A stretch of DNA of 64,000 nucleotides. It comes from Thermomicrobium sp. 4228-Ro. GTDB lineage: Bacteria; Chloroflexota; Chloroflexia; Thermomicrobiales; Thermomicrobiaceae. Both the position numbers and the translations under genes were made by a program. Numbering within the stretch: position 1 is the first letter of the stretch; each line of letters opens with the position of its first letter. Of the stretch, positions 1 to 64,000 are shown one piece after another. The notes beneath the pieces are model-generated. The model was not told the origin of the DNA, made no database searches, and was given only the letters and a program-made list of their open reading frames with translations. Location of the stretch: the NCBI RefSeq assembly GCF_026241205.1, contig NZ_JAPFQM010000001.1, forward strand, positions 1,922,001 to 1,986,000. The letters run 5' to 3'.

Positions 1-684
1 ATCGGGCCACGGTCCCGTCCAGGTGTCCTGTTCGTCGTGCCAGCCGGCAGTACGAAGCTGTTCGACGAAGTCGGCCGCCGTCTGCCGGCCCGGCTCGGCG
101 AGCCACAGGAGCCCCCCTGGAGCGAGAATGCGTTCGATCAAGACGAGCAACGGCTCGAGATCGCGCCGCTCGTAGAGCACATCGGCCGCGAGCACGACCG
201 GCACACCAGTGCTACCGAGTGCCGCGAAAAAGTCTGGACTGGGCCGTCGCCAGTTGAGCTGCATGACTGCCGGTTCCCGGCCGACGTTGCGCCGGCAATT
301 CCAGCGCGTGAGCAGCAGAGCCGCTTCGCTGTAATCGGTGGCGACGAGCTGTGCGCCTGCTCGTAGCGCAGCTGCGGCCGTCAGACCAAGTCCGCAACCG
401 AGTTCGACGACGGTGGTGCCGCGCACTGTTCCAGGGTCGAGGAGGATCGCGTCAGCCAGGGCGATGCCGCTCGGCCACAGTTCCGCCCAGTACGGAAGAT
501 GCTCCTCCGGATCGTTCGCAGCGAACTCGAGCAGCCGGTCGAAGTCGACTGGTTGGAGGAGACGGAAACCCTGGCCTGTCCGTGGAAGGACGATCCTGCG
601 CTCGCGCAAGGGGCCGAAACGTTCCCGATCCCAACCCGGGATGGTGACGGTACTGGGTTGGGATCGGGGCGCTGGCTGGAACAT
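1..684 (-). CDS. Class I SAM-dependent methyltransferase (METTL21/nicotinamide-N-methyltransferase-like), C-terminus cut by window edge
   Basis: An open frame runs from an ATG at 684 to the first base of the window (228 codons, no stop), so the C-terminus lies outside. The translation has a Rossmann SAM-binding motif, VVELGCGLGLTA, around residues 93-104, preceded by PYWAELWPSG, which is typical of the Methyltransf_16 (METTL21-like) family. An acidic strand end, ATDYSEAAL, and a later LAADVLYER follow. These families methylate protein lysines or small amines; the substrate here cannot be told. The start lies 17 nt after the ileS stop, with GAGGAG upstream, so it is probably co-transcribed with ileS. 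Family assignment is good; function is open. Confidence 0.8.
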   Translation of the reverse strand, partial: MFQPAPRSQPSTVTIPGWDRERFGPLRERRIVLPRTGQGFRLLQPVDFDRLLEFAANDPEEHLPYWAELWPSGIALADAILLDPGTVRGTTVVELGCGLGLTAAAALRAGAQLVATDYSEAALLLTRWNCRRNVGREPAVMQLNWRRPSPDFFAALGSTGVPVVLAADVLYERRDLEPLLVLIERILAPGGLLWLAEPGRQTAADFVEQLRTAGWHDEQDTWTGPWPD

Positions 685-701
685 CGGTTGGGCTCCTCGT
701 C

Positions 702-3700
702 TCACCGGCGAGTCTCGGCCAGCCGGCCGACCCGACGGAGCGAGACGACGAAGCGCTCACGCCCGACGCGCACTTCCTCGAGGTGTCCGTCTTCTCGCTC
801 CGGTTCACCTGCTCGCAACTCGACCGCGAGGGTCTCGTGAGCGATGTAATCCCGGAAGCGCTCGATGGCCTCCGCCAGGTCTCCGGACGCGCGGTAGACG
901 ATGACGATGGTGTCGTCGATCTCGAACCCCGCGTTCTTGCGCGCTTCCTGGACGCCACGCACGAAGTCGCGCGCCAGTCCCTCGAGCTTCAACTCGGGCG
1001 TAATCGTGAGGTCGATCGCGACCAGGAGGTCCCGGTCCTCGAAGGCGGCGAATCCGGGTCGATCGATCGTCTCGACGAGGAAGTCGTCCGGTCCGAACTC
1101 TTCCTCCTGTCCGTCGATGAGCAGTGTGATGCGATGGCCGAGCCGCAACTGGCGGGCCAGCTGATTGTGATCCAGCTCAGCCAGGAGCTTCTGGAGTGCC
1201 GGTAGTTTGGCACCCAAACGAGGACCGAGAACCGGCAGATTCGGCTTCACCCGGTACGAGAGGTAGTCCTCCGGCCGGTCAGCGAACTCGACGGCCTTGA
1301 CGTTCAGCTCGTCCATGAACTGGTCGAGCAACCGCTCGATCGCACGACGAGCTGTAGCGTCGCGTGCAGCGACGACAGCCCGCGGTAGCGGTTGGCGCAC
1401 TTTGACGCCCGCTTTGTTGCGGGCTGCTCGGCCGAGTTCGACGGCTCGCAGGAGCCAGTTCATGTCCTCGATAAGGGCGAGGTCGATCTTGCCGGGATCG
1501 GCTTCCGGATAGTCCGTGAGGTGAACCGACTCCGGTGCCTGCGGATCGACCCGGCGGACCAGATTCTGGTACATGAGTTCGGTCGTGAACGGGATGAAAG
1601 GAGCGAGCAGCTTCGCGAGCGTGACGAGGACTTCGTAGAGCGTGAGGTAAGCGGCTGCTTTGTCCTGGTCACTCTCCGTCTTCCAGAACCGTCGCCGGTT
1701 ACGACGGATGTACCAGTTCGAAAGGTCCTCGACGACGAAGTCCTGGAGCGCCCGCGCTGCATTCATCGAGTCGTAGTCCTGGATACGGTCGCGGACGGTC
1801 GCGATGACCTGCTGCAGTCGTGCGAGGATCCAGCGATCGAGGAGTGTCCGCTCCGCGAGCGGCACGTCGTGCTGGCGGGGATCGAACCCGTCGAGGCGGG
1901 CATAGTTGGCGAAGAAGGCGTACGAATTCCAGAGCGGCAGCAGGAATGTCCGGCGAACTTCGTCGAGCAAGCGCCAGCCGAAGTTCAGGTTTTGGGCCGG
2001 ATTGTGCTTGAGGTAAAGCCAGCGCATGACGTCGACGCCAGCTCGCTCGGCTGCCTCGTCGAACCAGATCGCGTTCCCCTTGCTCTTGTGCATCTCTTCG
2101 CCCTTCTCGTCACGGAGCAGGGCGAAGCCCAGGCACGTCTTCATCGGTGCCTGGCCGGTCAGCACCGTGCTCTGGGCGAGGAGGGAGTAGAACCAGTTCC
2201 GGAACTGGCCCGGGAAGGATTCGGTGATGAAATCGACCGGGAACCATTCCTGCCAGTAGGCGCGGTCATGCCGGTACTGGAGTGTCGAGAAGGGGACGAT
2301 GCCCGCATCGAGCCAAGGATTGCCGACATCGGGGATACGGCTCGTGACGGCGCCGCACTGCTCGCAGCGGATCTTGACGGCATCGATCCAGGGACGATGC
2401 GGTGTGTGACCCTCGAAGTCCTCCCAACCGGCGATCGCGCGTTCCTTGAGTTCTCGTTCGCTACCGATGACGTCGAACCAACCGCATTCCGGACATTGCC
2501 AAATCGGCAGGGCGAGACCCCAGTAGCGCTTCTTGGAAATCATCCAGTCGTCCATGTTGCGGAGCCAGTCGAGCTCGCGTTCGAGACCGAACTCGGGGAT
2601 CCAGCGGACCTGGCGAGCTGCCTCCATCACCTTTTCGCGCCAGGGATCGACGGCGATGAACCACTCGTCGACGAGGCGGAAGACGAGTTCGGTCCCGCAC
2701 CGCCAGCAGGTCGGATAACGGTGCAAGTAGGGCTCGCGGCGGTAGAGCAACCCGCGACGCTCGAGATCTTCGGCGATCGGCTCGGCAACCGCATGGACGT
2801 GCTTTCCGGTCAGCCAGTCGAACCCCTCGACATAATAGCCATCCTCGGTGAGCGGTGCGATCACGTGGAGCTGGTGCTCCTTACTCAGCTGATAGTCCTC
2901 CCGACCGCAGCCAGGGGCGATGTGCACGATTCCGGTTCCCTCGCTGGGATCGACGGCCTCCCACGGGATCACGCGGTGCTCGATGCTGGCATTGACTGGG
3001 AGGTGGTCATAGGGACCGCGATACCGCAGGCCGACCAGGTCGCTGCCCTTGAGGTACTGGAGAACCTCGTAGGGACCGCGGAGTGCGTGACGTGCCGCCT
3101 CTTCGGCCAGGATGAGGACCTCATCGCCCTGGCCAACGCGGACATAGGTGAGGTCCGGGTGGACAGCCGCCGCGACGTTGGCCGTGAGAGTCCACGGGGT
3201 CGTCGTCCAGACCAGGAGCGATTCTCGCTCACGTCCCTCGAGCGGGAAACGGACGTAGACGCTCAGGTGGGTGATCTCCTTGTAGCCCTCGCTGACTTCC
3301 ATTTCGGAAAGACCGGTCGCGCAGCGAGGGCACCAGGGCATCACGTCGTACCCGTGGTAGATCCACCCGTTCTGGTGGCACACCTTCAAGAAGTGCCAGA
3401 TCGAATAGTTGTTCTCGTCCGAAAGCGTATAGTAGGAATTGTCCCAGTCCATGAAGTACCCGAGCCGCTTGGACTGTTCGGTTTGGATGGCCGCATACGT
3501 GAAGACGCGTTCTTTGCATTTTTCGACGAAGCGGTCGATACCATAGGCCTCGATGTCACGCTTGGACGTGAATCCGAGTTCCCGCTCGACTTCGACTTCA
3601 ACCCACAGACCCTGGCAGTCGAAGCCGTTCTGATAGCGCTGCCGGTATCCGAGCATGCTGTAAAAGCGCTGGTAGAAATCTTTATAGGTGCGGCCCCAGG

Positions 3701-3881
3701 CGTGATGCACGCCCATAGGGTTATTGGCCGTGATCGGCCCGTCCATGAACGAGTAGCGCTTGGGGCTGTTGGCATTGCGCGTGATGTACTTCTGTACGAT
3801 GCCGTAGTCGTACCACCAGCGAAGAATGGCACGCTCGAGTGCTGGGAAGTCGACGTCCTTGGTCGGTACTGGATCGAACAT
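702..3881 (-). CDS. ileS: Isoleucyl-tRNA synthetase (eukaryote-like clade)
   Basis: This class I synthetase charges tRNA-Ile and edits mischarged valine. It is about 1,059 residues long, as expected. The HIGH-type motif appears as GVHHAWGR near residues 57-64 and the KMSKS-type motif as HKSKG near residue 598. Several CxxC pairs (CPRC, CWRC, CPEC, CEQC) suggest zinc sites. The anticodon-binding and C-terminal regions are present. The ATG at 3881 is preferred over one 15 nt upstream because GGAGGT sits 7 nt before it. The HHAWGR form and the long C-terminus point to the eukaryote-like IleRS group, which in bacteria is often linked to mupirocin tolerance (family knowledge, not shown here). Expression is controlled by the T-box leader upstream. 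Confidence 0.97.
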   Translation of the reverse strand: MFDPVPTKDVDFPALERAILRWWYDYGIVQKYITRNANSPKRYSFMDGPITANNPMGVHHAWGRTYKDFYQRFYSMLGYRQRYQNGFDCQGLWVEVEVERELGFTSKRDIEAYGIDRFVEKCKERVFTYAAIQTEQSKRLGYFMDWDNSYYTLSDENNYSIWHFLKVCHQNGWIYHGYDVMPWCPRCATGLSEMEVSEGYKEITHLSVYVRFPLEGRERESLLVWTTTPWTLTANVAAAVHPDLTYVRVGQGDEVLILAEEAARHALRGPYEVLQYLKGSDLVGLRYRGPYDHLPVNASIEHRVIPWEAVDPSEGTGIVHIAPGCGREDYQLSKEHQLHVIAPLTEDGYYVEGFDWLTGKHVHAVAEPIAEDLERRGLLYRREPYLHRYPTCWRCGTELVFRLVDEWFIAVDPWREKVMEAARQVRWIPEFGLERELDWLRNMDDWMISKKRYWGLALPIWQCPECGWFDVIGSERELKERAIAGWEDFEGHTPHRPWIDAVKIRCEQCGAVTSRIPDVGNPWLDAGIVPFSTLQYRHDRAYWQEWFPVDFITESFPGQFRNWFYSLLAQSTVLTGQAPMKTCLGFALLRDEKGEEMHKSKGNAIWFDEAAERAGVDVMRWLYLKHNPAQNLNFGWRLLDEVRRTFLLPLWNSYAFFANYARLDGFDPRQHDVPLAERTLLDRWILARLQQVIATVRDRIQDYDSMNAARALQDFVVEDLSNWYIRRNRRRFWKTESDQDKAAAYLTLYEVLVTLAKLLAPFIPFTTELMYQNLVRRVDPQAPESVHLTDYPEADPGKIDLALIEDMNWLLRAVELGRAARNKAGVKVRQPLPRAVVAARDATARRAIERLLDQFMDELNVKAVEFADRPEDYLSYRVKPNLPVLGPRLGAKLPALQKLLAELDHNQLARQLRLGHRITLLIDGQEEEFGPDDFLVETIDRPGFAAFEDRDLLVAIDLTITPELKLEGLARDFVRGVQEARKNAGFEIDDTIVIVYRASGDLAEAIERFRDYIAHETLAVELRAGEPEREDGHLEEVRVGRERFVVSLRRVGRLAETRR

Positions 3882-3947
3882 GTGACGCACCTCCATGCGA
3901 GCAACTCGGTTAGCAGCGTTAATGCGTGTTGCTCTCGGTTTTATCCG

Positions 3948-3979
3948 AAAACCCCCGCCCTCGGTCTGAGGGCGGGGGC
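3948..3979 (-). terminator. Intrinsic terminator of the ileS T-box leader
   Basis: On the minus strand a perfect GC hairpin (CCCCCGCCCTC / GAGGGCGGGGG, short ACC-containing loop) is followed by TTTT. It lies directly after the T-box sequence, so the T-box 3' part can form the competing antiterminator. This is the classical transcription-attenuation layout. Confidence 0.9.
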
Positions 3980-4220
3980 TGCCCGCGGTACCACCTCAGT
4001 TGACGCGAAGGGACGACTTTCGCGCCCACTCTCTGCTGCGGTAACGGGCAGCACCCGGCCACGCCTACTGCGGTGCGCGGTCACCGGTTCGGGTAGCAGC
4101 TCAGGAAGGATCTTCAGTCGCGTCGTTCCCGTCCGGCTCGCACCGTCCCGGACTCGCTGAGGGCGGCTCGCGACCTACTCGCTTCCGTCGTCGCTGTTGC
4201 CATCATCGCTTTGTCGCCGA
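3948..4220 (-). ncRNA. T-box riboswitch leader of ileS
   Basis: The minus strand carries the conserved T-box sequence AGGTGGTACCGCGG at 3983-3996, which pairs with the NCCA end of uncharged tRNA. It is followed at once by a strong intrinsic terminator. The leader begins near 4220 and contains an AGTA-type internal-loop element and a CGTTAC element resembling those of classical T-box leaders. An ATC codon at 4109-4111, in the 3' half of stem I, is a plausible isoleucine specifier, but I did not fold the RNA. Uncharged tRNA-Ile should favour read-through into ileS and the downstream methyltransferase. The T-box identity is strong; the exact specifier is tentative. Confidence 0.93.
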
Positions 4221-4226
4221 TACAAA

Positions 4227-4255
4227 AACGTACCATTCAATCCAGGTCGCTGCAA
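4227..4255 (-). promoter_or_regulatory. Promoter of the ileS T-box transcript
   Basis: On the minus strand TTGCAG (4250-4255) and TACGTT (4227-4232) are separated by exactly 17 nt. They sit just upstream of the T-box stem I region, giving an expected start near 4220. Confidence 0.6.
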
Positions 4256-4313
4256 ACCGGCCGATCGAGGAAGGTAGGGTTGCCCGAGCTGCGAGGGGTA
4301 CGATCCTGTTGCG

Positions 4314-4342
4314 TTGACCGCGTCCGAGCAGTTGAGTAGTGT
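4314..4342 (+). promoter_or_regulatory. Candidate promoter of the MFS gene
   Basis: TTGACC (4314-4319) and TAGTGT (4337-4342) are spaced 17 nt apart, 33 nt before the chosen GTG start of the transporter. The -35 box is good and the -10 box is poor. The promoter would be divergent from the ileS leader. Confidence 0.4.
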
Positions 4343-4374
4343 TCGAGTGCTATCTGTCGAGGAGGTCGGTACGG

Positions 4375-5613
4375 GTGGAGCAGGCAAGTCGTTCGCCAGT
4401 GGGAACATGGGCGGCGCTGATCGGGGTGACTGCCATCATGGCGACCGCTGCCGGGGGACGCTTCCTGGTCGGACTGGTCTTCCCGGACATTCAGCATGAC
4501 CTTCGCCTCAGTCATGCCGAGCTCGGTTCGGTCGTCTCGCTCAGCGTGCTCATCGTCGGCTTCGCGCAACCGATCATCGGGTGGCTGGTCGACACGCTTT
4601 CAGCGCGCATCGTTGCCGCCGCCGGACTGATCTGTCTGGGGGTGGGGTTGTTTCTCGGCAGTCGGGCTTCCTCGCTGCTCGTGCTCATCCTTGGACTCGG
4701 CCTCCTGACCGGTATCGGCCTGGCGAGTCTTTCGCCGACACTGCTGACGCCGGTGGTGGCAGCCTGGTTCGAGCGGAGTCGAACCACGGCGCTCTCGCTG
4801 GCAGCCACAGCCAATCCCGCTGGCCAGGCGCTGGTGGTACCGCTGCTGGCAACACTCGTCGCGGCACTCGGCTGGCGAGACGCCTTCGCGACGCTCGGCG
4901 GAGCGCTCGTCTTGCTCGCGCCAGCTGCTTTCCTGCTCCTGCGGAGTCGAGCCAGCGCGCGTCGTTCAGCGAGCGAGACGAGCGGCTGTACCATACGCGA
5001 AGCGCTGCGGTCGCGAGCGTGGTGGCAGCTGGGTTTCGGTTTCTTCGTCTGCGGCTTCACCATGGGATGGGTCATGACATACTTCGTCGATTACGCGACA
5101 CGCCTCGGGGCGAGCCACACGGTGGCGGCGACCGGGCTCTCGCTGACAGGGTGGGCCAGCATCGCTGGCGCATTCGCGACCGGCTGGTGGCTCGACCGTA
5201 GCGGGAACAGTCTGCCGCTGTCGACAGTGTACGCGCTCCGCGGCCTGGGCTTCCTCGGGTTACTCCTTTTCGGAGCGCATCCGGTCGGACTCCTTGCTGC
5301 AGCACTGGTGATCGGCTTTTCGTGGAGCGCGACCACACCGCTTACCTCGTCGCTCTGCGCGACACTGTACGGACGACGTCGTCTCGGGACCATTTTCGGG
5401 ATCATTTTCGCGATCATGCCGATCGGGACCGCCGCTGGATCGGCCCTGGGTGGTGCCCTCTTCGATTGGACGGGCAGTTACGCGTGGTCGCTTGCCCTGT
5501 CTGCGTTTGCTGGACTCGCCGCAGCAGCCGTAGTCTTCCCGGTGCGCGTGGCACCGCGTCCGTGCGCGGTCGGGGAGATACCGGGCGGGCCAGGGTATTC
5601 TCCAGCTCGGTGA
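4375..5613 (+). CDS. Major facilitator superfamily (MFS) transporter
   Basis: A polytopic membrane protein of about 412 residues with roughly twelve hydrophobic segments and an MFS loop (GWLVDTLSAR) after the second one. The general pattern, with a first segment containing GGRFLVGLVFP and a G/A-rich fifth segment, resembles oxalate/formate-antiporter-like or monocarboxylate MFS proteins; the substrate is unknown. I chose GTG at 4375 because GAGGAGG lies 9 nt upstream; a longer in-frame ATG at 4339 overlaps the likely promoter. The DUF1624-type gene follows after 4 nt, so the two probably share a transcript. Confidence 0.85.
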   Translation: MEQASRSPVGTWAALIGVTAIMATAAGGRFLVGLVFPDIQHDLRLSHAELGSVVSLSVLIVGFAQPIIGWLVDTLSARIVAAAGLICLGVGLFLGSRASSLLVLILGLGLLTGIGLASLSPTLLTPVVAAWFERSRTTALSLAATANPAGQALVVPLLATLVAALGWRDAFATLGGALVLLAPAAFLLLRSRASARRSASETSGCTIREALRSRAWWQLGFGFFVCGFTMGWVMTYFVDYATRLGASHTVAATGLSLTGWASIAGAFATGWWLDRSGNSLPLSTVYALRGLGFLGLLLFGAHPVGLLAAALVIGFSWSATTPLTSSLCATLYGRRRLGTIFGIIFAIMPIGTAAGSALGGALFDWTGSYAWSLALSAFAGLAAAAVVFPVRVAPRPCAVGEIPGGPGYSPAR

Positions 5614-5617
5614 AGCC

Positions 5618-6415
5618 ATGAAACTGGCAAGCTATCCTTCGACCCAAGTAGCGGGAAACCGAACTGCCGGAGGCGCTGTCCGATTCTGGGAAATCGACGC
5701 ACTGCGTGGGGTCGCTTTCTTACTCATGGTCGTCTACCATGCAGCGTTCGACCTGGCTGCCTTCGGGGGCTGGCCCATCGCGGTCACGGTGGGTGGCTGG
5801 CGACTGTTCGCCGACTTCATCGCCAGCCTCTTTCTTTTCGTGAGCGGTGTCTCGCTGGTGCTCGCGCACGATCGGCTGGGGCGTGACCGGGAACGCTATC
5901 GTCGCCACCTCCTCCGCCGCTTCTCCCGTCTGGCTGGTGCGGCCTTGTTGGTGACGATCGTGACATGGTTTCTCAGTCCGGCCGATGTCGTACTCTTCGG
6001 TATCTTGCATCTCATTCTGGTTTCGAATCTTCTGAGTCTGGCATTGCTCCGTTTGCGTGAATGGAACGTCCTGGTAGCCGGAGGAGCATTGCTCCTGGGT
6101 TCTTGGTTCGCGTCCTTGCCGGGTAATAGGTGGCTCTTCTGGCTCGGTCTTGTGCCGGAAGGGTACCGTTCGTTCGATTTCCGGCCGCTGTTCCCCTGGA
6201 TGGCGGTCGTCTTACTGGGAGTCGCCCTGGCGTCGTGGTTCTACGCTGGCGGCGTGCGACGGTGGCCGTTCCCGGAAGCACCGACGCTACCCGGTAGTCG
6301 CGTCCTGATCTGGCTGGGGCGGCACAGCTTGCTGCTCTACCTGGTGCACCAGCCGATCCTGATCGCATGCTTGACCGCCATCGGTGCGATCGATTTCCGA
6401 CGGCTCATTGGCTGA
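5618..6415 (+). CDS. DUF1624 / HGSNAT-like membrane acyltransferase family protein
   Basis: A 265-residue membrane protein. The N-terminal signature RFWEIDALRG...VVYHAAFDL near residues 23-46 is typical of the DUF1624 (heparan-alpha-glucosaminide N-acetyltransferase-like) family. About seven hydrophobic segments follow, and the C-terminus has GRHSLLLYLVHQP, a motif common in membrane acyltransferases. Members are thought to move acyl groups across the membrane; the acceptor here is unknown. It starts 4 nt after the MFS stop. Its last 129 bases overlap, tail to tail, the 3' end of the large HD-GYP gene on the other strand. Confidence 0.85.
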   Translation: MKLASYPSTQVAGNRTAGGAVRFWEIDALRGVAFLLMVVYHAAFDLAAFGGWPIAVTVGGWRLFADFIASLFLFVSGVSLVLAHDRLGRDRERYRRHLLRRFSRLAGAALLVTIVTWFLSPADVVLFGILHLILVSNLLSLALLRLREWNVLVAGGALLLGSWFASLPGNRWLFWLGLVPEGYRSFDFRPLFPWMAVVLLGVALASWFYAGGVRRWPFPEAPTLPGSRVLIWLGRHSLLLYLVHQPILIACLTAIGAIDFRRLIG

Positions 6416-9400
6416 GGCGTCGCTCGTCGCGCCGAGCGCGGTGAAGAGCGGAGCCAGATGCCGCCCGAGGCGGGCCAGCACTGCAGCCTCGTCCGACGTG
6501 AAGGGGCGCGGTTCCGTGCGCGAAATGACGAGTGCCCCGATCGCTCGCTCGCCGTCGAGGAGGGGAGCCGCGAGCACCGCGTACAGGGGACGTCGTTCCC
6601 AGGCCACGATCGTGCCGGGTGGGGATTCCAGTAGGGTCACTGCCTGCGATGTCTTCGACTCGATGGCTTGCCACGCAATTCCTTGACCGCGCGGCAGGCG
6701 CACCGATTTCGCCAGGTCACGATCATGACGTGTGTAGGCGATGCGCAGTGTGTCACCGGAGGCATCGAGGAGCAAGACGACGATATTGTCGTTCGAGATC
6801 GTGCCGGAGACTGCGACGTCGATCACTTCGGGGAGCGTCTCCAGATCGACGACCGACGAAAGCTTTCGACCGACCTCGTGGACTGCGTGGAGGGTCAGCG
6901 GCGCTCGAGGGGACAGTGACCGCTGCACCAGAAGGACAGGGAGGCTATCAGGGTTCTGCAACGCCTTCAGGAAGGCGTCGACCACCGCTGGGTGGAATTG
7001 CGTTTCCCGGCAGCGCTTGATTTCTTCGATGGCCTCGCCTAGCTTCAGTGCAGGCCGGTACGGCCGATCGGAGATCATGGTGTCGAATGCATCGGCCAAA
7101 CCGATGATTGCCGCTCCCAGTGGAATGTCCTCGCCGGCGAGCCCTCGGGGGTATCCCTTTCCGTCCCACCGTTCGTGATGGGCCCGAACGAGCGGGACGA
7201 TATGCTCGAGCTGCGGGTGACCAGCAAGGATTTCGGCGCCCACATCCGGGTGAGACCGAACAAGTGACCATTCGGCGGGCGAAAGTTGATCCGCTTTGCG
7301 CAGGATCGCGTCGGGAATCGCGAGTTTCCCGACATCGTGGAGAAGCGCAGCGAGCTCGATGCGCTCGATTTCGTCGCGAGGAAGCTGCAGCTGCTCGGCG
7401 ATGATCCGTGCGATCTGGGCGACGCGACGCGAGTGTTCGTGGGTAGCGGGATCCTTGGCGTCGACCGCAGCAGCGAGTGCTTCGACCGAGGCACGGTACA
7501 ATGCCCGTTCACGCTCGTGCGCTTGCACGATTTCCATCGCCAGAGCGGCACTGGTCGTCAAACCGGCGAGCCGGCGCTTGTCGCTCCCGGTGAAAGCATC
7601 CGTACCGTCTCGGCCGAGCATCAGAAAGAGCCTCGGGCCCTGCCGCGTCGGGATCGGAGCGAGCAGGAGCGTCGTCGCCTGCCCAGCGGTGACGTGTCGG
7701 ATGGCATATCCCAAGCGAGAGACTTGGGCGCCGGTGACGGTCGCCACCTTCTCGTCTTTTTCCGCCATCGCCTGCAGGACGTTCTCGTACGGGATCGTCC
7801 AGCCTGCTGGGAGCGAGCGGAACCGGGCTGTCGCAGCGATGGGGCGAAGTCGGCATCGCTGCTCCTCGACACGGAAGATGGCGGCGAAGTCGTACGGGAC
7901 GACCGAGGCGATCTCGTCCAAGAGCGTTTTCGCCAGCGTCTCGTCGTCCGAAGACGTGGCGAGGCGGAGCGTGAGGCGCACCTCGAACTCGCGTTCGAGG
8001 CTGATAGCCCAGCGATCGAGCGCCTCGGAGAGACGAGTCTGGATCTGTCGGAGCGTGCTGACCTGGGCAGGCTGTTGCAGCCAGTATGGCTGCGGAGCGG
8101 TGAAGAGCAGGAAGCCGGATGGCAGACCGCCAGGTGTGAGTGGCAGGAACACGATCGTCCCAGCGGTTTCAAGAAGCCTGGCGAAGGTGGCGCGATAGGG
8201 CGCGGGTACGAGATCGGCAGTCTGAAAGAAGAGTGGATGCACTGGAGAGCGATTGGCAAGCCAGCGGAAGAAGGACGGGTCAGCCAGGAGCGCCAGGCCG
8301 TCCGTGATGCGGTGACCATCGCGATTCGTCGCGAGAATCGTCCGCTCCCAGTCGAGCGGCCAGGCAATGACGAGGCCGACATCGCCGCCGCTCCAGGCGG
8401 CGAGTCGATCGACCACAGGTTGCGCGAATGTAGAGGGATGACTCTCTCGCAAGAGGAGCGAACTCAGTTCAGCAAGAAGAGTTTGGCACTGCGCTTGTTC
8501 ACGAAGCGCTTGGCGTTGCCGAACGACGACCAGTGCGGTCGAGAGTTCTTGAGCGACCAGCCCGGTCAGTTCGCGATCGGCGTCGGAGAATGGGTCGACC
8601 GAAGCCCGACCGAAACCGAGTACCCCGATGACCTGGTCGTCCAGCCGGATGGGGTGGAGCACAACCGAGCGAAGCGGGAATCGTCGCTCGGGACGGTGAT
8701 ACGTACGGGGATCCTCCCAGGTATCTTCGACTGCGAGCATGCGTCCGGTACGATAGACGCAGCCTGCCAGACTCCGGTCGATGGGGATGCGGTGACCGAT
8801 TTCCGCTTCTGGGTACGTACCGGAACCCCAAACCACGCGGAGCATTGACGGTTGCTCTGCGTCCAGCTCGAGGTAGATCATGGCATCGTAGCGGATACGG
8901 GTACGGAGAACACGCTCGACCTCGTTGAGAAGCTCCGTACTCGTTTCCGCTTTGACGACATGTTGGGCGACCGACAGGAGCGCGCGGAGCTGGGCGATCG
9001 TGCGCTCCAGCTGAGCATGCGCCACGAGGCGAAGCGCAGACGCCGCGATTTGCCGCAACAGGATCGGCAGGATGGGCAGTTCACGGTCACAATGCTCTGT
9101 ACTCGTACCGGCGTACCACGCCAAGAGCCAAACCTGGGGTGACTGATCAGTGATGACCGGTAGGACGAGCACCTCGCTGACATCCGAGGGAAGCTGTTCG
9201 ATCCACGCCCCAAGCGAGTCTCGTGCTCGGTCGCGCCGCAGCGTGACCGGATTCCGCTCACTGAGGATCTGATGCCGCCAGTGGGTCATGGTGGAGCGAA
9301 GCGAACTGCACAGCGAAGGGGGTACGTCTTCCGTGCAAAAGATGCGTGTCTCCGTATCCCAGCGGAAAACAAGCACGATCGAGGCAGGGGCGAGGAACTG

Positions 9401-10000
9401 CTGCACGGCTCGCAAAACAGTCTCTGCGAAGCGTCCGAGACTATGGGTACGATCGAGCACATGCTCGATAGCGAGTAGACGTTCCAGGGCTGCCCGGAGC
9501 GAGGCTTCTCGCTCAGTCAAGCGACTGACCGCAGCGACGACTGCCGCGAGCTGACACCACCGTTCGACTTCGCGAATCTCGCGGCGTAAGAACGGTTTCG
9601 GCATCCGATGGCGCCAGAAGTAGGCGACGCCGACAGGCTCTCCAGCGAAGCGCAAGGGGACGGCGAGACCGACGAGCTGTCCCCGTTCGGCCAGCCTGCG
9701 AAGCGCAGGGTTGACCGGCGGGAAGCGCTGCCAGTCGCTGGGCCGAAACAGGTGCAGTGGGCGCGGGTGCTCGCGGAGCCAACGCTCGACCGGAACCTGA
9801 CTGGGTGGCACTGCGGCAACGGCGACCGGCGGGAGCGATTCGGCCGGCTGCTCTCCCTCAATCGTGCCGCAGACGATGCGCTCGAACCGTTCGTCGAACA
9901 CGAAGAATCCGCCGAGATCAGCGTGAATGAGCGGAAGGAGGACACGGAGAACCGCACGGAGGTGTGTTTCTGTACGATAAATGTCTATGGATCCGCTCAT
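6287..10000 (-). CDS. Multi-GAF sensor protein with HD-GYP phosphodiesterase domain
   Basis: A 1,237-residue soluble protein. Several GAF-like segments occupy most of the N-terminal 840 residues. An HD-GYP domain follows at about 850-1010, with HEHSRRVA, HDVGK near residue 887 and HHERWDGKGYP near residue 938. A last GAF-like domain lies at about 1040-1180. HD-GYP proteins with these motifs usually hydrolyse cyclic di-GMP; GAF domains bind small ligands or mediate dimerisation. No transmembrane segment is evident, so it should be cytoplasmic. It starts at ATG 10000 with GGAG 11 nt upstream. No GGDEF gene is in the window. The 3' end overlaps the convergent DUF1624 gene by 129 bases. Confidence 0.92.
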   Translation of the reverse strand: MSGSIDIYRTETHLRAVLRVLLPLIHADLGGFFVFDERFERIVCGTIEGEQPAESLPPVAVAAVPPSQVPVERWLREHPRPLHLFRPSDWQRFPPVNPALRRLAERGQLVGLAVPLRFAGEPVGVAYFWRHRMPKPFLRREIREVERWCQLAAVVAAVSRLTEREASLRAALERLLAIEHVLDRTHSLGRFAETVLRAVQQFLAPASIVLVFRWDTETRIFCTEDVPPSLCSSLRSTMTHWRHQILSERNPVTLRRDRARDSLGAWIEQLPSDVSEVLVLPVITDQSPQVWLLAWYAGTSTEHCDRELPILPILLRQIAASALRLVAHAQLERTIAQLRALLSVAQHVVKAETSTELLNEVERVLRTRIRYDAMIYLELDAEQPSMLRVVWGSGTYPEAEIGHRIPIDRSLAGCVYRTGRMLAVEDTWEDPRTYHRPERRFPLRSVVLHPIRLDDQVIGVLGFGRASVDPFSDADRELTGLVAQELSTALVVVRQRQALREQAQCQTLLAELSSLLLRESHPSTFAQPVVDRLAAWSGGDVGLVIAWPLDWERTILATNRDGHRITDGLALLADPSFFRWLANRSPVHPLFFQTADLVPAPYRATFARLLETAGTIVFLPLTPGGLPSGFLLFTAPQPYWLQQPAQVSTLRQIQTRLSEALDRWAISLEREFEVRLTLRLATSSDDETLAKTLLDEIASVVPYDFAAIFRVEEQRCRLRPIAATARFRSLPAGWTIPYENVLQAMAEKDEKVATVTGAQVSRLGYAIRHVTAGQATTLLLAPIPTRQGPRLFLMLGRDGTDAFTGSDKRRLAGLTTSAALAMEIVQAHERERALYRASVEALAAAVDAKDPATHEHSRRVAQIARIIAEQLQLPRDEIERIELAALLHDVGKLAIPDAILRKADQLSPAEWSLVRSHPDVGAEILAGHPQLEHIVPLVRAHHERWDGKGYPRGLAGEDIPLGAAIIGLADAFDTMISDRPYRPALKLGEAIEEIKRCRETQFHPAVVDAFLKALQNPDSLPVLLVQRSLSPRAPLTLHAVHEVGRKLSSVVDLETLPEVIDVAVSGTISNDNIVVLLLDASGDTLRIAYTRHDRDLAKSVRLPRGQGIAWQAIESKTSQAVTLLESPPGTIVAWERRPLYAVLAAPLLDGERAIGALVISRTEPRPFTSDEAAVLARLGRHLAPLFTALGATSDASANEPSEIDRTDGGQACDQDRLVHQVEQQAVPPQPDQDATTG

Positions 10001-10159
10001 CGAGTCATGGCTCCGTTGCGGTACGGTAAGATGCCCCAGATCAGTGTAACCCGCTGTCGGTGTCGGAGTCGGCGAGGTTAGCCCCGCAAGAGAGGGCCGA
10101 AAAGTTCCAAAGATGCACGATACTCGAATTGTGTCCAGTCACGATCGGAGGGTGCAGCG

Positions 10160-11212
10160 ATGCGTGAGAGACTGCACAGCATCGTGATGAGGATCGAGCA
10201 GGCGATCGCGCATGGTGAGGTCGATGGGGCAGGGCTCATGGTTGTCTCGCAGGGGCAGCTCCTTCTGGAGTGGTACGGGGGACGAGCAGCCTCGAATCTG
10301 GAGGCGGAGCCAGACGTGCTCTGGCCGCTCGCCTCGATCACCAAGGTGTACACGGCGACGACGATCATGGCGCTCGTGGAACGAGGCTTCTTGACGCTGA
10401 ACTTGCCCGTCGCGTCGGTCGTCGAGGAGTTCGATGACGAGGAGCGACGGCCGATTACGATCCGGCACCTCCTCACGCATACGGCGGGGGTTCCGTACGA
10501 AGCACCCGATATCGAGGCCTTGCTCCGTCAACGCCTCCCGCTCGACGAGCTGCTCGAGGCAGGGTTAAGCCAGCCGTTGGATTTCGTACCGGGAATGCGC
10601 ATCGGCTACAGCGATCTCGGTTACGGGCTGCTCGCAGTCGTCGCCGAGCGTGTTACGGGTCGAGCGTTTCCCGAGCTGGTACGCGCGTTCGTCCTCGAGC
10701 CGGCTGGGTTGACCGATACCTGGTTTCCCTTGCCGGATTCGGAATCGGTCACAAGCCGCCTCGCTCATGTCGTTGGGGGGCTCGGTGCTGGGGAGCCTTG
10801 GGCGATGTACGGAGCGACGTACGGGCTCCGGCTCGGGCATCCAGCATGGGGAGTCGTCGCCACGTTGCGCGACCTCGTACGCTTCTTCACGCATTTCACA
10901 CCACATACTGCAGGGAAGCTGCTGTCCGGTGCGTCGATCGCTGCCATGACGCGACGCCAGACGCCGGAATCCTTCGGCTTGCCGGGATGGGGCTATGGTT
11001 TCGAGATCGGTGGCGGGTACTTCGGTGAGGCCGATCTCCTTTCCCCACACTGCTTTGGGCACACTGGTGCGACAGGCTGTACCGTCTGGTACGACAGCGC
11101 GTACGACCTCTTGGTGGCGTTCGTCTCGAACCGGCACATGAACACCGGACGGCAGGAGTTCGTGCGTCGCATCGCTGCAGTGGTGAATGGCGTGGTGGCA
11201 TCAGTGACGTGA
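10160..11212 (+). CDS. Serine hydrolase of the beta-lactamase/class C (S12) family
   Basis: A 350-residue protein with the SxxK catalytic motif as SITK (about residues 58-61, in PLASITKVYT) and a YSDLGYG segment matching the Tyr-containing second motif. HTGATG near the C-terminus matches the third (H/K-T-G) motif. This fold covers D-aminopeptidases, esterases and beta-lactamase-related peptidases. There is no clear signal peptide, which argues against a periplasmic-type beta-lactamase. The start has GGAGGG 7 nt upstream. It stands alone between the divergent HD-GYP gene and the rpmH cluster. The substrate is unknown. Confidence 0.88.
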   Translation: MRERLHSIVMRIEQAIAHGEVDGAGLMVVSQGQLLLEWYGGRAASNLEAEPDVLWPLASITKVYTATTIMALVERGFLTLNLPVASVVEEFDDEERRPITIRHLLTHTAGVPYEAPDIEALLRQRLPLDELLEAGLSQPLDFVPGMRIGYSDLGYGLLAVVAERVTGRAFPELVRAFVLEPAGLTDTWFPLPDSESVTSRLAHVVGGLGAGEPWAMYGATYGLRLGHPAWGVVATLRDLVRFFTHFTPHTAGKLLSGASIAAMTRRQTPESFGLPGWGYGFEIGGGYFGEADLLSPHCFGHTGATGCTVWYDSAYDLLVAFVSNRHMNTGRQEFVRRIAAVVNGVVASVT

Positions 11213-11226
11213 TGAGGAGCGCGTGC

Positions 11227-11274
11227 TATACTAGAGCCGCCGTGGCGGCGATTGCCGACGCGGGCTTTTTTGTG
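11227..11274 (+). promoter_or_regulatory. rpmH operon promoter (-10) and GC hairpin leader
   Basis: TATACT at 11227-11232 is preceded 17 nt upstream by a weak GTGACG box. A GCCGCC/GGCGGC hairpin follows at 11237-11250, and a GGGC-TTTTTT tract ends near 11272. The hairpin plus T-run could terminate the upstream serine-hydrolase transcript or attenuate rpmH transcription; the sequence alone does not decide. Confidence 0.5.
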
Positions 11275-11311
11275 TGAAATGACGAGAGAGCAGTGCGTGA
11301 GGAGCTGAGCA

Positions 11312-11482
11312 GTGCCGAAGCGAACGTATCAGCCCAAGCGGCTTCGACGGAAGCGTGTTCACGGATTTCTCGCCCGGATGAGCACGCGTGGGGGTCGCGC
11401 GGTCTTGAAGCGCCGGCGACTCAAGGGACGGTGGAAGCTGACGGTTTCGGACGAGAAGAAGGTGACACCGAATAAGCGCTAG
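11312..11482 (+). CDS. rpmH: Large ribosomal subunit protein bL34
   Basis: A 56-residue, very basic protein starting at GTG with GGAG upstream. It begins [14 protein letters not shown] and contains [20 protein letters not shown], the hallmark of L34 (typically 44-60 residues). It acts in the 50S subunit near the exit-tunnel rRNA. As in most bacteria, rnpA follows 8 nt later, opening the rpmH-rnpA-yidD-yidC-jag cluster. The tail after the conserved core (about 15 residues) is longer than in the short forms. Confidence 0.96.
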
Positions 11483-11490
11483 GGTGTGCG

Positions 11491-11877
11491 GTGATTGCGC
11501 GGCGGCTGCGGCTCCGCCGCTCCCGCGATTTCGAGCGCGTCCGACGGCGCGGCCGAACCGTGGCGGATCGGCTCTTGGTGTTGAGTGTCGCGCCGAACGG
11601 GCTCGAGCACAATCGCTACGGGTTCGCTGTCGGCAAGCGGGTGGGGAAGGCAGTCCGGCGCAACAAGGTCAAGCGCTGGCTGCGCGAGGCCGTACGGCGT
11701 TTCCATCCGGAGCTCGAACAAGGGTACGATATCGTTTTCGTCGCACGGGGTGCGCTGGCTGAGCCCTCGGTGACGTATCATGAAGTCGCAGCGCAGGTCG
11801 AGTCGCTCCTTCGACGGGTCGGCTTGTGGCGAGCGACGGAAGAGCGATCGGCCGGGGCGGGAGAGCAGAGCGAATGA
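11491..11877 (+). CDS. rnpA: Ribonuclease P protein component
   Basis: A 128-residue basic protein starting at GTG. It contains the family signature [21 protein letters not shown] (about residues 50-70) and an N-terminal [16 protein letters not shown]. It binds the RNase P RNA and helps 5' maturation of tRNA precursors. Its stop overlaps the yidD start (ATGA), indicating coupled translation. The RNase P RNA gene itself is not in this window. Confidence 0.95.
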
Positions 11878-12083
11878 CCAAGGTAGCGCTTCTCCTCATC
11901 CGGTTCTACCAGCGCTTCATCTCGCCGGGATTGCCGGCAGCCTGCCGCTTCTATCCGACGTGTTCGGAGTACGGCTATGAAGCGATTGCCCGGTACGGTA
12001 TCATCAAGGGCGGCGTGCTGACGCTGCGACGTGTGCTCCGGTGTCATCCATTCCATCCCGGTGGGTACGATCCAGTCCCCTGA
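11874..12083 (+). CDS. yidD: Membrane protein insertion efficiency factor YidD
   Basis: A 69-residue protein with the family pattern [28 protein letters not shown] (given here in parts: [16 protein letters not shown]) and a C-terminal [13 protein letters not shown]. It is a small amphipathic protein assisting YidC-dependent insertion. ATG at 11874 overlaps the rnpA stop; the frame is open further upstream, but the family begins here. The Cys residues and the PGGYDPV end are fully conserved. Confidence 0.95.
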
Positions 12084-12128
12084 TGACTGCGACTACCGGG
12101 TGACGATCCAGCAATCGGAGGGATACCG

Positions 12129-13073
12129 TTGATCATTTGGGATCAGTTCGTTTACGCGATCGAGTGGGGCCTGGCGCGAACCGCCGAAGTCACCGGGAGC
12201 GCTGGGATCGCGATCATCCTCTTCACGATCCTCATCAAGACGTTGCTCCTGCCACTGACCATCAAATCGGTTCGCTCCACCAGGGCGATGCAAGAACTCC
12301 AGCCGAAGATTCGCGAGTTGCAGAAGAAATACGGACAAGACCGCCAGCGGCTCTCGGCGGAGATGATGAAGCTGTACCAGGAGCATGGGATCAACCCGAT
12401 GTCGGGCTGCTTGCCGATGCTCCTGCAGATTCCGATTTTCTTCGGGTTGTACTTCGCGATTCGCAATCTCTCGATGAGTCAGGTCGGGGCTTGGGCACAC
12501 GGTTTCCTCTGGGTGCCTGATCTTTCGAAGCCCGATCCGTTGCACATCTTGCCGATCCTGGCCGGGCTGTTCCAGTTCATCCAGACCCGGATGACCCGAC
12601 CAGCGGGCATGCGCCGTTTCGACGATCCGCAGCAGCAGATGATGTACTCAATGATGCTCTTCATGCCCGCGATGGTCGTGCTGTTCGGTTGGAATTTCGC
12701 CGCTGGCCCGGTGCTGTACTGGGTCGTGTCTGCATTGTACAGCGTGGTGCAGCAGTGGCTGATCACTGGTTGGGGTGCGATGCGCGACTGGCTCCCCTTC
12801 TTGCCCGAGTTGCCCGAGCACCGGCGGCTGGGCTACGTCGACCCGAAGAAGCGGGCCGAGCAACGGCGTGGCGGTGGTCTCTTCGGCCGGCTCCTCCAGC
12901 AAGTGCAAGTCCAGCAGAGCCAACCGACGGCGGTGTCCTCGGCCTCGGTAGACGGTGATGTACGGCAACGGCCAGCGCCTGTCGAGCAGGCAGCCGAGAA
13001 GCAACCGCCACTCGACCCGGCAACAGTCGTGCCGCGCCGGTCACGGCCGCGTGGCAACAAGCGCAGTCACTGA
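12129..13073 (+). CDS. yidC: Membrane protein insertase YidC/Oxa1
   Basis: A 314-residue protein with about five transmembrane segments and no large periplasmic domain, the short Gram-positive/Oxa1 style. The conserved region LPLTIKSVRSTRAMQ with its positively charged groove is present, as is the MLLQIPIFFGLY helix. The C-terminal tail is long and basic (RRSRPRGNKRSH) and could contact ribosomes. It starts at TTG 12129 with GGAGGG 6 nt upstream. It inserts membrane proteins alone or with Sec. It follows yidD by 45 nt in the same operon. Confidence 0.94.
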   Translation: MIIWDQFVYAIEWGLARTAEVTGSAGIAIILFTILIKTLLLPLTIKSVRSTRAMQELQPKIRELQKKYGQDRQRLSAEMMKLYQEHGINPMSGCLPMLLQIPIFFGLYFAIRNLSMSQVGAWAHGFLWVPDLSKPDPLHILPILAGLFQFIQTRMTRPAGMRRFDDPQQQMMYSMMLFMPAMVVLFGWNFAAGPVLYWVVSALYSVVQQWLITGWGAMRDWLPFLPELPEHRRLGYVDPKKRAEQRRGGGLFGRLLQQVQVQQSQPTAVSSASVDGDVRQRPAPVEQAAEKQPPLDPATVVPRRSRPRGNKRSH

Positions 13074-13135
13074 GCCGAGCTCGGGTCGCGCAGCGTGCCC
13101 CGCTAGTCCGAAGCTGAGGGGACAGGGGCGCGGTC

Positions 13136-13828
13136 ATGGTTCAGAATCAGCGAAAAGCGGTCGAGATTCAAGCACGGTCGGTGGACGAGGCGATCAGGCT
13201 CGCGCTCGAGCAGTTAGGATTACCACGCGAGCGGGTGCACGTCGAGGTGCTGGTGGACAACGTCCCGTACGGTGGCGAGGCATTGGTGCGGGTGACGCCC
13301 ATCGGTAGCGGAGAGGGAGCGCGCGGAACGGTTCGGCGCCCGGATACGCAGACGGAAGCGATCGTCAAGCAGGTCGTGCGCGATTTGTTGCATGCGATGG
13401 GGTTTTCCTGCACCGTGCTCGCTGTGGACAATCCGTCGATCATCGAGCTCGGTCCGGAGGATCCGCCGACGGTCTTCATCGATATTCACGGACCCCATGC
13501 CGGGATGTTGATCGGTCGACGTGGCGAGCATCTCGCTCAGCTGCAGTATCTCATCAACGTGCTGGTCAATCGTCGACTGCCATCCTGGACGCGCGTGATC
13601 ATCGATGTCGAGGGGTATCGAAGCCGCCGCGAGGAAGCACTGATCGCGCTCGCGCAGCGTGTGGCGCGGCAGGTGGCGCGAACCAAGCAACCGGTGACGC
13701 TCGAACCGATGCCGGCGAACGAGCGTCGCGTCATCCATGTTGCCTTGCGTGACAACCCGGATGTCGAGACGCGGAGCAGTGGCGAGGGCGAGCAGCGCCG
13801 GGTGACGGTGTACCCGCGTCAGGCATAA
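13136..13828 (+). CDS. jag: RNA-binding protein Jag/KhpB
   Basis: A 230-residue protein with the three usual parts: an N-terminal Jag domain (ARSVDEAIRLALEQLGL, residues 10-26), a KH domain with the RNA-binding loop GRRG near residue 126, and a C-terminal R3H domain (about 150-210). It partners with KhpA in binding RNA in Gram-positive bacteria. Its position after yidC is the standard one. ATG at 13136 lies 62 nt after the yidC stop. Confidence 0.93.
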   Translation: MVQNQRKAVEIQARSVDEAIRLALEQLGLPRERVHVEVLVDNVPYGGEALVRVTPIGSGEGARGTVRRPDTQTEAIVKQVVRDLLHAMGFSCTVLAVDNPSIIELGPEDPPTVFIDIHGPHAGMLIGRRGEHLAQLQYLINVLVNRRLPSWTRVIIDVEGYRSRREEALIALAQRVARQVARTKQPVTLEPMPANERRVIHVALRDNPDVETRSSGEGEQRRVTVYPRQA

Positions 13829-13862
13829 CCGTGGTCTCCGCGTTTCGGAAAGGATCGTTTAC

Positions 13863-14744
13863 GTGGGTCCGCCGCGCGCCCCACAGTACGTCGCGATCGG
13901 CCACGTCACGATCGATTTGGATCCGACCACCGGCACACCCCGGCTCGGAGGTACGGCACTCTACGCTGCGTTGGCAGCCGCGCGGTTCGGCTTGGACGCT
14001 GCCATCTTGACACGGGGGAACTTCGAAGCCTACGGTTCCTCTCTCTTGGAAGACCTGGCGCGATTTTCACGCGAGGTCGCGGTGATCGTGCAGGACAGCG
14101 CTGTACCGACGGTCTTCACGAACCGGACCGTCGCGGGCCGGCGTGAGCAGACGATTCACTCCTGGGCTGGTCCGATCGATCTGAGTGGCTTGCCACCGAC
14201 CTGGCGGTCAGCGCCGGTGATTCACTTCGCACCCGTCGCACAGGAGGTCGATCCGCGCCAGGCCAGCCGCGTGAGTCCAGAATTCCTCGGGACGACGCCG
14301 CAGGGATGGATGCGCCAGTGGCCGCGGCAGGGTGGCCGTGTCCGTCTGATTCCACTGCGCTTGCCGCTCGAGTTCGTGGCCAGGGTGGACGGATTCGTGC
14401 TGAGTACGATCGAGCACACCCTGGCACGCGATGAGATCGAGGCGATCGCCCAGCGTGGTCTGGTGGCGATCACGCGTGGGCCCGAGGGTGCCACGGTGAT
14501 CGATCGTGGGCGCTCCTACGATGTCCCAGCGTATCCTGTACCGGTACGCGACGATACCGGAGCCGGTGATGTCTTCGCTGCCGTCCTGTTCGCCTTGCGG
14601 GCACGGCGGGAACCGACGCTGTGGGCCGCGAAGATGGCCGCTGCAGCTGCTGCCCTGAAGGTGCAGGGAGTGGGGCCCGACGCCGTCCCGACGCGCGCGG
14701 CGGTTGAAGCCTTTCTCGCGCAACGTGGTGAACAGCGTCGGTGA
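13863..14744 (+). CDS. PfkB-family sugar/nucleoside kinase
   Basis: A 293-residue ribokinase-fold protein starting at GTG with GGAAAGGA upstream. The catalytic motif DTGAGD is at about residues 228-233 and the N-terminal GGTALYAALAAARFG marks the substrate region. The substrate is unknown; the N-terminal substrate motif departs from classic ribokinase. It follows jag by 34 nt and may be read from the same transcript. Confidence 0.85.
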   Translation: MGPPRAPQYVAIGHVTIDLDPTTGTPRLGGTALYAALAAARFGLDAAILTRGNFEAYGSSLLEDLARFSREVAVIVQDSAVPTVFTNRTVAGRREQTIHSWAGPIDLSGLPPTWRSAPVIHFAPVAQEVDPRQASRVSPEFLGTTPQGWMRQWPRQGGRVRLIPLRLPLEFVARVDGFVLSTIEHTLARDEIEAIAQRGLVAITRGPEGATVIDRGRSYDVPAYPVPVRDDTGAGDVFAAVLFALRARREPTLWAAKMAAAAAALKVQGVGPDAVPTRAAVEAFLAQRGEQRR

Positions 14745-14755
14745 CCGGACGGTGT

Positions 14756-15244
14756 TCAGGTTGCCTGGCTGATCGGCGCGACAGTCGCACGCGCGAGGTG
14801 CACGAGTTCCTCTGGAGCGATTTCCAGCATGCTCTGCTCGTCTCCTCCTCCCCCGAAGACGACTGCTTCCTCGAGCACCGCTGGGTCGACGTACACCGGT
14901 AAAGCGGTGCGATGGCCGACGGGCGGGGTCGCACCAGCTGGGTAACCGGTTATGGCCTCCACCTCCGTTGCTGGGGCGAGTTTCAGGGAGGAGACTCCGC
15001 TCGCCTGAGCGAGCCGCTGCACGTCGACGCGCTGGTCACCCCGGACGACCGCGAGAACCGTGACAGCGTCGTCGCTGCGAAAGACGAGCGATTTCACGAT
15101 CGAGCGTGGCGCGACCCCGAGCGCACGGGCTGCCTCGTCCACCGTACGCGTCGGCTGGCCGAGTCGTCGCACACGTGCTCGCGCACCGTGCTGCGTGACG
15201 AAGGCTTCGAGATCATTCGGTCCCAAGCGTGACACTGCGGCCAT
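14756..15244 (-). CDS. YbaK/EbsC-family aminoacyl-tRNA deacylase
   Basis: A 162-residue protein with the YbaK/ProRS-editing fold: ARALGVAPRSIVKSLVF near residue 38 with the conserved Lys, GDQRVDVQRLAQ, and the substrate-loop GYPAGATPPVGH near 100-111. Such proteins hydrolyse mischarged tRNAs such as Cys-tRNA(Pro) or Ala-tRNA(Pro). It starts 13 nt after the greA stop, so the two are probably one operon. Confidence 0.88.
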   Translation of the reverse strand: MAAVSRLGPNDLEAFVTQHGARARVRRLGQPTRTVDEAARALGVAPRSIVKSLVFRSDDAVTVLAVVRGDQRVDVQRLAQASGVSSLKLAPATEVEAITGYPAGATPPVGHRTALPVYVDPAVLEEAVVFGGGGDEQSMLEIAPEELVHLARATVAPISQAT

Positions 15245-15257
15245 CCCGGTCGAATGG

Positions 15258-15728
15258 TCACTCGACCTTCACGATGCGCGCCGTGATCTGCCCGTTTGGA
15301 GTCTGGATGAGTACCGTGTCGCCGGCGCGGTGCCCGAGCAGTGCTTTGCCGACCGGTGATTCGTTGGAAATCCGTCCGGCCGATGGCTTCGCCTCGATGG
15401 CGCCGACGATCGCGTACGTCTCTGTCTCCCCATCGATCTCGATGGTCACCGTCGAACCGACGCGCACGACCGAACGATCACCATCCGTCGGCTCTTCGAT
15501 GAGTTCGACGCGCTTGAGGAGTTCCTCGATCTCGCGGATGCGTCCCTCGATGAACGCTTGATCGTGCTTGGCTGCGTCGTATGCGGCGTTCTCACGGATA
15601 TCGCCATGCTCGCGCGCTTCCTGGATGATGCGTGCGATCTCCGGTCGGCGGTGCTTCACCAGATACTCGTATTCCTGGCGGAGTGCCTCCAAACCTTCTC
15701 GCGTGATCGGAATACGTTCCCGCGTCAT
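15258..15728 (-). CDS. greA: Transcription elongation factor GreA
   Basis: A 156-residue protein with the N-terminal coiled coil (ITREGLEALRQEYEYL) and the acidic tip REHGDIRENAAYDAAKH (the D and E residues drive RNA cleavage by RNA polymerase). The C-terminal FKBP-like domain holds the ISNESPVGKALLGHRAGD signature. ATG at 15728 is chosen because AGGAGGT lies 9 nt upstream; a longer frame exists but lacks support. YbaK follows on the same strand. Confidence 0.96.
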   Translation of the reverse strand: MTRERIPITREGLEALRQEYEYLVKHRRPEIARIIQEAREHGDIRENAAYDAAKHDQAFIEGRIREIEELLKRVELIEEPTDGDRSVVRVGSTVTIEIDGETETYAIVGAIEAKPSAGRISNESPVGKALLGHRAGDTVLIQTPNGQITARIVKVE

Positions 15729-15949
15729 CCCCGTTCGACCTCCTGCACGGTATGGTGTCGACGTCTCACGCTTCACCCGTGTGCGTTCCTCCCGGGCGCG
15801 AACGGTAATGATAGCGTGATGCGGCGAAACCGCCAAAGTGTGCGACGACACGGAGTGGCGAGGTGAGGGCAACCTGGCGCTCAGACTGGACAGGGATCCT
15901 GTACGTCAGGAACAATCGGGAGAGCTGTCGAACACAAGGGGGCAGTGCC

Positions 15950-17317
15950 ATGCAAGTCGAAACGTGGAACGCGGCCGAACTGGTGCGGAAGGATGTCCGG
16001 CACCATCTGCATCCCCTGAGCAATCTCCATCAGCTTCGCCAGCAGGGGCCGCTGGTGCTGGTGCGCGGTGAAGGAGTTTGGGTGTGGGATGCCGATGGTC
16101 ACCGGTATCTCGATGGTTTCGCTGGCCTCTGGAACGTGAACATCGGGCATGGGCGTACGGAGTTGGCGGAGGCAGCGCGTGCGCAGATGGAGCGTATTGC
16201 CTTTGCGCCGACCTTCTTCGGTCTCGTGAGCCCACCGACGATCGAACTCGCCGCGCGACTGGCTGAACTCTTTCCGGATCCGCTCAACGTCTTCCAGTTC
16301 ACCTCCGGCGGGGCGGAATCGAACGAAACCGCGATCAAGATCGCTCGCTACTACTGGTGGCTCAAGGGGCAGCCTGACCGCGTGAAGATTCTCTCGCGAC
16401 GGATGGCATACCACGGTATCGCGATGGGCGCGCTGTCGGCAACGGGTGTCCCTGCCTACTGGGAGGGATTCGGCCCTCGCCCACCGGGTTTCATCCACCT
16501 GACCGCACCGTACAAGTATCGATTCGGTGAGGGACTGTCAGCCGACGAGTTCGTTTCTCGACTCGTGCAAGAACTCGAGGAGACGATCCAACGGGAAGGG
16601 CCGGAAACGATCGCTGCCTTTATCGGGGAACCGGTGCAGGGTGCCGGCGGTGTCGTGGTACCTCCGGACGGCTACTGGCCTGCAGTGGCAGCTGTGCTGC
16701 GGCGGTACGGCATTCTGCTGATTCTGGACGAAGTGATCACCGGATTCGGTCGGACTGGCACGCTCTTCGGTATGCAGCAGTACGGTATCGTGCCCGATAT
16801 CGTGAGCTTCGCGAAGGGGATCACTTCCGGGTATGTACCGCTCGGTGGCGTCGGAGTGAGCGACGAGATCGCTGACACGCTGGCCAGCGCGGATCGAGTC
16901 TTCATGCACGGGTTTACGTACTCCGGTCACCCGGTCGCGTGTGCTGTCGCGTTGCGAAATTTGGATATTCTCCTCGCCGAGCGCTTGTGGGAAAATGCAG
17001 CTCGAGCAGGCTCGTACCTCCTGAACGAGTTGCGCCGTCTCGAGGATCGGCCGTATGTCGGTGAGGTACGAGGCAAGGGGCTCATGTTGCTGATCGAGGT
17101 GGTACGAGACAAAGCGACGAAAGAAAAATTCCCGCCCGAGTTCAAGCTGGGGCCAAAGCTGGAGGCGGCGACCCGGCGGCGTGGCCTCATCGTCCGCTGC
17201 ACGCCGGACGGCATCGTCATGGCGCCGCCGTTGACGATTACTCGCGAAGAGTGTGACGTCCTCATCGAAGCAGTTGCTGGAGCGCTGTCCGACGTCCTCG
17301 ACCAAGAGTACGCCTAG
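15950..17317 (+). CDS. PLP-dependent class III aminotransferase
   Basis: A 455-residue omega/class III aminotransferase. The cofactor region includes SGGAESNETAIKIAR (about residues 118-132), the acidic ILDEVITGFGRTG (about 259-271) that contacts the pyridine ring, and the Schiff-base lysine in SFAKGITSGYVPLG. Class III enzymes move amino groups from beta-alanine, GABA, polyamines or similar amines to pyruvate or 2-oxoglutarate; the exact substrate is not evident. ATG 15950 has GGGGGCAG upstream; the frame is open further 5' but without a ribosome site. It is transcribed divergently from greA. Confidence 0.92.
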   Translation: MQVETWNAAELVRKDVRHHLHPLSNLHQLRQQGPLVLVRGEGVWVWDADGHRYLDGFAGLWNVNIGHGRTELAEAARAQMERIAFAPTFFGLVSPPTIELAARLAELFPDPLNVFQFTSGGAESNETAIKIARYYWWLKGQPDRVKILSRRMAYHGIAMGALSATGVPAYWEGFGPRPPGFIHLTAPYKYRFGEGLSADEFVSRLVQELEETIQREGPETIAAFIGEPVQGAGGVVVPPDGYWPAVAAVLRRYGILLILDEVITGFGRTGTLFGMQQYGIVPDIVSFAKGITSGYVPLGGVGVSDEIADTLASADRVFMHGFTYSGHPVACAVALRNLDILLAERLWENAARAGSYLLNELRRLEDRPYVGEVRGKGLMLLIEVVRDKATKEKFPPEFKLGPKLEAATRRRGLIVRCTPDGIVMAPPLTITREECDVLIEAVAGALSDVLDQEYA

Positions 17318-17702
17318 GTCACCGGGTCCGTTCGGACGGCTCGCGCGAGTGCTCGCCGGCGGAGCGCGTGGTTCCGCTCCGCCGCGCGCGTATCGTGCGC
17401 TTGACCAGGGGGTCGGAACGGCCTGTGGGAGAGGTTCTGAGGGCTGCTCCGTCCAGCGCCGACCTGTCCTGGTCGGTCGGTACCACTGATCTCAGCTATG
17501 GAGTCAGGCCGGGCTCGTAGCTTGCCATCAGGTCAGTCTGGTATCGGACTGGGTTGCCGTACGGGTCGAAGCGTTGTATACTGTTCGTTCGCGCGTGCCG
17601 TTCAGGAAGGTTCCCAGCACGAATCGAGGCGAGCTTAATCCGGCGGCGGTGGCGTGAGACCGCTGGGAACGTAGCGCTCGTCGGCTGCGGAGAGGAGGGG
17701 GC
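17318..17702. other. Intergenic region with hairpin and promoter
   Basis: A 385-base gap without a credible ORF. At 17357-17384 there is a perfect 10-bp inverted repeat (CGGCGGAGCG / CGCTCCGCCG, 8-nt loop) that may end the aminotransferase transcript, though no T-run follows. The right half holds the promoter of the next gene and an unassigned leader of about 110 bases. Confidence 0.6.
17554..17582 (+). promoter_or_regulatory. Sigma-70-type promoter of the 111-residue unknown gene
   Basis: TTGCCG (17554-17559) and TATACT (17577-17582) are separated by exactly 17 nt. The predicted start near 17589 leaves a leader of about 110 nt before the ATG at 17703. Confidence 0.65.
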
Positions 17703-18038
17703 ATGGAGCGTGTGCCGGGTCGGGTGCCGGTCGAGCTCGGGGTTGCTGCCGCCGAAGTCGCGTTTCGGATGGCACTCCGGAGACCGGTGACGCTGCTCGA
17801 AGCGAGTCACTCCGAACTGACCGATCGGCTCGTCGAGTTGATCTGGGAGGTTTACACGAGGTACCTGTCTTCCCCGCTGGACACCGAGGACGCGCTCTCG
17901 GAGCAGGAGATGACACACCGACTGCTCGCTGCCAATGCCTTTTTCGTAGGAGTGGCCGTGTTGGAGTCGCTCTACCGAATGGACACCGTCGCGCGCTGGA
18001 TCGTCGGCGGGCTCGACGAGGAAGAGCTGAGCGCCTGA
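17703..18038 (+). CDS. Unknown 111-residue protein
   Basis: I do not recognise this family. The protein is predicted to be mostly helical, with an acidic C-terminus (GGLDEEELSA) and no membrane span, signal peptide, Cys cluster or nucleotide-binding motif. It contains amphipathic stretches (LTDRLVELIWEVYTRYL and MTHRLLAANAFFVGVAVLESL). Support for a real gene: a good promoter 120 nt upstream, GAGGAGGGGG just before the ATG, codon use like its neighbours, and a strong terminator 9 nt after the stop. It is therefore a single-gene unit between the aminotransferase and moaC. Confidence 0.7.
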   Translation: MERVPGRVPVELGVAAAEVAFRMALRRPVTLLEASHSELTDRLVELIWEVYTRYLSSPLDTEDALSEQEMTHRLLAANAFFVGVAVLESLYRMDTVARWIVGGLDEEELSA

Positions 18039-18046
18039 CAGGAGAG

Positions 18047-18084
18047 GGACAGGGGCGGAGGCGACGCTCCGCTCCTGTCCTTTT
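18047..18084 (+). terminator. Intrinsic terminator after the 111-residue gene
   Basis: GGACAGGGGCGGAG pairs with CTCCGCTCCTGTCC (14 bp with one G-T pair) around a 6-nt loop and is followed by TTTT. It separates the unknown gene from moaC. Confidence 0.9.
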
Positions 18085-18122
18085 CGACTTCGTTCGGGCA
18101 AACTCGAGCTGGAGGGCATTTC

Positions 18123-18602
18123 ATGGCGGAGCTGACGCATTTCGATGAACGTGGCCAAGCGCGTATGGTCGATGTGGGGGCCAAGCCGGAGACGCACCGT
18201 GTCGCGATTGCACGTGGGCGCGTCTATCTCCGCCCGGAGACGCTCCGGCTGATCCGCGAGGGACGGGCAGCCAAAGGGGACGTGCTCGCCGTTGCCCGTG
18301 TAGCTGGCATCATGGCCGCGAAGCGGACGGGCGAGCTGATTCCGCTGTGTCACCCGCTTCCTCTGACCAAAGTCGAACTCGACCTCAAGCCCAACGAGCA
18401 GGACTCGTGCATCGAGATCGAGGCGCGGGTCGAAACGATCGGTCGAACCGGCGTGGAAATGGAAGCCCTCACCGCCGTCGCTGTCGCCGCGCTCACCGTG
18501 TACGACATGGTCAAGGCGGTCGATCGCGCTATAACGATCAGCGAGATTGGCCTGGTCTACAAGGCTGGCGGCCGCAGCGGTGAATGGCGTCGTCAGGAGT
18601 GA
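18123..18602 (+). CDS. moaC: Cyclic pyranopterin monophosphate synthase
   Basis: A 159-residue protein with the MoaC signatures [17 protein letters not shown] (about residues 64-80) and [23 protein letters not shown] (about 110-132, with the catalytic Lys). MoaC forms cPMP from the MoaA product in the first step of molybdenum-cofactor synthesis. Its last 10 bases overlap the 3' end of mnmA on the other strand. moaB and moaA are elsewhere in the window. Confidence 0.96.
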
Positions 18603-19705
18603 GTTGCTGCGCCTGTAACAGCCAGGTGAGTCGTCCCATCCTCCGCCTGGTCACCGGTGCGGATGACCTCCCCAGCGGTGCCACCACCGACCACGCGATC
18701 GTCGACGTAGAGTACGACTGCCTGCCCGGCAGCGAGGGGCGGAGCCGGATCGTCGAAGATGACCCAGTTCCCCTCCAGGCGTGCCGGGATTCGCGGACCC
18801 TGATAGCGGATGCGGGCATCGGCGTGGGTGACCGGCTCGTGCCAGATCGGATCGACCAGGCGCACGGCACGGGTCAGGATGCGCTCCCGGGGCGCGACAC
18901 GCACGACGGCCGTGTCCGGCTCGATCCGCGCGACGTACCGGCGTTCCGGCGTCTGGCGAGCCCACTCGAGGCCGCGCCGCTGGCCGATGGTGACAAAGGC
19001 GATACCCGGGTGCGTACCGACGACCTCGCCACGCACATCGATCAGTGGACCCGGTCGTCCCGTTTCGGGGCGGCGCTGGGAGACGAGACGACCGATGCCT
19101 CCGTACGTCTTGGCAAAGCAGAGGTCGACAGAGGACGGCTTCTGCGCCACGAACAGCCCCGCCTCTCGAGCGATCGCGCGGACGGTCGTCTTGTCGTACT
19201 CGCCGAGTGGAAAAATCAGCCGCTCGAGTTGCTCGACGGTCAAGCGGTACAGGACGTACGACTGGTCACGCTGGAGATCACGCGCCTCGGCGATCCGCCA
19301 GCCGCTCGGTGTCGCGACCTTTCGAACATAATGGCCGGTCGCGACGTAGCGGATGTCGAGCGCATCGGCGAGTTCGAGCAAGGCTGGAATGCGGACGCGA
19401 TGGTTGCAGGAGATGCACGGGTTCGGCGTTTCGGCCCGCGCGTAGTGCTCGACGGTCGGGTTCACGACATTCTGCTCGAAGTGCGGGCGCAAGTCACGGA
19501 CGTAGAACGGTACTCCGAGCTGCGCGGCTACCGCTCGTGCATCCGCCGCAGCCACGTCACCGCAGCACACACCGTCCAGGTCAGGTGCCGAATCGAAGAG
19601 ACGCAAATGGATCCCGATAGGCTCCCAACCGGCCTGCTTCAAGAGATACGCCGTCACTGCACTGTCGACGCCGCCCGAGAGGGCGACCAGAATCCGCTCC
19701 GCCAT
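18593..19705 (-). CDS. mnmA: tRNA-specific 2-thiouridylase MnmA
   Basis: A 370-residue protein with the PP-loop SGGVDSAV near the N-terminus, the catalytic Cys in NPCISCN (about residue 100) and the second Cys in DLCFAK (about 200). It installs the 2-thio group at U34 of Lys, Glu and Gln tRNAs. I chose ATG 19705 since the family begins here; a GTG 12 bases upstream is also possible. It converges on moaC with a 10-base overlap. Confidence 0.95.
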
Positions 19706-19771
19706 CGAACACTGCACCGTCCACTCGGTTCATCCGACTAATTGTAGCGAACCGACCGATTGCCTGCCAGC

Positions 19772-20485
19772 TCACTCGACCCGATACCGTCCGGTCTGAA
19801 TCGGCTCGGCATGCGGCACCACGACCGTGAACGTACCTTCGCCCTCGATCTGGCTCTTCGGGCAGGTTCGGACGAGCAGCGCGCCGGGAACGGGTACGAG
19901 TATGCTCATCCAGGGGAGCTGCACGGGGACAAGATGCGGCTGCAGTCCGGCGATGGCCAGATCGTCGACGCGGGCATCGGTCGTGACCCAGCGCTGGAGG
20001 AGCGGGCTCAAACGTGGGCCGAGCAGCAGGGCAGCGATGAGTCCGACGAGGAACGGGAGAAAAGAGAGGTGGCGCAACAGCAGCAGCGTGATGAGGAAGG
20101 CCAAGGCCAGGACGAGCTGGCTCGCGATGAGCGTGGTTCCGCAGCGTGGGTGAATCGCGAGCCGGTGCTCACCACGCTGTAAACGCTGCAGTCCTTCCTG
20201 GGCGGCGTCGAGAACCAAAGCGGGTGAAACGGAACCGAAGATGAGAAAGCCGTCCGGCTGTGCTAGACCGGCGAGCCGGCTCGGGCCGTACCGTTCCTCG
20301 ATGACATTGATCGTCGCGTGTTCCAACGCGTGATTCCGTCGCAAGCGACGGTCGCGGAGCAGCCGGGCCAACTGACCTGGTGCGGTGACGAGCGTCACCA
20401 ACGACGAGACAGTCAACCCAACCAGAATGGTCGCGGCGAGCAGTCCGAAGACGAGCAAGAACGCGAGAGCGAACAGGGCAAACAC
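19772..20485 (-). CDS. DUF6391-like membrane protein
   Basis: A 237-residue protein with an N-terminal membrane helix (residues 2-35), the motif RNHALEHATINV at about 50-61, and two more hydrophobic segments near 120-160. The HALEHAT motif is characteristic of DUF6391-type proteins of Chloroflexota and Cyanobacteria, whose role is unknown. The GTG start has GGAGGA 4 nt upstream. It is divergent from the MarR gene. A HAPRCGT-like segment (HPRCGTTL) after the first loop is also conserved-looking. Confidence 0.75.
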   Translation of the reverse strand: MFALFALAFLLVFGLLAATILVGLTVSSLVTLVTAPGQLARLLRDRRLRRNHALEHATINVIEERYGPSRLAGLAQPDGFLIFGSVSPALVLDAAQEGLQRLQRGEHRLAIHPRCGTTLIASQLVLALAFLITLLLLRHLSFLPFLVGLIAALLLGPRLSPLLQRWVTTDARVDDLAIAGLQPHLVPVQLPWMSILVPVPGALLVRTCPKSQIEGEGTFTVVVPHAEPIQTGRYRVE

Positions 20486-20585
20486 GGGATCCTCCGACGA
20501 TCACTGACGTCAGCAACCCAGTATGCCACACTGGGCGAGGATATCATTCGATGGTAAAAATACCTGCACGTCGAAAGGATCGATC

Positions 20586-21053
20586 ATGCAACGAGAAGCA
20601 TACCAGGTCGCCGTCGCGGAACTCCTGCTGGAGTTGGCCCGCCACCTCCGTCGCCGGACGCACCCGCTTCAGCAGAGTGACCTCACCCCCGAGCAGTTCT
20701 GGCTTCTCAAGCGGCTTTGGGTCCATGGCCCGCTGCGGGTCGGTGAGTTGGCAGCACAACTGGGGGTGACTCCCGGATCCGTTACCGTGGCCTGCAAACG
20801 GCTCGAACGTCTCGGTCTCGTGCAACGAGAGCGGGGAGCGAGTGGAGACGAACGCGTGGTAACTGTCAGTTTGACGCCAGCCGGCCGCCAGCGACTCGAG
20901 GCTTGGCGCGATGCGCGAAGGGGCTACCTTCTCGAGCTACTGTCGTCATTGAACACGGACGAGTTGGAAACGTTGCGTCAGTTGCTGGCACGGTTGGTGG
21001 TTGCTGCCGAGCGCGTCGACCGGGAGGGCAGGGATCTTCATGCCGCTCGTTGA
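20586..21053 (+). CDS. MarR-family transcriptional regulator
   Basis: A 155-residue winged-helix protein: LTPEQFWLLKRLWVHGPLRVGELAAQLGVTPGSVTVACKRLERLGLVQRERGASGDERVVTVSLTPAGR is the typical MarR core, with the wing at GDERVV. ATG 20586 with AAAGGA upstream is chosen over an earlier frame start. It overlaps the ABC ATPase start by 14 bases and probably represses the exporter operon in response to a small molecule. Confidence 0.9.
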   Translation: MQREAYQVAVAELLLELARHLRRRTHPLQQSDLTPEQFWLLKRLWVHGPLRVGELAAQLGVTPGSVTVACKRLERLGLVQRERGASGDERVVTVSLTPAGRQRLEAWRDARRGYLLELLSSLNTDELETLRQLLARLVVAAERVDREGRDLHAAR

Positions 21054-21834
21054 AGTCGAACAGTTGGTGCAACGATTCGGTGACGTCGTTGCCGTCGACG
21101 GGCTCAGCTTCGCGATCGAACCTGGTGAAGTCTTCGCGCTCCTCGGGCCCAATGGAGCTGGCAAGACGACGACGATCCGCGTCCTGGTCACGCTCCTCCG
21201 GCCGAGTGCTGGACGGGTACGGATCGCTGGACTCGACGTGGTGGAGCACCCGACGCGCGTCCGGCGAGTGCTCGGCTACGTGCCACAAACGCTCTCGGCC
21301 GATGGTTCGCTCACTGGATACGAGAACTTGCTGATCGTCGCAAAGCTGCTCCGGCTTCCCCGGGCTGAGCGAGAGCGAGTCATTGCCGATGTGCTTGCAC
21401 TTGTGCGTTTGGAAGATGCTGCGGACCGCCTCGTGCGGACGTATTCCGGCGGAATGGTGCGTCGCTTGGAGATCGCACAGGCGATCCTGCACCGGCCGCT
21501 CCTCCTCGTCCTCGATGAACCCACGGTCGGTCTGGATCCGACTGCGCGACGGGCGGTGTGGGAAGCGCTGACTGCACTGCGTGTGCGTGACGGTACGACG
21601 CTCCTCGTGACCACGCACTACATGGAGGAAGCCGATCTCTTTTGTGACCGTATCGCGATCATGAATCGCGGACGCCTGGTTGCGATCGGCACAGCGGCTG
21701 AGTTGAAAGCGCAGGTCGGGGGCGTTTCCACGCTGGATGAGGTCTTCACGGCTTTGACAGGAGATACGCTGGAGTCGGGAGGGTCCTATAGTGAGGTCCG
21801 GCAGCTCCGTCGGCGTCTCCAACGCTTCGGTTGA
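21040..21834 (+). CDS. ABC-2-type exporter, ATP-binding subunit
   Basis: A 264-residue ATPase with Walker A GPNGAGKTTT (about residues 37-46), the signature YSGGMVRRLEIA, Walker B LLLVLDEPTVGLDP and the switch His in TTHYMEEAD. This is the DrrA/NatA-like class that powers export. ATG 21040 has GGAGGG upstream. The permease starts 44 bases before its stop, which indicates translational coupling. Confidence 0.95.
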   Translation: MPLVEVEQLVQRFGDVVAVDGLSFAIEPGEVFALLGPNGAGKTTTIRVLVTLLRPSAGRVRIAGLDVVEHPTRVRRVLGYVPQTLSADGSLTGYENLLIVAKLLRLPRAERERVIADVLALVRLEDAADRLVRTYSGGMVRRLEIAQAILHRPLLLVLDEPTVGLDPTARRAVWEALTALRVRDGTTLLVTTHYMEEADLFCDRIAIMNRGRLVAIGTAAELKAQVGGVSTLDEVFTALTGDTLESGGSYSEVRQLRRRLQRFG

Positions 21835-22648
21835 CCTTTCAAAGCGCCTCGCCGAGGCGATTCGTCCGCTCTCGCCGCGGGAGCACCTCCTGAGTTTCGT
21901 GAGTGCCTCGCTCGTCGTCGCGGAAGTCGAGGCGCGCAAGTTGCGCCACGACCCCTGGGAAGTGATCACTCGCGTCGTCCAACCGTTCCTCTGGTTGACG
22001 ATTTTCGGGCAGGCAGTCGCGCGTGCCCGTCTGATCGGTGGGCAGGAGGACTACTTGACCTTCATGGCGCCGGGAATCCTGGCGCAGTCCGTCATGTTCA
22101 CCGCGATCTTCTATGGACTCGCGATCATTTGGGAACGCGATGCCGGTATCTTGCAGAAGATTCTCGTGCTTCCGGTACCGCGAGCGAGCTTCGTGACAGG
22201 AAAAGGACTGGGTGCCGGGCTGCGTGCGCTGATCCAGGGCCTCGTCATCATCCTCATCGCCCTCTTGCTCCGCGTGCACTTCCGGGTGAACCTGTGGACG
22301 GTCCTGACCAGTGCGGTCGCCATCGTCATCGGCGCGGCCGTGTTCGCGACGTTGTCGATGTTGCTCGCGACGCTCCTCAAGACGCGCGAACGGTTCATGG
22401 GTATCGGCCAGGTGCTCACGATGCCGCTCTTCTTCGCCAGCAACGCTATCTACCCCTTGGACCTCATGCCAGGCTGGCTCCAGGTGCTGGCGCGGGTCAA
22501 TCCCCTCACCTACCTGGTCGAGCTCCTGCGCAACGCACTCGTCCATGGGATCGTCCCGGGCGCTGCGCGCGACTGGCTCGTCCTCGTCGCATGGCTCCTC
22601 GTCCTGCAAGTTTTGGTGAGCCGTCGCTACGATCGCGTACTCCTGTAA
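21791..22648 (+). CDS. ABC-2-type exporter, permease subunit
   Basis: A 285-residue protein with about six transmembrane helices and the ABC2_membrane pattern, including FFASNAIYPLDLMPGWLQVLARVNPLTYLVELLR near the C-terminus, where YPLDLMP and NPLTY are typical of drug/daunorubicin-type permeases. It starts at GTG 21791 with GGGAGGG 7 nt upstream. It forms a MarR-ATPase-permease operon, suggesting efflux of a hydrophobic compound. Confidence 0.9.
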   Translation: MRSGSSVGVSNASVDLSKRLAEAIRPLSPREHLLSFVSASLVVAEVEARKLRHDPWEVITRVVQPFLWLTIFGQAVARARLIGGQEDYLTFMAPGILAQSVMFTAIFYGLAIIWERDAGILQKILVLPVPRASFVTGKGLGAGLRALIQGLVIILIALLLRVHFRVNLWTVLTSAVAIVIGAAVFATLSMLLATLLKTRERFMGIGQVLTMPLFFASNAIYPLDLMPGWLQVLARVNPLTYLVELLRNALVHGIVPGAARDWLVLVAWLLVLQVLVSRRYDRVLL

Positions 22649-22733
22649 TGCGCTCCGGTGCGGGAGGAGACGGGAACCAGTCGCTGCTTTCCCTCGTCAA
22701 CTCGTTGGGAGACCTGCGAGCGAAGGGGGAGCG

Positions 22734-23588
22734 ATGCGGCACCTCGCGTTCTGGTTGGTTCTCGTCTCGGTCCTCGCATCGGCCTGTGCACGGCCGCAGG
22801 GGCGGACAGTGCCCAGTCCTGTGCCCGCATCAGGCGAGGTCGGGAGTGCTGCGCCCGTTCAGTCGGTCGGCATCGAGTGGGCCGGTGGCAGTGGCCGTCT
22901 CGTCGTCCAGGAGGCCGAACTCCTGGTCGAGAGTGCCGATATTCGGCGTGCGGCTGACGCGTTCCAATCCCTGACACGTTCCTTCGGTGGCCATGTCAGT
23001 GTAGCCGACATCGCCACTGCGACGGAATCGAGCGAGCCAAACCAGGCGAAGCTGACGCTGCTGGTACCGGCGGATCGATTCGAGGAGTTCCTCGCTGTGC
23101 TCAAGGGCTCGACGGATGTCCTCCGCGTTCGGAGCGAGATTCGTCGTCAGAACGATGTGACCGATGCCGTGATCGATTACGCGGCGCGCCGGCGGTCGCT
23201 GGAGCGAACCGAGGCACGTCTTCAGCAGCTCCTGGAACGGGCCACGACGATCGACGAGGTGCTCCGTGTCGAGCAGGAGCTCACGCGTGTCCGAACCGAG
23301 ATCGAACGGATCGCGGCACAGCAGGCAGAACTCGAGCGGCGGATCGCCTACGTTGAAGTCCGTGTCCTGGTCGTTCCACCGACTGTGACCGAGGTCCGAT
23401 CGCTCGGCGAGACAGCGCGAGAGGCCTGGCGGACGTCGCTGTTTCTCCTGCGAATGCTGCTCCACGGCATCGTCTGGGCAGTGATTCTGAGCTGGTGGCT
23501 GCTGGCAGGTGCAGCTGTTGCAGCGGCCGTTCTGGTCGGTCTGTGGCGCCGGCGTCGCGCGCTCGGCCGGAGCGCGAGCAGCAGCTAG
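22734..23588 (+). CDS. DUF4349-domain lipoprotein
   Basis: A 284-residue protein with a lipoprotein signal (MRHLAFWLVLVSVLASAC; lipobox LASAC with Cys18). A DUF4349-type region holds ELLVESADIRRAADAFQSL, the R-Q-N-D-V-T-D region and a coiled coil (ERTEARLQQLLERATTIDEVLRVEQELTRVRTEIERI). A C-terminal membrane helix follows (about 240-275). The family is exported and of unknown function. It begins 86 nt after the permease gene and may be in the same operon. Confidence 0.85.
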   Translation: MRHLAFWLVLVSVLASACARPQGRTVPSPVPASGEVGSAAPVQSVGIEWAGGSGRLVVQEAELLVESADIRRAADAFQSLTRSFGGHVSVADIATATESSEPNQAKLTLLVPADRFEEFLAVLKGSTDVLRVRSEIRRQNDVTDAVIDYAARRRSLERTEARLQQLLERATTIDEVLRVEQELTRVRTEIERIAAQQAELERRIAYVEVRVLVVPPTVTEVRSLGETAREAWRTSLFLLRMLLHGIVWAVILSWWLLAGAAVAAAVLVGLWRRRRALGRSASSS

Positions 23589-24023
23589 AACTCCGGAAAC
23601 CGGACGGATGGTTCCAGGCTGCAAAACGGGCCAACGGAATCAGAGTGACCGCGGGGCATCGAGGACCCTACTCCGAACTGTCTCACAGGGCGATGACCTC
23701 CCGCAGTTCCTGTTCGTGGCTATCCGTCGCTCGCGACCTGGGGTGGTGCACGAGTGCTCCACGACGTTAGCCGGTGGCCGAGGTCGCGTATCCCGTGGAG
23801 AAGCTCGTTGCGGTCGAGGTCGGGACGTCCTGCCGGCATGCTCGTGTGAGGGGCCGCCGCTGTGGCGATACCGAGGGAGCGCATCGCGTGGTGTAACGAT
23901 CGCGCAGTGGCCTTCGCTCCGGGGGTACGCTCTACCGGTCGGTCTGGCGAGATTGACGCCTCGGGCTCGCTCGGCGAGGATCGTCAAGTGGTGGCGGATG
24001 AGCATAGGGTAAGGTGGTAGGAC
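23589..24023. other. 435-base stretch without a supported gene
   Basis: Open frames exist on both strands, but their composition is low-complexity Arg/Ser/Gly-rich, as expected from GC-rich non-coding DNA, and they have no convincing ribosome sites. No tRNA, riboswitch or strong terminator was recognised. It may be a decayed gene or the promoter region of the RraA-like gene. Confidence 0.5.
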
Positions 24024-24746
24024 GTGGACAATCGACGACCGCTCGCTGAATCGCTGCGACAGCAATTGGCGGGAGTGAGCACCGCGACACTCTGGACACA
24101 GCTCTACCGCCGGGGATATCGGAATCAGTTCCTGCAGGACGTCCGGCCGCTCCGGCCTGATGCGCGCTTCGTCGGGTTGGCGCGGACGCTCCGGTATCTC
24201 CCGGCCCGAGCAGACCTGCTCGCTCTGCTCGAACGAGAACCGGAGCGGAATGCCCAGCGCCAGGCGATCGAAGCGATCGAGCCGGGCGACGTCCTGGTCA
24301 TCGAAGCTCGTGGGGAAACCGGCACAGGCGTGCTCGGCGACATACTCGCGGCGCGGGTCATGGCACGTGGCGGTGTCGCGATCGTGACCGATGGGGCGTT
24401 TCGTGACACACCGGGTATCGTGGCCCTGGGTATCGCTGCATACGCGCGTGGGCAGCACGCTGGTCTCTCGCAGAGTTTGCACGTACCAGTCGACTGGGAT
24501 GTCCCGACCGCGTGCGGTGGTGTGACGATCCTGCCCGGTGACGTCCTCGTCGGTGACGGCGAGGGAGTCGTCGTCATCCCGCATGACCTCGCCGAGGAGG
24601 TGGCAGCGGCAGCCGCTGAGCAAGAAGAGCTGGAAGCGTTCATCCTGGAGAAGGTGCGGCAGGGTGCCCCACTGGCCGGAACCTACCCGCCGAACGACGA
24701 GACGAAACGCGAATTCGAGGCCTGGCGCCGGTCACGCGGTCAGTGA
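24024..24746 (+). CDS. RraA-family protein (aldolase/ribonuclease-regulator-like)
   Basis: A 240-residue protein with the RraA/HMG-aldolase fold: GDILAARVMARGGVAIVTDGAFRDTPGI carries the conserved G-D and R-D residues that bind substrate and divalent metal, and a GEGVVVIP segment follows near the C-terminus. Members include 4-hydroxy-4-methyl-2-oxoglutarate aldolase and oxaloacetate decarboxylase; true RNase E inhibitors are shorter, so an enzyme is more likely. It starts at GTG 24024. Its last 15 bases overlap the convergent M20 gene. Confidence 0.85.
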   Translation: MDNRRPLAESLRQQLAGVSTATLWTQLYRRGYRNQFLQDVRPLRPDARFVGLARTLRYLPARADLLALLEREPERNAQRQAIEAIEPGDVLVIEARGETGTGVLGDILAARVMARGGVAIVTDGAFRDTPGIVALGIAAYARGQHAGLSQSLHVPVDWDVPTACGGVTILPGDVLVGDGEGVVVIPHDLAEEVAAAAAEQEELEAFILEKVRQGAPLAGTYPPNDETKREFEAWRRSRGQ

Positions 24747-25961
24747 CGATTGCGGGCCGAGAATCGCGAGACCGGCCAGCGCGTATGCCCGGGCACATTG
24801 GACGAGGTCGTCGATCGCGACCCATTCGTCTGGTTGGTGGGCGACACGCGGGTCGCCGGGGCCGTAGATGATAGTGGGGTAGCCCCGCGTGGCGAAGAAG
24901 CGACCATCGGTGCCCATGCTGAAGCCGGTGAGCGTGGTATCGAGGCCGAGATAGCGATTCACAGCGACCATCGTGCGGACGAGCGGAGAGTCTTCCGGCT
25001 GGACGATCGCTCTTCTCCCGGGCCATTCTGGCGCTGCTTCGACGATGACACGGAGACCGGGCGTAGCGGCGACAGCTCGCTCGGCGATTTCACGGACCTC
25101 CTCGACGGCCATCTCGGGCTCTTCGCCCGGGATGAGCCGCCGGTCGATATAGATCGAGCAGCGGTCAGGAACGACGTTCGTCTTGACACCGCCTTCGATC
25201 AGACTGATCGTGGCGGAGGCGGGTGCGAAGTAGGGATGGCGACGCTCGGCGAGGCGTGGCCAGAGGTCGTGCTGGAGCGCCGTGATAACCCTCGCCATGC
25301 CTTCGATCGCGTTCACTCCCTCCCATGGCAAGGCACCGTGCGCGGTACGTCCGAAGACGGTCACGCGAATGCCGACACCGCCGCGTTCACCAACGCAAAC
25401 GCGGTTCTGCGTCGGTTCGGCGACCATGACCGCATCCGGGCGGAGATCCTCGCGTGCAGCGATCCTGGCTGCACCGAGCCGGCCACCGACCTCTTCGTCG
25501 GCCACTTCGGTAACGATGAGCGAACCGTGCAAGGGAATACCGCTGCGGACGAGGGCAGCGGCGGCCACCAGTTGGGCAGCCACGCCGCCCTTGACATCGC
25601 ATGCGCCACGGCCGTAGATGCGACCGTCCTGAACGGTTCCCGCGAACGGAGGTACCGACCAAGCCGATTCCTCGCCGATCGGTACGACGTCGAGGTGCGA
25701 GTTCCAGAGCAGCGTCGGGCCGGGGCGCGTGCCGTAGCGTGCGATCACGTTCGGCTTCGTCTCTTCACCAGCATCGAGTTCGACGGTGAACCCCGCCTCG
25801 GCGAGATAGCGCGTGCAGAGAAAGGCAGCGTCGGTGACGTCGCCGGGTGGGTTGACAGTCGGAATCTGGATGAGCTGACGGGCGAGGTCGACGAGTTCCT
25901 CGGCGTGAATCGACTCGAGGACTCGCTCGGCCAGGCGTGGATCGATCGATATCGTCGACAT
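24732..25961 (-). CDS. M20-family peptidase/deacylase (ArgE/DapE-like)
   Basis: A 409-residue metallohydrolase. Metal-site motifs: LLWNSHLDVVP (His and Asp), GRGACDVKGG (bridging Asp) and TEVADEEVGGR (catalytic Glu-Glu). A dimerisation domain lies at about 190-300. DapE, ArgE and carboxypeptidase G-type enzymes share this fold; the substrate is not clear. It is convergent with the RraA-like gene and divergent from the HAD gene. A second M20 gene lies at 55441. Confidence 0.9.
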   Translation of the reverse strand: MSTISIDPRLAERVLESIHAEELVDLARQLIQIPTVNPPGDVTDAAFLCTRYLAEAGFTVELDAGEETKPNVIARYGTRPGPTLLWNSHLDVVPIGEESAWSVPPFAGTVQDGRIYGRGACDVKGGVAAQLVAAAALVRSGIPLHGSLIVTEVADEEVGGRLGAARIAAREDLRPDAVMVAEPTQNRVCVGERGGVGIRVTVFGRTAHGALPWEGVNAIEGMARVITALQHDLWPRLAERRHPYFAPASATISLIEGGVKTNVVPDRCSIYIDRRLIPGEEPEMAVEEVREIAERAVAATPGLRVIVEAAPEWPGRRAIVQPEDSPLVRTMVAVNRYLGLDTTLTGFSMGTDGRFFATRGYPTIIYGPGDPRVAHQPDEWVAIDDLVQCARAYALAGLAILGPQSSLTA

Positions 25962-26061
25962 CGTTTCCTCCAGACGGTCGTTCGCGAAAGCGGACCGAAC
26001 GGAACGCTATGCTATGCTCGGCGGGAGCGAGGAGCTTGTCAAGCGGAGGACAGCTGCTGCG

Positions 26062-26889
26062 ATGACCAGTGTCGTACGAGACCAGTTGCGGACCATTTTG
26101 CGACGCGTACGCGGTATCGCCTTCGATATGGACGGTGTGCTCTACCGAGGGGAGCGACCGTTACCGGCAGCGGCAGCGCTGCTGGCAGAGCTCGCTGAAC
26201 GGGGAATCGGATTCGTCATGGTCACGAACAACGCGACGAAGACGCCCGAGGAGTATGCGGCCAAGCTTTCCCGGATGGGGATGACGGTTCCGCCGGAGCG
26301 TATCGTGACCTCAGCTATCGCGACCCGCGACTGGATGCGCCAGCGCTACCGACCGGGCACGACGGTCTACGTCCTGGGGATGACCGCGCTGGAGCGTGCG
26401 GTGTACGACGGAGGGTACTTCGTGCGCGCCGAGCGCGATGCGCAGGTCGTCGTGAACGGAGCGGATTTCGCGCTCACGTACGAGAAGTTGAAGATCGCGA
26501 CGCTGGCGATCCGCGCGGGAGCGGACTGGATCGCGACGAACGCTGACCGAACGTTTCCCTCGGAAGAGGGGCTCATTCCCGGTAGCGGCGCGATCGTGGC
26601 AGCGCTGCAGGCGGCGACCGATCGCTCGCCGATCGTGATCGGCAAGCCGGAGCCAGCGATGGTGCTGCGTGCCGCTGACATACTCGGCATTGCACCTCAC
26701 GAACTCCTGATGGTCGGCGATCGGCTCGATACCGACATCCTGGCTGGTCGACGGGCCGGTGCAGCGACTGCACTGGTGCTCACTGGGGTCTCTTCGTTGA
26801 CCGAGGTGCAGGCGAGTGCCGTGCGACCGGATATCGTGATCGACGACCTCCAGGTACTGCTCGAAGCCGTGCGAGGTGAAGAAGCGTGA
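26062..26889 (+). CDS. HAD-superfamily (class IIA) phosphatase
   Basis: A 275-residue HAD-IIA phosphatase (NagD/p-nitrophenyl-phosphatase-like). Motif I is FDMDGVLYRG, motif II VMVTNNATKTPEE, motif III includes the GKPEPAM Lys, and motif IV is MVGDRLDTDILAG. The cap insertion between motifs II and III is of the C2 type. ATG 26062 is preceded by GGAGGA at 12 nt; a longer frame opens at 26014. Its stop overlaps the methyltransferase start (GTGA). Confidence 0.92.
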   Translation: MTSVVRDQLRTILRRVRGIAFDMDGVLYRGERPLPAAAALLAELAERGIGFVMVTNNATKTPEEYAAKLSRMGMTVPPERIVTSAIATRDWMRQRYRPGTTVYVLGMTALERAVYDGGYFVRAERDAQVVVNGADFALTYEKLKIATLAIRAGADWIATNADRTFPSEEGLIPGSGAIVAALQAATDRSPIVIGKPEPAMVLRAADILGIAPHELLMVGDRLDTDILAGRRAGAATALVLTGVSSLTEVQASAVRPDIVIDDLQVLLEAVRGEEA

Positions 26890-27746
26890 GGCGAGTCGGC
26901 CGGTACTGGATCGATGACCCTCGGCTCATCCAGGGACGTGACGACGTTTCGCCAGAGGGGTTCAATCCCGGCGCGCTGCGGCTGCAGTATGCACTGGAAG
27001 CACTCGAGGGCGTGGAGGGACGTGTCCTGGTTCCCGGTTGCGGTGCCGGGCGTTACGTACGAGCCCTCGAGCGTGCCCGGCCTGACCTGTGGGTCGTCGG
27101 CGGTGACTTGAGTCGGCGGGCCATTCGCGAAGCACGGGCACGCGATCCGGCTGAACACTACGTCGTGCTCGATGCCTGCCAGTTGCCGTTTCGCTCGGGC
27201 GCCTTCGACGCGGTCGTGTTCCTGGACGTGCTCGAGCATGTTCCGGTACCGGCTGCGATGATCCGCGAGTGCGTGCGTGTTTTGCGCACAGGTGGCATCC
27301 TGCACGCCTTCGTGCCGCTGGAAGCGCAACCTGGGACGTTGTACTGGTTGCTGCGAGCGAGCGAGCGCTGGCCGATCCATCGCTGGAAGCGTGACCACGT
27401 CGGGCACATCCAGCGCTTCTCGGATCTAGACATTCTGCGCCTGCTCGGTCGAGTCGGCTTGGAAGTCCGAACGCTGAACTATAGTTTCCATTTGATCGGT
27501 CAACTGCACGATCTTCTCGACTACTGGCAGCGCGAGCGTACCGCTGGGGGTTCGGGAGCACTCCCGACTTGGTTGGTACGACTCCTGGTTCGTCTCGTTT
27601 TCGTCTTCACCTGGCGGGCCGCAGCTGTGGAAGACCGGCTATACCGCGGCCGCGTGCTCGCGGCAGGTTTGCACGTGACGGCGTACAAACCAACGGACAC
27701 CGAGCAGGCCACGGTTACCGCGGGGGCGACAGTGCTGGTCGGCTAG
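26886..27746 (+). CDS. Class I SAM-dependent methyltransferase
   Basis: A 286-residue Methyltransf_11-like protein. Motif I is VLVPGCGAGRYVRALE (about residues 46-61), the acidic loop GGDLSRRAI follows, and motif IV is DAVVFLDVLEHV. The C-terminal 100 residues (RWKRDHVGHIQRFSDLDILRLL) resemble sugar- or ubiquinone-type methyltransferases. The GTG start overlaps the HAD stop by 4 bases. The substrate is unknown. Confidence 0.88.
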   Translation: MRRVGRYWIDDPRLIQGRDDVSPEGFNPGALRLQYALEALEGVEGRVLVPGCGAGRYVRALERARPDLWVVGGDLSRRAIREARARDPAEHYVVLDACQLPFRSGAFDAVVFLDVLEHVPVPAAMIRECVRVLRTGGILHAFVPLEAQPGTLYWLLRASERWPIHRWKRDHVGHIQRFSDLDILRLLGRVGLEVRTLNYSFHLIGQLHDLLDYWQRERTAGGSGALPTWLVRLLVRLVFVFTWRAAAVEDRLYRGRVLAAGLHVTAYKPTDTEQATVTAGATVLVG

Positions 27747-27764
27747 TTTCGTAGGAGGGGATCG

Positions 27765-28724
27765 ATGATCCCGATCATCGACGGACACACGGACTATTTG
27801 CTATCTCTTCTGGAAACGGGTCGCGATTTCCTCACAGAGAGTGACTGCGGTCATGTCGACCTGCCGCGGGCACGTCGCGGCCACCTCGCCGCGATGTTCA
27901 GTGCGGTCTTCATCCGTGATGCGTATCTGCCCGACCAAGCGTTGCTACGGACGATGCGAGCGGTCGACCGTCTGCTGCAGACGATCGCAGCCTCCGGTGG
28001 AGCCATGCAGCTCGTCACGACCGTCAGCGAGCTCGAACATTGCCTCCGAACCGGTACCTTCGGTGCCATCTTGCACTTCGAAGGCGCAGAGGCGATCGAT
28101 CCCGAGTTCGCGGTCCTCCGTTTGGCCTACCGGCTCGGCCTCCGCTCGCTGGGATTGACCTGGAGTCGTCCGAACATCTATGCCGAAGGAGTCGGCCCCG
28201 ACGATCGCGGTCGAGGACTGACCGATCTCGGCCGGGCACTCGTACGAGCGTGCAACGAGCTGGGCGTTTTGATCGACGTCTCGCACTTGAACGATGCCGG
28301 GTTCTGGGACGTGATCGAGCGGTCGACGCAACCGGTCGTCGCGAGTCACTCGAACTGCCGAGCCTTGTGTCCAGTGCCACGGAACTTGACTGACGAGCAG
28401 ATCCGTGCGTTGGCGGCGAAAGGTGGCCTACTCGGCATCAATTTTCATGTCGGCTTTCTCCGCCCAGGAGCCGAGCGACCGGACGAGGTGAGCCTCGGCG
28501 ACGTGATCGCTCATATCGACCACGTCGCCGAGCTCGTCGGCATCGACTACGTCGCTTTCGGCTCGGACTTCGACGGTGCGACGATGCCGCACGATCTCCC
28601 GGATGCCGCAGCAATGCCGCGTCTGGTCGAAGCTCTCTCCCGGCACGGGTACGACGACGTCGCCGTGCGCAAGATCTGCTACGAAAACTGGCTCCGCGTC
28701 TTGCGGACCGTCTGGCGGGCGTGA
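27765..28724 (+). CDS. Membrane-dipeptidase family (M19) dipeptidase
   Basis: A 319-residue amidohydrolase-fold dipeptidase. DGHTDYL at residues 6-12 supplies the first metal-binding His-x-Asp. LHFEGAEAI carries the bridging Glu, VSHLND and ASHSNCRALCPVPRNLTDEQ carry the next His residues, and FGSDFDG the terminal Asp. Members cleave dipeptides, including L-D types. AGGAGGGG lies 5 nt before ATG. There is a short gap to thrS on the opposite strand. Confidence 0.92.
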   Translation: MIPIIDGHTDYLLSLLETGRDFLTESDCGHVDLPRARRGHLAAMFSAVFIRDAYLPDQALLRTMRAVDRLLQTIAASGGAMQLVTTVSELEHCLRTGTFGAILHFEGAEAIDPEFAVLRLAYRLGLRSLGLTWSRPNIYAEGVGPDDRGRGLTDLGRALVRACNELGVLIDVSHLNDAGFWDVIERSTQPVVASHSNCRALCPVPRNLTDEQIRALAAKGGLLGINFHVGFLRPGAERPDEVSLGDVIAHIDHVAELVGIDYVAFGSDFDGATMPHDLPDAAAMPRLVEALSRHGYDDVAVRKICYENWLRVLRTVWRA

Positions 28725-28734
28725 GCCCGACCGT

Positions 28735-30525
28735 TCAGACCTCGGTGACCAGCTCGAGCGACTTGTCGGCGACGATCCGCTGCGCCATGGCCAGGAAGCG
28801 CTCGAGGGGCATCGCTCCGAGATTCTCGTTGGTGCGGAGTCGCACCGCGATGGTCTCTTCAGCTGCCTCGCGGTCTCCGACGACGAGCATGTATGGCACT
28901 TTCTGCAACTGAGCATTCCGAATCTTCGCTTGCATCCGGTCATCGCTGTCGTCGACCTCCACCCGGAGCCCTGCTTCGCGCAGGCGTTCGCGTACGCGGT
29001 AGGCGTACGGGAGGTGGCGATCGGCGATCGGGATAACGACAGCCTGCACCGGTGCCAACCAGACGGGGAATGCACCGGCGAAGTGCTCGATCAAAATGCC
29101 GATGAAGCGTTCCAGCGAGCCGTAGATGACGCGGTGGATGACCACCGGCGTCTTCTCCGTCCCGTCCCGATCGGTATAGGTACAGCCGAAGCGACGCGGC
29201 AACTGGAAATCGAGTTGGATGGTACCGGTCTGCCACTGCCGACCGAGTGCGTCCTCCATCAGGATGTCGATCTTCGGACCGTAGAACGCTCCCTCGCCTT
29301 CTCCGATGAGATAGTTTCCGGGCCCAGCATGCTCGTCGAGAATGCGTTGCAATGCCGCCTCGGCCTTGTCCCAGGTCTCTGGGTCACCCATGAAGTCGTC
29401 AGGGCGGGTCCCGAGACGCAGCGTGTACCGGAGACCGAAGATACCGTAGAACAACTGGGCGATCTCGAGAATCCGAGCAAACTCTTCTTCAATCTGCTCT
29501 TCGGTGACGAAGATATGTGCATCGTCCTGCTGGAACTTGCGAACGCGGAGAAGGCCGTGCAGCGTGCCGGAACGCTCGTACCGGTGCAGGATGTCGCAAT
29601 CGGACAGGCGCAGCGGGAGGTCACGGTAGCTGTGCTTCTTGAGGTTATAGACGACCATGGCGTTCGGACAGTTCATCGGCTTGACGCCATACACCAGATG
29701 GTCGTCGAGCTGAATGAGGAACATGTTCTCCCGGTAGTGTTCCCAGTGACCCGAAGTCTCCCAGAGGCTCTTGTCGTTGATAAGCGGGGCTGCGATCTCC
29801 TGGTAGCCACGCTTTTCATGCTCCTGTCTCCAAAAATCGAGGAGCAGGTTGAGAATCTTGAGCCCCTTGGGGAGCCAGTACGGCATACCCGGTGCGGTCG
29901 GGTCGAAGTGGAAGAGCTCGAGTTCCCGGCCCAGACGGCGATGGTCGCGCCGCTCAGCCTCTGCCAGGCGGTGGAGATAGGCCTCGAGTTGCTCGCGCGT
30001 CGGCCAAGACGTGCCGTAGATGCGCTGGAGCTGTGGGCGGCGCTCGTCGCCGCGCCAGTAGGCACCGGAGACACGAAGAAGCTTGAAGTAGCCGATTTGG
30101 GACGTGTCCCGAACATGCGGTCCTCGGCACAGATCGGTGAAGCCGTCGTGCGTGTACGTCGTGATGATCTCGTCCGGCGGGAACTCGTCGATGAGTTCCA
30201 ACTTGTAGGGTTGATCGCGAAACAACTCGCGGGCCTGCTCCCGTGTCACGATCTGCCGGATGAATGGATAGGCTGCCGCCTTGATCTCTTCCATGCGCCG
30301 CTCGATCCGCTCGAGATCTTCAGGCGTGAGCGGCCGGGGCAGGTCGAAGTCGTAGTAAAACCCATCGGCGATCGCTGGGCCGATGCCGAGTTTGGCGCCA
30401 GGGAACAGTTCGAGCACGGCCTGGGCCATCACGTGTGCGCAGGAGTGGCGCATGCGGGCGAGATCCAGCTCCTGCTCGCTCTCGGGGGCGACAGCGAGAT
30501 CCATTTCCTTCGTGACATCGCTCAT
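28735..30525 (-). CDS. thrS: Threonyl-tRNA synthetase lacking an N-terminal TGS domain
   Basis: A 596-residue class II synthetase. The editing (tRNA_SAD) domain starts almost at the N-terminus: HSCAHVMAQ gives the HxxxH zinc motif and DLCRGPH the Cys-containing second motif. The catalytic core includes MNCPNAM and motif 2 (RYERSGTLHGLLRVRKFQQDDAHIF). Motif 3 is VIYGSLERFIGILIEH. The C-terminal anticodon domain is complete. Bacterial ThrRS usually begins with a TGS domain of about 60 residues, which is missing here. ATG 30525 with AGGAGG 9 nt upstream is the clear start. Controlled by a T-box leader. Confidence 0.96.
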   Translation of the reverse strand: MSDVTKEMDLAVAPESEQELDLARMRHSCAHVMAQAVLELFPGAKLGIGPAIADGFYYDFDLPRPLTPEDLERIERRMEEIKAAAYPFIRQIVTREQARELFRDQPYKLELIDEFPPDEIITTYTHDGFTDLCRGPHVRDTSQIGYFKLLRVSGAYWRGDERRPQLQRIYGTSWPTREQLEAYLHRLAEAERRDHRRLGRELELFHFDPTAPGMPYWLPKGLKILNLLLDFWRQEHEKRGYQEIAAPLINDKSLWETSGHWEHYRENMFLIQLDDHLVYGVKPMNCPNAMVVYNLKKHSYRDLPLRLSDCDILHRYERSGTLHGLLRVRKFQQDDAHIFVTEEQIEEEFARILEIAQLFYGIFGLRYTLRLGTRPDDFMGDPETWDKAEAALQRILDEHAGPGNYLIGEGEGAFYGPKIDILMEDALGRQWQTGTIQLDFQLPRRFGCTYTDRDGTEKTPVVIHRVIYGSLERFIGILIEHFAGAFPVWLAPVQAVVIPIADRHLPYAYRVRERLREAGLRVEVDDSDDRMQAKIRNAQLQKVPYMLVVGDREAAEETIAVRLRTNENLGAMPLERFLAMAQRIVADKSLELVTEV

Positions 30526-30569
30526 GCTGTCCGACCTCCTGACTGGCTCACATCTTTCCTCGATCAAAA

Positions 30570-30602
30570 CGAAAGCCTGCCATCCGGTTGGGACGGCAGG
30601 CC
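30570..30602 (-). terminator. Attenuation terminator of the thrS T-box leader
   Basis: On the minus strand GCCTGCC and GGCAGGC enclose a partly paired stem, followed by TTTCGTTTTG. It directly follows the T-box sequence. Confidence 0.8.
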
Positions 30603-30822
30603 GAGCCTGACGCGGTTCCACCCAACTTTCCGCCGAGCAGACGCCTCAGCGGCACTCGTTGGCTCGCCCGATAACGGGGGCACCGGATTCGGTTACTCGG
30701 TTTCACCGAACCAGCTCACGGGTGGTGCGGGCGACCATCGGTTCCTAGCCGAGCTCGCAGCCAGTGACTCAGCCTCTCTGCAGGACGAGAGTCGCCGCAT
30801 GTCCCGGTCCTCGCCGTTCTCA
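30570..30822 (-). ncRNA. T-box riboswitch leader of thrS
   Basis: The minus strand has GGGTGGAACCGCG (30611-30623), the T-box sequence, just before a terminator hairpin. A CGTTATCGGG element upstream matches the conserved Stem II/III region of T-box leaders, and AGAGAGGC resembles the stem I distal loop. An ACC at 30740-30742 is a candidate threonine specifier, but pairing was not modelled. Uncharged tRNA-Thr should promote read-through into thrS. Confidence 0.92.
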
Positions 30823-30827
30823 CGAGA

Positions 30828-30857
30828 ATGGTAGACGTCGAGTGAGATCACTGTCAA
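30828..30857 (-). promoter_or_regulatory. Promoter of the thrS T-box transcript
   Basis: On the minus strand a perfect TTGACA (30852-30857) and TACCAT (30828-30833) are spaced 18 nt apart, placing the start near 30821, at the front of the T-box leader. Confidence 0.75.
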
Positions 30858-30859
30858 AT

Positions 30860-31040
30860 GCGCTCGTCCCGGTGAGCGCTCGAACGATGGAGGAGTTCCG
30901 TGTTCCGCGGACAAGTGCTGCGCCTCAACATCCCCACACAGAAGGTGCCCCTGTAGGTCTGCACCGGTCTCGTCTGGATCGACTGGCTGAACGATCCTCC
31001 GTGAGTGCAGCGATGCATGCGCTGCCGAGCGAACAGGCAC
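30860..31040. other. Gap between the thrS promoter and the tRNA-Val terminator
   Basis: About 180 bases with no gene, RNA motif or repeat that I can support. Confidence 0.5.
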
Positions 31041-31067
31041 AAAAACCCTCGCCGCACGGCGAGGGTT
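31041..31067 (-). terminator. Terminator of the tRNA-Val transcript
   Basis: On the minus strand AACCCTCGCCG and GGCGAGGGTT enclose a short loop and are followed by TTTTT. It lies 12 bases downstream of the tRNA gene. Confidence 0.9.
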
Positions 31068-31078
31068 TCGAAACCAGG

Positions 31079-31152
31079 TGGGCGGTAGTAGACTCGAACT
31101 ACTGACCTCCACGATGTCAACGTGGCGCTCTAACCAGCTGAGCTAACCGCCC
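31079..31152 (-). tRNA. tRNA-Val (anticodon GAC)
   Basis: The minus strand gives a full cloverleaf. The acceptor stem is GGGCGGT/ACCGCCC, followed by the D-arm with TAGCTCAGCTGGTTAGAGC and the anticodon stem-loop CCACG-TTGACAT-CGTGG with GAC in the anticodon position. The T-arm holds GTTCGAGTC and the discriminator base is A. No CCA is encoded. The length is 74 nt. GAC reads GUC and GUU valine codons. The gene stands alone, with its own promoter and terminator. Confidence 0.97.
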
Positions 31153-31164
31153 ACGCCGATACAG

Positions 31165-31193
31165 AGTATATCCACACGGGGGCCGAGCTGCAA
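31165..31193 (-). promoter_or_regulatory. Promoter of tRNA-Val
   Basis: On the minus strand TTGCAG (31188-31193) and TATACT (31165-31170) are spaced by 17 nt. The tRNA starts 13 bases after the -10 box. Confidence 0.75.
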
Positions 31194-31470
31194 GGAGAGC
31201 AGAGTGAGAAGGGCACGCGCGGCCGACGACCCCGTCCGCGACTTGCAGGCATCTTCCGGTCTGCTCGAGCGGCGATGCGCCTCGGTTTCTCGCACGAGCG
31301 GGCACGATTCCCGCGCATGCCGGTCCTTCGCGACGGTGCTGCGATACCGTGTGTGCACAGATCGTGCCAGGGGGCAAATCCTGGAGTGAAATCCTGATGT
31401 TGCCCGAACGAGCAGGTGACGAGATGTCCGGTTGGTTTGCCTGTGGCACGGGTTCAGCACAGTGCGTTCG
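31194..31470. other. Gap between the tRNA-Val promoter and the RNase H gene
   Basis: No ORF or structured RNA is supported here. I looked for SRP RNA, 6S RNA and riboswitch motifs and found none. Confidence 0.5.
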
Positions 31471-31890
31471 TCAATGTCCGAAGTGGCTGTATATCACCTC
31501 GCGCGGTTGCCACTGGATATCCCAGGTTGCGAAGCGACCGAGAAGCTGACGGGCGCGCTCGTGTAAGGTCCGGAGGATCGGGTTGCGCACCTTGTATGTT
31601 CCCCGGAGCTGGTTCACGATGAGTTCGGAGTCGGTGTGGACGTGCACAGCTGTCGTTTCCGGTCGAGCCCCCTGCTGCTCGAGCCTTTCGAGGAGCGTTT
31701 CCAGTGCTGTAATGAGCGTCCGGTACTCAGCTTGGTTGTTGGTGAGTTCCTGGTCGAACTCGATGCGCTGCTGTTCGACTGCACCGTTCGGGAATTCGAA
31801 GCGGAAGCTCCCGTAACCGGGTCCGGGATTGCCGAGCGATCCACCATCGAAGTAGAGAACGACACGCTCGATGGTTTCCTCCGTCTGCAC
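31471..31890 (-). CDS. RNase HI-like protein, short C-terminus
   Basis: A 139-residue RNase H fold. The first acidic residue is D15 in YFDGGSLGNPGPG, the second E55 in NNQAEYRTL and the third D87 in HTDSELIVNQL. The chain ends at IQWQPREVIYSHFGH, which aligns with the WVKGH region of E. coli RNase HI. The usual following segment with the fourth active-site Asp (ENERCDELA in E. coli) is absent, and the other two frames just past the stop show no such segment. It may be a short subfamily or a truncated enzyme. It begins 25 nt after a terminator. Confidence 0.85.
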   Translation of the reverse strand: MQTEETIERVVLYFDGGSLGNPGPGYGSFRFEFPNGAVEQQRIEFDQELTNNQAEYRTLITALETLLERLEQQGARPETTAVHVHTDSELIVNQLRGTYKVRNPILRTLHERARQLLGRFATWDIQWQPREVIYSHFGH

Positions 31891-31914
31891 GCTGCGGTCC
31901 CTCCGACATCACAG

Positions 31915-31952
31915 AAAAACGGGAGAGGCTCTGCGGACATGAACCTCTCCCG
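31915..31952 (-). terminator. Terminator after the EF-G-like gene
   Basis: On the minus strand CGGGAGAGG and CCTCTCCCG form a 9-bp stem with a 15-nt loop, followed by TTTTTC. It ends 25 bases upstream of the RNase H start, so that gene needs read-through or its own initiation. Confidence 0.8.
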
Positions 31953-31975
31953 AATCGTACCAGCAGCACGCACGC

Positions 31976-34054
31976 TCAGCTCGCCACAGCGGCGTGGCGC
32001 TCGCGCGACTCCTGGATAATGGTCTCCGCGAGGTGTTGCGGAACCGGTTGATAGTGACTGAATTCGGTGCGGAAAGTTCCGCGCCCCTGGGTGAGTGAGC
32101 GGAGTTCCGTCGCGTACCGCTGGAGTTCGGCGAGCGGCACGAGCGCCTCGATCGTCGTCCATCCGTTCTCGTTCGGCGTCATGCCGAGCACCTGTGCACG
32201 CTTGCCGTTGAGGTCACTCATCACGTCACCCGTGTACGCATCCGGGACGGTGACCTGGAGGCGCATGATCGGTTCGAGGAGGATCGGCTTGGCAGCTGCC
32301 TGGCCCTTGCGGAACGCCTGTGCTGCGGCGATCTTGAAGGACAGCTCCGAGGAATCGACCGAGTGGTAGGAACCATCGACGAGCGTCACTTTCACGTTGA
32401 CGACCGGATAGCCAGCCAGCACGCCGGCTTCCATCGCCTCCCGGACTCCTTTTTCGACGGCAGGGATGAACTGCTTCGGTACGACGCCGCCGACGATCGT
32501 CTCGTGAAACTCGAAGTCGGCATCGGGAAGCGGCTCGAGGTCGAGGAAGACGTGCCCGTACTGCCCGTGGCCACCGGTCTGCTTCTTGTGCTTGTACTCG
32601 ACCCGACGCACCGGTACCGAGATCGTCTCTCGGTACGGAATGCGCGGTAGGCTCCAGTCGACGTGAACGCCGAACTTCCGAGCCATCCGATCGAGTGCGA
32701 TCTGAATGTGACTTTCGCCGAGTCCGGAGAGGAGCGTCTCACCGGTTTGGTTCTCGCGACCGATACGCAGGGTCGGATCTTCTTCGAGGAGACGCTGCAG
32801 AGCGATGCCCATTTTGTCCAAGTCGGTCTTCGTGCGTGGACTCACGGCGACTGTAAAGACCGGTTCCGGGAACTCGATACCAGCGAGCGTGAGCGGTCGG
32901 TTGGGATCGGTCAGTGTGTCACCTGTCCGGGCGACCTGAAGTTTCGCGACGGCTCCGATGTCACCTGGTCCGATCTGACCGACCGGCGTCTGTTCTTTCC
33001 CGCGCACGACGAACAGTTGTCCGATGCGTTCGGTCTCGCCGCGTTGTGGAACGGCAGCGTGCGAATCGGTGCGCAACGTGCCAGAGTAAACGCGGAAGTA
33101 CGACAGTTTGCCGACGAAGGGATCCGCAATCGTCTTGAAGACGACCGCGGCCAACGGACCGCTCGGTTCGGGACTGAGTTCGATCTCCGAGCCATCAGGT
33201 CGTCGCGCCAGGGTCGGACCAGGCATGGGGAAGAAGTCCACGATCGCATCGAGGAGCGGTAGGACGCCTTTGAGCGAGGTCGCCGCAGTAACGAAGACCG
33301 GTACGATGCTCCCGCTGGCGATGGCTGCTCGCAGGCCAGCACGAAGCTCGTCTTCGCCGATTTCCTCTCCCTCCAGGTATCGCAGCGTCAGTTCTTCGTC
33401 GCTCTCGCAGGCTGCTTCGACGAGCTGAGTGCGGAACTCGTCGAGCATGCTGACCAGTTCGTCTGGGGCGGTTGTCGGTTCCAGCGCACCATTGTCGGAG
33501 TACAGGAAGGCGCGACCTGTCAGGACATCGACGAAGCCACGGAACGTCTTCTCCTGTCCGATCGGTAGCTGCATGGGGACGACGCGGTTTCCGAAGGTGC
33601 CGCGGGCACTCGCGAGGGCTCGTGCGAAGTTGGCGTTCTCGCGGTCCATCTTGTTGATTACGATCGCCCGAGGGAGACCGATCGTTTCCGCTAATCCCCA
33701 CACCTGCTCGGTGCCGACCTCGACACCCACCGTTGCGTCCATCAGGATGAGGGCTGCATCGACGACACGGAGGGCACTGCGGACTTCTCCAGCGAAGTCG
33801 AAGTATCCCGGAGCATCGAGCAGGTTGATTTTGTGATCGCGCCATTCGATCGGCACGATGCTGAGGAGTATCGAGATACGGCGCTTGTGCTCATCCGGGT
33901 CCCAATCGGATACCGTCGTTCCGTCCTCGACCCGGCCGAGTCGGGAAATCGCACCGGTAACGAAGAGAAACGACTCAGTCAACGAGGTCTTTCCAGCTCC
34001 ACCATGGGAAAAGAGACCGACATTCCGGATCCGTTCAGGGGTGTACTGTTTCAC
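31976..34054 (-). CDS. EF-G-like translation GTPase (EF-G2 type)
   Basis: A 692-residue protein with the full elongation-factor-G domain order. The P-loop reads SHGGAGKTSL instead of the canonical AHIDAGKTT, the mark of the EF-G-like (FusA2) group. G3 is DAPGYFDF and G4 is NKMDRE. Domains II-V follow, including the GLGESHIQIALDRM region and KHKKQTGGHGQYG of domain IV. Members may act in ribosome recycling or stress rather than standard translocation; the exact role is unknown. A canonical fusA is not in this window. Confidence 0.92.
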   Translation of the reverse strand: MKQYTPERIRNVGLFSHGGAGKTSLTESFLFVTGAISRLGRVEDGTTVSDWDPDEHKRRISILLSIVPIEWRDHKINLLDAPGYFDFAGEVRSALRVVDAALILMDATVGVEVGTEQVWGLAETIGLPRAIVINKMDRENANFARALASARGTFGNRVVPMQLPIGQEKTFRGFVDVLTGRAFLYSDNGALEPTTAPDELVSMLDEFRTQLVEAACESDEELTLRYLEGEEIGEDELRAGLRAAIASGSIVPVFVTAATSLKGVLPLLDAIVDFFPMPGPTLARRPDGSEIELSPEPSGPLAAVVFKTIADPFVGKLSYFRVYSGTLRTDSHAAVPQRGETERIGQLFVVRGKEQTPVGQIGPGDIGAVAKLQVARTGDTLTDPNRPLTLAGIEFPEPVFTVAVSPRTKTDLDKMGIALQRLLEEDPTLRIGRENQTGETLLSGLGESHIQIALDRMARKFGVHVDWSLPRIPYRETISVPVRRVEYKHKKQTGGHGQYGHVFLDLEPLPDADFEFHETIVGGVVPKQFIPAVEKGVREAMEAGVLAGYPVVNVKVTLVDGSYHSVDSSELSFKIAAAQAFRKGQAAAKPILLEPIMRLQVTVPDAYTGDVMSDLNGKRAQVLGMTPNENGWTTIEALVPLAELQRYATELRSLTQGRGTFRTEFSHYQPVPQHLAETIIQESRERHAAVAS

Positions 34055-34172
34055 GGTACCCTCCTCACTAGCCAGACCGGCGACGGGCCCCGTCGGGAGA
34101 CCGGTGGCTCGAGTCTGGACTGGCGCGAGTTCGGCGCATCCTGCACCTCAGCTCTCGGGAACTGCAGTTGAT

Positions 34173-34201
34173 AGTATAACGTCGCTGCTCGTGCGTGGCA
34201 C
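34173..34201 (-). promoter_or_regulatory. Candidate promoter of the EF-G-like gene
   Basis: On the minus strand GTGCCA (34196-34201) and TATACT (34173-34178) are spaced 17 nt apart, about 120 bases upstream of the start. Confidence 0.45.
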
Positions 34202-34228
34202 TCGACGTGAAGCCGTAGAGGGGGTCCG

Positions 34229-35353
34229 ATGACCAACGAATCAGCGTCGTCTCGAGCGGGACTCGCTGAGCGGTTGTTCGAACTGACTCGCGAACTGGCT
34301 GATCGGGACGGTGTTTCGGGTCATGAGCAAGCGGTCGTTGCTCGTCTCGTGGAACTCTTCAGGCCGTTCGCGGATAGGATCGATGTCGATTCGTTCGGGA
34401 ACGTGTTCGTACGACTCGCGACATCGGTAGACCGACCGGTCCTGATGGTGACGGCACATTCGGACGAGATCGGGCTCCTCGTGAAGGGGATCGAACCGAA
34501 CGGGTTTCTCCGCGTCGAGAAGATCGGTGGAGTTATCGAGAGCCTGCTACCCGGTCGGCACGTGCGCGTTCGCGGCCATCGCGGTGTGATCGGTGTGCGC
34601 CCCGGCCATCTCATGACGCCTGAGGAGCAGCGGAGCGTGCCGCCAGTTCGGGAGTTGTACGTGGATCTGGGGTTCGACTCGGCTGAGGAAGTGCTGGCGC
34701 TGGGCATCCAGGTGGGAGATCCGATCGCATTCGAGGAGCCGGTGGAGCGTCTGGCGAACCCGCAGCGGATCAGCGGAAAGGCGCTGGACAATCGTGTCTC
34801 CTGTGCGTTGCTGGTTGCGCTCGCTGAGCGGCTGCGTGGGGCGGAGTTGGGATGCCAGCCCGTACTGGTGGTCACGGTGCAGGAGGAGGTAGGTCTGCGT
34901 GGTGCGCAGATGGCTGCCTACCGGCTCGTGCCGGATGCCGCCATCGTGGTCGATACCGTCCCAGCCGGAGGGACGCCGGACACCGATCTCGTGCGCGACC
35001 TGGGCATTCGGATCGGTGGTGGGCCGGTCCTCGCACTCGCGAGCGGCATGGGGGGTGTGCGTGGACATCTTGCGCATCCTGGGATGCGCGATTTTCTTCT
35101 CCGAGTCGCCGAAGAGCGTGGCATTCGAGTACAGCGGGCATTGTTCCCACGCAGTACCTCCGACGTGGCTGCCGTGCACCTCCAGCGCGGAGGAATTCCG
35201 TCGATGGTCGTCAATATCCCCCGCCGGTATGCGCACAGCCCGGTCGAGACGCTCGATCTCGACGACGTCGTCGCGACGCTGGAACTCCTGGAAGCGGCGG
35301 TTCGGGCTTTCGACGCCACGGTCAGCTTCGACTTCCTCGCTGGTTATCGGTGA
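34229..35353 (+). CDS. M42-family metallo-aminopeptidase
   Basis: A 374-residue M42 (glutamyl aminopeptidase/tetrahedral aminopeptidase) protein. Metal ligands appear as TAHSDEIG (about residues 73-80), the KALDNRVSCALL Asp, the catalytic QEEVGLRGAQ Glu pair, VDTVPAG and the late RRYAHSPVE His. These enzymes form dodecamers that degrade short peptides in the cytoplasm. ATG 34229 follows GAGGGGG. It converges on coaX with a 10-base overlap. Confidence 0.93.
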   Translation: MTNESASSRAGLAERLFELTRELADRDGVSGHEQAVVARLVELFRPFADRIDVDSFGNVFVRLATSVDRPVLMVTAHSDEIGLLVKGIEPNGFLRVEKIGGVIESLLPGRHVRVRGHRGVIGVRPGHLMTPEEQRSVPPVRELYVDLGFDSAEEVLALGIQVGDPIAFEEPVERLANPQRISGKALDNRVSCALLVALAERLRGAELGCQPVLVVTVQEEVGLRGAQMAAYRLVPDAAIVVDTVPAGGTPDTDLVRDLGIRIGGGPVLALASGMGGVRGHLAHPGMRDFLLRVAEERGIRVQRALFPRSTSDVAAVHLQRGGIPSMVVNIPRRYAHSPVETLDLDDVVATLELLEAAVRAFDATVSFDFLAGYR

Positions 35354-36141
35354 TGCGGTTGTGTCACCGTGCCACGGTGGCGTGCCCGCTCGTAGGCTGT
35401 CCGTAGCCCGTGCAATGTCAGATCAGGCTCGAGCGCTGTGAACTCGGGAACCAGCGGTGCGACGAGCGTCGCAAGACCACCGGTCGCGATCGCGGGTGCG
35501 TCCTGGCCGAGTTCTTCGCGAATGCGGCGAATCAAGCCACGGACGAGTTCGGCATACCCGATGACCGTGCCAGCCTGCAAGCCCTCGCGCGTGTTGCGGC
35601 CGATCGTCCGACCAGGTGGCTCGAGTGCGACGGTAAAGAGGCGAGCGGCCCGCTGCGTGAGTGCATCGAACGCGATCGCCAGGCCAGGGGCGATGGCTCC
35701 GCCGATGTATGCACCGCGGCCATCGACGACATCGAATGTCGTACCGGTACCGAAGTCGACGACGATGACCGGGGCACCGTACCGCTCGATCGCGGCGATC
35801 GCGTTGCAGATGCGGTCGGCACCGACTTCCGTTGGCTGGTCGACATCGAGCACCAGTCCCAAATCTTGCGAACCATTGACCACGAACGGTTCGCTCGCGA
35901 GCCGCTGCCGGACGAGTTCCGTGAAGACCGCTGTCAAAGAGGGAACGACACTGGCGATCGCGACGGACCGTACAGCCTGAATGCGGAAGCCTTCGCTCTC
36001 GCTCAGCGTGACGAGCTGCACCCACCACTCGTCAGGCATCCGGTCGCGCGCTGTGGCGAGACGCCAGCGCGTTCGCAACTCGGAGCCGTCGAAGAGACCG
36101 ATCACGACATTGGTATTGCCGATATCGACCGTCAGTAACAC
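35344..36141 (-). CDS. coaX: Type III pantothenate kinase
   Basis: A 265-residue ASKHA-fold kinase starting at GTG with AGAAAGGG 8 nt upstream. Motifs: VDIGNTNVVIGLFDG at the N-terminus (phosphate 1), GADRICNAIAA, FGTGTTFDVV (phosphate 2) and YIGGAIAPGL. It phosphorylates pantothenate, the first step to coenzyme A, and needs a monovalent cation. A longer upstream frame is not supported. It converges on the M42 gene and is divergent from ppc. Confidence 0.95.
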   Translation of the reverse strand: MLLTVDIGNTNVVIGLFDGSELRTRWRLATARDRMPDEWWVQLVTLSESEGFRIQAVRSVAIASVVPSLTAVFTELVRQRLASEPFVVNGSQDLGLVLDVDQPTEVGADRICNAIAAIERYGAPVIVVDFGTGTTFDVVDGRGAYIGGAIAPGLAIAFDALTQRAARLFTVALEPPGRTIGRNTREGLQAGTVIGYAELVRGLIRRIREELGQDAPAIATGGLATLVAPLVPEFTALEPDLTLHGLRTAYERARHRGTVTQPHHR

Positions 36142-36279
36142 GGTGCAAACCCTTTCTGCCAAGGACAAGCGGTCCGTGCAGGGGAGGTTCTCCGACCTCC
36201 ACGTGTTCTCGTGCAAGTCTGGAATACTGTTGGGAAGAGCGCAACGGTGCGCGACGCTCGATGGAGAGCGAGGTCGGCG

Positions 36280-39054
36280 ATGACGGTGCAACCGCAGCCT
36301 CTCGGGAGCGAAGCCGGTCAGGCGCTCCGGGCCGAGCCGATCGAGGGACTCCGGCACGAAGTCAACCTGCTCGGTAGCTTGCTGGGCGACGTCCTGCGTG
36401 AGCAGGGCGGCGAAGCGCTGTACGATCTCGTCGAACGGGCACGGCGGGCGACGATCGCAGCCCGGACGACTGGCCGAGTTGCGGAACGCCTACGTGAACT
36501 GCAGGAGCGGTTTTCCCGTTTGTCGGACGAGGATCTGTTCGGGATCGTCCGGGCATTCGGGATCTTCTTCCATCTCATCAATCTCGCCGAGCAACATCAC
36601 CGGGTTCGGACACTGCGGCAGCGCGAGCGAATGGAGCCGGCGCTGCACGAATCGATCGAGGCGGCGCTGGTTGCGCTGCGTGATCGTGGTCTACCACCGG
36701 ACACAGTGGCGAAAGTGCTGGGCGAACTGCTCGTCTTCCCTGTTTTCACAGCACATCCGTCGGAACCACGCCGCCGAACTGTGCTGCAGCGACTCGCGGC
36801 ACTCGCCCGTTCGATTCAGCAGTTGGACGATCCTCGCCTTTCGCCTCGCGAGCGTGACTGGCTGCTCGAACGCTTGCGCGAGGAGATCACACTCCTCTGG
36901 CAGACGGCGGAGACACGGGTCGCGCGTCCGACTCCGCTCGACGAGGTGCGGAGCAATATCGCGATCCTCGTCGGCCCGGTTTACGATGTCGTTCCGTTAC
37001 TCCGTCGTGCGCTCGAGCGGGCGCTCCAGCGTTCCTATCCTGAGTTGGTCGGTCGAGAATGGCCCGTCCCGGTGCGCCTAGCGACCTGGGTGGGAGGGGA
37101 CCGCGATGGCAATCCGAGTGTTACCGCTGCCGTCACGGAAGCGACTGCGCGTCTGCTCCGCGAGGCGATCGTACGCCGGTATCGCGACGAAGTCGTGGAG
37201 CTACGGCGGGCTTTGAGTGTCTCGGCTCGCGTACGGCCAGCGAGCGAAACGCTGCTCGACCGGATCGATCGCGAGCGTGAGCGCCTGAATCTCGCACCAG
37301 TGCGAGCGTGGGCGGACGAGCCCTACCGGCGGTTCCTCGGACTCATCGAAGAACGCCTGCGCCGCACCGAGGCGGGCGAGTTCGGCGGTTACTTTACCCC
37401 GGAGGAGTTCCTGGACGATCTCCGGTTGATCGCCGATTCGCTGGAGTCGGGTAAGGGGCTGCGCATCGCCAGGGGACGCGTTGCCGATCTCATCGCACGC
37501 GTTCGGGTGTTCGGCTTCCATCTCGCAGAGCTGGAGATCCGGCAGGATGCGGCGCGACATCGCGAGGCACTAGCCGAGTTGTTCGCGTTGGATGGGGTCT
37601 CGAACTATCTCGAGCGCACTTCGGACGACCGGGAAGCGCTCGTCTTGCAGCGACTGGCCGGAAAGCCGTTCGGCTTTCCGCGCGGTGCACTCTCGCCGGA
37701 AACGCGCGAAGTACTGGAGACGTTCGAGGCGATCGTCCGCATCCAGCGGTTCAACGGTGAGCGTGCTTGCCACACGGTCATCGTGTCGATGACTTCGGAA
37801 ACGGCTGATGTCCTGGGTACGTTGCTGCTGGCTCGCGAGGCGGGATTGGTCGATTGCTACACCAACAAGGCGTGGAGTCGTATCGACGTCGTGCCGCTTT
37901 TCGAACAGATCGCTGAACTCGACAACTGTGGAGCGATTGTCGAGCGTCTCCTCTCGTTGCCCTTCTACCGTGAGATCGTAGCGTCTCGTGGTGACCACCT
38001 TGAAGTGATGGTCGGTTACTCCGACAGTAACAAGGACGGTGGGTACGTTTCCTCGAACTGGCGCATCTACCGGGCACAGGAACAGCTCGCGCGCGCTGCG
38101 AGCCGATACGGCGTCACACTGCGGATTTTCCACGGTCGAGGGGGCGCGATCGGTCGCGGTGGTGGGCCGATGGGCCGGGCGATCCGCTCCCGCCCCATGG
38201 CCGCGCGGACACCGGTCCTCAAGGTCACCGAGCAAGGTGAGGTGATTTTCACGCGCTACAGCGAGCCGGCGATCGGTCTCCGTCACTGGGAGCAGATGAT
38301 CCATGCACTCGTTCAGTCGGTACTCGGTGAACCGGAGCCGCCTGTGCCTACGGAATGGCTTTCCACGATGGAGCGACTCGCATCCTTGTCGCAGGCCGCG
38401 TACGAAGAACTCGTCAAAGGTCATCCGGAGTTCGTCGCGTATTTCACTACCGCAACGCCCTTTCCGGAACTTGCCACATTGAACCTCGCATCCCGCCCGG
38501 TTGCTCGGCGAGCGGGCAGCGATGGCACGGTCCGGTTCGCTGACCTGCGTGCGATTCCGTGGGTCTTCAGCTGGACACAGAGCCGCGTGAATTTGCCGGG
38601 ATGGTACGGTTTGGGGACAGCGCTCGAGCGCGTCGTCGAGGAGCGTGGTGCGGAAATCCTGCGGTCGATGTACCGGAATTGGCCCTTCTTCGAGACACTC
38701 ATCGATAACGCGCAGATTAGTCTGGGAACAGCGGAACTCACTGTCGCGTCGCTCTACGCGCAGCTCGCCGAGTACCCGGAGCTCTTCGAACGCATCGCCG
38801 CGGAGTACGAGCGCACGGTCCGCCTGGTCCTGACTATAACTGGGCAAGTCGAGTTGCTCGAGCGCTCGCCGGTCCTTTCTCGCCTGGTTAAGCTTCGCAA
38901 TCCCTACGTGGACGTCCTCCACCTCGCACAGATCGAACTTCTCCGGCGGTACCGTCAACTCGCAGCCGACTCGGAAGGTCGGCGAGCTCGGCTGCTCGAT
39001 GCGATCCACCACAGCATCAACGCGATCGCGGCAGGGTTGCAGACGACGGGCTGA
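36280..39054 (+). CDS. ppc: Phosphoenolpyruvate carboxylase
   Basis: A 924-residue enzyme of full family length. The active His region is FTAHPSEPRRRTV, then GGDRDGNPSV, GYSDSNKDGGYV and the mobile loop FHGRGGAIGRGGGP. The C-terminus includes RNPYVDVLHLAQIELL and ends in NAIAAGLQTTG, close to the usual NTG end. It makes oxaloacetate from PEP and bicarbonate to refill the TCA cycle. ATG 36280 has GAGCGAGG upstream. It is divergent from coaX. The last 38 bases overlap queG. Confidence 0.96.
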   Translation: MTVQPQPLGSEAGQALRAEPIEGLRHEVNLLGSLLGDVLREQGGEALYDLVERARRATIAARTTGRVAERLRELQERFSRLSDEDLFGIVRAFGIFFHLINLAEQHHRVRTLRQRERMEPALHESIEAALVALRDRGLPPDTVAKVLGELLVFPVFTAHPSEPRRRTVLQRLAALARSIQQLDDPRLSPRERDWLLERLREEITLLWQTAETRVARPTPLDEVRSNIAILVGPVYDVVPLLRRALERALQRSYPELVGREWPVPVRLATWVGGDRDGNPSVTAAVTEATARLLREAIVRRYRDEVVELRRALSVSARVRPASETLLDRIDRERERLNLAPVRAWADEPYRRFLGLIEERLRRTEAGEFGGYFTPEEFLDDLRLIADSLESGKGLRIARGRVADLIARVRVFGFHLAELEIRQDAARHREALAELFALDGVSNYLERTSDDREALVLQRLAGKPFGFPRGALSPETREVLETFEAIVRIQRFNGERACHTVIVSMTSETADVLGTLLLAREAGLVDCYTNKAWSRIDVVPLFEQIAELDNCGAIVERLLSLPFYREIVASRGDHLEVMVGYSDSNKDGGYVSSNWRIYRAQEQLARAASRYGVTLRIFHGRGGAIGRGGGPMGRAIRSRPMAARTPVLKVTEQGEVIFTRYSEPAIGLRHWEQMIHALVQSVLGEPEPPVPTEWLSTMERLASLSQAAYEELVKGHPEFVAYFTTATPFPELATLNLASRPVARRAGSDGTVRFADLRAIPWVFSWTQSRVNLPGWYGLGTALERVVEERGAEILRSMYRNWPFFETLIDNAQISLGTAELTVASLYAQLAEYPELFERIAAEYERTVRLVLTITGQVELLERSPVLSRLVKLRNPYVDVLHLAQIELLRRYRQLAADSEGRRARLLDAIHHSINAIAAGLQTTG

Positions 39055-40195
39055 TCGGTGTCGGCGGCGTGTCGAGCAGCCGCTCCAGCTCTGCCCGGAC
39101 GTGCGGATCGTTTTCGCGCTGTAGCGCCGAGAGGAGTACTGGCTCGCTCGTAGAGAAGTCGATCCGAGCCATGGCCCAGGCGGCATGGCTGCGTGCGAGC
39201 GGCTGGTCGTGACTCAGCACCACCTCTTCGAGAATGGCCAGGTGTCGTCTGTCACCGATATTGCCCAAGGCGACCGCAGCGTTCCGAGCGAGCCCGGCGC
39301 GCTTGGCCCGGAGGACCGGGCGGCGCTGGTAGACCGTTCGGAATTCCTCCTCGCTCATGCGGAGGAGCCATTCCAGTGAAGGAAAACAGTGTTCGATGCG
39401 CTCGGGACGGACGACCGGGTCCTCCGCTGGAAGCGCAGCGGACGTGTAGGGGCACACCTCCTGACACACGTCGCAGCCGAACACCCAGTTGTCCATCAGG
39501 GGACGGAGTTCCCAGGGAATCGATCCGCGGTGTTCGATCGTCAGGTAGGAGATGCAGCGCGGTGCGTAGAGCTGATAGGGCGCGACCAGGGCGCCGGTTG
39601 GGCAGGCGTCGAGACATCGCTGGCAGCGACCGCAGCGTGGCCGAAGCGGTTGATCCGGATCGATCTCGATGTCGAGTACGAGTTCGCCGAGGAATACCCA
39701 CGACCCGTGCCGGGGCACGAGGATCATCGTATTCTTCCCTTGCCAGCCGAGCCCGGCCCGCGCCGCCACTGCCCGATCGACGATCCGGGCTGTGTCGACG
39801 AGAAACCGTGCCTCGATTGTCCGTCCTACTCGTGCTTCCAGGAAGGCATGGAGCCTGCGCATGCGCTCTCGGAGAACCCGGTGGTAATCGATCCCCCAGG
39901 CGTACCGGGCGATCCGGCCACGTGCCACACCGTCGTTGGGGGGCTGGATATCGGGGAGCCAGTAGGAAAGGGCAACGCTCACGATGCTGCGGGCGGTCGG
40001 CTGGAGATTCCGCGGGTCCGCAGCGATGTCAGCGCGTCGCTCGTCGAACCAGTCCATTCCGCGCAAGTATCCGGCACGGATCCGTTCCTTGAGCAGGTCG
40101 GCGAGGTGCGGAAACGGCTCAGCAGTCGTCACGGCGATGAGTGAGAGTCCTGCTTCGGCGGCGAGTTGACGCAGTTCGTCGCGAGTCAGCTGCAT
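39017..40195 (-). CDS. queG: Epoxyqueuosine reductase
   Basis: A 392-residue protein. The N-terminal cobalamin-binding part has RYAWGIDYHRVLRERM and LVDTARIVDRAVAARAGLGWQGKNTMIL (the key Asp). Two 4Fe-4S motifs follow: CGRCQRCLDACP and CISYLTIEHRG...CDVCQEVCP. C-terminal HEAT-like repeats follow. It makes queuosine at tRNA position 34 in the last step. ATG 40195 overlaps the pfkB stop by 10 bases. Confidence 0.95.
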   Translation of the reverse strand: MQLTRDELRQLAAEAGLSLIAVTTAEPFPHLADLLKERIRAGYLRGMDWFDERRADIAADPRNLQPTARSIVSVALSYWLPDIQPPNDGVARGRIARYAWGIDYHRVLRERMRRLHAFLEARVGRTIEARFLVDTARIVDRAVAARAGLGWQGKNTMILVPRHGSWVFLGELVLDIEIDPDQPLRPRCGRCQRCLDACPTGALVAPYQLYAPRCISYLTIEHRGSIPWELRPLMDNWVFGCDVCQEVCPYTSAALPAEDPVVRPERIEHCFPSLEWLLRMSEEEFRTVYQRRPVLRAKRAGLARNAAVALGNIGDRRHLAILEEVVLSHDQPLARSHAAWAMARIDFSTSEPVLLSALQRENDPHVRAELERLLDTPPTPISPSSATLPRSR

Positions 40196-41145
40196 GGCTG
40201 AGCCTGGGCGATGAACTCGAGAACTTCGTCGCGTGTCGGTAAAGCGGAACGGGCGCCGAGTCGGCGGGTCGCCAGGGCACCGACGGCGTTCGCGAACCGG
40301 CCGAGTTCCGGTAACGACAGGCGCTCGAGCAGTCCGTAGATGAGACCGGCAGTGAAGGCGTCGCCAGCACCGGTCGGATCGACGGGCTCGACTGCGAAAG
40401 CTGGACATGACACGATTTCACGCGGCGAAACCAGAACGCAGCCGCCCCGTCCACGGGTGATCGCGGCGAGGCGAGTCGCACCCAGTGGCATCCATCGCCG
40501 GAGCGTCTCGACGACACTGTCCAGGTCTCCGCAACCAGTGAGAGCGGAAAATTCCACCTCGCTCCCGACGAGCACGTCGTGCTGGATAGCGAGGCGAAGT
40601 GCGCGATCCCTCGGGAGAAGAGCGAGGTGGGTGAGCGGGCCGACCAGCTGGATCCGTGGTGCGATATGCGCAGGCAAGTCGAGGAGAAATTGGCGAAGTG
40701 CATGGTCTTCCACGTCGATCACGACGATGCGCGCCTGGAACACGCGATCGAGCGGTAAGGGGTCTCCGAGCTGGAGGTGGGCGCCGGGATGCCAGAGAAT
40801 CGTGCGTTCCGGACCCGGTGTCACCAGGATCGTGCAACGATCAGTCGGTGTGCCGGCACCTCGTGGGAGGATATGCAGCGTTATATTCTCCCGCTCCAAG
40901 TCCGCAAGCAGCGCTGCGCCGTACCGATCGGAACCGACCGTCGTGACGAACAGCGGGCGGACGCCGAGTCGGGCGAGTGCGACGGCCACGTTCGCAGCAG
41001 TTCCTCCGCCTGCTTCTGCACGGTGCCGGATGATCGCCCCCGATCCTGGCGTCGGGAGTCGGTCGAGCACCAGGAACTCGTCCCACGACGTCGTTCCCAG
41101 GACAGCGACAGGTTCTCGGTGCTCCGCTGCCTGGTGATCTGCCAT
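40186..41145 (-). CDS. PfkB-family carbohydrate kinase
   Basis: A 319-residue ribokinase-like protein with the N-terminal GGGTAANVAVALARLG and the catalytic PTGAGDAFTAGLIYGLL near residue 262. The substrate is unknown. It lies between ispG (20 nt upstream) and queG (overlapping) in one minus-strand operon. GGAGCG lies 6 nt before ATG. Confidence 0.88.
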   Translation of the reverse strand: MADHQAAEHREPVAVLGTTSWDEFLVLDRLPTPGSGAIIRHRAEAGGGTAANVAVALARLGVRPLFVTTVGSDRYGAALLADLERENITLHILPRGAGTPTDRCTILVTPGPERTILWHPGAHLQLGDPLPLDRVFQARIVVIDVEDHALRQFLLDLPAHIAPRIQLVGPLTHLALLPRDRALRLAIQHDVLVGSEVEFSALTGCGDLDSVVETLRRWMPLGATRLAAITRGRGGCVLVSPREIVSCPAFAVEPVDPTGAGDAFTAGLIYGLLERLSLPELGRFANAVGALATRRLGARSALPTRDEVLEFIAQAQPCS

Positions 41146-41165
41146 GTTGAGCGCTCCGCTCGTGG

Positions 41166-42320
41166 TTACTCACCGACGATCGGAATACTGATCTGGCGTT
41201 GGGCACGGTGCTCGGCACCGGAACGCCGCTCGGCGAGGATCTGTTCGATCTCTTCCTTCAGTGCCGGGACGATCTCGTGTTCCTCGACACGCCGTACGAT
41301 CTTCCCCTTGCGGAAGATCACACCCTTGCCGCGACCGGCCGCCACACCGACATCGGAATCCCGAGCCTCGCCTGGGCCGTTGACGACGCACCCCATCACG
41401 GCGACCTTGATCGGCTCCTTCACCGTGCGGAGATATTCGTCGATCTCGTTCGCCAGTCGGAAGAGATCGACTTCCACCCGGCCACAGGTCGGGCAGGCGA
41501 CGAGGGTCGCGCCTCGCTCGCGGAGGCCGAGGCTCTTGAGGATCTCGTAGGCGACCCAGACCTCTTCGACCGGATCGGTCGTGAGCGAGACGCGGATCGT
41601 GTCACCGATGCCCTCTTGGAGCAGTGTCCCGATTCCGATGGCCGAACGGATCGCACCCGACTTCGGTGTACCTGCCTCGGTGACACCGAGATGCAATGGA
41701 TAGTCGTTCAGTTTGGCCATACGTCGGTAGGCCTCGATCATCACCGGTACCTCGAAGGCCTTGAGCGAGATGACGATATCGCCGAAATCGAGGTCCTCCA
41801 GGATCTTTACATGGTGCAGTGCCGTCCGCACCATATGCTCGGCGATCAGCTCGGTCTGCGTTGCGCCCTGGGCAGCCATCTCGTCGACGAACTCGCGGGT
41901 CATCGGCGGCAGCGAGCCGAAATTAACGCCGATGCGGATCGGAACGCCTCGCTCCTTCGCCTTCTCGACGACCTCGCGGACCTCTTCCGGCTTGCGGATG
42001 TTTCCCGGGTTGAGGCGCAGCTTGTGCACGCCTGCTTCGAGCGCCTTGAGGGCAAGCGTGTGCTCGAAGTGGATGTCAGCCACAACCGGGATCGGTGAGC
42101 GCGGAACGATCTCTGCCAGGGCGGCTGCTGCGACACGGTCCGGTACGGCGACGCGCACGATCTCACAACCCGCGTCGGCGAGTTCGTGGATCTGCCGGAG
42201 CGTCGCCTGCGGGTCACGCGTATCCGTCGTCGTCATCGATTGCACGACGATCGGTGCATCACCACCGATCTGGACGTTACCGACCCAGACTGGACGTGTC
42301 TTCCGGCGCTGGTAGGCCAT
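41166..42320 (-). CDS. ispG: 4-hydroxy-3-methylbut-2-en-1-yl diphosphate synthase
   Basis: A 384-residue enzyme of the non-mevalonate isoprenoid pathway. It has the N-terminal VGNVQIGGDAPIVVQSMTTTDTRD and KLRLNPGNI. The 4Fe-4S site is built from ACPTCGR and GCVVNGPGEA Cys residues. ATG 42320 is preceded by GGGAGGGAACAGGAAG. The gene follows rseP by 90 bases and precedes the PfkB gene by 20, the usual rseP-ispG pairing. Confidence 0.96.
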   Translation of the reverse strand: MAYQRRKTRPVWVGNVQIGGDAPIVVQSMTTTDTRDPQATLRQIHELADAGCEIVRVAVPDRVAAAALAEIVPRSPIPVVADIHFEHTLALKALEAGVHKLRLNPGNIRKPEEVREVVEKAKERGVPIRIGVNFGSLPPMTREFVDEMAAQGATQTELIAEHMVRTALHHVKILEDLDFGDIVISLKAFEVPVMIEAYRRMAKLNDYPLHLGVTEAGTPKSGAIRSAIGIGTLLQEGIGDTIRVSLTTDPVEEVWVAYEILKSLGLRERGATLVACPTCGRVEVDLFRLANEIDEYLRTVKEPIKVAVMGCVVNGPGEARDSDVGVAAGRGKGVIFRKGKIVRRVEEHEIVPALKEEIEQILAERRSGAEHRAQRQISIPIVGE

Positions 42321-42410
42321 CGCTTCCTGTTCCCTCCCGATGGGCGTGTCGCGCCCTGAGCCTCTCTGTGTCAAGTGTGCACGATCGGCGACGGTGTCGT
42401 CGATGGCAGC

Positions 42411-43727
42411 CTAACGAAGAAGCGATTCGCCGCTCAAGAGCCGTCCGATATCGACGAAGGCGATGGCGAACATGAGCAGGAGCAAGATGGCGAAGCCGAC
42501 GAGGTGGATCAAGCCTTCCTTCTCCGGTGGAATGCGCCGTCCGCGGATAGCTTCGACGAGAACGAAGAACAAGCGACCGCCATCGAGGGCTGGGAAGGGG
42601 ATAAGGTTGAGAATCGCCAGGTTGATCGAGAGCAACGCGGTGAGATGGGCGAGCGTGACCCAGACCGGTTCCGGACTGAGCTGGAGAATCTCCGACGTAA
42701 GTTGGCCCATACCGATCGGCCCTGCGATATCGCTCAGCGAGGCTTCGCCGCGCACGAGCATGAGGAGACCTTGGATCATCTGTGCGAGGAGGAGGGCTGT
42801 TTGTCTCGCCGCCTCGATCGGAACGTGCCACAGCGGGACACGACTCATGACGAGGGTCGGACGCAACGTGAGGCCGGTGTTGGGAATCCCGCTGTCAGGT
42901 GCTGGTGGGGTCGCGAAGGCCAACGTGACTGTTTGTCCAGCCCGTTCGACGACGAGCTCGACGGTGCGCCCAGCGTACGTCTGGAGCGCGAGGCTATAGG
43001 CGCCAGCATCTTCGATCGGGTAGTCGCCGATGCGGACGAGCCGATCACCTGGCTGCAGGCCTGCCTGAGCAGCAGCGGAACCAGGTTCGACTGACTCGAC
43101 GACGAGGCGAGCAGCTGGTTCGATGAGCACGCGGATACCAGTACGACCTTGTCCTGGCGGCGGACTTTCTCGCGGCACGACGATGGTATCGATCCGCTCA
43201 GTGCCACGCTGGATCGTCACTCGGAGCGGTCGACCGGCGTTACGTTCCGTAGCCTGAATCAGCCGATCGGCGTCATGAATCGGCTGGCCATCCACGGCGA
43301 CGAGCCGGTCACCCGGTTGCCAGCCAGCGGCGGCGGCGGGCGAGTCAGGGACGACCTCGGCGACATAGAGGTGAAAGCGTGGCTCGCCGCGAAAGCCGAC
43401 GAGCATTATCATCAGCAGGAACGCAACGACGAGATTCATGAAGGCGCCAGCACCGAAAAAGACGGCACGCTGCCAGCGTGGCTTGTTCTGGAGGCTATCC
43501 GGACCCTCGGTCGCTTGATCTTCTCCGACAACCCGAACGAACCCGCCCAGTGGGATGGCATTGATCGAATACAGCACACCTCCGCGCCGGATACCGAAGA
43601 GTCGCGGGGGGAGTCCGATGCCGAACTCGAGAACGCGGATGCCGAACAGTCGGGCAGCCAAGAAGTGACCGAGTTCGTGAGCCAAGATCAGAACGGCGAG
43701 GATGGGGACGATATAGAGCGCTTGCAT
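42411..43727 (-). CDS. rseP: Site-2-type membrane metalloprotease RseP
   Basis: A 438-residue M50 protease. The zinc motif HELGH lies in the first membrane helix (about residues 17-21) and the third ligand in NLIPFPALDGGR near the C-terminus. Two PDZ-like domains lie between (VVPDSPAAAAGWQPGDRLVAVDG and VEPGSAAAQAGLQPGDRLVRIGD). It cuts membrane proteins such as anti-sigma factors. The ATG at 43727 has GGAAGG 8 nt upstream. The ECF/anti-sigma pair at 49.5-51.5 kb could be a target, which is only a suggestion. Confidence 0.94.
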   Translation of the reverse strand: MQALYIVPILAVLILAHELGHFLAARLFGIRVLEFGIGLPPRLFGIRRGGVLYSINAIPLGGFVRVVGEDQATEGPDSLQNKPRWQRAVFFGAGAFMNLVVAFLLMIMLVGFRGEPRFHLYVAEVVPDSPAAAAGWQPGDRLVAVDGQPIHDADRLIQATERNAGRPLRVTIQRGTERIDTIVVPRESPPPGQGRTGIRVLIEPAARLVVESVEPGSAAAQAGLQPGDRLVRIGDYPIEDAGAYSLALQTYAGRTVELVVERAGQTVTLAFATPPAPDSGIPNTGLTLRPTLVMSRVPLWHVPIEAARQTALLLAQMIQGLLMLVRGEASLSDIAGPIGMGQLTSEILQLSPEPVWVTLAHLTALLSINLAILNLIPFPALDGGRLFFVLVEAIRGRRIPPEKEGLIHLVGFAILLLLMFAIAFVDIGRLLSGESLLR

Positions 43728-43773
43728 CGGTCTTGCCTTCCACGGCCGGAATGACGGCCGGACCAACTAACTG

Positions 43774-43785
43774 TATCGGCCGATA
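43774..43785. promoter_or_regulatory. 12-bp perfect palindrome upstream of rseP and ald
   Basis: TATCGGCCGATA is an exact palindrome in the divergent interval, 47 bases from rseP and 216 bases from ald. It could be an operator; no matching regulator is known. Confidence 0.3.
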
Positions 43786-44000
43786 CGAGTGGACGTCAAA
43801 CGTCACACAGGATTGAGGTGGAGGGATGTGACAGCCGGTCGGGAGGGCGTCGCGCTGGTCATGGGGAGAGACCAGACCGTTCTGGGAGTCGGTCTTGTAA
43901 AGATCACGGAATGTCGGCGACAATAAGCGCGTCCTGCCGGAAGGTACGGCATGGGGCGGCAGGACGGCGAGGATGGCATGGATGGATGGGAGGTCGTGCC

Positions 44001-45112
44001 TTGATTATCGGGATTCCGCGGGAGGTCAAACCGCGGGAATATCGCGTGGCGCAGCCACCACATGGCGTGCGGGAACTGGTGCGACACGGTCACACCGTAC
44101 TGGTCGAACGTGGCGCTGGTGTCGGGAGCGGCTTTTTGGACGACCAGTATACAGCGGCTGGTGCGCAGCTCGTCGACGATGCGGCGACGGTGTGGGGCGA
44201 AGCCGAACTCGTCATCAAGGTGAAGGAACCGATAGAGTCGGAAATTCCCTTTTGCGGCCAGGACTTCTCCTTTTCACCTTCTTGCATCTGGCTGCGAACG
44301 AGCAGTTGACTCGCGTGCTGCTCGAGCGAGGTGTCACGGCGATCGCGTACGAAACCGTGCAGTTACCGGATGGTTCGCTCCCCTTGCTTGCCCCGATGAG
44401 CGAAGTGGCCGGGCGGTTAGCTGTACAGGTAGGCGCCTACTACCTAATGGAGCCTTATGGTGGACGCGGCGTGTTGCTCGGAGGGGTACCCGGTGTGCCC
44501 CCAGGCAGGGTGGTGATCATCGGTGGGGGAACGGTGGGGACGAATGCTGCCCAAATGGCAGTGGGCCTCGGTGCTGATGTGGTGCTGTTCGACATCAATG
44601 TCGAGCGGCTACGGCATCTCGAGTCGGTCCTGCACGGACGGTTTCGTACGCAGATGTCGAACGAGCAAGCACTGGCCGAAACGATCCAGGAAGCGGATCT
44701 CGTGATCGGAGCGGTCTTGATCCCCGGAGCCCGGGCACCCAAGCTCGTGACGCGCGCGATGGTGGCCAGTATGCGGCCAGGCAGCGTGATCGTGGACGTC
44801 TCGATCGACCAAGGTGGTTGCGTCGAAACGGCTCGACCGACCACCCACGATGCACCGGTGTACGAGGTCGACGGCGTTGTGCACTACATGGTCACGAACA
44901 TGCCCGGAGCAGTGCCGCGAACGAGCACGTTCGCACTGAGCAATGTGACGTTGCGATATATCGTGGAACTCGCTAACCTCGGTTTCCGTGCTGCCGTGCA
45001 GCGCGACCAGGCGCTGGCGAAAGGCGTTAATGTGTTTAGAGGACATATCACACATCCTTCGGTCGCCGAAGCACTAGGGCTGCCGTTCGTTCCGCTCGAG
45101 ACATTGTTGTGA
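44001..45112 (+). pseudogene. ald: Alanine dehydrogenase, frameshifted
   Basis: The gene begins at TTG 44001 with GGGAGG 7 nt upstream and reads [16 protein letters not shown], the standard N-terminus. The frame holds through [12 protein letters not shown] near codon 84 and then shifts. Downstream the other frame continues with the [17 protein letters not shown] stretch to a normal C-terminus at 45112, through the NAD site [17 protein letters not shown]. Adding one T to the T4 run at 44250-44253 restores a continuous 370-residue Ald, matching the family's length. So it is a one-base deletion: a pseudogene, a sequencing error or possibly ribosomal slippage. Intact Ald converts alanine to pyruvate. 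Confidence 0.85.
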
Positions 45113-45172
45113 CGCGAGCGGATGCCGGTCGAAGGTCGTTCGATGACACTTGGGAGAGTGGAGGCGAGGCCG

Positions 45173-46120
45173 ATGCAAGAGGTGATCGAGCAGTTCTTAG
45201 CAGGGGTCGTCCGCGAGCGGGGTCTGTCACCCAATACCGTGGCTGCCTACCGAAACGACCTGGAACAGTTCGCAGCGTATCTCCGCGAGAGGTGTCACCT
45301 CGCCGAGTGGAATGCGCTCCGGAGCGAACATCTCGAAGCCTTCTTGCAGTACCTCCGCGATCGACAGTATGCGGACACCACGGCAGCCCGGAAACTCGCC
45401 GCGATCAAGGCGTTCTGTCAGTATCTCGTCCGTAACGGCATTCTCGAGGACAATCCTGCTGATGGCTTACCGGTACCGCGAGTCGGTCGTTTCGCACCGC
45501 GCGCGATCTCGCCCGAAGATGTCCGCTCGCTCATCGCGATCGCGTCGAGTGACCGGTCGCCTGAGGGATTGCGTGACCAGGCGATGCTGCTCACGCTCGC
45601 CACGACCGGTCTCCGCGTGAGCGAGTTGACCTCGCTCGATCTCGACGATGTCGATCTGGCGCGCGGGGAGCTGGTCGTTCGCCGTCCGAACGGTCGAGAG
45701 CGCCGGGTGCCGATTAACTCGGAAGCCGTTCAAGTCCTGCGTGAGTACCTGGAGCGCGCGCGTCCCCTCTTTGCGCCGTCGAAGACTGAGCGGGCCGTGT
45801 TTCTGAATCATCGAGGTACACGGTTGACTCGACAGGGATTCTGGCTCATTCTCAAGGGCTACGCGGAAGCGGCGGGCTTGCCCGATGTGACGCCTCATAC
45901 ACTCCGACACTCCTTCGCCGTTCATGCGCTCGCGAATGGCTGGGATCTCCGCGATGTTCAGCGGATCCTCGGGCACGTGAGTCCAGCGACGACGCAGGTG
46001 TACCGGCAGCTCGTCGAACAGGTCATCCAGCCGGATGGCCAGGTGCCGGCGCACGCGGAATACTTCGAGCGAGTATCTGATGAGCAGGGGGCGGCCACGA
46101 GCCGCGTGACCCAGCATTGA
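45173..46120 (+). CDS. Tyrosine recombinase XerC/XerD
   Basis: A 315-residue site-specific recombinase. An N-terminal SAM-like domain (LSPNTVAAYRNDLEQFAAYL) precedes the catalytic part with Arg in TTGLRVSELTSL, HTLRHSFAVH, LGHVSPATTQ and the nucleophile Tyr in VYRQL. The length and lack of mobile-element context indicate a chromosome-dimer resolution enzyme. ATG 45173 has GGAGGCGAGG upstream; earlier in-frame starts at 45122 and 45143 exist. It lies 60 bases after ald. XerC and XerD are not easily told apart here. Confidence 0.9.
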   Translation: MQEVIEQFLAGVVRERGLSPNTVAAYRNDLEQFAAYLRERCHLAEWNALRSEHLEAFLQYLRDRQYADTTAARKLAAIKAFCQYLVRNGILEDNPADGLPVPRVGRFAPRAISPEDVRSLIAIASSDRSPEGLRDQAMLLTLATTGLRVSELTSLDLDDVDLARGELVVRRPNGRERRVPINSEAVQVLREYLERARPLFAPSKTERAVFLNHRGTRLTRQGFWLILKGYAEAAGLPDVTPHTLRHSFAVHALANGWDLRDVQRILGHVSPATTQVYRQLVEQVIQPDGQVPAHAEYFERVSDEQGAATSRVTQH

Positions 46121-46143
46121 ACCTGGACAGAAGTGCCTGTGGC

Positions 46144-46170
46144 CAGCCCCTCGTCGATGACGAGGGGCTG
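46144..46170 (+). terminator. 12-bp hairpin between the recombinase gene and glyS
   Basis: CAGCCCCTCGTC and GACGAGGGGCTG form a perfect 12-bp stem with a 3-nt loop. No T-run follows, so termination is uncertain; it may instead be a translation-affecting structure 10 nt before the glyS ribosome site. Confidence 0.45.
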
Positions 46171-46187
46171 CGTGTGTCCGGAGGGGG

Positions 46188-47603
46188 ATGAGCACGATGG
46201 AGTCGAGTCGAGCATCGACCGTGCGCCTGGAGATGATCGTTTCTCTCGCGAAGCGACGAGGGTTCGTCTATCCGGGTAGCGAGATCTATGGGGGCTTGGC
46301 CAACACGTGGGATTATGGACCACTCGGGGCGGAACTCAAGCGTAACATCAAGAACGCCTGGTGGGAGTATTTCATCCAGCGTCGGGAGGACATGGTCGGG
46401 CTCGATGGCGGCATCCTCCTGCATCCAAAGGTCTGGGAGGCCTCGGGGCACGTCGAAGAGTTCAACGATCCGTTGGTCGACTGCCGGCGTTGCAAGAGTC
46501 GGTTCCGGGCGGACACGCTGATCGAGGAGCGGCTCCATCGGCCGACGGAGGGCCTCTCACTCGATGACATGACGCAGATCATCCAGGAGTCGAGTCTGGC
46601 CTGTCCGGTGTGCGGGGCGCGCGATTGGACGCCGGTGCGAAAGTTCAACTTGATGTTCCGGACCTTCATCGGGCCAGTCGAAGAACAGTCGACCCCGGTT
46701 TATTTGCGTCCCGAGACGGCGCAAGCGATCTTCGTCAATTTCAAGCAGGTCGTGCAAACCAGCCGCGTCAAGATTCCGTTCGGCATAGGCCAAATTGGCA
46801 AGGCATTCCGGAACGAGATTACGCCCGGTAATTTCATCTTCCGCCTGCTCGAGTTCGAGCAGATGGAGATCGAATATTTCATTCGACCCGAGACGTGGGA
46901 AGCCTACTTCGATGACTGGTTGGAGGAAATGGCACGATTCCTCCGCTGGATCGGCTTCAAGCCTGATCGCCTCCGCACGCGCGAGCATGGCCCGCAGGAA
47001 CTGTCGCATTATTCGAAAAAGACCATCGATTTCGAATACCTGTTCCCCTTCGGATGGAAGGAATTGTGTGGCCTCGCCTATCGCACCGACTACGATCTTC
47101 GGCGTCACCAGGAGTACAGCGGCGAGGATCTCACGTACTTCGATCAAGAACGGAACGAGCGGTACATCCCGCACGTCATCGAACCGACGATGGGCGTGGA
47201 ACGCCTCATGCTGGCACTCCTGTGCGATGCCTACGACGAGGAACCAGCAGTCGACGTGAACGGGAACCCCTATACCCGCGTGGTGCTGCGCTTCAACCCG
47301 CGCATTGCCCCGTACAAGGCGGCAGTGTTGCCGCTCATGCGGAAGCCAGAACTCGTCGAAGTGGCGAAGGATGTCGCCCGTGAGCTGCGTCAGCACTTCC
47401 GAATCGAGTACGACGAAACCCAGAGCATCGGGCGGCGGTACCGGCGTCAGGATGAGATCGGGACGCCATACTGCATCACGATCGACTACCAGACGCTGGA
47501 CGATCGAACGGTGACGGTCCGCGACCGGGACACGATGCAACAGGTGCGTGTGCCGATCAGCGATCTGGTCGAGGAAATCGAAAACCGCCTGCGCTCAGCT
47601 TGA
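46188..47603 (+). CDS. glyS: Glycyl-tRNA synthetase (single-chain type)
   Basis: A 471-residue class II synthetase of the alpha2 (eukaryote/archaeal-like) type. Features: [25 protein letters not shown] at the N-terminus, [11 protein letters not shown], motif 2 in [28 protein letters not shown], and a C-terminal anticodon domain. A cysteine pair (CPVCGARDW) is present. ATG 46188 is only 3 nt from GGAGG, so the second ATG at 46197 is also possible. It overlaps the 3' end of parB by 9 bases. Confidence 0.95.
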
Positions 47604-48482
47604 GCGCTCGTGGAGCTCGAGCTCGTCTTGGCCGAGGAGTTCTCGGACAACGCGATGCAGTTCCTCGGCAGAGTAGTAATGAATGACGAGCCGCCCACTC
47701 CGTTCCGTCCCGCGGAGCTCGACTTTCGTCCGGAGTCGCCGCTGCAGTGCTTCCTGCAGCCAGGCGTAGTCCGGTGGAGGGGTGGCGCGAGACGACCGAC
47801 GTGCCGGCAGCGCGCCCGCCGTCCATTGCCGGACGAGTTCCTCCGTCTGGCGGACGGTCAGGTTGCGCTCGCGAACGATCCGGAGTGCCTCGATCTGGGC
47901 GGCGGTGTCCGGAAGCGCGAGCAGGGTACGGGCATGTCCCTCGCTGATCTCGCCGGTAGCGAGAGCGTCCTGAATCGCTGCCGGGGCTTCAAGCAAGCGG
48001 AGCGTATTGGCGACTGCGGAACGACTCTTACCGACGCGTTCAGCAACTTCTGCTTGTGTGAGCCCGAATTCCTCGATGAGTGCTCGATAGGCCATCGCTG
48101 TTTCCAAGGGGGAGAGATCGGCACGCTGCAGGTTCTCCACGAGTGCGATCTCGACGGCTTCACGGGGAGAAAGGTCACGAACGATCGCCGGGATACTGGT
48201 CAGTCCGGCTAGCTTTGCGGCACGCCATCGTCGTTCGCCAGCGACCAGCTGGTAGGGTGGGGTGCCACTCGAGCGAGCGACGATGACGGGCTGCACGACC
48301 CCGTGTCGTCGGATCGACTCGGCGAGCTCCAGCAGGCTGTCCTCGGCGAACTGTTGCCGTGGTTGCCGGGGATTCGGCGCGATATCGTCGATGGCAATCT
48401 CGCGGATTGCCTCGTCACTGATTGCTGTCGTCTGGGGTATCAGCGCGTCCAGACCGCGTCCCAATCCGGTGCGTCGAGCCAT
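47595..48482 (-). CDS. parB: Chromosome-partitioning protein ParB
   Basis: A 295-residue protein. It begins [15 protein letters not shown], with the ParB N-terminal CTP-binding domain ([25 protein letters not shown]). The central helix-turn-helix includes [24 protein letters not shown], and a dimerising C-terminus follows. ParB loads at parS near the origin and slides as a clamp. ATG 48482 has GAGGTG upstream. No parA gene is adjacent and no parS-like site was found. Confidence 0.94.
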
Positions 48483-48563
48483 CGGAACCACACCTCGCGT
48501 CTCGCCCGAGTCTAGCACGAACCAGGGGTATACCTACGCCTGGACGGCAGAAGGAGGCGTTCG

Positions 48564-49478
48564 ATGTGGATTCTCGAGTTGGTGGGAATCGTCCTGATCG
48601 CCGCTCTCCTGCGGTATGCGGCGGAATCAGCGCAGCGGTCGGTCTGGGCTCGCCGTGGGCTCGATGTCGTCGTATTGGGCGGTGGAAGCCTGCTTCTCGG
48701 GGTTGGCCTTCTCGGTTGGTACCGCAGTATGCACGCACTCCTCGTGTCGGGGGTACTGGGCGGTGTCCTCGTCCTGCTCGCGCGGTGGTATCCGTATCGC
48801 ACCCGCATCGCGCGGTGGATACCGATCGATCCCGACTCAGTGCCTGATGCGTTCGGTCTGGCTCTTCTGCAGGGGTTGATCGGCGTTCTCGCTGGGGCAC
48901 TCCTTCTCTCCAGCGCCTTGCCGGAGTTCGAAATTCGGCGCGAGCAGCTGATCGCACAGGGGATCGGCGAGGTAGCGTTAGCGTTCGTTTTGGTCGGCTT
49001 CCCGTTCTCGCGTGACTTTCGCGATGCAGTGCATCGCCTCGGGCTCACGCTGCCAGCACGACGCGAGGTGGTGAGCGCTGGGCTCTTCACTGTAGCGCTT
49101 TTCCTCGTATCCCTGACGAGTGGAGCGCTGGCGCATATCGTGCAGCCAGAAGTGGTCGCTCGTATCGAAGAACGGATGATCCCGCTGACCAGCGAGTTCG
49201 GGGCACCAGGCTGGGCGCTGCTTCTGGGAATTCTCGCCGGAATCGGTGAGGAACTCTTGTTTCGCGGTGCGATCCAACCACGCTACGGGCTCGGATTGAC
49301 GGCGGTGCTGTTCACGCTCGTTCACGTTCAATACGAACTCTCGGTCGTGACACTCGGGGTCGCAGGGCTCGCGATCCTCCTGGGATTGGAAAGACGCTGG
49401 TTCGGTACGACGGCCTGTATTCTGACGCATGCGCTCTACGATATGGTGGCGGTTCTGCTGCAAGCTGCGTCCCGTTGA
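48564..49478 (+). CDS. CPBP-family membrane metalloprotease
   Basis: A 304-residue protein with about eight membrane segments. The CPBP (Abi) motifs are EELLFRGAIQPR (EExxxR, about residues 229-240), FTLVHVQY (second His) and HALYDMVA near the C-terminus. Members act in prenyl-protein processing, bacteriocin immunity or regulation; the role here is unknown. AAGGAGG precedes ATG. The gene runs towards the anti-sigma gene on the other strand, 8 bases apart. Confidence 0.88.
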   Translation: MWILELVGIVLIAALLRYAAESAQRSVWARRGLDVVVLGGGSLLLGVGLLGWYRSMHALLVSGVLGGVLVLLARWYPYRTRIARWIPIDPDSVPDAFGLALLQGLIGVLAGALLLSSALPEFEIRREQLIAQGIGEVALAFVLVGFPFSRDFRDAVHRLGLTLPARREVVSAGLFTVALFLVSLTSGALAHIVQPEVVARIEERMIPLTSEFGAPGWALLLGILAGIGEELLFRGAIQPRYGLGLTAVLFTLVHVQYELSVVTLGVAGLAILLGLERRWFGTTACILTHALYDMVAVLLQAASR

Positions 49479-49486
49479 GCGGAGGG

Positions 49487-50950
49487 CTACTGGTTCACCG
49501 GGAACTGCTGCCACGTGCCGTCCGCGAAGAGTGCATAGACAAAACCGCGGTCACTCAGGATGAGCGTACCGTGCTCGAATTCCTGGATGCGTGCGCCGGT
49601 GGACATGACGTGAACGTCACCTTCGGTCGCGTAACCGAGCGACGGAGCCAGCGCCTTTTCCTCCCAGACCTGACCGAACGCCCCGCCCGGTGCCCACAGG
49701 TTGGGCTCCACGGAGCGAAATTCGAGAGGCGGATCGACCGGTTGTGGCTCGGGAACACTGGACCAGGTGCCAGTGGCATCGAGGATGTAGATGTGCAAGG
49801 TGTCGAACCGCTCCAGCATCATTCCGCGCTGGAAGGCCAGTTCTGCAGCGTTAACAGTGAAAGCGGGTGAAACTGGCTGACCGAGTCGCTTTTGGATCGC
49901 CTCGTCAGCCCAATAGACGCGTGCGAACGCACCCGTGACCGGAATCGGTTCAGGCGTGCCCGGTGTCGGAGACGGCACGACCGTCGGACTCGGTGTCGCC
50001 TCCGGCGCGGTCGAGGACGGCAGCGGCGTCGGCGTCGGAACCGGAATCGGCGTCGGTGATGGCGTTGGTGGGGGCGGTGGAGCGGGAATCTGCGGCTGAT
50101 CGGAAGATCGGTTCTGAGAAGGCTCGGGAACGATCGGCGCTACCGTGGGCACTGCCTGCGCGGGTGCCCCAGCCGGAACGGCAGTGGGAGATGATGCAGG
50201 CTCAGCGACATTCTCCCTCGGCGTCGCCATCGGTTTCGGCGACGGAGTCGGAGCGGGGGTAGGTGTTTCCTGGACATGAGCGACAGCGCTTGTCGTCTGG
50301 AAGGTCAAGACGAACGGAGTGCCGAGCGGGTGGCCCCAGCGATCTTGTGCATCGGGTAGGATCGCGATGCGATACACCGTATCAGGCAGCAACAGAACGC
50401 GGCGTTCGGCGTCGGCCCCGATAATCAGGGTTGTCCCATTCCAGCTGATCGGTAGGCGCTGTCGTTCACCGGGTGGCGAAATGCGCAAATTGTTCAGTAC
50501 TGATTCTTCGTTCATCGGTTTCGAGAAGGTGATTTCGACTGGTTGGTAGATGGGCCACCGCTGCGTCGAGGAGGTCGCTGGGTTCGAAGCGACGACGCGC
50601 GGTGGTTGGGTGCGTTGGAATCCGATACTGGCCGTGACCAGGGCGATGAGCAGAACGATCATGCCGAGCGCACTCGTGGCCAGCGCGAGCCGTGTTCGCG
50701 TCCGGGGGGTACTCTTCCGTTCTTCGACTAACCGCTTCCACACGTCACGCTGCAAGGAGCGCGGTGGTGGTGGCGATGGGGGCAGACGCCGGAGCTGCTC
50801 GCGCAGTCGTTGGTATTCATGGAGGCGGGCTCGGCAGTCTTCACACACTGCGAGGTGCGCGAGCAAACGCTGCCGCTCCTCGTCCGACAGATCGCCGTCG
50901 AGGTAGGCTGACAAGAGCGGCCGGTAGGAACGACAGCGCAGCGAGCTCAT
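49487..50950 (-). CDS. Anti-sigma factor with zinc-finger, membrane helix and large external domain
   Basis: A 487-residue protein. Residues 1-50 hold a zf-HC2-type anti-sigma zinc finger (HLAVCEDC). A membrane helix lies at about 87-110. Outside, a Big_5/SbsA-like Ig fold spans about 115-225 (NPATSS...ITFSKPMNEESVL). Then comes a Pro/Thr-rich linker (about 227-340). Residues 342-487 contain two related segments, each like FxxVW...LG...G..F..G.m....iY...DGTW. ATG overlaps the sigma stop (ATGA). It likely holds the ECF sigma factor at the membrane and senses an outside signal. Confidence 0.88.
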   Translation of the reverse strand: MSSLRCRSYRPLLSAYLDGDLSDEERQRLLAHLAVCEDCRARLHEYQRLREQLRRLPPSPPPPRSLQRDVWKRLVEERKSTPRTRTRLALATSALGMIVLLIALVTASIGFQRTQPPRVVASNPATSSTQRWPIYQPVEITFSKPMNEESVLNNLRISPPGERQRLPISWNGTTLIIGADAERRVLLLPDTVYRIAILPDAQDRWGHPLGTPFVLTFQTTSAVAHVQETPTPAPTPSPKPMATPRENVAEPASSPTAVPAGAPAQAVPTVAPIVPEPSQNRSSDQPQIPAPPPPPTPSPTPIPVPTPTPLPSSTAPEATPSPTVVPSPTPGTPEPIPVTGAFARVYWADEAIQKRLGQPVSPAFTVNAAELAFQRGMMLERFDTLHIYILDATGTWSSVPEPQPVDPPLEFRSVEPNLWAPGGAFGQVWEEKALAPSLGYATEGDVHVMSTGARIQEFEHGTLILSDRGFVYALFADGTWQQFPVNQ

Positions 50951-51543
50951 CCGGATGTCGATGCCTCCATGTCGTGGTACAGGCGACGGAACTCTTCCCG
51001 CGCACGGAACAGCAGAGACTTCGCTGCCGAGCGGGAAATGTTGAGCATGTCAGCGATCTCGTCGATCGAATACCCCTCGTATTCCCGGAGGATGAGAACT
51101 GCTCGGTAGCGCGGTTGCAGCCGCTGCAGGATGCGCTCGACGAGGTCCTGGGTTTCGGTCTGGAGGAGTGCTCGTTCCGGATCGGCAGCTCCCGCTGCGC
51201 GCAGGGAGTTGCCGTGCCAGGGATTGAGCTGGTCGAGGCGGAGCCAACGCAGGCGATTCCGGCGTCGAAGCGTATCCAAACAGACGTTGGCTGCGATGCG
51301 GCGCAACCACGCCCCGATATGCAAATCGTCAGTCGTTTGCGGCAGCGCCTTGTAGGCCCGGATGAAACATTCTTGGGTGAGATCACTCGCATCGTCGGCA
51401 TTGCCGACCATCCGGTAGACAAACTGGTAGATCGTGCGTTCGTATTTTTGATATAGGAGCGCGAACGCTTCCTCGTCGCCCGCCTTGGCGCGGACGACAC
51501 AGCGTAGCTCATCTACCGCAGACAGGGCGACTGAGCCCGACAT
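50947..51543 (-). CDS. ECF-type RNA polymerase sigma factor
   Basis: A 198-residue sigma-70-family regulator. Region 2 is EEAFALLYQKYERTIYQFVYRMVGNADDASDLTQECFIRAYKAL, and region 4 holds LQPRYRAVLILREYEGYSIDEIADMLNISRSAAKSLLFRAREEFR. Region 3 is missing, as in ECF factors. GGAGGAGAG lies just before ATG 51543. Its stop overlaps the anti-sigma start, so the pair is translationally coupled. Confidence 0.95.
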   Translation of the reverse strand: MSGSVALSAVDELRCVVRAKAGDEEAFALLYQKYERTIYQFVYRMVGNADDASDLTQECFIRAYKALPQTTDDLHIGAWLRRIAANVCLDTLRRRNRLRWLRLDQLNPWHGNSLRAAGAADPERALLQTETQDLVERILQRLQPRYRAVLILREYEGYSIDEIADMLNISRSAAKSLLFRAREEFRRLYHDMEASTSG

Positions 51544-51621
51544 CCGCTCTCCTCCAATGTCTATAACGAGCGACGGGTCCTCTGGGTGCGGTGACTTCAC
51601 GGCAGCACTCCTGACAGGCCG

Positions 51622-51650
51622 ATCGTACACTGTTCCTTGCCGGATGTCAA
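51622..51650 (-). promoter_or_regulatory. Promoter of the ECF sigma/anti-sigma operon
   Basis: On the minus strand TTGACA (51645-51650) and TACGAT (51622-51627) are separated by exactly 17 nt. The start is expected near 51615, giving a leader of about 70 nt. It is a housekeeping-type promoter, so the operon may be expressed at a basal level; an ECF-type autoregulated promoter was not recognised. Confidence 0.8.
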
Positions 51651-52042
51651 TTCGGTGTTCCTGCGGCGATCGTTGTGCGACACGGAGGGCGCGGAGCTTT
51701 CGAGGCCTGGTAAATGCCCTCGGCTTCACGGTGCCGTCCTGAGGCAGCGTACGGGAGACCGTGAAAGCTCGGGCGTGCATCGACCACATAGACGCGTGTT
51801 CACGTGTGGATGGGATAAAGGCAAGCGTGCCGAGCTCGTCACTCGTTCCGGCGGTGTGGGGAGCGCCTCGCACGCATGATCGGGGAAGTCGTTCGTGTGC
51901 GTAGCCAGGTGAGAACGGGCTCGGAGGGACGTCGCTGGCGCGTCATAGCGAGGGCTCCTGGCTTCATGATCTCGTTTATACTCAGTGCACCACGTGCCTC
52001 ATGGTCTCTGGGTTCTGTATAGAGGGTTTCAGGAGAAGATCG
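51651..52042. other. Intergenic region before the methyltransferase/reductase fusion gene
   Basis: About 390 bases with no credible ORF. TATACT sits at about 51976 without a good -35. I looked for SAM, SAH and cobalamin riboswitch motifs, which might control such a gene, and did not find a convincing one. A TGTTCACGTGTGG at about 51796 resembles half of a parS site but is too weak to call. Confidence 0.5.
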
Positions 52043-53920
52043 ATGGCTCGCACCTTTCAAGAGCGTTTGCAGCGCGGAATCGTACTGGCTGACGGCGCGA
52101 TGGGTACGCAGCTGTACGAGCGTGGAGTTCGCTTAGACGAGTGCTTCGAGGCGATCAACTTGCACGCGCCGCATCTGGTTCTGGAAATCCATCGTGCGTA
52201 TATCCTCGCGGGTGCTGAACTGATCGAGACCAATACGTTCGGGGCGAATCGTTTCAAGCTGGCGAATTTTGGACTCGCCGATCGTGTGCGGGAAATCAAC
52301 CGAACAGGGGTACGGCTGGCGCGAGAAGCGCGCGAGATTTGTGGCGTTCCGGTGTTCGTCGCTGGTGCTGTGGGACCGACCGGACGGCTCCTTGAGCCAT
52401 ACGGGACAGTGGCACCGGAGGCGGTTCGCGACGCCTTCCGTGAGCAGATCGAGGCGCTTCTAGAAGGTGGTGTGGATGTCCTCGTTTTCGAGACGATGAA
52501 CCAGCTCGCTGAGATTCGCGAAGCGATCGCTGCGGCGCGAGAGGTCTGCGACCTCCCGATCGTCGCTCAGATGACCTTCGCAGCCGACGGTCGCACACTC
52601 GCCGGGCACAGCCCTGAGGAGGTCATCGAAGCACTGGCTGAGCTCGGCGTTTCCGCAGTCGGCGTGAACTGCAGTGTCGGGCCGAGGCCGACAGTCGCGA
52701 TCCTCCAGCGGATGGCCGCGGTCAATCGTTGGGGTCTCCCACTGTCGGCGATGCCCAATGCCGGTTGGCCGACCAACGTTGGAGGACGGGTGATCTTCGG
52801 CGCATCACCTGACTATTTCGCGGATTTCGCGCGGGAGGTCCGCTCTTATGGCGTTCGGTTAGTCGGCGGTTGTTGCGGCACGACGCCGGCGCATATCGCC
52901 GCGATGCGGCGTGCTCTGGATCATGACACTGGTCAGGCGTCCCTGGGCGTCAGCGAGCGCCAGCGCACTGACCGTTCGGTGACTGAAGTTCCATCGACTG
53001 AGAGTCCAACCCGGTTAGCGCAAAAACTCGGGAAAGCGTTCGTCATCAGTGTGGAGATCGACCCACCGAAAGGGCTCAGCCCGGTGAAGGCGATCGACGG
53101 TGCGCGGCTGTTACGCGAGGTCGGTGTCGAGTTCATCAATGTCGCCGACAGTCCGATGGCGCGTGTGCGGATGAGTGCTCTCGCGCTCTGCGTGATTTTG
53201 CAGCAAGAGGCTGGAGTCGAGACGATTTTGCACTTGACCACACGCGATCGCAATCTCATGGGGCTGCAGTCGGACCTGCTCGGCGCGCACGCGCTCGGGG
53301 TTCGCAATATCCTCGCCCTAACCGGCGATCCGCCGACACTCGGCGACTATCCTCAGGCGACGCCTGTCTACGACGTCGACTCGATCGGCTTGGTGCGCAT
53401 TCTCCAGCGTTTCCGACAGGGAATCGATGTCGGGGGTGCCTCGATCGGTCGGCCTGCTGCGTTCACGATCGGTGTCGCTTGTGACCCGACCCGGTCGGAT
53501 CTCGATCACGAGATCGAGCGTCTCCACGCGAAACTCGAAGCGGGTGCCGATTTCATCATGACCCAGCCGGTCTTCTCCTTCGACACCTGGCGATCCTTCG
53601 TAACGCGGTACGAGGAGCGGTATGGTCCGATCAGGGTGCCTGTCCTGCTGGGAGTGTTGCCGTTGCAGAGCTATCGTCATGCTGTGTTCCTGCACAACGA
53701 GGTGCCGGGCATCACGTTGACGGAAACCGCGCTGGAGCGCATGCGACGGGCTGGACCGAACGGTCGATCTGAGGGTGTCGCGATGGCACGCGAGTTGATC
53801 GCCGAAGCATACGACTTTGTGGACGGTATCTATCTCATGCCTTCGTTCGGTCGATACGAAGTGGTTGCCGAGGTGTTGGAAGCATTGCCGAAACAGCGGT
53901 TTCGCGCCCGGGCTTCCTGA
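52043..53920 (+). CDS. Bifunctional homocysteine S-methyltransferase / methylenetetrahydrofolate reductase
   Basis: A 625-residue fusion. Residues 1-295 are a homocysteine S-methyltransferase (Pfam S-methyl_trans): DGAMGTQLYERG, GVNCSVGP (first Cys) and GGCCGTTPAHI (zinc Cys pair). After a linker, residues 330-620 are a MTHFR TIM barrel: EIDPPKG, LTGDPPTLGDYPQA and MTQPVFSFDTW. It resembles B. subtilis YitJ. It supports methionine formation and one-carbon flow. ATG 52043 has AGGAGA upstream. Confidence 0.95.
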   Translation: MARTFQERLQRGIVLADGAMGTQLYERGVRLDECFEAINLHAPHLVLEIHRAYILAGAELIETNTFGANRFKLANFGLADRVREINRTGVRLAREAREICGVPVFVAGAVGPTGRLLEPYGTVAPEAVRDAFREQIEALLEGGVDVLVFETMNQLAEIREAIAAAREVCDLPIVAQMTFAADGRTLAGHSPEEVIEALAELGVSAVGVNCSVGPRPTVAILQRMAAVNRWGLPLSAMPNAGWPTNVGGRVIFGASPDYFADFAREVRSYGVRLVGGCCGTTPAHIAAMRRALDHDTGQASLGVSERQRTDRSVTEVPSTESPTRLAQKLGKAFVISVEIDPPKGLSPVKAIDGARLLREVGVEFINVADSPMARVRMSALALCVILQQEAGVETILHLTTRDRNLMGLQSDLLGAHALGVRNILALTGDPPTLGDYPQATPVYDVDSIGLVRILQRFRQGIDVGGASIGRPAAFTIGVACDPTRSDLDHEIERLHAKLEAGADFIMTQPVFSFDTWRSFVTRYEERYGPIRVPVLLGVLPLQSYRHAVFLHNEVPGITLTETALERMRRAGPNGRSEGVAMARELIAEAYDFVDGIYLMPSFGRYEVVAEVLEALPKQRFRARAS

Positions 53921-53935
53921 GCGCGCCTCGTTTGT

Positions 53936-53970
53936 TATACTGGCGAATGGCCGCGTATCGGCGGCTCTTT
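53936..53970 (+). promoter_or_regulatory. rplS operon -10 region and leader hairpin
   Basis: TATACT at 53936-53941 is followed at 53950-53965 by a GCCGC/GCGGC hairpin and CTTTC. The -35 region is weak. The layout is like that before rpmH. Confidence 0.4.
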
Positions 53971-54017
53971 CGTAGTGCGCAGCAGCGGGTGACACACAGG
54001 TGTGAAGGACAGGAGCG

Positions 54018-54389
54018 ATGCAGGACCTGATTCGCAGCGTCCAGGAGCAATACATGCGAACCGATCTCCCGCCATTCAGCCCGGGGGATACGGTGCGTGT
54101 TCACTATCGCGTCGTCGAAGGCAACAATACGCGGGTTCAGCCTTTCGAGGGTGTCGTGATTCGCAAGCGGGGCGGCGGCACCGACGCCACCTTCACGGTC
54201 CGCCGTATCGCCTCGCACGGTATCGGCGTCGAGCGCACGTTTCCGTTGCACAGTCCGCTCATCGAGAAGATCGAGGTGCTTCGGCACGGGAAGGTGCGAC
54301 GGGCGCGCCTGTATTACTTGCGCGAGCGTTCGGGCAAGGCAGCACGTCTCAAGGAGCGGCGGCGGCCTGAGGGAAGCTACCTGCGCTGA
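54018..54389 (+). CDS. rplS: Large ribosomal subunit protein bL19
   Basis: A 123-residue basic protein. It contains the family stretch [17 protein letters not shown], the [17 protein letters not shown] core and [14 protein letters not shown], with a C-terminal [22 protein letters not shown]19 sits at the subunit interface. ATG 54018 has AGGAG upstream. It opens the rplS-rnhB-yraN-M20-moaB-hisS-PIG-L operon. Confidence 0.97.
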
Positions 54390-54398
54390 GGTGGCAGT

Positions 54399-55064
54399 AT
54401 GCCGAGAGGGCTCGCCTCGTCCGGCTCGAAAGCAGGGAGTCGAGGCGAGCGGCCGACGTTCCTGCACGAGGAGCGCTTTTGGCAGGCTGGGTACTCGCGC
54501 ATTGCTGGCCTCGACGAGGTGGGCCGGGGTGCCTTAGCTGGTCCGGTCGTTGCGGCAGCGTGCGTCTTCGCGCCCGGTACCTGTCTCCCTGATATCTTCG
54601 CGGATTCGAAACAGCTCACGCCGGTCCAACGTCGTCGCCTGGCGGAGTGGATCCGCGCCCACGCCCAGGCATGGGCGCTCGGCGCTGCATCGCATCGGGA
54701 AGTCGATCGCTACGGTATCGTCTTCGCTACTGCTCTCGCGATGCGGCGTGCTCTGGCGCGGATCGGTCCCGTCGACCACGTGTTCTACGACGGAACGCCA
54801 TTGCCTGGTTTCGATCGGTCCTCGGCTACCCCGATCGTGCGCGGCGATCGCTGTTGCGCGAGCATCGCTGCCGCGTCAGTTCTAGCCAAAGTGGTACGCG
54901 ACGATTTGATGGCACGTGTCGGTGCACGGTTCCCAGGATACGGTTGGGCCGAGAACGCCGGTTACGGTACTTTTCAACATCGTGCTATGCTGGAACGACT
55001 CGGACCGACACGGTTGCATCGCCGTTCGTTTCGTCTCGGTATCGAAGAGGACAGCTGCGAGTGA
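54399..55064 (+). CDS. rnhB: Ribonuclease HII
   Basis: A 221-residue enzyme. Active-site motifs: GLDEVGRGALAGPVVAA (about residues 37-53, Asp-Glu pair), DSKQLTPVQR, the YDG metal-binding region and AAASVLAKVVRDD (Asp near 170). It cuts RNA-DNA junctions with single ribonucleotides. It starts 9 nt after rplS, the standard order. Its stop overlaps the yraN start (GTGA). Confidence 0.95.
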   Translation: MPRGLASSGSKAGSRGERPTFLHEERFWQAGYSRIAGLDEVGRGALAGPVVAAACVFAPGTCLPDIFADSKQLTPVQRRRLAEWIRAHAQAWALGAASHREVDRYGIVFATALAMRRALARIGPVDHVFYDGTPLPGFDRSSATPIVRGDRCCASIAAASVLAKVVRDDLMARVGARFPGYGWAENAGYGTFQHRAMLERLGPTRLHRRSFRLGIEEDSCE

Positions 55065-55444
55065 GCGACCGGCGAACGCTCGGTACCCTGGGGGAAGAGA
55101 TCGTCGCTCGCTGGGCAGAACGCATCGGCTGGCGGGTGATCGCTCGTAATTGGCGTTGCCGGTCCGGTGAACTCGACCTCGTGGTTCTCGACGGGGAGAC
55201 GCTCGTCGCGGTCGAGGTGAAAGTTCGCAGCCCATCTGGACAGGAACCCGCCGAATGGGGTGTCCACCCGCGGAAGGCGAAACGGCTCCTGCAGACATTG
55301 AACGCCTTCGTCGCAGCGTATCCCGAGTATGCAGAACGGTATCGTCGCATCGATGTCGTGGCACTGACGGTCGACCGACGGGGGCGGATCGTACGCTGGA
55401 CGCACTTACCTGGTAGTGTGACCGATGACGGAGTGTGGGAATGA
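55061..55444 (+). CDS. yraN: YraN/UPF0102 endonuclease-like protein
   Basis: A 127-residue protein starting at GTG. The RecB-like nuclease core reads LGEEIVARWAERIGWRVIARNWRCRSGELDLVVLDGETLVAVEVKVRS, with the G-E-x-D and E-V-K residues of the restriction-like fold. Function is uncertain; it is usually placed next to rnhB, as here. It overlaps rnhB by 4 bases and the next gene's ATG. Confidence 0.92.
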   Translation: MSDRRTLGTLGEEIVARWAERIGWRVIARNWRCRSGELDLVVLDGETLVAVEVKVRSPSGQEPAEWGVHPRKAKRLLQTLNAFVAAYPEYAERYRRIDVVALTVDRRGRIVRWTHLPGSVTDDGVWE

Positions 55445-56655
55445 TCGACGAGGCCACTTGTGAGCGCTTGTGGGCGGCAGCACGGGCACGGCGAGCTGAA
55501 CTGGTCGCTTTCGCTCAGGATCTGATCCGCACGCGAAGTCTTCCCGGCGAGGAACAGCAGATCGCAGAACTGGTGGCTGGCCGTTTGCGCTCGCTCGGCT
55601 ACGACGAGGTCGATATCGACCGAGCCGGGAACGTGATCGGTGTCCTGCGAGGAACGAGCGGCGGCCCCACTGTACAGTTCAATGCGCACCTCGACCACGT
55701 ACACGAGGGCGACCCGAATCAGTGGCCTTACCCGCCCTACGACGGTGTGGTCGTCGACGATGTTCTGTACGGGCGAGGTGCGTGTGACGTCAAGGGTGCG
55801 CTGGCGAGTCAGGTCTATGGTCTCGTGCTCCTGCGCGACCTCGGTCTGCGACCAGTCGGGGACTGCTACTTTACCGGCGTTGTGCAAGAAGAGATCGGTG
55901 GGCTCGGGGCCGCAGCGCTCTGCCAGTGGCTCCGAACGGATGCAGTCGTATTGGCTGAAGCGACTGCTCTCGATCTCCGGCGGGGTCACCGCGGGCGCGT
56001 CGGGATCGAGGTGCGCTTCGTCGGCCGATCGGCACATGCCAGTGCACCGGAGCGTGGGGCCAATCCCCTGTTTTCGTTTGCGCGATTTCTCGGTCGTCTC
56101 CACGAACTGCCACATCTGGCCCATCCCGAACTCGGGCCGAGCACGGTCGCTCCGACACTGGTTCGGAGTGACCAGGTAAGCAGCAACGTGATACCGGGGG
56201 TCGTCCAGCTGGTGCTGGACTGGCGCACCGTGCCGGGGGAGGAGCCCGAGACGATCCGGGCGACGGTCGAGCAGCTTGCCCTGCAGTGCGTCGAACCAGG
56301 AGTTCGGGCGGAAGTGCAGCTCCAGGAGCGGGTGGCGCGGAGCTACCGGGGATTCGTTCTCGAGCTGCCACCGACGCGCGGGTACGTGCTCCCGGCTGAC
56401 CATCGTGTGGTCCGAGTCGGGCGATCTGTGCTGGAATCCGTCATGAAGCGACGAGTCGAGGACGGCTTCTGGCAATTCGCGACCGACGGTGGTCACTTCA
56501 TGGTGCACGGGATGGCGACGATCGGTTTCGCGCCGGGTAACGAAGCGCTGGCCCATACCGTCGACGACAGTGTCGCGATCGCTGATCTCGAGGCAGCGAT
56601 GGTCGGATACGCAGCGCTCGCGCTAGCCTTGACCCGCGAGGAGGCCGAGCAATGA
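55441..56655 (+). CDS. M20-family peptidase/deacetylase
   Basis: A 404-residue metallohydrolase. FNAHLDHVHEG carries the first His and Asp, GRGACDVKGALASQ the bridging Asp, and GVVQEEIGGLGA the catalytic Glu pair. A late TDGGHFMVHG holds the final His. The substrate is unknown; it may act on N-acyl amino acids or peptides. ATG 55441 overlaps the yraN stop; a GTG 6 bases earlier is in frame. Inserted in an otherwise housekeeping operon. Confidence 0.9.
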   Translation: MIDEATCERLWAAARARRAELVAFAQDLIRTRSLPGEEQQIAELVAGRLRSLGYDEVDIDRAGNVIGVLRGTSGGPTVQFNAHLDHVHEGDPNQWPYPPYDGVVVDDVLYGRGACDVKGALASQVYGLVLLRDLGLRPVGDCYFTGVVQEEIGGLGAAALCQWLRTDAVVLAEATALDLRRGHRGRVGIEVRFVGRSAHASAPERGANPLFSFARFLGRLHELPHLAHPELGPSTVAPTLVRSDQVSSNVIPGVVQLVLDWRTVPGEEPETIRATVEQLALQCVEPGVRAEVQLQERVARSYRGFVLELPPTRGYVLPADHRVVRVGRSVLESVMKRRVEDGFWQFATDGGHFMVHGMATIGFAPGNEALAHTVDDSVAIADLEAAMVGYAALALALTREEAEQ

Positions 56656-57161
56656 GTACGAGCCCAGAGCAACACCGGCAGGCGGCGCCACGCAGCGTTC
56701 GTTGTGCGGTCATTACGGTCAGTGACACGCGAACGGTGGAGACGGACACGAGTGGAGCACTGATCCGCGAGCGCCTCGAGCGGGCGGGGCACGTTGTCGT
56801 GGGCTATGCCATCGTGCCGGACGAGCGAGAGGCGATCGGTCAGGTGGTCGATGAGTTCGTCGCGAGGTCGGACTGCGACGCGGTGCTCCTGAATGGCGGA
56901 ACGGGCATCGCCCGTCGCGACGTCACGTACGAAGCGATCGTGGAACGACTCGAGAAGCGATTGGACGGGTTCGGCGAGCTCTTTCGCTGGCTGAGTTACC
57001 GGGAGATCGGAGCTGCCGCGATGCTATCGCGGGCGATCGCTGGAGTGTATCGTAGCAAGATCGTCATCGCGATGCCCGGCTCGACGGGTGCCGTGCGGCT
57101 TGCGATGGACGAGCTGATCGTGCCCGAACTCGCGCATCTCGTCTTGGAAGCGCGAAAGTGA
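56652..57161 (+). CDS. moaB: MoaB/Mog-family molybdopterin adenylyltransferase
   Basis: A 169-residue MoCF-fold protein. CAVITVSDTR (about residues 19-28), the LLNGGTGIARRDVT phosphate/substrate loop near 78-91, and a C-terminal AMPGSTGAVRLAMDELIVPEL are typical. These proteins adenylylate molybdopterin before metal insertion. The start overlaps the M20 stop. The GTGIA motif is intact. Confidence 0.93.
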   Translation: MSTSPEQHRQAAPRSVRCAVITVSDTRTVETDTSGALIRERLERAGHVVVGYAIVPDEREAIGQVVDEFVARSDCDAVLLNGGTGIARRDVTYEAIVERLEKRLDGFGELFRWLSYREIGAAAMLSRAIAGVYRSKIVIAMPGSTGAVRLAMDELIVPELAHLVLEARK

Positions 57162-57173
57162 GGGATCGGTGGA

Positions 57174-58541
57174 ATGAGCGAGACGGCGCAGGTGCGGCGT
57201 CCACCACAAGTACTCAGGGGAATGCGCGATTTCTCCCCGCGGCAGATGCTCTTGCGCCAGCGTGTCATCGACTTGCTTCGGCAAGTCTTCGAACGGTACG
57301 GTTTCGATCCGATCGATACACCGCTCCTGGAGTACTACGAAGTTCTCGCCGGAAAGTACGGCGAGGAGGGGGAGAAGCTCCTCTACCGGTTCGTCGATCA
57401 CGGTGGTCGGGAAGTCGGTTTGCGGTACGACTTGACCGTTCCGCTGGCGCGCTATGTGGCGGTGCACCGGAACGAGTTGACGCTGCCGTTCAAGCGGTAT
57501 CACATCGGACCAGTGTTCCGGGCGGAGCGACCGCAGCGAGGCCGGTACCGGCAGTTCTGGCAGTGCGATGTCGATATCGTCGGAACGCGGTCGATGCTAG
57601 CTGATGCCGAAGTCCTCGCCGTGTGGATCGACGCGCTTTCGACTCTGCGGATCCCCAACGCGGTCGTCCACGTCAATCACCGTCAGTTGCTCGAAGCACT
57701 GGCTCGAACAGCCGGAGTCGATCCGGCGTTGGCACTGCCGGTGTACCGAGCGATCGATAAATTGGCGAAGATTGGGCGCGAAGGGGTACGTGAGGAGCTC
57801 ATCCGTGCAGGGGTGGATGCAGGAGCTGCTGATCGAGTGTTGGAACTGATCCAGTTGCAAGGCGAGCCGTTCGAGGTCATCAGGGCTGTGCGTGCTCGAT
57901 TGCAGGAGGATGCGCAAGCGCAACGAGCATTGGACGAGCTGGCTGAACTCTTCACGTATCTCTCTCACTACGGCGCACCGAGCGGTCGCTACGTTCTCGA
58001 CCTCTCCCTGGCCCGCGGGCTCGATTACTACACTGGGCCGGTGGCGGAAGTCATCGTGAGCGAACCGGCGATCGGATCGCTCGGGGGCGCTGGTCGGTAC
58101 GACCACCTCATCGGGCTCTTTCTCGATGAAGACATCCCGGCGACGGGTGCGTCGTTAGGGCTGGAGCGTCTGGTCGAGGTAGTCGATGAGTACGGCCTCC
58201 TGCCCACACCGGCCACGGTCACGCAGGTTCTGGTCGTCATGGTGGACGAGCGCCACCAGCCCGCGGTGTTGCAGCTTGCCCGATCGCTTCGCTCGGCTGG
58301 TCTGGCGACGGAAGTGTATGTCGGTGAGCGGCGTGATCTCCGTCGTCAACTCCAGTACGCGAATCGCAAGGGCATCCCTTTGGCAGCGATCGTGGGGCCG
58401 GACGAGATCGAAGCGGGTGCCGTGACCGTGCGCGATCTCGCGAGCGGTGAACAGGAGCGCGTGCCGACTGCAAAAGTCGCGGAGGTATTGTGTGCTCGGC
58501 TCGCTCTGCGATCGGGCGCGCTTGAGCAAGAGGGATCGTGA
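57174..58541 (+). CDS. hisS: Histidyl-tRNA synthetase
   Basis: A 455-residue class II synthetase. Class motif 1 region GMRDFSPRQM, motif 2 HIGPVFRAERPQRGRYRQFWQCDVDI, histidine-binding LARGLDYYTGPV (the HisA signature) and motif 3 ATGASLGLERLVE. The C-terminal anticodon domain is present (about 355-440). It follows moaB by 12 bases. No T-box precedes it. Confidence 0.96.
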   Translation: MSETAQVRRPPQVLRGMRDFSPRQMLLRQRVIDLLRQVFERYGFDPIDTPLLEYYEVLAGKYGEEGEKLLYRFVDHGGREVGLRYDLTVPLARYVAVHRNELTLPFKRYHIGPVFRAERPQRGRYRQFWQCDVDIVGTRSMLADAEVLAVWIDALSTLRIPNAVVHVNHRQLLEALARTAGVDPALALPVYRAIDKLAKIGREGVREELIRAGVDAGAADRVLELIQLQGEPFEVIRAVRARLQEDAQAQRALDELAELFTYLSHYGAPSGRYVLDLSLARGLDYYTGPVAEVIVSEPAIGSLGGAGRYDHLIGLFLDEDIPATGASLGLERLVEVVDEYGLLPTPATVTQVLVVMVDERHQPAVLQLARSLRSAGLATEVYVGERRDLRRQLQYANRKGIPLAAIVGPDEIEAGAVTVRDLASGEQERVPTAKVAEVLCARLALRSGALEQEGS

Positions 58542-58544
58542 ACG

Positions 58545-59246
58545 ATGGGGGAGATGCTGACTCCGCATCAGCGTGTGATGGTTGTCGTCGCTCATCCGGA
58601 CGACATGGAATTCGGTGCCGGTGGAACGGTTGCGCGGCTCGTGCGTGAAGGCAAGGAGGTCGTACTGGTTCAGTGCACGTCGGGAGATAAGGGGACGAGC
58701 CGGCGCGATATCTCACCGGAGACACTGGCGCGCCAACGCGAGGAGGAGGAACGCGAGGCGTGCCGGATTCTGGGTGTCCGCGAAGTGGTGTTCCTCCGGT
58801 TGCCCGACGGTGAACTCGAGCCGGATCTTGCTTTCCGCGAGCGTATCGTTCGCCAGATCCGCTCCTTCCGGCCGGATATCGTGATCACGCACGATCCTTT
58901 TCGCCCATACGCGTTGCATCCAGATCATCGGGCAGTCGGTATCACGACGATCGATGCCGTTTATCCGACTGCTCGTGACCCGCTGTACTTTCCGCATCAC
59001 CTCGCTGAAGGTCTGGAACCGCATAAGGTGGCCGAGTTATGGCTGTTCGGTGCACAGTATCCGGATGTCTATGTGGATATCAGTGAGACCTTGGACATCA
59101 AGATCGCTGCGCTCGTCGCACATCGGAGCCAGATAAGCGATCCTGCTGAGCTTGCTGAACGTGTCCGTGAGCGAGCAGCCGAGGTTGGTGCGGAACGTGG
59201 CATCGCCTACGCAGAAGCATTCAAGGTGATCGCCCTGCGTCGCTGA
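58545..59246 (+). CDS. PIG-L family deacetylase
   Basis: A 233-residue LmbE/PIG-L protein. VVAHPDDMEFGAGGT (His, Asp, Asp zinc ligands and catalytic base) lies near residues 14-28, and ALHPDHRAVG gives the second site. Family members remove acyl groups from N-acetylglucosaminyl carriers (e.g. bacillithiol or mycothiol synthesis). The substrate is not clear. It starts 3 bases after hisS and is the operon's last gene. Confidence 0.9.
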   Translation: MGEMLTPHQRVMVVVAHPDDMEFGAGGTVARLVREGKEVVLVQCTSGDKGTSRRDISPETLARQREEEEREACRILGVREVVFLRLPDGELEPDLAFRERIVRQIRSFRPDIVITHDPFRPYALHPDHRAVGITTIDAVYPTARDPLYFPHHLAEGLEPHKVAELWLFGAQYPDVYVDISETLDIKIAALVAHRSQISDPAELAERVRERAAEVGAERGIAYAEAFKVIALRR

Positions 59247-59283
59247 AGCGATCACGGCGCGTGCAGAAAAGTCAACGAAGGGG

Positions 59284-59312
59284 TTGCATTTTGCAGACTC
59301 GGCTGCTATCCT
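59284..59312 (+). promoter_or_regulatory. moaA promoter
   Basis: TTGCAT (59284-59289) and TATCCT (59307-59312) are separated by 17 nt, with a predicted start near 59319 and a leader of about 67 nt. No molybdenum-cofactor riboswitch motif is seen. Confidence 0.55.
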
Positions 59313-59385
59313 TGTGATAGCCCACCAGTGTCGCTCGGGTTTCGAGTCCGGGGTACTCCGGGAACCGGAGAAGGGAGTCACGGAG

Positions 59386-60435
59386 ATGGCTGTTCCGGTC
59401 ATGCAGCGCGCGATTGCAGGCGACGAGCGCGCCGTACCCCGGGCAGGTGAGCGGATCACTCGCGACGCGTATGGCCGCCCGATTACGTATCTTCGCATTT
59501 CGCTTACCGATCGCTGTAATTTGCGCTGCGTCTACTGTATGCCAGCGCACGGGATGAAGTTCGCTCCACGGGAGGAGCTGCTGACCGACGAGGAACTGTT
59601 ACGCATCGTCCGCGTTGCAGCTCAGGTCGGTTTCAGTCGCCTGCGGTTGACGGGTGGCGAACCGACTGTCCGACCGAATGTGGTCGAACTCGTGCGAGCG
59701 ATGGCGCAGATCCCGGGCGTCGAAGACATTTCGATGACGACGAACGGGCTGCTTCTCGAACGTCTTGCGTACGATCTCGCGGCAGCCGGTTTGAAGCGCA
59801 TCAATGTGAGCCTCGACACCTTGGATCCCCAACGCTATCGGATCATCACGCGTGGTGGACGCATCGAGAAGGTCTGGGCTGGCATCGCTGCGGCAGAAGA
59901 TGCTGGACTGTCCCCGATCAAACTGAACGCGGTCGTCGTCCGTGGCTTCAACGACGATGAGGTGCCGGCATTGGCCGGTCTCACGCTCGAGCGTTCCTGG
60001 CAGGTACGTTTTATCGAAGTCATGCCGCTCGAAGGTGTCGCAGAGGTGCACGACACAGGTCTGGTGACGACTGCAGAAACCCGTGCCCGGATCGAAGCTG
60101 TCTACGGACCGCTCGAACAACTCGAGGCGCCGCTCAGCGATCCAGCGCGCGTGTATCGAATTCCCGGTGCGAAGGGAACCATTGGTTTCATCAGTCCGGT
60201 GAGCGAGCCCTTCTGTGCCTTTTGCAATCGCATTCGCTTGACTGCGGACGGAAAGCTTCGTCTCTGTCTTCTGCGCGCTGATGAAGTCGATATCCGCGGC
60301 CTCGTCCGCAGTGGTGCGAGCGACGAGGCGCTCATGGAGCGTATTCGGGCGGCTGTTTGGCGCAAACCCTGGGGCCATGGACTGCGTGAGGGTGATCGTC
60401 GCACAGGACGAGGGATGAGTCAGATCGGCGGTTGA
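59386..60435 (+). CDS. moaA: GTP 3',8-cyclase
   Basis: A 349-residue radical SAM enzyme. The first cluster motif is DRCNLRCVYC near residues 44-53, followed by LTGGEPTVRPNV. The C-terminal second cluster is CAFCNRIRLTADGKLRLC. The chain ends in Gly-Gly (MSQIGG), needed for activity in this family. It makes the MoaC substrate. ATG 59386 has GGGAG upstream. A terminator follows. Confidence 0.97.
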   Translation: MAVPVMQRAIAGDERAVPRAGERITRDAYGRPITYLRISLTDRCNLRCVYCMPAHGMKFAPREELLTDEELLRIVRVAAQVGFSRLRLTGGEPTVRPNVVELVRAMAQIPGVEDISMTTNGLLLERLAYDLAAAGLKRINVSLDTLDPQRYRIITRGGRIEKVWAGIAAAEDAGLSPIKLNAVVVRGFNDDEVPALAGLTLERSWQVRFIEVMPLEGVAEVHDTGLVTTAETRARIEAVYGPLEQLEAPLSDPARVYRIPGAKGTIGFISPVSEPFCAFCNRIRLTADGKLRLCLLRADEVDIRGLVRSGASDEALMERIRAAVWRKPWGHGLREGDRRTGRGMSQIGG

Positions 60436-60455
60436 AGATAGCCGCTCGGAGAAGC

Positions 60456-60492
60456 GGAACGCCGGGGGACTGAGCCCCCGGCGTTCCTGGTT
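60456..60492. terminator. Bidirectional-looking terminator between moaA and the chemoreceptor gene
   Basis: GGAACGCCGGGGG and CCCCCGGCGTTCC form a perfect 13-bp stem with a 6-nt loop. The following bases (TGGTTC) are only mildly T-rich. It lies between the two convergent genes. Confidence 0.75.
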
Positions 60493-60497
60493 CCCGA

Positions 60498-62486
60498 TCA
60501 CCCGTGCCCGTGACCGTTACTGCGGACCTGTGCGACGAGCTGCTCGAGCCGTAACCGCTGGCTCAGCGGTACCCTTCCAGCATGACCGTTCGGTTCCGCA
60601 TTGCTTGCCGGCTGTGCTTGCATGCTGTCGGTCGGTGCCTCTGCTCCCTCGCCGATCCGGAAGTTGGCGATGAGTTCGCGGAGACGCGTCGCATAGCGTT
60701 CGACGATGCCGGATTGCGCTCCGACTTCTTCGATCATCTGCGTCGCTGTGTCGACTTGCCGCTGGACCCGTTCGACGTTCTGCTGTTGCGTTCCGACGAT
60801 TCGGTCGATCGCTTTCACCGCGTCGGTCACCTGATGGGCCTGGGCGGCCATTTCCTCAGCAGCCGTCGCGTTCTGCTCGATCACGCTACTGATATCGCGC
60901 AGCGCAGCGATCACGCGATCGCTGGCGGCCGCCATTTTCCGAGCAGCGGCTGTGATCGCATCGACCTTCTGGCTGGTCTGTTCGACCGCTTCGAGAATCG
61001 TCTGCAGCGCTCGACCTGCTTGCTCGGCTCGGTCCGCGCCGCTCGCGACTCGATCGGCACCGGTGCGCATCGCAGCGACAGCTTGCTCGGTCGCCTGGCG
61101 AACCTGCTCGATCAACGCCGCGATGTCCTGAGTCTCCCGTCGGCTGCGTTCAGCCAGCTTGCGCACTTCGTCAGCAACCACAGCGAAGCCGCGACCGTGC
61201 TCGCCAGCGCGCGCGGCCTCGATCGCTGCGTTGAGCGCGAGCAAATTCGTTTGCTCCGCGATGTTGTCGATCGTCTCCACGACCGAGCTGATCTCCTGAC
61301 CGAGCCGTCCGAGTTCGGCGACACGCTCGGCAGCCGAGAGGACGACGTTTCGGATCTCCAGCATGGCGTCGATCGTCTGTCTGACGGCATCGGCGCCGCT
61401 ATCGGCCGAACGTCGAGAGTTGAGCGTCGCCTCCTCGACGGCAGCAGTGTCGGCGAGCACCTGGTGTACGTGACCGGCGAGTTCGTTGGCTGCTGCGTTG
61501 ATACGTTCGAGGCTCCGTGCTTGTGCGCTGGCTCCCGTGGCCACGGCTTGGACTACTTGTTGCAGCTGTTCCATCGAGACGCGTGCCGAAGCAGCAGCGT
61601 GCGCGACCTCACTAGCACCTTGGCCGACCTCGATCACGCTCGCGTTCACGTCCCGCATCGCGTCGACCGAGCCAGTGGTCGCGTGGTTCATTTCCTCCGT
61701 CGCGTCGGTGAGACCGTCTGCAGCGGCACGGATATCGGCTACCATCGTACGGAGCTGCTTGACCATCGTGTCGAGTTCGCTGGCAGCATTTCCGAGCTGA
61801 TGCTGCACTGCATTGAACGACTCGACCATCTGGCCGATTTCGTCTCGCCAGTTGACCGTGACATCGTCGGTCGCGAAGCGGGCGGACTGTGTCAGGTCAC
61901 CAGCAGCGATGCGGCGCAGCGTTTGGGCGAACGTGGGGACTTGCTCGGTCGCGAGGCGTCGCGCTGCCTGAGCGACCGCGAGCGCGCTCGTCCGCACGCG
62001 CTGCGCGATCAGGATGCCGGCCGCTGTTTGCAGCACGACGAAGAAGGCGTGAAGGGACGTGATGGTCCACGATGGACCGTCCTTATAGACGCTGTACGGC
62101 CAGAAGGCATTGAAGAGCACATGATGAACAGCGATGAGCCCTGCTGCGAGCACGATCGGCAGCCAGTCGTAGTAGATGATCAGGAAGGCGAGAGCCACGA
62201 AGATTTGGAAGTGCATTTCGATGAGCCCTCCGGAGAGATGGATGAGGAGGGCAGCATAGAGCATGAGGAGTCCAGCAGTCAGAAGCCGGTACCAGCGGGT
62301 ACCGGCGAGGAACCGATAGCCGATCGTGGCGGTACCGCTCAGAACTGTGGCGCCGACGAGCGCCTGCCAGAGCGGATGTTTTCCGAAGAGGAACACGACA
62401 GCGAGAGCAGCGAGTGCATGGCCCCAGAGAATCCACAGGCTGATACGGTCACGGCTGCGATCCATCGTCTCTGCTGCTCCGTTCAT
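60498..62486 (-). CDS. Methyl-accepting chemotaxis receptor with multi-spanning membrane sensor
   Basis: A 662-residue protein. The N-terminus has six predicted membrane helices with few external residues. In helices 3-5, His83 (HLSGG), His92 (EMHFQIF), Asp107 and His121/His122 (AVHHVLF) are notable. A HAMP-like segment and a methyl-accepting signalling domain follow, with the hairpin tip [38 protein letters not shown] 6 bases upstream could also be the start. No periplasmic ligand domain is seen. No che genes are in the window. Confidence 0.92.
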
Positions 62487-62650
62487 CGGCACAGTGACCC
62501 CCCTGCTCCTATTCCACGCGATCCCACTCCACAGAGGGATATCGGCTGCCGGGTACATTTCCTGAAGAGGGGAGATCATGTTGTCGGATTGATGTGCAAG
62601 GGCTGCTTCGTCGAGTGATGCATGCTCGGGGTGGGGGCATGCGAGAGCGC

Positions 62651-62980
62651 TCAGCCGGATGAGCGCGTACTGAGCCAGGTTCGGCCGTAGTCGCGCATGG
62701 CGCGGACGAGTGGCAAGAGTGCGCGACCACGGGTGGTGAGTTCATAGCGTGTGCGTCCACCGTTTTCCTCGATCCGGCGAATCAGGCCGGTCGCTTCGAG
62801 GTGCTTGAGGCGTGAAGACAGCGTCTTGGGGCTGATGCCACGAACCGAACGCTCGAGCTCGCTGAAACGGCTCAGGCCACGGGCGAGATCCCGCAAGATC
62901 AGCGGTGTCCACCGGTCGCAGAGGATCGCTGCCGTCTGGGCGAGCGGGCACTGTTCCGGTGGCAGAGGTGTGGTCTGCAT
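62651..62980 (-). CDS. HxlR-family transcriptional regulator
   Basis: A 109-residue winged-helix protein of HxlR type: [59 protein letters not shown]. The CPLA Cys near residue 11 matches the conserved Cys of redox- or electrophile-sensing members. ATG 62980 has GGAAGG upstream. It lies divergent from the next gene; the target is unknown. Confidence 0.9.
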
Positions 62981-63162
62981 CGATGAGCACCTTCCCGATG
63001 CCGCGCGGTATCCTCCACAGCGCAACGCTCGGACTCAGTGGGTGCGAGCGTCGTACAGTTCCGTCTCACTCGGCAAGTGTACTCTGCCCGCGTTGGCGAT
63101 GGGTACTGCGATTCGTGGATCGATGATCGAAGTGCAGGCAAATGGGTGATCGGGTGCTGGTA

Positions 63163-64000
63163 TGCGAGAGTTGCGCTTGCCAGTCTGGCCACATACGACC
63201 GCGTTCCGGATGCGACCGCCTATCGCCGCGCTGGTCGGGAGTGGAGTCGCTGTTGCGGGTGCACTCGCGAGCGCGTTGCTCCTCGTTCGGTTCGGTCCCG
63301 TGCCCGCGCTGGCGGTGTTGATCGCTGTGCTGGCGGGCATCCTCGTCGCCGTCGATCCGCGATCCGGTCTCTGGGTCGTTCTGGCGATCATTGCGCTGCT
63401 CCCGTACGCGGTCATCCCGATCAAAGTGGTAATAACTCCCCCGCTCCTCGAGCTCGTGGGGCTGGGAGTGGTGGGGACGTGGCTCCTGCAATCGTTCTTG
63501 GACAGGAGCCGATCTGTCCCGTTTCACCCACTCGTCCTCAGTGTCCTCCTATTCGCGGGCGTGTCGTTGTTCGCATTCGTCCTCGGAATCGGTCGTGGAT
63601 ATACAACGCAGACGTACCACGATTATGCGAAGTTTTTGATCAGCCTCAGCTTGTTCTTCCTTGCGTGGTCAGTGCTCCGGCGCCTAGCGGACTATCGTCG
63701 GTTCACGACCGTGTTCCTTTCGGCCAGTGGCCTGGCGGCGGTGCTCGGACTCGCGTTGTATGCAGCTGGGCCCGGAATGACTCTCGCGGTCCTCGCTCGA
63801 CTGATCCCGTATGGCTATCCCGCGACCCGGATCGTCCGCTACATCGAGGACGATCCAGCGAAACCGATGCGCTTGACGAGCACGAGCGTCGATCCCAATT
63901 CGTTCGCTGGGCTTCTCGCTCCGGCGTTCGTGATCGCTGTAGCCCAAGCCGTAGCGCGGCGCCCGGTCATCCCGCGCTGGCTCGCGGTCAGTGCTGCCGC
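63163..64000 (+). CDS. O-antigen ligase/polymerase-like membrane protein, cut by window end
   Basis: The frame stays open from ATG 63163 to the window end (279 codons), so the C-terminus is missing. It has many hydrophobic segments (around seven so far) and few charged residues, as in Wzy/O-antigen-ligase (WaaL-type) proteins. A loop RIVRYIEDDPAKPMRLTSTSVDPNSFAG matches the conserved external region of that family, where SVDPNSFAG is typical. No strong ribosome site is seen. Assignment by pattern. Confidence 0.65.

Follow-up and report, generated by a model that had tools for sequence, protein, structure and literature searches.

Chloroflexota is a phylum with unusual envelopes and, to our knowledge, envelope sensing by its members has hardly been studied. 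A locus of Thermomicrobium sp. 4228-Ro raises the question of what a putative anti-sigma factor of such an organism might detect outside the cell, and by means of which domain. We analyzed the locus within its window, the whole 64,000-nucleotide stretch of DNA (contig NZ_JAPFQM010000001.1, positions 1,922,001 to 1,986,000). An earlier note had drawn attention to nucleotides 49490-49927, describing two related blocks of about 60 residues that resemble LGFP repeats, stand outside the cell behind an Ig-like domain and a Pro/Thr-rich linker, and might serve surface sensing that frees an ECF sigma factor.

Organization of the sigma/anti-sigma locus

The relevant genes, domains and promoter are as follows.

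51622..51650, minus strand: sigma-70-type promoter (TTGACA-N17-TACGAT), conserved in the genus and preceding the sigma/anti-sigma gene pair
50947..51543, minus strand: ECF sigma factor gene, 198 aa, with Sigma70_r2 and r4_2 (Pfam); ATG start at 51543
49487..50950, minus strand: putative anti-sigma factor gene, 487 aa; open reading frame with orthologs, its ATG start overlapping the stop of the sigma gene
50831..50935, minus strand: residues 6-40, zf-HC2 / ZAS anti-sigma domain (Pfam PF13490, E 4.8e-13) with motif HLAVCEDC, predicted to face the cytoplasm
50609..50695, minus strand: residues 86-114, single transmembrane segment (19-residue hydropathy, peak 2.46)
50294..50611, minus strand: residues 114-219, Big_5 bacterial Ig-like domain (Pfam PF13205, E 1.2e-10, 42.5 bits against a cut-off of 23.6)
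49946..50293, minus strand: residues 220-335, Pro/Thr/Ser-rich linker, read from the translation
49757..49930, minus strand: residues 341-398, LGFP-related repeat 1 (HMM limits, ortholog profiles)
49496..49681, minus strand: residues 424-485 (about), LGFP-related repeat 2 (ortholog profiles; the HMM limits are residues 424-483, at 49502-49681), with a weak Pfam LGFP match at residues 438-466
48564..49478, plus strand: CPBP (Rce1-like) glutamic intramembrane protease gene (Pfam PF02517, E 6.7e-10; motif GEELLFRG), a candidate protease for the anti-sigma factor
42411..43766, minus strand: RseP-type protease gene, a candidate site-2 protease (TIGR00054, 237 bits against a cut-off of 147.55; PF02163)

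The minus strand of the stretch singled out earlier codes for residues 342-487 of the 487-residue open reading frame, and the blocks follow the Ig-like domain and the Pro/Thr linker in the order that had been described. With a zf-HC2 domain bearing HxxxCxxC, a membrane helix and an adjoining sigma gene, the protein has the features of ZAS-type (class I) anti-sigma factors. It is probably a ZAS anti-sigma factor, predicted to hold its sigma factor, a stress transcription factor, inactive in the cell. RsiW-like members of the class likewise combine a zf-HC2 HxxxCxxC domain and one membrane helix with a gene located directly after that of the ECF sigma factor; in contrast to them, the protein described here has a large ectodomain composed of the Ig-like domain, the linker and the LGFP-related pair, and its gene pair has a housekeeping-type rather than an ECF-type promoter.

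Orthologs of the sigma factor align from the Met of the ATG at 51543, which is therefore the start rather than the GTG at 51873, and the ortholog of the sigma gene adjoins the anti-sigma gene across the order and beyond. Across the genus, the region preceding the sigma gene showed no ECF-type promoter box; in a sister genus the promoter is still recognizable as TTGACA-N17-TAGGCT. Autoregulation is common among ECF systems. Because the promoter looks housekeeping and no such box was seen, autoregulation finds no support here.

Orthologs of the anti-sigma factor are present across the whole genus, and others were found in the family and in some members of the order. Among the 26 that were aligned, the mean share of the majority residue was 0.60 in each repeat, 0.62 in the zinc-finger domain, 0.63 in the Ig-like domain and 0.43 in the 21-residue spacer. 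The repeats are thus about as conserved as the zinc-finger and Ig-like domains, and the spacer between them is less so. The genome itself has one copy of the pair.

Homology of the two repeats and their relation to LGFP

Repeat 1 has the layout FARVYW...RLGQP...FQRG...IYIL.ATGTW and repeat 2 the layout FGQVW...SLGYA...FEHG...VYALFADGTW, such that the F-x-x-V start, LG segment, F-x-x-G block and GTW end noticed earlier are present in both. When block 1 and block 2 were compared as single sequences, BLASTP returned no match, so their homology is visible in profiles only. Comparison of block-1 and block-2 profiles built from the 26 ortholog loci by hhalign aligned 56 columns with a probability of 98.7% and a score of 75.7, against a maximum of 22.4 and a mean of 10.5 in 100 column shuffles of one profile. 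The proposed kinship of the two blocks is borne out by this difference, and a chance origin is ruled out.

A repeat profile (A1) of 33 rows, including zero LGFP sequences, was searched against all 177,635 PDB sequences. The top match was the Corynebacterium protein MytA/PS1 (6swz, E 1.6e-16; 6sx4, E 3.8e-14), and the next protein had an E value of 0.16. All five repeats of the C-terminal stalk of C. glutamicum MytA matched the profile in the same register (best single repeat, E 0.0019). An hhalign comparison of a family profile of 112 segments with 84 mostly actinobacterial LGFP repeats gave a probability of 96.8% and a score of 44.3 over 42 columns; as controls, 150 shuffles scored no higher than 16.0, and reversing the profile gave 6.1.

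Pfam LGFP (PF08310) matched residues 438-466 of the anti-sigma factor with 13.0 bits (E 0.14), below the cut-off of 22 bits, and matched 8 of the 33 A1 repeats singly at E <=0.01. Among other carriers of the pair, both kinases and anti-sigma factors, several scored 24.4-40.9 bits and so exceeded the same cut-off. A phmmer search of PDB sequences with the C-terminus yielded chance matches only. Two scans of viral contigs found no true relative, tblastn of phage and plasmid records found no relative, and a weak PHROG endolysin match (E 0.19) carries no weight as evidence.

The second half of the repeat is where the families part. The end strand reads IYVLxxDGTW where LGFP has tGAHxVxG. At the aromatic position of the LGFP IYW motif, 52 of 62 readable LGFP repeats have W, Y or F, whereas most Thermomicrobiales copies are non-aromatic there, with W in 4 of 52 repeats, and the Thermomicrobium residue is mostly E, L or otherwise non-aromatic. 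Both second-half hallmarks, tGAHxVxG and the W of IYW, are absent from the copy in this anti-sigma factor. Since the Pfam cut-off is missed and the end strand and aromatic position differ, we do not file the repeats as formal members of LGFP. The likeness claimed in the earlier note holds as distant kinship: judged from sequence profiles, the repeats are distant relatives of LGFP. Compared with the LGFP stalk of MytA (6swz, 6sx4), they are alike in length, in register (LGxP turn and FxxG, with a predicted helix and predicted beta strands), in tandem layout and in their predicted extracytoplasmic site. They differ in the altered end strand and often lost aromatic position, in number and spacing (two copies with a spacer of 20-27 residues, as opposed to five in a row), and in being part of a signaling protein, MytA being an enzyme.

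The repeat pair on other Chloroflexota proteins

A profile search found the repeat in 50 of the 301 Chloroflexota genomes drawn. Carriers whose cytoplasmic part was examined belong to two signaling classes: Ser/Thr kinases (L067, L071, L076, L083 and L140 by Pfam, others by sequence reading) and further ZAS anti-sigma factors (L059, L062, L068, L070, L082, L137, L144, L147 and L150). Additional carriers are secreted or lipoprotein-like proteins without a recognized signaling domain. All 19 signaling carriers examined have exactly one hydrophobic segment, and it separates the cytoplasmic domain from the repeats, which supports an external position of the repeats in the Thermomicrobium protein too. 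Together with the one segment (residues 86-114) found by hydropathy in the Thermomicrobium protein, the placement of the pair behind the single helix of the kinases agrees with the extracytoplasmic location proposed earlier.

When repeats from other carriers were scored against the Thermomicrobiales block-1 and block-2 profiles, 35 of 40 were assigned to the block that their position would predict, the 40 not being independent in that several kinases are near-identical orthologs. The simplest account is therefore that the ordered pair moved as a unit from one class of protein to another. Its presence in the same order on kinases and ZAS anti-sigma factors makes it a portable extracytoplasmic module of two signaling classes, and suggests a shared, interchangeable surface sensor. 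PASTA-domain Ser/Thr kinases consist of a kinase, a single helix and tandem small wall-facing domains. The pair-bearing kinases share this plan of kinase, single helix and tandem small domains, but the domain family is different and the pair serves anti-sigma factors as well.

Anti-sigma factors with sensor ectodomains are already known, as are LGFP repeats. A limited literature search turned up no paper that places LGFP together with an anti-sigma factor, and an LGFP-related pair on an anti-sigma factor and common to kinases was not found in the literature searched, although earlier notice is possible. The relationship connects a C-terminus that is conserved in Thermomicrobiales but otherwise lacks annotation with a repeat family whose structure is solved and whose role in wall binding is known, and it places one input module on transmembrane signaling proteins of two classes. 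Chloroflexota thereby gain a concrete candidate for an envelope sensor, in the form of a domain amenable to expression and binding assays.

Two proteins of other Chloroflexota have the pair twice, in the order r1-r2-r1-r2. One (L059:361-2340) has a ZAS domain, and the other (L138:1322-3208) has a hydrophobic stretch followed by an Ig-like domain.

Proposed envelope contact and proteolytic release

Two intramembrane proteases are encoded nearby. The RseP gene lies 6 kb from the anti-sigma gene in the same window, and a site-2 protease is thus present in the genome. The CPBP gene is convergent with the anti-sigma gene and is its neighbor in 23 of 26 ortholog loci, which represent more than one family; its EExxxR motif is kept wherever the match reaches the motif. 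ParB, glycyl-tRNA synthetase and a methyltransferase-like gene belong to the same, generally conserved block. Because the convergent adjacency occurs inside such a block, coupling of CPBP to cleavage of the anti-sigma factor is a suggestion only.

We propose a model that, taken as a whole, we regard as moderately probable. Within the cytoplasm, the N-terminal zinc-finger domain would sequester the ECF sigma factor of the same gene pair, and the single helix would span the membrane, with the Ig-like domain and flexible Pro/Thr linker carrying the LGFP-related pair outside. There the pair would contact an envelope component, whether a glycan, a wall protein or a lipid-linked precursor. Altered contact would open the anti-sigma factor to cleavage at site 1, and either RseP or the neighboring CPBP, as the intramembrane protease, would then free the sigma factor. 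Chloroflexota would use the pair as a portable input module, also fitted to Ser/Thr kinases. ECF sigma factors freed by anti-sigma proteolysis provide precedent, including receptors such as RsiV, an anti-sigma factor and lysozyme receptor that is cut by signal peptidase and RasP (PMC5014341). The proposed logic is alike, in that an ectodomain would meet an envelope-related ligand and regulated intramembrane proteolysis would follow, but the ectodomain described here is unrelated to that of RsiV. More generally, domains located C-terminal to class I anti-sigma domains are viewed as perceiving the stimulus (PMC7406223).

MytA is reported to bind arabinogalactan-peptidoglycan through its LGFP repeats (PMC11299179). 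In the wall of T. roseum, peptidoglycan is reportedly scarce, galactosamine replaces glucosamine and protein predominates (PMC2615216), so that the ligand known for LGFP is not a safe assumption here. The pair may have another ligand than MytA does, and that ligand could be a protein. As an extension of the model that we consider possible but short of probable, the ordered LGFP-related pair could be a Chloroflexota receptor for one common envelope ligand, with an ECF switch or a transmembrane Ser/Thr kinase as the readout depending on lineage.

The pair might instead be a tether that fixes the anti-sigma factor to the wall, where it gauges position or mechanical state, leaving the sensing to the Ig-like domain or the site-1 protease. 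Wall binding and stability is the one LGFP function that has been tested (PMC11299179), the pair is preceded by a long Pro/Thr linker in this protein and in several kinases, and secreted proteins without a recognized signaling domain carry the pair as well. The Ig-like domain, however, is undetected on kinases and on several anti-sigma factors that keep the pair, which argues that the pair is the common part of these signaling architectures, and we consider a tether rather doubtful.

A third reading, which we judge unlikely, has the pair bind a protein partner, such as a sensor or surface-layer protein, that masks the cleavage site with no glycan bound, in the manner by which MucB masks the cleavage site of MucA. 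Replacement of the LGFP aromatic position in the Thermomicrobium lineage would fit such a role, as would the protein-dominated wall of T. roseum, but the conserved neighbors (CPBP, ParB, glycyl-tRNA synthetase and the methyltransferase-like gene) include no obvious partner.

Structure prediction bears on our preferred reading of the repeats as LGFP relatives. The published LGFP fold is a helix plus a three- or four-stranded antiparallel sheet (PMC11299179). From an 8-row alignment, AlphaFold modeled repeat 2 as a helix (7-19) followed by five strands, with low confidence (pLDDT 63.2); the whole 152-residue C-terminus with four orthologs reached a pLDDT of 39.8. With the low-confidence repeat 2 model, Foldseek ranked 6swz 11th (E 0.52, probability 0.96, rmsd 1.4 over 35 columns) with unrelated folds equal, and VIA-align to 6sx4 gave a Z of 5.3 and an rmsd of 1.9 over 48 aligned residues with unrelated folds tied. 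We reject as highly improbable the idea that the LGFP likeness is convergence among small beta repeats that are rich in aromatic residues and share an LG turn: single sequences do fall below the Pfam cut-off and the model matches unrelated folds as well as 6swz, but MytA/PS1 is the sole confident match among the PDB sequences, shuffled and reversed profiles fail against LGFP, and intermediates on kinases and anti-sigma factors exceed the LGFP cut-off.

LGFP-like sequence was also observed in other Chloroflexota proteins. Four secreted proteins (L141, L145, L152 and L154) begin with a region CFxETGxCIxGxxRxYWExNGG...FGxPI...QWFER and have the repeats near the C-terminus; their N-terminal part also looks LGFP-like by eye, and Pfam LGFP scored 21.2 bits on the repeat region of L141. 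In one Chloroflexota genus, L047-L051 match LGFP above the Pfam cut-off over the first 32-35 profile positions only, and are perhaps another offshoot of LGFP.
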